A stretch of DNA of 23,371 nt, taken from the IMG/VR virus record IMGVR_UViG_3300044825_001801, positions 1-23,371 of that record; one strand, given 5' to 3'. A program made the translations under genes and the position numbers. Shown in pieces: positions 1-23,371 of this stretch; position 1 is the stretch's first letter; each line of letters opens with the position of its first letter. The notes beneath the pieces were generated by a model. It was given only the letters and a program-made list of their open reading frames with translations, ran no database searches and was not told the origin of the DNA. Source of the stretch: a virus.

Positions 1-314
1 TCGAGCCGCCGCAGTTCACGACGAGCCGGGTCAAGCGCCCCGAGCCGGACAAGGCCGCGGTGGTGGCGAAGACCCTGCTCGACGCCGGGGTGCCGCTCGT
101 CGCCAAGGACGTGTACGAGCAGACCGGATTCAGGCAACCGCTGCCCGGCGACGACGTCATCGAACCGCGCCCCGCGCCGAGCCCGATGGCGTCGCCGTTC
201 GGGCCGGGAGGCTTCGGACCGCCCCCGGCGGAGCAGCAGCAGACCGACGAGGGGGGCAGCAAGCCGCCGCCTCCCGCCTCCCGACCCGACGCGACCACTC
301 CCCCCGAGGACTGA
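1..314 (+). CDS. Portal protein, Mu gp29/DUF935-like (3' end only)
   Basis: Only the C-terminal part is present; the reading frame is open to the left edge (codons begin at base 3) and ends at a TGA at 312-314. The text around residues KTLLDAGVPLVAKDVYEQTG followed by a proline/glutamine-rich tail is typical of the C-terminus of DUF935 portals (Mu gp29), where a 'leucine-rich helix, DAGVP' segment precedes a disordered end. Portals form the dodecameric ring at the capsid vertex through which DNA enters and leaves. The MuF-type minor head gene downstream supports this, since portal and MuF proteins are adjacent in Mu-like heads. The GTG near base 60 is internal, not a real start. The family call rests on a short fragment, so it is moderately secure. 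Confidence 0.65.
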   Translation, partial: EPPQFTTSRVKRPEPDKAAVVAKTLLDAGVPLVAKDVYEQTGFRQPLPGDDVIEPRPAPSPMASPFGPGGFGPPPAEQQQTDEGGSKPPPPASRPDATTPPED

Positions 315-317
315 CCC

Positions 318-710
318 ATGCGAGCCGACATCACCACCGCCACCGCAACCATCGCCAACGGCGCCTCGACGAGCGACGCGGTCCTCGTCAAGCACCGCGA
401 GGTCGTGGGCATCGTGATCCCGGCGGCATGGACCGCTGCGGGCGTGTCGTTCACGGTGTCCCCCGACGGCGGGACGACGTACTACCCGGTCAAGCGGCCG
501 GAGGTGGGGACGACCAACGCGCCGATCCCGGTGAAGAACCTCGAACTGCTCGCCGCCGACATCCCGACCGGGACGGCGACGTTCATCCCGCTGCCGTCCG
601 CGTGGTTCCTCGGCGCGACGCACATCAAGGTGCTGTCGCAGACGACGGGGGGCGGGGTCAATCAGAGCGCGCAGAGACTCGTCACGGTCGTCATGCGGCA
701 GGTCGCCTGA
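318..710 (+). CDS. Small beta-rich phage structural protein, function unknown
   Basis: 130 aa, starting at an ATG three bases after the portal stop, so probably translationally coupled. The sequence is rich in Thr, Val and Gly with alternating hydrophobic residues. It carries the pattern TIANGASTSDAV, then IPAAWTAAGVSFTVSPDGG and a short Tyr-Tyr segment. I associate this pattern with small beta-sandwich proteins encoded near portal or capsid genes in many tailed phages. Those proteins are normally annotated as hypothetical; a minor head or decoration role is inference from position. No catalytic residues, signal peptide or membrane segment are seen. Codon use matches the neighbours. Confidence 0.8.
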   Translation: MRADITTATATIANGASTSDAVLVKHREVVGIVIPAAWTAAGVSFTVSPDGGTTYYPVKRPEVGTTNAPIPVKNLELLAADIPTGTATFIPLPSAWFLGATHIKVLSQTTGGGVNQSAQRLVTVVMRQVA

Positions 711-716
711 CCCCCG

Positions 717-747
717 GTGACTGTGTCGCCCCGGTGCCCGGTAGCAT
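717..747 (+). promoter_or_regulatory. Promoter candidate before the zinc-ribbon gene
   Basis: A GTGACT at 717-722 and a TAGCAT at 742-747 could serve as -35 and -10 (19-nt gap). TGTCGCCCC (724-732) lies between them, as in the gap before 1978. The ATG at 756 is exactly 8 nt after the hexamer, so a transcript would begin at or next to the start codon. The match is by eye and the -35 is weak. Confidence 0.4.
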
Positions 748-755
748 GAGCCACG

Positions 756-983
756 ATGTGCCCCCTCGTCCTGACCTGTCACCGCTGTCTCGCGCTCTAC
801 GAGGGTGCGGCGCAGCACGGGTTCGGGGGGGACGCGGCGTTCGTGATCCCCGGGCCGCCGTGGGACCCGCCGCAATCGCCCCGGTGCCCCCGGTGCAAGA
901 GCGAGGCGGTCAGCGTCGACTGGAGGTCGTCCGATGAGGACGACGACGAGCGCGGACGAATTGGAAGCCCTCCTGAGTCGTGA
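756..983 (+). CDS. Small zinc-ribbon protein
   Basis: 75 aa with two cysteine pairs, CHRC at about residues 8-11 and CPRC at about residues 44-47, the spacing of a zinc ribbon. Third codon positions are almost all G or C over the first two thirds, which supports real coding and fills a gap that would otherwise be empty. It overlaps the next gene by 50 bases, and the acidic C-terminal tail lies in that overlap. There is no Shine-Dalgarno; the ATG follows TAGCAT by 8 nt, so a leaderless start is possible. A zinc-binding or nucleic-acid-binding role is inferred from the cysteines only; the specific function is unknown. Confidence 0.6.
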   Translation: MCPLVLTCHRCLALYEGAAQHGFGGDAAFVIPGPPWDPPQSPRCPRCKSEAVSVDWRSSDEDDDERGRIGSPPES

Positions 984-1905
984 CGCGGGGGAGATCCGCG
1001 CGGTGCTGACCGCGTTGCTCGACGAGCGGGCCAAGGGGACGCCGGACGCGCGCATGGTCGAGGCGCTGGTGCACCGCCTCGGTCGGTCGATCTACGCGAC
1101 GCAGATGCTGTCGGCGCTGTTCGGCGCGCGGCGAGTCGTGCTCGAACTCGACGCGATGACGGCGGCGCGCAAGGCGGCGGGCGGCGCCGCCCCGCTGACG
1201 AGCCCGCCGTCGGTGCCCCCGTCGGTGGAGGGCGTCGCGGCGGGAGGCGGTCGAGTGCCGGCGTCGCTCGGGGTGCGGGTGTCGCCGGCCGTGTCGGGTG
1301 CGACGTCGGGCGTGCTGCCGCGGGTGCCGTTCGAGGAGGCGGTGGCGTCGGTCCTGTCGAGGCACCCCGAGGTGGGCGGGGCGTACCGTGCGGCGGCGGC
1401 GCGGTACACCCCGGAGTCGGCGTTCACGATGGCGAAGGCGGTGGACGCGGAGCAGGTGGCGCGGGTGCGGGACACGATCGCTCGGTCGCTGTCGGACGGG
1501 GCGACGCTGACCGGGGCGCGGGAGGCGGTGCGCTCGCTCGGGGACTGGACGACTTCGTACGCCGAGACGGTGTACCAGAACGCGGTGGCGCGGGCGTACG
1601 CGGACGGTCGCTTGGCGCAGGCGAAGGACCCGGACGTGCGCATGGTGGCGCCGGCGGTGATGGTGCAGGGGGTCCACGATGCGAACGAGCGGCCGAACCA
1701 CCATGCCTACGTCGGGCTGGTCGCGTCGCCCGACGACCCGATTTGGGCCGTGGCGAAGCCGCCGTACGGGCACCGGTGCCGCCACGGGCTGCGCTTGGTG
1801 GACCGGATCGAGGCGGAGTCGTTGGGGATCCTCGACGCGGCGGGGAACGTTCGGCGGGCGACGTTGCCGCCGGGAGCGCACCCCGATCCGGGGTGGGTGA
1901 TGTAG
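934..1905 (+). CDS. Minor head protein, MuF / SPP1 gp7 family
   Basis: 323 aa. Start chosen at the ATG with GGAGG seven bases upstream (922-926). The N-terminal 100 residues are helical, followed by an Ala/Pro/Gly-rich linker and then the MuF-type domain. That domain shows an YAETVYQNAVARAYADGR helix, then NERPNHHAY, DPIWAVAKPPYGHRCRHG (around residues 268-285) and a terminal HPDPGW, matching the family's conserved H..W..PP.GxxCRC block. The third cysteine of the usual CRC is histidine here. Proteins of this family bind the portal inside the capsid and may be ejected with the DNA. The position immediately after a gp29-like portal is the standard one. Confidence 0.85.
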   Translation: MRTTTSADELEALLSRDAGEIRAVLTALLDERAKGTPDARMVEALVHRLGRSIYATQMLSALFGARRVVLELDAMTAARKAAGGAAPLTSPPSVPPSVEGVAAGGGRVPASLGVRVSPAVSGATSGVLPRVPFEEAVASVLSRHPEVGGAYRAAAARYTPESAFTMAKAVDAEQVARVRDTIARSLSDGATLTGAREAVRSLGDWTTSYAETVYQNAVARAYADGRLAQAKDPDVRMVAPAVMVQGVHDANERPNHHAYVGLVASPDDPIWAVAKPPYGHRCRHGLRLVDRIEAESLGILDAAGNVRRATLPPGAHPDPGWVM

Positions 1906-1912
1906 GCGGGAG

Positions 1913-1941
1913 TTGACCTGTCGCCCCCGGGTGCGCATACT
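1913..1941 (+). promoter_or_regulatory. Promoter candidate: TTGACC-N17-CATACT
   Basis: TTGACC (1913-1918) and CATACT (1936-1941) are separated by 17 nt, the optimal spacing for a sigma-70-type promoter. This is the best promoter match seen in the window. It lies in the 72-base gap after the MuF gene and would drive the small-gene block from 1978. The -10 is embedded in the palindrome GCGCA-N6-TGCGC, so a repressor binding there would block it. TGTCGCCCC lies in the spacer (1919-1927). Confidence 0.6.
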
Positions 1942-1948
1942 TGTGCGC
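1933..1948. repeat. Palindrome GCGCA-N6-TGCGC, copy A (operator candidate)
   Basis: Perfect 5-bp arms with a 6-base centre (TACTTG). The same architecture occurs at 3691-3706 and 19347-19362, with a one-mismatch version at 5520-5535. It overlaps the -10 hexamer here. Confidence 0.55.
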
Positions 1949-1966
1949 GTCGGCACCGGGCCGACG
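1948..1966 (+). promoter_or_regulatory. Stem-loop at the predicted mRNA 5' end
   Basis: CGTCGGC (1948-1954) and GCCGACG (1960-1966) form a perfect 7-bp stem with a 5-base loop. With a -10 at 1936-1941, transcription would start at about 1948, so the transcript would begin with this hairpin. The Shine-Dalgarno GAGGAG (1966-1971) follows directly and then ATG 1978. A role in stability or translation control is inference. Confidence 0.4.
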
Positions 1967-1977
1967 AGGAGCGCGCC

Positions 1978-2373
1978 ATGGGCTGCGACATTCACGCGAT
2001 GATCGAGCGGCGGGCCGCGAGGCACGACGGTTGGGACGAGTGGGTGAACGCCGGGGCGCCTCGCTGCGACCGCTACCGCGACTACCTTCTGTTCGCGTGC
2101 CTCGCCGACGTTCGGAACTGCGACGACGTGGTGCCGATTCACGCCCCGCGCGGTGCCGCGCGCGACGTCAACGCGGCGTTCTCGGCGTGGCGCGGTGCGT
2201 GGGACGGGGATGCTCACCACGACTCGTGGGTCACGCTGGCCGAGGCGAAGGCGTACGTCCCGCCGAAGCCCGGCGCGGACCAGTGGGCCGAACTCGTCGA
2301 GGACATGGAGCGCGTGAAGCGTCCCGGGGACACCGACGACGACGTGCGCCTCGTGTTCTTCTTCGACAACTAG
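1978..2373 (+). CDS. MGCDIH-type conserved phage protein, unknown function
   Basis: 131 aa. The N-terminus MGCDIHAMIERR, the central RDYLLFACLADVRN, a PRGAARDV segment and the DAHHDSWVTLAE block are the landmarks of a widespread family of small phage proteins that start with MGCDIH. No member has an established function that I can name. Conserved Cys3, Asp4 and His6 plus later His residues could bind a metal, but that is a guess. The start is firm: GAGGAG lies at 1966-1971. It is the first gene of a small-gene block placed behind its own promoter candidate, between head genes, which is unusual for this family. Confidence 0.85.
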   Translation: MGCDIHAMIERRAARHDGWDEWVNAGAPRCDRYRDYLLFACLADVRNCDDVVPIHAPRGAARDVNAAFSAWRGAWDGDAHHDSWVTLAEAKAYVPPKPGADQWAELVEDMERVKRPGDTDDDVRLVFFFDN

Positions 2374-2375
2374 CC

Positions 2376-2501
2376 ATGACCGAGTACCGGCGCCGCCGCC
2401 TGCTCTACCTCGTCCGGCGCGTGCTGCGCGGGTACGAGTTGGAGCCCAAGGAGCGGCGCGAGGTGGCGCGGTTGCTCAAGGAGTGGGAGGCGACGAGATG
2501 A
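2376..2501 (+). CDS. Small basic helical protein (41 aa)
   Basis: 41 aa, ATG three bases after the previous stop, with its TGA overlapping the next ATG (ATGA at 2498-2501). Highly charged and helical, with an arginine run near residues 5-8 and an LEPKERREVARLLKEW helix. No Shine-Dalgarno is evident, so translation probably depends on coupling to the upstream gene. The tight fit between two well-supported genes and the G/C-rich third positions are the main support. No function can be assigned. Confidence 0.6.
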   Translation: MTEYRRRRLLYLVRRVLRGYELEPKERREVARLLKEWEATR

Positions 2502-2713
2502 GTGCGGACCGCCCGACGTGCGCGACGTGCCGGTGGTGGGACGATCTCAGTTGGTGGGAGGAGTACCACGGGTACTGCCGCGTCCTCCCGCCTTCTTGCG
2601 TGAAGAACCACGCGGACGAAGACCTTGGTCCGTGGCCGGTCACGCGGGCTTCCGACTGGTGCGGCGAACACGCGCCGGTCGAGGGCGCGAAGGGGGGCGA
2701 CGATGGGCGGTGA
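2498..2713 (+). CDS. Cysteine-rich small phage protein (CxxCRWW type)
   Basis: 71 aa. It contains CATCRWW near the N-terminus, GYCRVLPP and SCV in the middle, and DWCGEHAP near the end. This arrangement of a CxxC pair and later cysteines, with the 'DWCGE' ending, is typical of small phage and bacterial proteins thought to bind zinc. I chose the ATG at 2498 because GGGAGG (2485-2490) is well placed for it; an upstream in-frame GTG at 2483 overlaps that ribosome site. The function is unknown. The last few codons run into the next gene's start. Confidence 0.75.
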   Translation: MSADRPTCATCRWWDDLSWWEEYHGYCRVLPPSCVKNHADEDLGPWPVTRASDWCGEHAPVEGAKGGDDGR

Positions 2714-2921
2714 CCTCGTCTGGACGCGCGTGCCGCCGAGCGAGCCGGGGTGGTGGTGGATACGAGACCTAAATGGGCGCGCCATCATCGAGGTAAAGAC
2801 GATGGCTCCGTCGTACAAGTTGTGCCTCGTGTCCGGCCCCGTAGCCGTGCCGGTGGACATTACGCGCGTCGTCGAGTGGTCCGGCCCGATCCCGCTGCCG
2901 AAGGAGGCGCCCCATGCCTGA
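2703..2921 (+). CDS. Small phage protein with EPGWWW motif, unknown function
   Basis: 72 aa, beginning at ATG 2703, which overlaps the end of the preceding gene and has a G-rich ribosome site just upstream. The N-terminal WTRVPPSEPGWWW and the C-terminal VEWSGPIPLPKEA are the two landmarks of a small family in which an 'EPG-W-W' turn is followed by a compact beta fold and a closing Glu-Trp segment. Function is not established. Codon use matches its neighbours. It overlaps the next gene by eight bases, so the block reads as one translationally coupled unit. Confidence 0.7.
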   Translation: MGGDLVWTRVPPSEPGWWWIRDLNGRAIIEVKTMAPSYKLCLVSGPVAVPVDITRVVEWSGPIPLPKEAPHA

Positions 2922-3174
2922 CCAAGCCCCCGCGCCCGAGTGGGCGGTGAGGATGGCGCTCGTCCGCAAGTGGGGCGCGCGCAAAGCGGCGTACGTCGTC
3001 GATCCCGACCACGACACGCTGGAACTTGCGTCGCTCCTCGCCTCCGTCCGCGACGCCGCGCTGTGGGAGGCGGCGGACGCGGTGGTGGACAACGTGGCGC
3101 GCTGGCTCGACGCCGAGCGCGCCATCCTCGCTCTCATCGGCACCCCGCCGAAGGAGTCCGCCGATGCCCGCTGA
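2914..3174 (+). CDS. Small helical hypothetical protein (86 aa)
   Basis: 86 aa with a strong Shine-Dalgarno (AAGGAGG at about 2900-2906) before ATG 2914. The sequence is mainly helical: a Trp-Ala-Val start, then a DTLELASLLASVRDAALWEAADAV stretch that could form an amphipathic helix or dimerise. There are no cysteines, no membrane segment and no recognised motif. It overlaps both neighbours slightly. I do not recognise the family. A small DNA-metabolism or host-modulation role would fit its neighbours but nothing in the sequence shows it. Confidence 0.7.
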   Translation: MPDQAPAPEWAVRMALVRKWGARKAAYVVDPDHDTLELASLLASVRDAALWEAADAVVDNVARWLDAERAILALIGTPPKESADAR

Positions 3175-3517
3175 CGCGCCCGCCCCGTCCGCCCTCGACG
3201 CGCTGCTCGCGGAGGTGGACGATCAACTTTCTATTGAGCGGTCCAGCGCGTACGGCATCTCATACGCGGAGCGACTGTCGGCCCGCTACCGACTCGGATG
3301 CGTGGACGCCCCGCGCCTCGCCGCCATCGTGCGAGTGCTGCGGGAGGCGTGCGCGTTCTACGAGATGGGGAGACGCAACGCTTTCCGCTGCGCCAACGAG
3401 AGCCTTGACCCAGAGAAGGGCACAGGCCCGTGCTGCGAGCGTGTGATCGACGCGGGAGGAATCGCACAAGCCGCCCTCGCCCGCGCAGAGGCCATCGCGA
3501 GGGGGGAGGAGTCGTGA
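3164..3517 (+). CDS. Small hypothetical protein (117 aa)
   Basis: 117 aa starting at ATG 3164 with AAGGAG upstream, overlapping the preceding gene by 11 bases; its TGA overlaps the next GTG start. Mainly helical with three cysteines towards the C-terminal half (one in FRCANES and a CC pair in GPCCERVI). The region ISYAERLSARYRLGC could be a helix-loop-helix. An N-terminal extension in the same frame exists but has poor composition and lies inside the previous gene, so I rejected it. Family not recognised. Confidence 0.65.
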   Translation: MPADAPAPSALDALLAEVDDQLSIERSSAYGISYAERLSARYRLGCVDAPRLAAIVRVLREACAFYEMGRRNAFRCANESLDPEKGTGPCCERVIDAGGIAQAALARAEAIARGEES

Positions 3518-3672
3518 CCCCCGACTGCATCGAACTCGTCGGCGGCCCCCTCGACGGCAGGGTCGTTCCCTACCCCTTCGACGCCCTGTTCATCCCGGTC
3601 CCCATCGCCCCCGGTCGGACCTACGTCTACCGAGCCGACGGCGCCGTCGCGCGCTACGACGGGGTGCTGTAG
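3514..3672 (+). CDS. Small GGPLDG-motif phage protein (52 aa)
   Basis: 52 aa, GTG start in a GTGA overlap with the previous stop and a strong GGGGGGAGGAG ribosome site upstream (3501-3511). The sequence IELVGGPLDGR near the start, followed by a YVYRADG strand, matches a common family of tiny phage proteins with an ELxGGPxDG opening and a Tyr-containing end. They are probably single small beta domains; their role is unknown. It is the last gene of the small-gene block, and its TAG is followed by the gap carrying palindrome copy B. Confidence 0.75.
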   Translation: MTPDCIELVGGPLDGRVVPYPFDALFIPVPIAPGRTYVYRADGAVARYDGVL

Positions 3673-3690
3673 CCTCCGCCACTTTTCGAC

Positions 3691-3706
3691 GCGCAGTTTT
3701 GTGCGC
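3691..3706. repeat. Palindrome GCGCA-N6-TGCGC, copy B (operator candidate)
   Basis: Perfect 5-bp arms around GTTTTG, in the 54-base gap before the protease/scaffold gene. Same architecture as the copies at 1933 and 19347. Confidence 0.55.
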
Positions 3707-3725
3707 ACCCCGTAGCGTCCGGGGT
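3707..3725 (+). promoter_or_regulatory. TAGCGT hexamer inside an inverted repeat before ATG 3727
   Basis: TAGCGT (3713-3718) lies 8 nt before ATG 3727, the same spacing and near-identical hexamer as TAGCAT before ATG 756. ACCCCG (3707-3712) and CGGGGT (3720-3725) form a perfect 6-bp inverted repeat whose loop is this hexamer. No Shine-Dalgarno precedes the ATG. In read-through mRNA the hairpin would sit against the start codon, whereas a transcript starting at the ATG would lack it. No good -35 is seen. Confidence 0.4.
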
Positions 3726-3726
3726 C

Positions 3727-5067
3727 ATGGCCCCCGGCTACCGCGCGACCAAGCACCCCGACGGCACTTGGACGATCCACGACGTCCCGGTCTTCGCGTC
3801 GAACCGCCTCCGCAAGATCGAGGTGACGCGGGAGTGGCAGGAGAAGGCGCTCGCCAAGGCGCAGCGGCGCCTCAACGACGTCGGGCACATCCCCCCGCTC
3901 CACGAGAACCACACCGGGACCGGGGAGACGGTCAAGGCCCTAGGGTTCTTCGTCCCCAAACGGGTCGGCACGCTCCGCACCGTCACCGAGGACGACACCG
4001 GGGCCCTCGTGACGCGCGACGAGGCGGCGACCTACGCCGACTTCGTCAAGGTCCCCGACGCCGAGTACCAGCGCATCAAGCGGGGCGAACTGCCCTACGT
4101 CTCGGTCGAGGCGGGGCTGGCCGACCACGAACTGCACAGCGCCGCCCTGCTCCCCTGCGCCCCGGCGATCAAGACGCCGCCCATCAACATTTCGCAGGAG
4201 GACGCGACGACGGCGGTCGTAGCGTACTCGGCCAGTGGTGGCGGCGTGCGAGCGACCCTGAGGTTCGCCGCCGTCATGGACGAGTCCAAGCCCGTCGCAG
4301 CGCCCGAGTCCGCCCCGCCCGAGGCCGACCCGAAGGCGCCGCCCGTCGCCGAGAAGCCCGCCGAGGGCGAGAAGAAGCCCGAGGCGGAGGCTCCCGCGGC
4401 GGAGTCGAAGCCCGAGGCCCCCGCCGGCATCGACGCGCAGCAGATGACGCTGCTCCTCGGCCGGATGGCGCAGATGGAGACGCAGATCTCGGCGTTGCTC
4501 GCGGCGGCTCAGAAGGCGCAGACGCAGGAGATCCCGGCCAACCCCGAGAAGGTCCCCGCCCCGGTGCCCTACGCAGCGGCGCCCGAGGCTAAGACAGCCA
4601 CCGCCGCCACCGCAACGTTCACGATCACCGCCGAGGCGTTCGGCGCGCTGACGGCGCAGGTCGACGCGCTCAAGGCCGATGCCGCCGCCGCCAAGGTCGC
4701 TGCGGAGCGGGATGCGAAGGTCCGCGACGTCGTGCGCGGGCTGCTCGCGGACGGGTTCGCCGTGCAACCCACGGTCGAGTCCGACCTGCTCAAGATGGCG
4801 GCCGAGAAGGGCCTGCCCGCGGTCGAGGCGTACGCCGCCGGGTGGCGCACGCACGGTCGCAAGGCGCCGCCCGCGACGATCGAGGGCGCGCTCGAGACGC
4901 CGGAGGACCCGGCCATGGTCGAGGCGTTCGGTGCGATGAGCCCCGACGTCCGCGCCAAGGCCGAGGTCTACGCGAAGCACTACGAGGCGCTGAACGGGGC
5001 GTCCTCGCTGTCGAAGGTCCAGTTCGTCCGGTCGCTCTTGCGGGCTGACCGGCTCATCAAGGAGTAG
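3727..5067 (+). CDS. Head maturation protease / scaffold fusion (Mu I-like)
   Basis: 446 aa. The N-terminal 180 residues look like a phage prohead protease. They have an opening PDGTWTIHDVPVFA, a histidine cluster GHIPPLHENHTG (His54, His59, His62), and PYVSVEAG with Ser126 as a possible nucleophile. An SAALLPCAPAIKTPPINIS segment then closes the domain. Residues 184-240 are Ala/Pro/Glu/Lys-rich and disordered. The C-terminal half holds two coiled-coil stretches (about 240-275 and 295-340) as in scaffolding proteins. Proteases of this type remove the scaffold during capsid maturation. The place just before decoration and capsid genes agrees. Catalytic residues are inferred. The internal ATG at 4276 could yield a separate scaffold. 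Confidence 0.75.
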   Translation: MAPGYRATKHPDGTWTIHDVPVFASNRLRKIEVTREWQEKALAKAQRRLNDVGHIPPLHENHTGTGETVKALGFFVPKRVGTLRTVTEDDTGALVTRDEAATYADFVKVPDAEYQRIKRGELPYVSVEAGLADHELHSAALLPCAPAIKTPPINISQEDATTAVVAYSASGGGVRATLRFAAVMDESKPVAAPESAPPEADPKAPPVAEKPAEGEKKPEAEAPAAESKPEAPAGIDAQQMTLLLGRMAQMETQISALLAAAQKAQTQEIPANPEKVPAPVPYAAAPEAKTATAATATFTITAEAFGALTAQVDALKADAAAAKVAAERDAKVRDVVRGLLADGFAVQPTVESDLLKMAAEKGLPAVEAYAAGWRTHGRKAPPATIEGALETPEDPAMVEAFGAMSPDVRAKAEVYAKHYEALNGASSLSKVQFVRSLLRADRLIKE

Positions 5068-5075
5068 TACGCCCC

Positions 5076-5519
5076 ATGGCGCTTTCCGCAGACACCAACC
5101 GCATCACGCGCGGCGACAATGCGTGCCGACTTGGGTCCTACCCGGGCACCGCGTCCAACGTGTTCTACAAGGGCGCGTTCGTCGCGCTCGACAACTCGAC
5201 GGGCCTTGTCGTCGAGCACGCCGACACCGCGAACTTCAACTGGCTCGGCATGGTCCGCGAGAAGGTCACGGCGGACGGCGCGCAGGGCGACAGCGAGGTC
5301 AAGGTCATCGAGGGCGGGTTCACGCTCGTCAAGGTGAACGTGACCGGCGTGGACAACATCAACGACGTCGGCGACCTCGTCTACGCCACCGACGACAACA
5401 CGCTGACGCTGACCGCCACGAGCAACACCAAGGCGATCGGCTACGTGTCGCGCTACTACGGGTCCTCGACCCTGTGCGACGTCAAGACCTTCACCCCCGG
5501 CGAGTCGCGCGCCCTCTAG
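5076..5519 (+). CDS. Capsid decoration (cement) protein
   Basis: 147 aa, start at ATG 5076 with AAGGAG at 5059-5064. A Gly/Asp/Thr/Val-rich beta protein. It includes NVFYKGAFVALDNSTG, a long valine-rich strand region, and DLVYATDDNTLTLTA then AIGYVSRYYG. This pattern is typical of capsid decoration proteins of the DUF2190 kind, in which a small beta-barrel (residues 'KG..V' to 'G.V') sits on the capsid surface. Its position between protease and major capsid genes is where decoration proteins are normally found. The family name is by resemblance, the role by resemblance and context. Confidence 0.65.
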   Translation: MALSADTNRITRGDNACRLGSYPGTASNVFYKGAFVALDNSTGLVVEHADTANFNWLGMVREKVTADGAQGDSEVKVIEGGFTLVKVNVTGVDNINDVGDLVYATDDNTLTLTATSNTKAIGYVSRYYGSSTLCDVKTFTPGESRAL

Positions 5520-5536
5520 GCGCAGAACTCCGCGCA
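5520..5536. repeat. Palindrome-like GCGCA-N6-CGCGCA, copy D (one mismatch)
   Basis: GCGCA (5520-5524), GAACTC, then CGCGCA (5531-5536). The right arm differs by one base from the TGCGC of the other three copies. It is the only notable element in the gap before the major capsid gene, which starts at 5549. It may be an operator or a promoter remnant. Confidence 0.35.
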
Positions 5537-5548
5537 TAGGAGCGCACC

Positions 5549-6532
5549 ATGTCCGGCAACACGACCTCTTCGACCAACACCATCGTCGCGGGAATCCGCG
5601 CCGAGTTCTCCGACACCTATGCCCGTTCGTACACGGGCGTGCAGGAGCGCATGGGCGCCATCGCGGAGTTCATTCCGTCCGACAAGCGGCTGGAGAACTA
5701 CGCCTTCTACGAGAGCGCCCCGCACTGGGCGATCTGGAACGACGGCGAGGAGATCCGCTCCAAGTCCTTCAAGGACGCGACGTTCTCGGTCCGCAACCGC
5801 TCGTGGGGCATCCGCACCGAGTGGAACCGCGACGACCGGCGCGACGACCTGACGAAGTCGCTGCTCCCCCGCGTCAAGGACGTCGCCATGAGCGGCCCGC
5901 TCGTCCACGAGCGCGTGCTGTTCCAGATGATGACGGGCGCGACCGACACGGACCTGCTCCCGTCGATCCCGAACGCGGCCGACGGGTCGGCGCTCTACTC
6001 CGCGTCCACGCGCTTCGGCGCCACGAGCGGCAACCTGCTCACGGGCAGCGGCGTCGCGTCGGGGCCGGCGATCGTCACGGACCTGTTCAGCGTGTTCTCG
6101 CAGTTCGCGCTGTTTCAGGACACCGAGGGCCAGCCCCTGTGGGACGCGAGCGACCTCGACAAGGGGTTCATCGTGTTCTTCAGCCCGGCGAACGAGCGCG
6201 TGTTCACCGAGGCCGTCCACCAGACGATTCAGGCCTACGCGAACTCGACGAGCAACGCGGGTGTCTCGAACGTGGTGCAGGCCGCGGCGAAGAAGATCAC
6301 CCTCGTCCCCACGGCGCGCGTCACCGACAACGACTGGTACGTCTTCCTGCGCGAGCCGCGCCGCAAGCCGTTTGTCGTGCAGGAGCGCGACCCGATCACC
6401 GAGAAGATCGTGCTGTTCGACGACAGCATGGACAACGGCGTGCTCGCCACCAAGGTCGAGTTCGCCCAGTGGGATGCCCGCTTCGGCTACGGCATCGCCA
6501 CCCCGTACGCGACGATCAAGGTCAACAACTAG
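5549..6532 (+). CDS. Major capsid protein, Mu gpT-like
   Basis: 327 aa, ATG 5549 with GGAG at about 5538-5541. Features of the Mu-like major head subunit (gpT) family include an N-terminal AGIRAEFSDTYA, a predicted helix with the GAIAEFIPSD segment, and EEIRSKSFKDATFSVRNRSWGIRTEWNRDD, corresponding to the E-loop/N-arm region. A hydrophobic central LFQMM, NAADGSALYS, and a C-terminal VEFAQWDARFGYG ending follow. About 415 such subunits normally build a T=7 shell. The protein is about the usual length (Mu gpT is roughly 305 aa). The palindrome-like copy D upstream and the strong hairpin downstream suggest this highly expressed gene has its own transcript boundaries. Confidence 0.85.
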   Translation: MSGNTTSSTNTIVAGIRAEFSDTYARSYTGVQERMGAIAEFIPSDKRLENYAFYESAPHWAIWNDGEEIRSKSFKDATFSVRNRSWGIRTEWNRDDRRDDLTKSLLPRVKDVAMSGPLVHERVLFQMMTGATDTDLLPSIPNAADGSALYSASTRFGATSGNLLTGSGVASGPAIVTDLFSVFSQFALFQDTEGQPLWDASDLDKGFIVFFSPANERVFTEAVHQTIQAYANSTSNAGVSNVVQAAAKKITLVPTARVTDNDWYVFLREPRRKPFVVQERDPITEKIVLFDDSMDNGVLATKVEFAQWDARFGYGIATPYATIKVNN

Positions 6533-6556
6533 GACCACGCGCGACAACTGACCGCG

Positions 6557-6583
6557 GCCCCCGGGGGAAAGGCTCCCGGGGGC
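6557..6583 (+). terminator. Strong hairpin after the major capsid gene
   Basis: GCCCCCGGG (6557-6565) and CCCGGGGGC (6575-6583) form a perfect 9-bp GC stem with a 9-base loop. There is no T run behind it. It lies between the capsid stop (6532) and the next Shine-Dalgarno (GGAGGA, 6590-6595). It may be an attenuator or may stabilise the 3' end of the capsid message rather than act as a full terminator. Confidence 0.5.
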
Positions 6584-6599
6584 GCATCCGGAGGAACCG

Positions 6600-7139
6600 A
6601 TGCCCGCAGCCGTCACCCGCTCCGCCGCACCCGTCCCGACCACGCCCACGATCAAGAACTACCGCTGCCTCATCAAGACCAAGGTGGTGCAGCGCAAGAA
6701 CTCGTCGGGCCACCCCTTCGAGGTCCACGTCCCCGCCGCGCCGTTCCACTTCAAGGCGTTCGGCGGCAAGGCGTTCGGCGTCGAGACCTACACGCGCCGC
6801 CGCAACGCCGAGGGCGACTGGGAGAGCATCCCGCAGCGTGGGTGCGTCGAGGAGTTCATCGTGGGCGGCCCCGCGTGCGAGCTGGAGCGCGTCAAGGCGT
6901 CCATCCGCCGCAAGGTCATCCGCTGGCGCAACCGCGAGGCGGGGCGGGGCGACATCCTGTCCCTGCGCGAGGTCAAGCGCAAGATGGACCCGGCGACGGG
7001 GCACCCGCTCAACGAGTGGGAAGAGGTCCCGAACCAGCACTACCTCGCGCGTCCCGGCGACGAACCGCTGTCGAACTTCGTGGCGATCGAAGAGGTGGTG
7101 CCCGGGTCCGACCACGGCCCCGAGGTCCCGCTGGAGTAG
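6600..7139 (+). CDS. Conserved-looking head-region protein, unknown function
   Basis: 179 aa with a clear GGAGGA ribosome site (6590-6595). The N-terminus is Ala/Pro-rich and probably disordered. The main body is basic, with KNYRCLIKTKVVQRK then FHFKAFGGKAFGVETYTRR and a Glu-rich C-terminus (FVAIEEVVPG). It sits where Mu-like phages carry gp35, between the major capsid and gp36, but I cannot claim homology. A mixed alpha/beta fold is likely; no membrane segment or catalytic motif is visible. Its high basic content could reflect contact with DNA or with the portal, which is a guess. Confidence 0.7.
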   Translation: MPAAVTRSAAPVPTTPTIKNYRCLIKTKVVQRKNSSGHPFEVHVPAAPFHFKAFGGKAFGVETYTRRRNAEGDWESIPQRGCVEEFIVGGPACELERVKASIRRKVIRWRNREAGRGDILSLREVKRKMDPATGHPLNEWEEVPNQHYLARPGDEPLSNFVAIEEVVPGSDHGPEVPLE

Positions 7140-7146
7140 GTGAACC

Positions 7147-8436
7147 GTGGCTGACCCGACCTTCGCTGAGTCGCAGGCGCTGATCAAGAAGATCACGTAC
7201 CTGCTCCATCTCGTGCGGGACCGGGCCGAGGTCACGTCCACGACGCTGTCCGCGCAGATCGACACGGTGCAGCAGGCGATCGAGGGGGACTTCTCGGCCG
7301 AACTGCTCGACGCGGTCGAGGCGCTGCGCAACCGGTACGCCTCGTTGATGAGCGAGGACACGGTGCGGGCGCTGCTCACTCCGCCGCTGCTCCACATCGC
7401 CAAGGTGCTCGACTGGCCCGACACGGACCCGAGCGCGATCCTGACGCGCCTGTACGAGTACATGGTGACGAACTCGCTGACGGTGAAGGGGCGCAACATC
7501 ACCTTCGGCGCGGTGTCGGCCGGCGGTTCCAACGCGGGCAACGGCACCGTCAACCGACTCGTCAAGGACGAGAACAACTACCAGATCGAGGCGACCACCG
7601 TCGAGGTCAAGACCCTCGAGTGCATCTTCGACGCGACGTCCCGCACCGAGAAGGGCGAGGAAGAGTTCGAGGTGCGCGGCGAGGCGGCCAACAAGGACGG
7701 GCTCGAGACGGCGGGCAGCGGCACGCTCGCGGTGCTGCGCGCGATGTCGGCCCGTGACACCGCGGCGATCCTCCAGAACCCTTCGTTCTCGACCTACGAG
7801 GGGTCGGCCGCGACGCCGACGGCGATCAGCGGGTGGACGCCGACCGCGTCGCCCGCGGTCTACACGAACCTCGCCATCGACACGACGAACTACTACCGCC
7901 TCGTCCCGGGCGAGACGACGGGCGCGGCGCTCAAAATCTCGGCGGCGGACGGCGTCTCGCAGGCGCTGTCGGTGCGCGGGGCGAAGTTGAGCCCGAACGT
8001 CCCGTACTACCTCCAGATCGCGTACAACCGCGCGGTCGGCAGCGGGTCGGCCACGTTGCAGATCAGCCTCGGCGCGACGACCAAGTCGGTCGTGTTGGCG
8101 GCGCAGACGGGCTGGAACGTGCTGCGGCTCGACCTCGACCAAGGCCTCTGGCTGCGCCGCTTCAACGAGCAAGACCTCGACATCCGGATCGAGTTGACGT
8201 CGTACACGTCCGGCTACGTCCTCGTGGACGACGTGATCCTCGTTCCCATGCAGCAGGTGGACGGGTGCTGGTACGCCATCGTCGGTGGCGCCACCCCGTT
8301 CCTCCGCCGCGACACGTTCACGTTCACGGACTCGGGCGGGACGAGCGCCATCCAGCAGTACTGGTTCTGGCGCGGGTTCGGGCAGTACCTGCCGTTCAAG
8401 ACGGACAGCACCGAGACGTGGACCGACCCGCCGTAG
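7147..8436 (+). CDS. Structural protein with carbohydrate-binding-like domain
   Basis: 429 aa, GTG start. The first 200 residues hold helical segments (ALIKKITYLLHLVRDRAE) followed by a mixed region. Residues about 211-366 resemble a beta-sandwich carbohydrate-binding module. That region has an NPSF opening, a GWTP turn, YYRLVPGETTGAALKIS, 'LSPNVPYYLQIAYNR' and an LVDDVILVP closing strand, the usual ending of CBM4/9-like domains. Such domains occur on phage heads and tails and may hold the particle near cell-surface or environmental glycans. Position between capsid and connector genes favours a head-fibre, neck-fibre or large decoration role. The domain call is by pattern; ligand unknown. Confidence 0.65.
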   Translation: MADPTFAESQALIKKITYLLHLVRDRAEVTSTTLSAQIDTVQQAIEGDFSAELLDAVEALRNRYASLMSEDTVRALLTPPLLHIAKVLDWPDTDPSAILTRLYEYMVTNSLTVKGRNITFGAVSAGGSNAGNGTVNRLVKDENNYQIEATTVEVKTLECIFDATSRTEKGEEEFEVRGEAANKDGLETAGSGTLAVLRAMSARDTAAILQNPSFSTYEGSAATPTAISGWTPTASPAVYTNLAIDTTNYYRLVPGETTGAALKISAADGVSQALSVRGAKLSPNVPYYLQIAYNRAVGSGSATLQISLGATTKSVVLAAQTGWNVLRLDLDQGLWLRRFNEQDLDIRIELTSYTSGYVLVDDVILVPMQQVDGCWYAIVGGATPFLRRDTFTFTDSGGTSAIQQYWFWRGFGQYLPFKTDSTETWTDPP

Positions 8437-8452
8437 GCGGGGGAGTTAGACC

Positions 8453-8890
8453 GTGGCGACCCTTCTTACCGACGTTCAGGCGCGCTACCCGTCGCAGGTT
8501 CTCACCGAACTCACGCGACGGGGCGCGACTGATTCCACGACGGTCAACTCGACGCTGCTCCAGTACGCCTGCGACGACATCGAGTCGGGCGACTTCCCGA
8601 CGTACGTCCAGACGACGTACGACGCGAGCAACCGGCAGCACGTCTCGGTGGCGTGCGAGGGGGTGCTGGCGAAGTTGAAGTTGTGGGCGCGCGACGGCTC
8701 GGACGGCGGCAAGTCGGAGTGGGACCGGTGGGTGGCCCGTGCGCAGGCGCTGGCCCGCGTGACCGGGCGCGACCGGATCCTGCCCACGACGACGAGCGAG
8801 TTGGAGCCGACGCCCGAGGTGGACGGCACCGAGGTCGTCCGCCCGATGTTCGACCAAGGCGACTTCGACGAGTACCGGCCGGGGCCGTAG
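8453..8890 (+). CDS. Head-tail connector, Mu gp36-like (DUF1320)
   Basis: 145 aa, GTG start with GGGGGAG upstream at about 8439. The N-terminus LLTDVQARYPSQVLTELTRRG and the following 'TTVNSTLLQYACDDIESGDFPTY' region match the gp36/DUF1320 group of small helical head-tail joining proteins. They have an LxxxVGxxRLxxLT-type helix and a central Ala/Asp helix. The C-terminus is acidic. Such proteins sit beneath the portal and prepare the neck for tail attachment. It lies after the capsid genes and directly before a gpG-like gene, the order expected for Mu-type morphogenesis. Confidence 0.6.
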   Translation: MATLLTDVQARYPSQVLTELTRRGATDSTTVNSTLLQYACDDIESGDFPTYVQTTYDASNRQHVSVACEGVLAKLKLWARDGSDGGKSEWDRWVARAQALARVTGRDRILPTTTSELEPTPEVDGTEVVRPMFDQGDFDEYRPGP

Positions 8891-8897
8891 GTGCCCC

Positions 8898-9569
8898 GTG
8901 CATTCCGTCGAGTACGACGCGCGGCTCAAGCGGTTCCTCGCGCGCCTCAGTGACGCGCAGACCCTGCTGCGTCCACTCGGGGCGCTGATCCTCGCGCGGG
9001 CGTCCAAGGCGTTCACGGACCAGCGCCGCGGGTCGCGGGAGTGGGCGCCGCGGGCCGTCCCGAACGTCATCGGGATCTTGGAGGACCTGCGCCGCGGGTC
9101 GGAGCCTCCCGCGCGGCGGTTCCAAGCGCGGCCGGCGGGCATGGACCGGGGCGACCTGTACCGGAGCATCACGACGCCGAGCGCGTCCCGCTACGTTGGC
9201 AAGGACACGATCGAAGTCGGCTCGACGCTGCCCTACGCGGCGTCAGTCCAGTTCGGCGGGGAGCGCGACGTCGAGGTGGACGCCGGGCTCAAGCAGAAGA
9301 TCGCCGCCTACCTCGGCAAGCAGAGCCGCAAGACGGCGCGGCTCGAGCGCAAGGCGTTCGGGCCGATGGGCCCCGGGTCGATCGACCCCGGCGTGTACGG
9401 GGCGCAGGCGGCGCGGGAAGACGCGCTGCGCAAGGCGCTCGGATGGCTTTTGCGCCCGCAGGTCAAGGGGTTCACGGCGAAAATCCCCTCGCGCCCGTTC
9501 GTCATGGTGACGGACGAGGACTTGCAGGACTTCCGCACGATCCTGTTCCGTGAGGCGACGAGGCTCTAG
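8898..9569 (+). CDS. Phage virion morphogenesis / tail completion protein (gpG-like)
   Basis: 223 aa, GTG start at 8898; its stop directly abuts the next ATG. The region DLYRSITTPSASRYVGKDTI then VGSTLPYAASVQFGGERDVE, and the late RPFVMVTDEDLQDF, reproduce the landmarks of the phage virion morphogenesis family (Mu gpG, P2 gpS). These are 'L..SIT', 'VGS..YA..hQFG' and 'PaRPF'. These proteins act in tail completion and head-tail joining. The protein is somewhat longer than typical members because of a middle insert (about residues 130-175). The N-terminal helix LKRFLARLSDAQTLLRPLG is also family-like. Confidence 0.7.
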   Translation: MHSVEYDARLKRFLARLSDAQTLLRPLGALILARASKAFTDQRRGSREWAPRAVPNVIGILEDLRRGSEPPARRFQARPAGMDRGDLYRSITTPSASRYVGKDTIEVGSTLPYAASVQFGGERDVEVDAGLKQKIAAYLGKQSRKTARLERKAFGPMGPGSIDPGVYGAQAAREDALRKALGWLLRPQVKGFTAKIPSRPFVMVTDEDLQDFRTILFREATRL

Positions 9570-10136
9570 ATGGCGACAGCCGACCTCCACGCGGTACTGC
9601 AAGTCCCCGGGCGTCTCGTCGTCAACCCGACGAGCCTGTCGGCGGCCTACCCGTACGGCGGGACCGAACTCGGATCGGTCCACCAGATCGGCGTGCGCCG
9701 GGTGGCTGCGACCTACGACGTGACCGCGATGGAGTACGGCGGGGCGATCGTGGAGTCGATCCAAGGCGGGGAGAACTGGGCGTTGGCGGCCTACCTCCGC
9801 CAGTTCGACAACGACGCCATCGCGGCGGTGTTCCCGAACACGACGACGGGCACCTCGACCAAGCGGGTCGCGGTGTCGCACTGGATGAACGCGGCCTCCC
9901 CGGTGCGCCCGGGGTCGCTCGTCTCGTCGCGGTCGGTCAAGTTGCTGTTCGTCCCGTACGACGTGGACCGGCACCGGGCGGTCTACCTCTACCGGGCGCT
10001 GCCGCGGGTCGAGGAGACGTGGGAGATGGCGTTGGCGGTGGACACGCGCGTGGAGGTCCCGGTGGTGTTCGTGGCGATCCCCGATACGGGGGGCAAGGTG
10101 GCAACGATCGACTTCGTGCGGGAGATCACGCTATGA
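9570..10136 (+). CDS. Tail tube candidate
   Basis: 188 aa, ATG immediately after the preceding stop. It is a beta-rich protein: VNPTSLSAAYPYGGTELG at the start, VRRVAATYDVTAMEYGGAIVESIQGGENWALAAYL in the middle, and paired strands with VEVPVVFVAIPDTGGKVATIDF at the end. The strand-turn pattern with a long central loop and a Gly-rich turn resembles tail tube proteins. It is placed between completion protein and the tail terminator-like gene, where a tube protein would normally sit. I see no diagnostic motif, so this is a fold and context guess. Confidence 0.5.
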   Translation: MATADLHAVLQVPGRLVVNPTSLSAAYPYGGTELGSVHQIGVRRVAATYDVTAMEYGGAIVESIQGGENWALAAYLRQFDNDAIAAVFPNTTTGTSTKRVAVSHWMNAASPVRPGSLVSSRSVKLLFVPYDVDRHRAVYLYRALPRVEETWEMALAVDTRVEVPVVFVAIPDTGGKVATIDFVREITL

Positions 10137-10498
10137 GGCTCGCCGCCGCCGCCGGGCTCTACGACGCGATGCCGGACGAGATGCCGCAGGAGGCTGCGGA
10201 CCGCCTCGTCGCGGAGGCCGCCGACTTCCTCCGCGCCGGCGGGGTGCTGTCGCTCTCGGACTGGTGCGAGGCGTCGGTGGCGGAGCGGGTGGCGTTCGTG
10301 CGCGCCGGGCAGATCGTGTCCACGGAGCGCGCGGTGGCGGTCGGGATGGCGACGCAGGGCCCCGCGGGGCTCGCGGAGGCGGTGCGGCCGGTGGACGGCG
10401 GCGACGCGGCCCGGTCCCTCTCGCTCGCGGGAGTGCTCGGGGCTGTCGCGGAGCGGTTGCAGGCCGAGGGGTCGATCCCGTCGGAGGGTGCGCCGTGA
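10133..10498 (+). CDS. Small helical tail-region protein (121 aa)
   Basis: 121 aa starting in an ATGA overlap with the previous gene and ending in a GTGA overlap with the next. Almost entirely helical and acidic, with repeated Ala/Glu helices such as DRLVAEAADFLRAGG and VAERVAFVRAGQIV, and a Gly/Asp-rich end. Size, acidity and place between tail genes fit a tail assembly chaperone. I see no slippery sequence or longer frameshift product, so this is unproven. The name is left open. Confidence 0.6.
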   Translation: MRLAAAAGLYDAMPDEMPQEAADRLVAEAADFLRAGGVLSLSDWCEASVAERVAFVRAGQIVSTERAVAVGMATQGPAGLAEAVRPVDGGDAARSLSLAGVLGAVAERLQAEGSIPSEGAP

Positions 10499-11325
10499 AC
10501 CGCTGGCAGCAGGCCCGACAGATCCGCTACCTCCTGCTCGCCGACCGTTGGCCGGACGGGGCGCAGGGGCGGGTGTTCGGCCCCAACTCGGTCGTCATCG
10601 CGTCGGGGTCGGACCCGCAGTTGCGCGACCTCCGCTTCCCGCTCGCCATGATCGTCTCGGCGGGCGAGGAAGCGGACGCGCAGACGCCCGAGTTGCTGCG
10701 GTGCCGGTGGCGTGTGATCGTCATGGCGAAGGCCGAGGGTCAGACCTCGTCGCAGGCGGCCACGATCGGCGGGCAGCGCACGGGCGGGCTCGGGACCAGC
10801 GAGGGGCGCGGCGTGCTGGAGGTGGGCGAGGAGACGGTCAAGGCGCTGTCGCTGCTCACCGGGGCGAACGGGATGCGGGCGGCGCTCGTCTCGTCGAGCG
10901 GGGCGCAGAGCGTCGAGACCGACAACGGCATGGTCGCGGGCGTCGAGTACGAATTCGACTCGTGGGCGACGGTGCGGCGGCACTACGACGAGCCGCTGTT
11001 CCTCGTCGCGACGGGCGGGGCGGGGCAGGCGACGCTGACGTGGGTGAACGCCCCGGCGCGGTGGGACCAGTACGACTCGACGGGCACGCGGTTGGCCCCG
11101 GTGATCCGGTACGCGACGGGTGCGACGGCGCCGACGACGGCGACGTCGGGCACGGGGGTGTCGGGGATCAGCGCGGGTGACACGACGGTCACGGTGACGG
11201 GGCTGGCGGCGGGCACGTACTCGTTCGCCGTCTTCCAGCCCTACACCGAGAGCGGGGCGGCGAGCGCGGAGCGGTACAGCGAGCAGGCGCTGTCCACGAC
11301 CGCGACGTCCGTGTCGGTGACGTAG
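10495..11325 (+). CDS. Tail-terminator-like protein fused to a fibronectin III-like domain
   Basis: 276 aa, GTG start inside a GTGA overlap. Residues about 1-165 form an alpha/beta domain with WQQARQIRYLLLADRWPD, a VIVMAKAEGQTSSQ segment and ETVKALSLLTGANGM. This resembles small tail terminator or neck proteins that cap the tail tube. Residues about 170-270 look like a fibronectin III domain: ATLTWVNAPARW, VIRYATGA, TTVTVTGLAAGTYSFAVFQP then SAERYSEQ and TTATSVSV. Surface Ig-like or FN3 domains are common additions to phage virion proteins and may bind cells weakly. The FN3 call is good; the terminator call is inferred from fold and gene order. Confidence 0.6.
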   Translation: MNRWQQARQIRYLLLADRWPDGAQGRVFGPNSVVIASGSDPQLRDLRFPLAMIVSAGEEADAQTPELLRCRWRVIVMAKAEGQTSSQAATIGGQRTGGLGTSEGRGVLEVGEETVKALSLLTGANGMRAALVSSSGAQSVETDNGMVAGVEYEFDSWATVRRHYDEPLFLVATGGAGQATLTWVNAPARWDQYDSTGTRLAPVIRYATGATAPTTATSGTGVSGISAGDTTVTVTGLAAGTYSFAVFQPYTESGAASAERYSEQALSTTATSVSVT

Positions 11326-11327
11326 CC

Positions 11328-11984
11328 ATGGCCGAGCAACTTGCGGGGACGGCGACGATCCGGCTGAAGTTGCAGTTGACGCCGCAGGACAAGGCGGTGC
11401 TCGACGGCCTCGGTGCGGGCCCCGGGCGTGCCGCGGGCGCCGGCGGCCGAGACTTCCTGACCTCTCCGTCGGGCCGCGCTCCCACCGTCCCCGGTGGTCG
11501 CGGCGGTCCCTCGCTGTTGAGCGGGATGACGCTCGGCCGCCTCGGTGCGCTCGGCGTGGGCGCGGCGTTCGCGGCCCCGTTGATCGGGGACGCGGCGAGC
11601 GTCGTCGGCGGCACGTTCGGCGGGTACGGGCGCCTCGCGTCGGAAGCCTTGGGCCTCGGCGGGCTGGCGCGCAACGCCCGGGTGCCCGAGGGCGCGACGC
11701 GGGCGACGGTCGGTCAACTCGGGATCGCGGGGGCGTATGCGTCGCCCGACCAGATCCGCGCGCTGCGCGAGGTGAACCGGCGGATGCTCCAGATGGAGGC
11801 CGACGCCGAGACGAAAATCCGCGGCGCGGTCGGGGGCGACACCGCGAAGAACATCAACGACCTCATGCGACAGGCGCTGGACATGTTCATCGCGCACTGG
11901 CCCGCCGTGGTCGCGGCGATCGTCGCCAAGGGACTCCTTGGCAAGTTGCCCGGCCCCGTCGGCAAACTCGCGAGGATCATCTAG
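11328..11984 (+). CDS. Hydrophobic Gly/Ala-rich protein in the tape-measure position
   Basis: 218 aa, ATG three bases after the previous stop. The N-terminus is basic and beta-prone (TATIRLKLQLTPQDKAV), followed by a Gly/Pro-rich linker. A hydrophobic segment around residues 70-95 (LGALGVGAAFAAPLIG) and a second around residues 185-205 (WPAVVAAIVAKGLLG) could be membrane-inserting. Between them is a helix LREVNRRMLQMEADAE. It stands where a tape measure would be encoded but is far shorter than typical ones of 600-1500 aa. It could be a minimal tape measure, an ejected pore protein, or a holin-like protein. Function unresolved. Confidence 0.5.
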   Translation: MAEQLAGTATIRLKLQLTPQDKAVLDGLGAGPGRAAGAGGRDFLTSPSGRAPTVPGGRGGPSLLSGMTLGRLGALGVGAAFAAPLIGDAASVVGGTFGGYGRLASEALGLGGLARNARVPEGATRATVGQLGIAGAYASPDQIRALREVNRRMLQMEADAETKIRGAVGGDTAKNINDLMRQALDMFIAHWPAVVAAIVAKGLLGKLPGPVGKLARII

Positions 11985-13531
11985 TGCCCCCCGCCGCAAC
12001 GCGCTCGCTCAAGATCACCTACGGGTCCACCGTCGTCGGCGGGACGACCACCTACCTCATCGACGGCCCGGTCAGGTTCAGCAAGTCCTACGAGCGGTTC
12101 GACCTCGCCTTCCGCGTCGTCGTGCAGGACTCGACCGCTGCGACGTTCCAGACCGCGTGCGCGGCGCTGGAAGCGGCGTTCCGCACCCCGCGGCAACTCA
12201 TCAAAGTCGAGATGGAGGGGCAGACCTTCATCGACCTCAACCCGTCGAGCAACACCGGCTTCCTCGCAGAGCCGACCATCTCGGACGGCGCCGACACGCC
12301 CGCCGCCACGGGGCGCTCGCGTGTCTACGACATCACCATCGCGTGCCAACTCCCCGCCGACCTGAGCGGGCAGAGCGGGCGGGCCGACTCGACGGTCACG
12401 GTGGACTACGACGCCTCCCGACGCCTGCGCATCACGATCACGGGGCGCTACACCGCGCTGTCGTCCAACTCGGCCTCGGCGCAGTACAACGCCGCGATCG
12501 GCACCTACTCGTCGTCGATCCTGTCGTCGTGGGGCGGCGGAGGGACGTTCGACCTCATCTCGGAGGACGTGGTCCCCGACGACGCCGACAAGAACTGCTC
12601 GTTCTCCCGCGTCTACCAAGAGGTGCTGTACGCGCCGACGTCGGGCGGGCTTTCGCACGCGAGCATCCGCGGCGCCTCGATCGTCTACTCGCGCCGCCGT
12701 CCCGCGCCGGGCGACTCGCCCGACAAGCCGGTCAGGCGGCTCGAAGAGGTCACGGTGCAGTTCACCTGCTCCGTCAACAACGACGTCTCGACCTCGCTGG
12801 AGACGCTGTACAACGACTCGGTGCGCCCCTACCTGCTCTCGCAGGCGGCGTCGCTGTTCAACGCGAGCGCGACGGCGGTGGTGGACGAGACGCGCAACTT
12901 CGACAAGTCGGGCAACACCATCGCGGCGACGCTCGACCTGCGCATGGTCGTCAACGGCGCGCTCCACATCGAGTACGCGCGCACCGTCGCGGTGGACGAC
13001 GAGAAGGGCGAGACGTTGCAGCCCGCGTGGGACGGCGCGTCGCGCTACGCCAAGTACCGTTTCCCCGGCATTGCCCGCCGCACGCGGACGCTCACCTCGG
13101 TCGAGCGCGTCATCGGGCTGTGGTCGGTCACGCCCGACGGGTCCGGCTTCGTCGGCGGCGGCGGCGCTCCGGTCGGGGCCGGTGCCGGTGGTGGCGGAGC
13201 GGGCAAGGGCGCAAAGGCGGCGGCGTCGTCCAAGAAGCCCTCGTCGAAGGCGGCGGCGGGGTCGTCCGGTTCAGCCGGGTCCTCGGCGGGCAGCGTCGGC
13301 GCGCAACCCCTCGGAGGCGAGGGGTGGGTGACGATGCGCACCCGTCGGGCGGCCAAGCAGGTGCTGCTCGGCATCGACGCGCAGGTCATCAACGCGACGG
13401 ACTGCGAGACGATCATCGACGAGGAGTACTACGTGACCCCGTCGGGCGGCGGCGGTGCCCCGACGACCACGTCCGATCCGAGCGTCCGCGGCCCGTTCCG
13501 CGCGCCGGGCGGTGCGGTCACGACGAGTTGA
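11984..13531 (+). CDS. Large tail protein with beta domains and Gly/Ala/Ser linker
   Basis: 515 aa, GTG start overlapping the previous TAG by one base. The protein is Thr/Ser/Val-rich with a beta domain in the first 170 residues (SLKITYGSTVVGG, RFSKSYERFDLAFRVVVQ). A second stretch (residues 250-340) repeats similar strand patterns (EVTVQFTCSVNN), suggesting internal duplication of a tail-tube-like fold. Residues about 388-445 are a low-complexity Gly/Ala/Ser/Lys linker. The final segment is a compact domain with CETIIDEEYYV and a Pro/Gly/Thr tail. It is probably a distal tail or baseplate wall component; no family diagnosis is possible by eye. Confidence 0.6.
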   Translation: MPPAATRSLKITYGSTVVGGTTTYLIDGPVRFSKSYERFDLAFRVVVQDSTAATFQTACAALEAAFRTPRQLIKVEMEGQTFIDLNPSSNTGFLAEPTISDGADTPAATGRSRVYDITIACQLPADLSGQSGRADSTVTVDYDASRRLRITITGRYTALSSNSASAQYNAAIGTYSSSILSSWGGGGTFDLISEDVVPDDADKNCSFSRVYQEVLYAPTSGGLSHASIRGASIVYSRRRPAPGDSPDKPVRRLEEVTVQFTCSVNNDVSTSLETLYNDSVRPYLLSQAASLFNASATAVVDETRNFDKSGNTIAATLDLRMVVNGALHIEYARTVAVDDEKGETLQPAWDGASRYAKYRFPGIARRTRTLTSVERVIGLWSVTPDGSGFVGGGGAPVGAGAGGGGAGKGAKAAASSKKPSSKAAAGSSGSAGSSAGSVGAQPLGGEGWVTMRTRRAAKQVLLGIDAQVINATDCETIIDEEYYVTPSGGGGAPTTTSDPSVRGPFRAPGGAVTTS

Positions 13532-13535
13532 CCCG

Positions 13536-15650
13536 ATGCCGACCGGCTCCCACATCAACGGCGTCACGATCACCAACGCGGCCGAAGTCGCGTGGGAGGT
13601 GGGCATCGGCGAGCAGCCCTACACCACCACCGTTGTCGTCGCCAAGCAGGAGGCCGCCCGCCTGCGCGGCACGATGGGGCGACCCGGGACGCTGGTGGTG
13701 GCGGGCGAGTCGGGCGGGTTCACCGCGACCGGCGTCTACGTCGTGGACGAGCAGCCGACCGCGGACCCGTCCATGGTGGCGTTCACCGTCGCGGACAAGC
13801 GGTGGCTGTGGACGCGCAAGCACGTCCTGCGGCGGTACAACGTGCGCCGTCGCACGGGCAACAGGCGCTTGCTGACCGAGGGTTTCCCGGTTGAGATCCC
13901 GGGCGACGTGGCCGACGTCGCCTACGAGTCCGCGACGCTCGTGGACGGGACGAGGCCGTGGACCGCGCACGAGGCCGTCATCGACGTCGTGACCGCCGTG
14001 GACGGGGACGCGCCCGACACGTCCGGATTGCCGATCCGGCAGGTGCCGCTCGAGGGCGTCGAACTCGACGACCCCGGCGACTCGGCGATCGGGCGCGTCC
14101 TCGACTACGTCCCCGGCGCCGCGGTCTACGTCAGCATCGACGGCCGCACCCGGTTCCTCGACGAGACCGCACGGCAGGGGGCCGAGAACCTGCTGCGCCG
14201 GTTCGGTGCGCCCGTCGCCGGGCCGGGGCTCGCCGCGGCGGTGAACTACGCGGGGATCCGCCCCGAGTGGGTGGACGTGCTGTTCACCATCGAGCAGGAA
14301 CTGAAATTCACGTCGGTCGAGGAAGGCGGCGCCTACTCCCGCCGGCAGGACAAGTCGAAGTACCTCGAAAACGTCCTGCCGATCCCCGACCTGCAACTGT
14401 CGGTCGGCGGGCGCACGGTCACGCGCGGCACCTACATCACCTTCGACGAGGCGTTCACCGCGTGGGGCGTACCGAGTGCGGCTGCGGGTGGCGGGGTGGC
14501 GATCCCCGGAGCGACGCCGCCCGCGCTGTCGCACTCGCTCGTGCGCGAGTTGTGGGCGGGGGGCCGGCTGGAGGCGCTGTTCACGTCGCTCGGGCAGATC
14601 ACGGCCGAAGCGGACTGGGCGGCGCGGGTCCGTGCGGTGCGCCAGCACTACCGGCAGACGTACCGGATCAGCCCGTACTGGATGGCGCGGATCCGGTCGC
14701 TGTCGGCCGAGCGGGTGGCGGTCATCGACCCGGAGAACGGCGTGCGGGCCCCGGCGTTCGTCACGGCCGACTACGCCTACGCGCCGAGCGTGCGAGGGCG
14801 GTGGATCGACCGCAACCGGCAGGGCATCGTCATCAACGTCCGCGCGTTCAGCGAGAACCTTGCGACGGCCAAGCAGGCGCCCGCCGACGTGTCGATCGTG
14901 GACGAGCAACTGGGCATCGTCCACCTGTCCTACAGCACCGACGCGCTCGGGCTGTGGGAGCAGGTCTACCCGTGCCGGTTCGCGGAGCCGATCCCCGCGA
15001 TGGACTTCGGCAAGGGCGCGGCGGGCCCGGTCACGACCGACGGCGCGGTGTACGAGGGTGCCGCCCCGGCGATCCTGTCCGCGTCGCACCGCGTCGCCAT
15101 CGTCATCACGGCCGTCCCGAGCGCGCCGAACAGCAACGACCAGTTGTTCCGGGTGCGGGTCACGCCGAAGGAGGCCGAGAAGATCGGGCCGCCCGTCGGG
15201 GCGTGTTCGGGCCCGGGGTGGACGGTCCGCGTCGGGGCGGGCGTGGCGACGGCGCGGTTCGCGTGGGCCGACGCACAGGATGCGCTCATCGACAAGATGT
15301 TCGGCGCGGGGCGTGGCCCGTCCGAGCAGGGCGCGCCGACCTACGCAGCGGGCGACGCGATGGCCGCCGCCGGGCTGCTCGTGGACCAGCGCGAGACGAC
15401 CGCGGTCGCGCGGGCCGTGGCCGCGTCGCTCTACAGCCAGATGCCCGACCGCGTCGTCGGGCAGGTCGCCGGGCCCCTCGACGCGGGCATTTCGCCGGTC
15501 GGCAATGCGACGTCCGTGGTCCACTCGCTCGCCGCCGACGGGGCGCTCAACAGCCTCATTCGCTTCGACCGACGCACGGGCCGCCTCGACATGACCGCCC
15601 TCCTCGACAACGCGACCCGCCGCCTCCTGTTCCGGCAGGTGCAGCCGTGA
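13536..15650 (+). CDS. Tail hub / baseplate-like protein
   Basis: 704 aa. Start at ATG 13536, just after the previous stop (13531). A longer in-frame reading begins inside the previous gene but has a poor Arg-rich leader and was rejected. The N-terminal 200 residues are beta-rich with ALV-type strands and an AFTVADKRWLW segment. Around residues 175-210 the stretch GRVLDYVPGAAVYVSIDGRTRF resembles the hub fold of phage tail proteins such as T4 gp27 or Mu gp44-like hubs (P..YV...G..RF). The middle and C-terminal parts are mixed alpha/beta (ARVRAVRQHYRQTYRIS). It follows the 515-aa tail protein and precedes the fibre, consistent with a hub connecting tail tip and fibre. Confidence 0.55.
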   Translation: MPTGSHINGVTITNAAEVAWEVGIGEQPYTTTVVVAKQEAARLRGTMGRPGTLVVAGESGGFTATGVYVVDEQPTADPSMVAFTVADKRWLWTRKHVLRRYNVRRRTGNRRLLTEGFPVEIPGDVADVAYESATLVDGTRPWTAHEAVIDVVTAVDGDAPDTSGLPIRQVPLEGVELDDPGDSAIGRVLDYVPGAAVYVSIDGRTRFLDETARQGAENLLRRFGAPVAGPGLAAAVNYAGIRPEWVDVLFTIEQELKFTSVEEGGAYSRRQDKSKYLENVLPIPDLQLSVGGRTVTRGTYITFDEAFTAWGVPSAAAGGGVAIPGATPPALSHSLVRELWAGGRLEALFTSLGQITAEADWAARVRAVRQHYRQTYRISPYWMARIRSLSAERVAVIDPENGVRAPAFVTADYAYAPSVRGRWIDRNRQGIVINVRAFSENLATAKQAPADVSIVDEQLGIVHLSYSTDALGLWEQVYPCRFAEPIPAMDFGKGAAGPVTTDGAVYEGAAPAILSASHRVAIVITAVPSAPNSNDQLFRVRVTPKEAEKIGPPVGACSGPGWTVRVGAGVATARFAWADAQDALIDKMFGAGRGPSEQGAPTYAAGDAMAAAGLLVDQRETTAVARAVAASLYSQMPDRVVGQVAGPLDAGISPVGNATSVVHSLAADGALNSLIRFDRRTGRLDMTALLDNATRRLLFRQVQP

Positions 15651-18600
15651 CCCGCCTGAACGACCAGTTCGGCGGGGGCATCGACCCGTTGCAGGACCAC
15701 TCCCCGCCCGGCCGGCAGGTCATCGAGACCCGGCTGGTGCGGTACGCCGCGCGGGTGAAGGAGGTGGACCGCTACACCCGCCCCGTCATCGAGCGGGACA
15801 GCATCGGCGACGTCGTGTGCGCGGTGCGGTGGGAGCCGTCGTCGCGGCCGATCAGCGCATGGGCGCACGCCTTCCCGGTCCTCGGCGCGTCGCAGGTGCG
15901 CGCGTCGGGGCAGGCCGCGTCGCAGCAGGACGGCGGGGTGCTGGCGGCGGCGGCCCGCGGCGACGGCCCCGGGGCGAAGGGCGCGGGCAAGGGCTCGAAA
16001 CTCAAAGCCACGGCCGACGTGATCGTGCTGGACCGGTCCAAGACGTTCGGCGGCGAGGCCGGGGGCGGGTACCTGTTCGGCGGGTCCAAGGTCGGAAAGT
16101 TGGGCGCGACGGCGAGCCGCATCTACATCAACCCGCGCAGCACGTTCGCGCTCGGGTGGACGTACCCCGCGGCGCGCGTCTGGAACGCGGCACGCCGCCA
16201 GTGGGAGAACGCGGCGGGAGGCGGGGGCGCGGCGGGTGCCGCCGGGGCTGGCGGCGCGTTCGGCGCACCGGGCGGCGCCGGCATCACGGGCGTGTCGCGC
16301 ATGGCGGCGGTCACGGGCGGTGACATGCCGCCGGCGACCGACGTGGAGACGCTGCCGATCCGCGACACCGCGACGCGGCCGGACACGGACTTCCGACCGT
16401 CCACGCTGCCGCTGCCGATGGGCTACCCGTCGCTGCCGGGTGGGACGGTCGGCGTCGTCGTGGGCGGCACCGACACCAAGTCGCAGCAACCGGTCTACCT
16501 CCACGCCGACCCGCGCCTCGTCGCGGTCAACGAGGGGCCCGACCCCGGCGCGGCGTCGATCGTCTTCGACACGAACGCGCAGGGAGCCTACGACCTGTCG
16601 CGGTGGGCGCGGCTCCACTCGGCGTGGCGCGTGTCGCCCCCCTTCGTCGGCAAACTGCCGTGGGGGCAGCAGGGCGGCGGGACGCTCGCGTGGCAACTGC
16701 TCCGCGGCGAGCGCGACGGCGTGGCGGGGCACGGCGCCATCGTCGACCTCGGCTCGCTCGCGGCGGCCCCGGCGGTCACGACCGACGCGGGCGGGGTCGT
16801 CACGCCCGGGACGGGTGGCCCCGCGACGAAGTCGAAGCCGCCGCCGCTCTCCACCATCGCGGCGTCGGTCGGCAGCGGGATGTCGCTGTTCGGTGCAATC
16901 TCGGCGGCGGCGAACCGGGCCTTGATGGCGGCGTCGTGGGAGCGTGTCGCGGCGCTGGTCAAGGGTGGCGCGTCGCCGACCGGCAAGACGTCCGAGGAGC
17001 GCGCGGCGGCGCAGCGGGACGAGCCGCGCATCGCCTACGCCATCACGACCGCGCGGCAGGGCGGGCCGCTCGAGGTCGGCCACGCCAGCAAGGACCGCCA
17101 CGCCATCGGCAAGGCGGGCGACCACAACGTCAACATCGGCCACATCGCGGCGGCGGGTGCGTTCTACGCCGACCCGACCCGCGACGGACCGCTCGCGTTC
17201 GAGAAGGCGCTCTACCCGCAGGTGTCCAACTTCCCGCTCAAGGCGCGGGTGCACTTGCAGTACGCGGGCGGGTGGTCGCCCGAGGTGCGCCCCGACGGGA
17301 TCCTCCGTCTCCCCGGCGCGTGGGCGTGGTGGGCGGAGGTGCCGCACGAGACCGAGGGGGGCAAGCCTCCGCCGCCCCCGGCGCCCCCGACCACGCCGCC
17401 GACCGTCGTGCCCCCGCCGTCGCGGCCGCCGGTCAAGACGCCCGACGACCCGCTGCCGCGAGACCCGCAGGGGCGCCCCATCCGCGTCCCGATCAAGCCG
17501 CCGCTCAAGGGCGCGCGGTTCGGCCCGTACGAACCGGTCCCGGTCGTCGGCAACGTGGGCGGGACGTGGGCTGGCGGTGTCGGGGCGCCGACGGGCTCCA
17601 TGGTCCGCCGCCACCCCGACCTGCGCACTCCGGGACCGTTCCGACCGGACCAACCCGAGCCGAGGCCGCCGACGACGTGGAACCACACCGCGCACGTACG
17701 CCAGCGCGTGACGCTCGCGGGGCCGACGGATCAGGTCACGGGGTACCACACCGCGGCGGCGCACACCGCGCTGCTGTTCCGCCCGCAGGAGTTGGACGCG
17801 GGGTCGGTCGACCTCCGCACGACTGCCGACGCGCCCGCGGACCAGATCCAAGCCATCGTGTCCGAGCGCCCCATGGTTGCCCGCCTCGAAGCATGGGGCG
17901 GGCGCACGGGCGGGGTGTGGCGTCGGACGCAGGCGCTGCACGCCTCGCGGTTCATGGGCGGGACGGGCGCGGGCGGGTTGCTCCTGCTGCCGCCCGAACT
18001 CGACATGAAGGACGTCGACGTGGGCAGCACCCCGCTGTCCTCGTCGGCGTCGTACCTCGCGGCGTACCCCGGGACGTGGTTCGGCGCCGGAACGCCGGTG
18101 CTGTCGAGCGGCGCGCTCAAGACCGGCGCGCGATGGGGGTTCGACGGCACCTCGTTCGTGTTGCAGGGCCTGTCGTCGAGCGCGGTGGCGACGACGGGCG
18201 TGCGCGTCAAGACCGACGGCACCCCGGGGCTGCGCGAGTCGGGCGGCACGATCCTCGACTTGGCCGGGATCACCGACGGGCAGTACCTCAAGCGGTCGGG
18301 CTCGACGATCACGAGCGGGACCCCTAGCGCGTCGATCGCGGACGGCGACTACGGAGACGTGGCGGTGTCTGGCGGCGGGACCGTCATGGACGTGGAGTCG
18401 GTCGATGGCGTCACGCCCGGGACGACGGGCCTCGCGCTGCTTGACGACGCTACGGCGTCCGACGCGCGGACGACGCTCGGGCTCGGCGACTCGGCCACGA
18501 AGAACGTGGGGACCTCGGCGGGGACCGTCGCGGCGGGCGACGACTCGCGGCTCCCCTCGTCGGGCGAGAAGTCGGCGCTGGCGGGCACGAGCGGCACGCC

Positions 18601-19282
18601 GGGCTCCGGCAACAAGTACGTCACCGACGCGGACTCTCGCAACACGAATCAGCGCGACCCGAACGTGAGCGGGATGACGCAGGAGACGACGGTCGATCGC
18701 GCGGCCGACGTCGCCCCGATGTACGACAACAGCGCGACGGCGAACCGAAAGGTGCCGGTGCGCGACCTCGCGGTGGGCGTGCTCGACCGCGTACTGTCCG
18801 CGACGACGATCAACACCGACAACACCGAGCGGACGTTGTATTCGTTCTCTGTGCCCGGCGGAACGTTGTCGAGCAAGTACACGCTGCGCCTCGTGCTGAC
18901 CGGGACGATCCTCAACAACACCGGGTCGTCCGACTCGACGACGTTCAAGATCAAGTACGGGGCGACGACGCTCTACGCAGCGTCGCACTCCCTCGGCGCG
19001 AGCGCGAACCGCCGATCGTGGCGCATCGAGGTCGAACTGACTGGATTCAACGCGACGAACGTGCAGGAACTCGCCGGGATGTTCGCGATCGGCACGATGA
19101 CGGTCGCCACGACGGGCACCGGGGGGCTCGCGGCCACGGCGGCGACCGTCGTCCCGATCACGGGAGCGGCTGGAGCCGAGGACTCGACGGCGGACAAGAC
19201 GCTGGCCGTGACGAGTCAATTCACGGCGTCGTCCGCGAACCTCGAAATCGTGGTCCGGCGGGCCATCCTCGAACTGGTCTGA
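15647..19282 (+). CDS. Tail fibre / receptor-binding protein, 1211 aa
   Basis: 1211 aa, GTG start in a GTGA overlap; an in-frame upstream extension is an artefact of low stop density. The N-terminal 570 residues hold Gly/Ala-rich linkers and several beta regions. Residues about 571-600 are proline-rich and flexible. Near residues 905-970 the typical fibre segment LLDDATASDARTTLGLGD, GTVAAGDDSRL occurs, a widely used shaft motif of tail fibres. The last 170 residues form a Thr/Ser/Gly-rich beta domain, likely the receptor-binding head. Roles of receptor recognition and trimer assembly are family knowledge; trimerisation is inferred. It ends the structural block and is followed by a weak hairpin. 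Confidence 0.8.
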   Translation: MTRLNDQFGGGIDPLQDHSPPGRQVIETRLVRYAARVKEVDRYTRPVIERDSIGDVVCAVRWEPSSRPISAWAHAFPVLGASQVRASGQAASQQDGGVLAAAARGDGPGAKGAGKGSKLKATADVIVLDRSKTFGGEAGGGYLFGGSKVGKLGATASRIYINPRSTFALGWTYPAARVWNAARRQWENAAGGGGAAGAAGAGGAFGAPGGAGITGVSRMAAVTGGDMPPATDVETLPIRDTATRPDTDFRPSTLPLPMGYPSLPGGTVGVVVGGTDTKSQQPVYLHADPRLVAVNEGPDPGAASIVFDTNAQGAYDLSRWARLHSAWRVSPPFVGKLPWGQQGGGTLAWQLLRGERDGVAGHGAIVDLGSLAAAPAVTTDAGGVVTPGTGGPATKSKPPPLSTIAASVGSGMSLFGAISAAANRALMAASWERVAALVKGGASPTGKTSEERAAAQRDEPRIAYAITTARQGGPLEVGHASKDRHAIGKAGDHNVNIGHIAAAGAFYADPTRDGPLAFEKALYPQVSNFPLKARVHLQYAGGWSPEVRPDGILRLPGAWAWWAEVPHETEGGKPPPPPAPPTTPPTVVPPPSRPPVKTPDDPLPRDPQGRPIRVPIKPPLKGARFGPYEPVPVVGNVGGTWAGGVGAPTGSMVRRHPDLRTPGPFRPDQPEPRPPTTWNHTAHVRQRVTLAGPTDQVTGYHTAAAHTALLFRPQELDAGSVDLRTTADAPADQIQAIVSERPMVARLEAWGGRTGGVWRRTQALHASRFMGGTGAGGLLLLPPELDMKDVDVGSTPLSSSASYLAAYPGTWFGAGTPVLSSGALKTGARWGFDGTSFVLQGLSSSAVATTGVRVKTDGTPGLRESGGTILDLAGITDGQYLKRSGSTITSGTPSASIADGDYGDVAVSGGGTVMDVESVDGVTPGTTGLALLDDATASDARTTLGLGDSATKNVGTSAGTVAAGDDSRLPSSGEKSALAGTSGTPGSGNKYVTDADSRNTNQRDPNVSGMTQETTVDRAADVAPMYDNSATANRKVPVRDLAVGVLDRVLSATTINTDNTERTLYSFSVPGGTLSSKYTLRLVLTGTILNNTGSSDSTTFKIKYGATTLYAASHSLGASANRRSWRIEVELTGFNATNVQELAGMFAIGTMTVATTGTGGLAATAATVVPITGAAGAEDSTADKTLAVTSQFTASSANLEIVVRRAILELV

Positions 19283-19288
19283 CGCGCA

Positions 19289-19322
19289 AGCAGCCCCGGG
19301 GGGCCTCGCTCCCGCCGCTTTT
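19289..19322 (+). terminator. Weak terminator-like hairpin after the fibre gene
   Basis: An imperfect stem pairs AGC-AG-CCCC (19289-19297) with GGGG and the following CT and GCT (to 19310), with two bulged bases and a tiny loop. A TTTT at 19319-19322 follows after nine bases. It closes the structural block at the right place, but the T run is short and displaced, so this is a weak call. Confidence 0.3.
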
Positions 19323-19331
19323 CGCCCGTCC

Positions 19332-19355
19332 TGTCGCCCCCTCCATGCGCAGAAT
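19332..19355 (+). promoter_or_regulatory. Promoter candidate with TGTCGCCCC and CAGAAT
   Basis: TGTCGCCCC (19332-19340), then 9 nt, then CAGAAT (19350-19355), the same layout as in the gaps before 756 and 1978. ATG 19363 is 7 nt after the hexamer, which could make this transcript leaderless. No recognisable -35 is present. Confidence 0.35.
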
Positions 19356-19362
19356 CGTGCGC
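19347..19362. repeat. Palindrome GCGCA-N6-TGCGC, copy C (operator candidate)
   Basis: Perfect arms around GAATCG, ending one base before ATG 19363. It overlaps the CAGAAT hexamer. Same architecture as copies A and B. Confidence 0.55.
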
Positions 19363-19584
19363 ATGGCCGACGACACGCCCGATAGCAAGATCGTGGACCC
19401 CGCCGCCGCCAAGGCCGCCATCGAGGCGGACCGCGTCGCGCGTGGGAAGGCCGCCGCCGAGGCGGTCCAGAAGGCGCTGACGGACTACCGCTGCACCTTC
19501 GTCGTGACCCTGCGCGCCGAGTGGGACATCCAGACCGGCACGACGCGGCACATCCCCGTCGTCGGGATCGAGCCGATCGAATGA
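19363..19584 (+). CDS. Small charged phage protein (73 aa)
   Basis: 73 aa. Start chosen at ATG 19363 (MADDTPDSK), right after palindrome copy C. Another in-frame ATG lies 18 bases earlier within the palindrome and would add MRRIVR. The first half is a charged Ala/Glu/Lys helix (AAKAAIEADRVARG). The second half, TDYRCTFVVTLRAEWDIQTG, forms a strand pair ending VVGIEPIE. This shape, helix then two strands, is common in small post-fibre phage proteins but I know no function. Its TGA overlaps the next ATG. It is probably the first gene of the right-hand transcription unit. Confidence 0.7.
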   Translation: MADDTPDSKIVDPAAAKAAIEADRVARGKAAAEAVQKALTDYRCTFVVTLRAEWDIQTGTTRHIPVVGIEPIE

Positions 19585-19919
19585 GGGGGACCGCCGACCA
19601 CAAGGCCGTCGATCCCGCCCCGGTGGGGGAGCACACGTCGCTATCGCGTCGTCGCCACCACACCAGCGAACCCGCCGGGGCTCTACGTTTCCGCCTCCCG
19701 CGCCATCGGCGGCCGGTGGACGAGTTGCGGTGCGACCCGCTCCAAGTCGAGCGCGGAACCAAACTCGTCGAGGCGAGCGCACGTGAAGAGGGGCGGTCGC
19801 ACGCCCGTGCGGGGCGCATGAGGATCAAGACGATCCCGAAGCCGTTCGTGATGGCCTACGTCGACGGCTACCTCGACGAGTGGATGAAGCGCAACCCTGT
19901 GGAGTCCGACGATGCGTAG
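19581..19919 (+). CDS. Uncertain small ORF; only the last 33 codons look reliable
   Basis: 112 aa if the ATG at 19581 (ATGA overlap) is used. The N-terminal 79 residues are unusually rich in Arg and His (for example SRRRHHTSE) and do not look like a normal domain. The last 33 residues, starting at a second ATG (19818), read MRIKTIPKPFVMAYVDGYLD and resemble a real small protein. A second frame is also open across 19582-19821, so which frame is translated between 19585 and 19817 is uncertain. This stretch also holds a structured inverted repeat. The conservative call is a 33-aa gene at 19818-19919. Confidence 0.4.
   Translation: MRGTADHKAVDPAPVGEHTSLSRRRHHTSEPAGALRFRLPRHRRPVDELRCDPLQVERGTKLVEASAREEGRSHARAGRMRIKTIPKPFVMAYVDGYLDEWMKRNPVESDDA
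19719..19769 (+). other. Structured inverted repeat, possible RNA element
   Basis: GACGAGTT (19719-19726) and AACTCGTC (19762-19769) pair perfectly. Inside, GCGG (19727-19730) and CCGC (19737-19740) make a smaller hairpin. The region codes poorly. This may be a small RNA structure, a repeat remnant or chance. Confidence 0.3.
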
Positions 19920-20256
19920 TCTCAAGATCCTCGCGGTGTGCGCCGCGGCAATCGCGCTGCCCGCGTGTTCGGGGCGTGTCGCCGCGAAGCCCGGCGTCGG
20001 CATCGGCGTCGAGCACCGGGCCGACGGGGGCCGACTCGGGCTTGACTTGGGCGAGTACGGGGTGGACGGCGCAGCCGTCGAACCCATCACCGGGAACTGC
20101 CCCGGGGGTGTCTGCTCCATCCCGTCGGCGCCGTCGCTCCCGACGCTGAAGGTGGAGCCGCGCGTCCCGGCGGGGTTCCTGTGGGCGGCGGGCCTGTTCG
20201 GCGTGTCGGTCCTCGGTCTGCTCGCGTTCGTTGTCGTCCGCAAGGTGGCGAAGTGA
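19912..20256 (+). CDS. Putative lipoprotein with C-terminal membrane segment
   Basis: 114 aa, ATG 19912 with GGAG just upstream. The N-terminus is a lipoprotein signal: basic start, hydrophobic core and lipobox LPAC with Cys19. A Gly/Asp-rich middle with two cysteines (NCPGGVCS) follows. The last 28 residues hold a second hydrophobic segment (about residues 87-109) followed by Arg/Lys. A lipid anchor at one end and a membrane segment at the other would span or bridge membranes. Its TGA overlaps the ATG of another lipoprotein. A role in lysis or superinfection exclusion is speculative. Confidence 0.7.
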   Translation: MRSLKILAVCAAAIALPACSGRVAAKPGVGIGVEHRADGGRLGLDLGEYGVDGAAVEPITGNCPGGVCSIPSAPSLPTLKVEPRVPAGFLWAAGLFGVSVLGLLAFVVVRKVAK

Positions 20257-20543
20257 TGCGCCGTTTCCTCACTATCGCGGGCCTCCTGCTCTGCCTCGGC
20301 GCGGTCGCGTGCGACCCGAACGACCCCAAGGTGGACGCGGCGAACAAGGCCGTGGACGCCACCAGCGAAATGCCCGGCTGGTTCGGCCTCATCGGGTCAC
20401 TCGGCGGAATCGCCCTGTCCGCCTTCGGCCTGCGTCGCGCCGGGGTGGGCGCGAAGTACGCTGAGGGTGGGTGGAGCAAGGAAGAGGTTGAGGAACTGGT
20501 CGTCGCCCTCCGCGGCCACGGCTACAAGGTCGAGAAGGCGTAA
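20256..20543 (+). CDS. Second putative lipoprotein, Asp+2
   Basis: 95 aa, start in a TGATG overlap with the previous stop. N-terminal signal MRRFLTIAGLLLCLGAVAC with Cys19 as the likely lipidated residue and Asp20 at +2; in Gram-negative hosts Asp+2 would mean inner-membrane retention. A short hydrophobic stretch at residues 42-60 may be a second membrane segment. The C-terminal part, WSKEEVEELVVALRGHGYKV, is a charged helix. It follows directly on another lipobox protein, so the two may form a pair. No family identified. Confidence 0.7.
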   Translation: MRRFLTIAGLLLCLGAVACDPNDPKVDAANKAVDATSEMPGWFGLIGSLGGIALSAFGLRRAGVGAKYAEGGWSKEEVEELVVALRGHGYKVEKA

Positions 20544-20545
20544 TC

Positions 20546-20815
20546 GTGGCGGGACTCAGCGCACTACCGAACTGGGTGAAAGGCTGGGGCACGTTCGGCC
20601 TCGGTGTCGCCGGTGGTGTGTTCGTCGCCGCGACGTACCTGTCGGAGGTGAGGACCGAGGCGTACCGCGCCGGCAAGGCGAGCGACGCGCTCGAGCCCCG
20701 CGTGCAGCGTCTCGAAGTCGAGGCAGCCGCGGCGCGGGAGGCCGCGCAGGCGCTCAAGGAAAAGGTCGCCGACATCGGCGCCGACGTGAAGGAACTGTTG
20801 CGGAGGGTGAAGTGA
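20546..20815 (+). CDS. Membrane-anchored coiled-coil protein (holin/spanin-like candidate)
   Basis: 89 aa, GTG start three bases after the previous stop. Residues about 14-32 form one hydrophobic, Gly-rich segment; residues about 49-88 form a coiled coil (RVQRLEVEAAAAREAAQALKEK). One N-terminal membrane helix plus a coiled coil resembles inner-membrane spanins (Rz) or XhlA-like lysis accessory proteins, but no motif proves this. No endolysin is visible within this window. Its end overlaps the next GTG. Confidence 0.65.
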   Translation: MAGLSALPNWVKGWGTFGLGVAGGVFVAATYLSEVRTEAYRAGKASDALEPRVQRLEVEAAAAREAAQALKEKVADIGADVKELLRRVK

Positions 20816-20961
20816 CGCGCCCTCGGCCTGTACTGCTCGCGCTCGGCTTTCTGTTCGGCCTCGCCGCTGGGTTGGCGACCTGCTCCCGCAGTTGCTGTGA
20901 CCGGTCGCCGCTTGCGTCATTCGTCGCGCGGGCCCGTGCCGCGCTGGGGCTACCCGCATGA
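20812..20961 (+). CDS. Tiny membrane or lipobox protein (49 aa)
   Basis: 49 aa, GTG in overlap with the previous stop. One hydrophobic segment (residues 7-22) ends in LATC (Cys24), which could be a lipobox, and two more cysteines follow (SRSCCD). The C-terminus is a short basic/Ala helix. As a spanin partner it would pair with the upstream coiled-coil protein, since o-spanins are often very short lipoproteins encoded next to i-spanins, but in a Gram-positive host this would not apply. Low certainty of function. Confidence 0.55.
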   Translation: MTRPRPVLLALGFLFGLAAGLATCSRSCCDRSPLASFVARARAALGLPA

Positions 20962-21206
20962 TCCCCGCTCCCGGTACCTACCGAATCTCCACGGACGGCG
21001 CCCCGTCGTCTGACGTCGTGGTGAGCCCCGACGGGCAGACGCTGACGACGACGTTCGACGTGTTCGACTACCAGCCCGCGCTCGGGGTCTACAAGGCGCG
21101 GCGGTTGTCGTGCGCGATCGAGTGCAACGGCAACGGCACGGGGCTGTCCTTCGTGGGGCAGTACCCGGGGTTCCCGACGGACATTACCTGCGTGAGGCTG
21201 CCGTGA
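20958..21206 (+). CDS. Small beta-rich protein (82 aa)
   Basis: 82 aa, ATG in an overlap with the previous TGA. A beta-rich, Thr/Ser/Gly-heavy sequence: TYRISTDGAPSSDVVVSPDG, then LTTTFDVFDYQPALG and a C-rich middle (LSCAIECNGNGTG). Three cysteines may form a disulfide if it is exported, but no signal peptide is seen. It lies in the cluster of membrane and lipobox proteins. I do not recognise the family. Confidence 0.65.
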   Translation: MIPAPGTYRISTDGAPSSDVVVSPDGQTLTTTFDVFDYQPALGVYKARRLSCAIECNGNGTGLSFVGQYPGFPTDITCVRLP

Positions 21207-21463
21207 TCCCGCGCGAGCCCGAAGTGCCCGCGTGGGTCAACGCGGTCCTGTGGGCCCTCGTCGTGGCCGCCGTCGTCGTCCTCGCGTTGACGACGGGATG
21301 CTGCACCTCGCGGGTGGCGCCGGACCCCGCGGCGGCCGGCGCCTCCCCGTCGTGGGCTGACTACGTCATGTCACACCCGTACCGGCGCGCGCTCGACCCC
21401 GCGGTCGCGCACCCGGACTGGCGCGGGCCCCACAGCACGTGCGGCGCGGGGAAGTGCGAGTAG
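21203..21463 (+). CDS. Putative lipoprotein with uncleaved-like anchor (86 aa)
   Basis: 86 aa, GTG in a GTGA overlap. A hydrophobic segment (residues about 14-29) ends in LTTGCC, where Cys33 fits a lipobox. The N-terminus before it carries two Glu and one Arg and two prolines, which is unusual for a signal peptide, so a plain membrane anchor is also possible. The rest is Pro/Ala-rich with a His/Trp/Tyr-containing tail and ends GKCE. The stop region is duplicated at the end of the next gene (see the 17-base repeat). Confidence 0.6.
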   Translation: MIPREPEVPAWVNAVLWALVVAAVVVLALTTGCCTSRVAPDPAAAGASPSWADYVMSHPYRRALDPAVAHPDWRGPHSTCGAGKCE

Positions 21464-21467
21464 TGGC
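21451..21467 (+). repeat. 17-base direct repeat, copy 1
   Basis: GAAGTGCGAGTAGTGGC occurs here and again at 21855-21871. In each case it encodes the last residues KCE, the TAG stop and an overlapping GTG codon. AGTAG-TGG-CTACT (21459-21471) also forms a short hairpin here. Confidence 0.6.
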
Positions 21468-21489
21468 TACTTCGACATCTAGGAGCAAC

Positions 21490-21867
21490 ATGGACATCCT
21501 CGACATCGAGAAGATCGCTCGCGTCTGCCACGAGGCGAACCGCGCGTGGTGCGTCACGCTCGGTGACCGCTCGCAGCCCGCGTGGGACGACGCGCCCGAG
21601 TGGATGGTGAAGTCCGCCATCGATGGCGTGCGCGCCGCGCTCTCCAACAAGGCGGGCGCCGCCGGGCTGCACAACGCTTGGTGCGAGGCGAAGCGCCGCG
21701 ACGGTTGGGTGTTCGGCCCGGTCAAGGACGCGGTCGCCAAGACGCACCCGTGCCTCGTCCCGTACGACGACCTTCCCGCCGAGCAGCGGGCCAAGGACGC
21801 GCTGTTCGAGGCAGTCGTCGGGGCGCTGCGGTGGTCGTTCGCGGACGACCCCCTGAAGTGCGAGTAG
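21490..21867 (+). CDS. RyR-domain phage protein
   Basis: 125 aa. I chose ATG 21490 with AGGAG at 21481-21485; a GTG at 21463 is in frame but would add a low-complexity leader. The sequence IARVCHEANRAWCVTLGD, SQPAWDDAPEWM, then GWVFGPVKDAVAKTHPCLVPYDDLPAEQRAKD matches the RyR repeat found in phage proteins and named after ryanodine receptors. The conserved Trp residues, the 'HPCLVPYDELP' block and the final 'KD.LF..VV' helix are present. In phages the role is unknown; ligand binding is likely. It ends in KCE, like the preceding gene. Confidence 0.85.
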   Translation: MDILDIEKIARVCHEANRAWCVTLGDRSQPAWDDAPEWMVKSAIDGVRAALSNKAGAAGLHNAWCEAKRRDGWVFGPVKDAVAKTHPCLVPYDDLPAEQRAKDALFEAVVGALRWSFADDPLKCE

Positions 21868-21871
21868 TGGC
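21855..21871 (+). repeat. 17-base direct repeat, copy 2
   Basis: Identical to 21451-21467; covers the end of the RyR gene and the GTG start of the next gene (21867). Confidence 0.6.
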
Positions 21872-22136
21872 CCCGTCCTCCCTGCTACCGGGACTCCGCC
21901 GCGCGGCGGAGATCGTGGCCGACCTCCGCGAGAGGGTCGACCGCAACAAGCCGATGTCGTCCTACGAGACGCTGAACTACGCCATCGCGCTCGGCAAGAT
22001 CGAGGATCAGATCCGCGCGCTCGAATCCACCGCCCCGACCGCCGACGAGGCGCCCGAGGCTGTGCTGGACGGAGGCGACGACGATGGCGAAAGAACGCTC
22101 GGCCGACGCCGATTTGGCGGCGCTCGGGACACGTAG
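21867..22136 (+). CDS. Small helical protein (89 aa), GTG start
   Basis: 89 aa, beginning at GTG 21867, which overlaps the preceding TAG. Two amphipathic helices (AAEIVADLRERVDRNKP and YAIALGKIEDQIRALE) suggest a small coiled-coil or helical bundle protein. The last third is acidic and disordered (DGGDDDGE) and runs 53 bases into the next gene. No known motif. The frame is preferred over an upstream extension because the extension is an Arg-rich shadow of the RyR gene. Confidence 0.6.
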   Translation: MAPSSLLPGLRRAAEIVADLRERVDRNKPMSSYETLNYAIALGKIEDQIRALESTAPTADEAPEAVLDGGDDDGERTLGRRRFGGARDT

Positions 22137-22350
22137 GTCGAAGTTCTGCGAGACCTGCCGCTGGATGCGGCGCTCCCCCAAGGGCGCCGAGTACCTGCGT
22201 CGGCTCATCGAACTGCACGACGCGGGCGACCGGCGGGCGACGTTCGCCGCCATCGTTCGGCTCGCCGCCGACGCCCACGACTTCCCACTCGGAGTCGGGG
22301 CGCTGAAGATGCACTACCACCGGCAGCGGGACGGGGGTTGCGATGCGTAA
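22084..22350 (+). CDS. Small protein with CxxC and possible helix-turn-helix (88 aa)
   Basis: 88 aa, GGAGG just upstream of ATG 22084. It has one CETC pair near residue 22, followed by an Arg-rich CRWMRRSPKG that echoes the CATCRWW of the protein at 2498. The C-terminal half (RRATFAAIVRLAADAHDFPLG then ALKMHYHRQRD) reads like a helix-turn-helix with a basic recognition helix. A DNA-binding or small-terminase-like role is possible, but with only one CxxC a full zinc site is not shown. Overlaps the phosphoesterase start by eight bases. Confidence 0.6.
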   Translation: MAKERSADADLAALGTRRSKFCETCRWMRRSPKGAEYLRRLIELHDAGDRRATFAAIVRLAADAHDFPLGVGALKMHYHRQRDGGCDA

Positions 22351-23233
22351 GGACCCCGACCCGGATGCCGACCTCGCGCGGTTGACCTGCTACCTCTCGC
22401 CCGAGCAGATCCGCGACGAGATCCGGCGGGAGGCGGCGGCCGTCTCGCGCAAGTGCCGACGGTTCAAGCCGACCGGCAAACCTCACCGCCTCGGCGTCGT
22501 GCTGTCCGACGTCCACGTCCCGAAGCACGACCCGGCGTCGTGGGCGGTGGCGCTCAAGGCGGTCCGCGACCTCCGCCCCGACCACGTTTGGATCCTCGGT
22601 GACTTCCTCGACCTCGCGTCGGTGAACCGCCACGAGAAGGCGCCGGGCGACGACTACACGCTGCGGCAGGAGTTGTGGTGTGGCAACCGGGCGCTCGACG
22701 AGGTGGCCGACGCCATCGGCCCGCGCCCGTGCGACCTCCTGTTCGTGGACGGGAACCACGAGGACCGGATGCGGCGCTACGTCGCGTCGGGCCGCTGCCC
22801 GCCCGAGTTGCGCGACGCGCTCGAAGAGGTGCCCGAGGCGCTGTGCCTCAAGCAGCGCGGGTGGCGCTACGTCGGGCCCGACGAGCAGCCGATCTACGAC
22901 GGCTCGCTCGCGGTGTTTCACGGGCACTGGTACGGGAAGCACCACGCGGCCAAGCACCTCGACGAGATGGGCGGCAGCGTCATCTACGGCCACACGCACC
23001 GGCCGCAGCAGATGACGCGGCAGACGGTGCGGGGCCCGATCATCGGCACCGGGGCGCCGTGCTTGCGGCGACTGTCGGCGGAGTGGCAGCACCAGCGGAA
23101 CCGCGAGTTCACGGGCTGGCTCAACGGGTTCGTCGTCCTCGAGTGGATCGACGGGTACTGCCACCCTCGCAACGTGTTCGTGGTGAACGGGTGCGCGTCG
23201 TACGGGGGCAGGGTGTGGAGGGCGGCGCAGTGA
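22343..23233 (+). CDS. Calcineurin-like metallophosphoesterase
   Basis: 296 aa. All family motifs are in order: SDVHVP (Asp56, His58), GDFLD (Gly86-Asp87), GNHE (Asn138-His139), FHGHW (His193, His195) and GHTHRP (His217, His219). These bind two metal ions and make up the catalytic site of calcineurin-like phosphoesterases. The N-terminal 45 residues are a charged helical extension before the domain. Substrate unknown; phage members are linked with DNA or RNA end processing or nucleotide phosphate removal. It is coupled (GTGA) with a P-loop kinase, which hints at a shared substrate such as nucleic-acid ends. Confidence 0.9.
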   Translation: MRKDPDPDADLARLTCYLSPEQIRDEIRREAAAVSRKCRRFKPTGKPHRLGVVLSDVHVPKHDPASWAVALKAVRDLRPDHVWILGDFLDLASVNRHEKAPGDDYTLRQELWCGNRALDEVADAIGPRPCDLLFVDGNHEDRMRRYVASGRCPPELRDALEEVPEALCLKQRGWRYVGPDEQPIYDGSLAVFHGHWYGKHHAAKHLDEMGGSVIYGHTHRPQQMTRQTVRGPIIGTGAPCLRRLSAEWQHQRNREFTGWLNGFVVLEWIDGYCHPRNVFVVNGCASYGGRVWRAAQ

Positions 23234-23371
23234 CCCGCTACCTCGTCGTCGGCCCGCAGGGCAGCGGCAAGAGCACGTTCGGCGCGCTGCTGGCCGATGC
23301 GCTCGACGCCGACTGCGCCGACACCTCCGCGTGGCCGCGCTCGGTCCTGCGCGACCTGCTCGGGCGCGACC
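23230..23371 (+). CDS. P-loop kinase or NTPase, truncated at the right edge
   Basis: The first 47 codons only; GTG start overlaps the previous stop. A Walker A motif GPQGSGKST (residues 8-16) follows a beta strand YLVV, and the next helix GALLADALDA then leads to a DCADTSAWP segment. This opening is typical of small nucleoside or nucleotide kinases such as phage dNMP kinases or adenylate-kinase-like proteins. Polynucleotide kinase is an alternative, given the phosphoesterase beside it. The rest lies outside the window. Confidence 0.75.
   Translation, partial: MTRYLVVGPQGSGKSTFGALLADALDADCADTSAWPRSVLRDLLGRD

Follow-up and report, generated by a model that had tools for sequence, protein, structure and literature searches.

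A recurring group of genes for small membrane proteins and lipoproteins behind the tail genes of uncultured phages with Mu-like head proteins, a candidate membrane part of a lysis cassette

Introduction

What function is encoded by the row of very small genes that follows the tail genes in an uncultured virus contig, IMG/VR record IMGVR_UViG_3300044825_001801? The window analysed here is the entire contig, a linear fragment of 23,371 bases with a GC content of 71%. The initial annotation, made from the sequence alone, had described a row of five tiny membrane or lipobox proteins at positions 19912-21463, coupled by overlaps and with no endolysin in the window, and had proposed a multi-part lysis set, a superinfection-exclusion system or a membrane-bound anti-defence system. 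These options were compared using the features of the individual proteins, the gene content of related contigs and searches for a wall-cutting enzyme.

Gene order and membrane features of the row

The window leads from a probable portal gene, named from its gene position, through head, neck and tail genes to the small genes that include the row, and then to an RyR-domain gene and a metallophosphoesterase gene (Table 1). A second contig (L001) is 99.985% identical to the window, and the first window gene extends upstream there. The row itself comprises six short open reading frames joined by overlaps of 1-4 nt or a gap of 2 nt, so that both the row and its coupling stood as initially described, while the count rose by one frame, the overlooked 82-aa product being soluble. 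The GC content at codon position 3 is 0.86-0.95 in five of the frames and 0.74 in the 49-aa frame.

Lipoboxes were judged by the PROSITE pattern PS51257 and hydropathy by the Kyte-Doolittle scale in a 19-residue window. Strong hydrophobic segments were found in the 114-aa (2.33, residues 91-109), 86-aa (2.55) and 49-aa (2.08) proteins, and among the row proteins PS51257 lipoboxes were confined to the 95-aa (AVAC, C19) and 86-aa (TTGC, C33) proteins. Among the 31 other window genes, two had a strong segment and none a lipobox; for the 77 uncalled open reading frames of 45-130 aa, the corresponding numbers were three and one, and none combined a lipobox with a second segment. Membrane features are denser in the row than in the rest of the window or the uncalled frames, with part of the hydropathy being accounted for by composition alone (residue shuffles, P 0.08 to 0.2 for three row proteins).

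Table 1. Coordinates of features in the window and in related contigs
Feature	Position	Strand	Remark
Probable portal, C-terminal part	window left end	+	
MuF-like protein, then Mu gpT-like head protein, then neck and tail proteins	after portal	+	
Tail gene of alignment A2	13536-15650	+	alignment query for relatives
Large last tail gene	15647-19282	+	small genes come next
79-aa soluble protein	19345..19584	+	from a family with a conserved '..KHRC..' region
114-aa frame	19912-20256	+	
95-aa frame	20256-20543	+	
89-aa frame	20546-20815	+	
49-aa frame	20812-20961	+	
82-aa frame	20958-21206	+	
86-aa frame	21203-21463	+	
RyR-domain protein	21490-21867	+	PF02026, E 9e-12; directly after row
Metallophosphoesterase	22343-23233	+	
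2OG-Fe(II) oxygenase	L032:209-916, L049:17752-18465, L073:16998-17690		Pfam match in L032; others by clustering
GGQGR protein, eight distinct sequences	L031:2352-2498, L032:2402-2512, L063:17087-17236, L073:18168-18314, L077:84-233, L095:2984-3118	-	
Papain-type C1 peptidase, 266 aa	L029:6122-6922		in equivalent cassette of G006; possible wall-cutting enzyme
Exported-looking protein of about 650 aa	L033:833-2797; L099:4069-5997	L099: -	

Recurrence of the cassette in related contigs

Direct searches with the small proteins of the row returned no relatives, the 95-aa and 89-aa proteins finding none in viral contigs or GenBank phages, and no viral contig was found with the metallophosphoesterase or with a single-sequence query of the tail protein. 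The head protein alone found a few contigs and its alignment 20, and the tail-gene alignment (A2) found 41 viral contigs at 26-35% identity. The window and every relative found are uncultured virus contigs.

Across 25 usable loci, window included, the six short genes that come first behind the last big tail gene were compared with genes elsewhere. Membrane or lipobox proteins made up 42 of the 132 proteins in this post-tail slot and 45 of the 347 elsewhere (odds ratio 3.1, Fisher p 5e-6), bearing in mind that the phages are related and their genes non-independent. A protein with a membrane segment and a coiled-coil-like charged part is encoded beside a lipoprotein in nine loci (L038, L049, L050, L053, L058, L059, L073, L074 and L076), and the same pairing is present in G001, there before the portal gene. 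The recurring parts are a family of soluble proteins that includes the 79-aa protein of the window, a membrane segment with a coiled coil, and a lipoprotein that frequently carries another hydrophobic segment. By phmmer the soluble family, whose members are mostly 74-107 aa long, spans 16 loci, i.e. the window and one protein from each of 15 others, with the window protein joining it at E 3.2e-5 and 7e-5. The membrane and lipoprotein parts are mostly without detectable sequence similarity across the relatives, and their equivalence therefore rests on layout and position. The topology of the coiled-coil protein is not uniform, since its membrane segment lies at the C-terminus in L053, L055, L063 and L073. 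In G028 and G012, which look complete, few membrane proteins are predicted genome-wide, and those of the cassette are among them. Weak spanin profile matches were seen in the equivalent cassettes of L029 (phrog_812, E 0.003) and L031 (phrog_214, E 0.03). The cassette of small membrane proteins is real and recurring, and is built from known kinds of parts in diverged form.

Three relatives (G004, L049 and L073) encode a 2OG-Fe(II) oxygenase, roughly 235 aa long, in or beside the cassette. Separately, the minus strand of several relatives encodes, outside the tail genes, a tiny protein of 36-49 aa with a single membrane segment and the motif GGQGR, which is absent from the window.

Individual proteins of the row

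The 114-aa protein begins with a signal-like helix and a lipobox-like LPAC at residues 16-19, which fails PS51257 owing to Pro at -2, continues through a Gly/Pro-rich linker of 67 residues carrying Cys63 and Cys68, and ends in a membrane helix followed by an RKVAK tail. A single-sequence AlphaFold2 model (mean pLDDT 57) placed helices at 3-19 and 87-113, left the linker unstructured and contained no strands; if extended, the linker could span a periplasm. The combination of a lipid anchor and a C-terminal membrane helix in one protein, initially regarded as unusual, has precedent because exactly this combination defines the u-spanins, with T1 gp11 as the prototype (PMC6139136). Spanins have been catalogued as 143 i-, 125 o- and 13 u-spanin families with more than 40% singletons; a periplasmic cysteine is lacking in 58 of the 58 catalogued u-spanins, and lipoboxes that depart from the pattern, AWAC for example, can be functional (PMC6139136). 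The C-terminal transmembrane helix of the 114-aa protein agrees with this class and its two periplasmic cysteines do not. Owing to these cysteines and the irregular lipobox, it is described here as u-spanin-like rather than as a proven member; if confirmed, u-spanin-like proteins with periplasmic cysteines would join a class in which none is known.

The 95-aa protein carries a valid lipobox with Asp at +2, a spacer of 23 residues, a second hydrophobic segment that is weak or borderline (1.75 over 17 residues, 1.50 over 19) and a charged C-terminal tail. Asp at +2 is an inner-membrane retention signal in E. coli, and the spacer has too few residues to cross a periplasm. It therefore departs from the u-spanins in its short spacer, where they have a long linker, in the Asp at +2, where they have an outer-membrane-directed anchor, and in the weak segment, where they have a C-terminal transmembrane domain. 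Of the two lipoproteins with extra membrane segments originally proposed, the 95-aa protein thus keeps its lipobox with a borderline second segment, and the 114-aa protein keeps its helix with a non-canonical lipobox.

In the 89-aa protein, an N-terminal borderline membrane segment (about residues 13-31, hydropathy 1.45/1.58) precedes a charged coiled-coil-like tail, so that the membrane anchor of the coiled coil described earlier is supported only at borderline hydropathy. The positive charges around the segment (K12 before it; R36, R42 and K45 after) suggest a C-in topology rather than the N-in/C-out of an i-spanin. Profile matches were sub-threshold: XhlA (PF10779) at E 0.01 and 16.4 bits against a cut-off of 34.7, over the coiled-coil part only, and the Rz-like spanin family phrog_1152 at E 0.17. 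DUF2730 (PF10805) had no match in the window at E <= 1; the counterpart in G001 matched it at E 0.007, which is below the cut-off and a threshold at which most control genomes also match.

The 49-aa frame encodes one membrane segment and has a weak coding signal; it was missed by the gene caller, and a GGAGG is well placed before its GTG start. Its assignment as a lipobox protein was withdrawn, since LATC, with Thr at -1, fails PS51257. The 82-aa protein contains cysteine and has no membrane segment; small soluble proteins occupy a similar place in L029, L050, L070 and L076, with no sequence match to it by phmmer. The 86-aa protein has a strong N-terminal membrane segment ending in the lipobox-like TTGC, in agreement with the further lipobox protein first reported, and two more cysteines near its end; it is weakly linked to L053 15582-15791 (phmmer E 3e-4, largely hydrophobic).

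Search for an endolysin

In line with the initial statement, searches of the window, Pfam scans of the structural proteins included, recognised no peptidoglycan hydrolase, although this proves little because the entire contig is a linear fragment of 23.4 kb. The suggested search beyond the window, carried into complete-looking relatives, yielded no endolysin either. Identical contig ends of 75-152 bases in G004, G012, G015, G019, G026 and G028, which are classed as linear and are 41-48 kb long, suggest that these six are complete circular assemblies. No wall hydrolase was found in them by Pfam (proteins of at least 95 aa, one per cluster, excluding core structural clusters and a few dubious frames). 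Phage_lysozyme and Amidase_2 were absent from 28 related contigs, and M15_3, SLT and Peptidase_C1 had no match in 13 records, window included.

These negatives have limits, as the Peptidase_C1 profile missed the 266-aa protein of the equivalent cassette in G006, whose papain link is known only via relatives. No Pfam profile reaches this protein (Peptidase_C39_2 at E 0.05, Peptidase_C1 not at all), yet Peptidase_C1 does match relatives of it in Burkholderia phage FLC9 and Alicyclobacillus phage MMB025. In MMB025 the matching region is the N-terminal domain of an annotated endolysin, whose other domains include glycoside-hydrolase-like and peptidoglycan-binding domains. A structure model of the G006 protein was useless (pLDDT 35).

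An exported-looking protein of about 650 aa (654 aa in G004) adjoins a SASA-type esterase before the portal gene in G004 and clusters with proteins of four other relatives. It was considered as a hidden endolysin and rejected, since searches of Pfam, PHROG and GenBank phages gave no match and those of the PDB none that was meaningful.

Discussion

Of the options proposed at the outset, a multi-part lysis set agrees best with the data because the row is post-tail, co-directional, translationally coupled and recurring in relatives with conserved layout and diverged sequence. Retention of layout with loss of sequence is as known for spanins (PMC6139136) and counts for this reading. So do the enrichment and repeated pairing in the slot, the weak spanin profile matches in L029 and L031, the cassette genes of G028 and G012 with their share of the few membrane proteins, and the C1 peptidase in the G006 cassette with its similarity to a domain of an annotated endolysin. 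On balance, with odds slightly better than even, the row supplies the membrane components of a lysis cassette whose endolysin is either unrecognised or outside the fragment. As the closing section of the late (tail) operon, it would provide the membrane-acting functions. The 89-aa protein would most likely be located in the inner membrane as a regulator of the holin or releasin kind. The lipoproteins, with the 114-aa protein foremost, would be spanin-like, bridging and fusing the inner and outer membranes once the wall has been cut by an enzyme that may lie outside the fragment or belong to an unrecognised family. The frames, their layout and position, and the recurrence of this layout in relatives are observed; each of these functional steps presumes the predicted membrane locations and topologies and a Gram-negative host, and the spanin reading would fall if the host were Gram-positive. 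Searches for a host among bacterial genomes with the head- and tail-protein alignments, and among plasmids and phages with one relative's head protein, found none, nor were there tRNA genes as a host clue in the relatives scanned.

Several observations weigh against a lysis function. No row protein reaches the cut-off of any lysis family in Pfam or PHROG, and no recognised endolysin lies nearby or in the six circular-looking relatives. A spanin role is further opposed by the non-canonical lipobox and periplasmic cysteines of the 114-aa protein and by the short spacer and Asp at +2 of the 95-aa protein. A classical Rz/Rz1-like pair, with the 89-aa protein as i-spanin and the product of the overlapping 49-aa frame as o-spanin, would agree with the overlapping gene order and the weak Rz-like match, but the invalid lipobox and weak coding signal of the 49-aa frame and the C-in charges of the 89-aa protein make it very unlikely. 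It is improbable, too, that the group lacks a conventional endolysin, in which case these Mu-head phages would lyse their hosts through small membrane proteins and lipoproteins, alone or with an undescribed wall-cutting enzyme. The favoured lysis reading, if confirmed, would mark an uncultured phage group whose lysis enzyme escapes the tested families, and the complete-looking relatives of 41-48 kb make the question directly testable.

Two further explanations place the row outside lysis. Late coating of the envelope by lipoproteins could keep further phages from adsorbing or delivering their DNA. The row does encode more than one protein with a lipobox, which speaks for such superinfection exclusion, small phage lipoproteins with this role, e.g. 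T5 Llp, being known. However, known defence and anti-defence systems had no PADLOC match to any row protein, no Pfam or PHROG match pointed that way, and the post-tail slot with its recurring pairing of lipoproteins with a membrane segment and coiled coil fits lysis better, so that neither exclusion nor the anti-defence option gains support, exclusion being distinctly unlikely. The genes could instead be a loose gathering of unrelated small envelope proteins at the end of the late operon. The varying content of the slot, with its oxygenases (G004, L049, L073), the C1 peptidase of G006 and small soluble proteins between membrane genes, is consistent with such a gathering, as is the observation that the membrane proteins of the window are nearly all singletons; the enrichment of membrane and lipobox genes and their repeated pairing in the slot argue against it, and it is considered unlikely.

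The lysis reading can be set against known systems. With the u-spanin T1 gp11, the 114-aa protein shares a signal-like N-terminus with a lipobox-like motif, a periplasm-sized linker and a C-terminal helix with a positive tail, and the combination of a lipobox with a second hydrophobic segment recurs in the relatives. It differs in its non-canonical lipobox, its two periplasmic cysteines, and the lack of a sequence family match and of an endolysin beside it; a beta-rich periplasmic domain has been described for the T1 gp11 family, and the low-confidence model obtained here has no strands. As in lambda Rz/Rz1 and P2 LysB/LysC, the gene for a coiled-coil membrane protein adjoins a lipoprotein gene in the relatives, but in four of these (L053, L055, L063 and L073) the coiled-coil protein bears its membrane segment C-terminally, and the window showed no recognisable o-spanin with a valid lipobox in an overlapped or embedded frame.

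The resemblance of the 89-aa protein to the Mu releasin (PMC9239132) and to LysF1b (PMC13056207) is confined to layout. Like the releasin gp25, a DUF2730 protein, it has an N-terminal membrane segment, borderline here, and a charged tail, for which the positive-inside rule suggests a C-in placement, and these phages share Mu-like head proteins (gpT, MuF); it differs in having no DUF2730 match and no endolysin seen nearby, whereas in active phages an endolysin is encoded within five genes of DUF2730 (PMC9239132). The LysF1b-like holin-like proteins of mycobacteriophages differ in host cell wall and sequence, and the LysF1b cassette holds lysin A and B (PMC13056207), but they share with the 89-aa protein one N-terminal membrane segment, a predicted N-out/C-in topology and a charged C-terminal domain.
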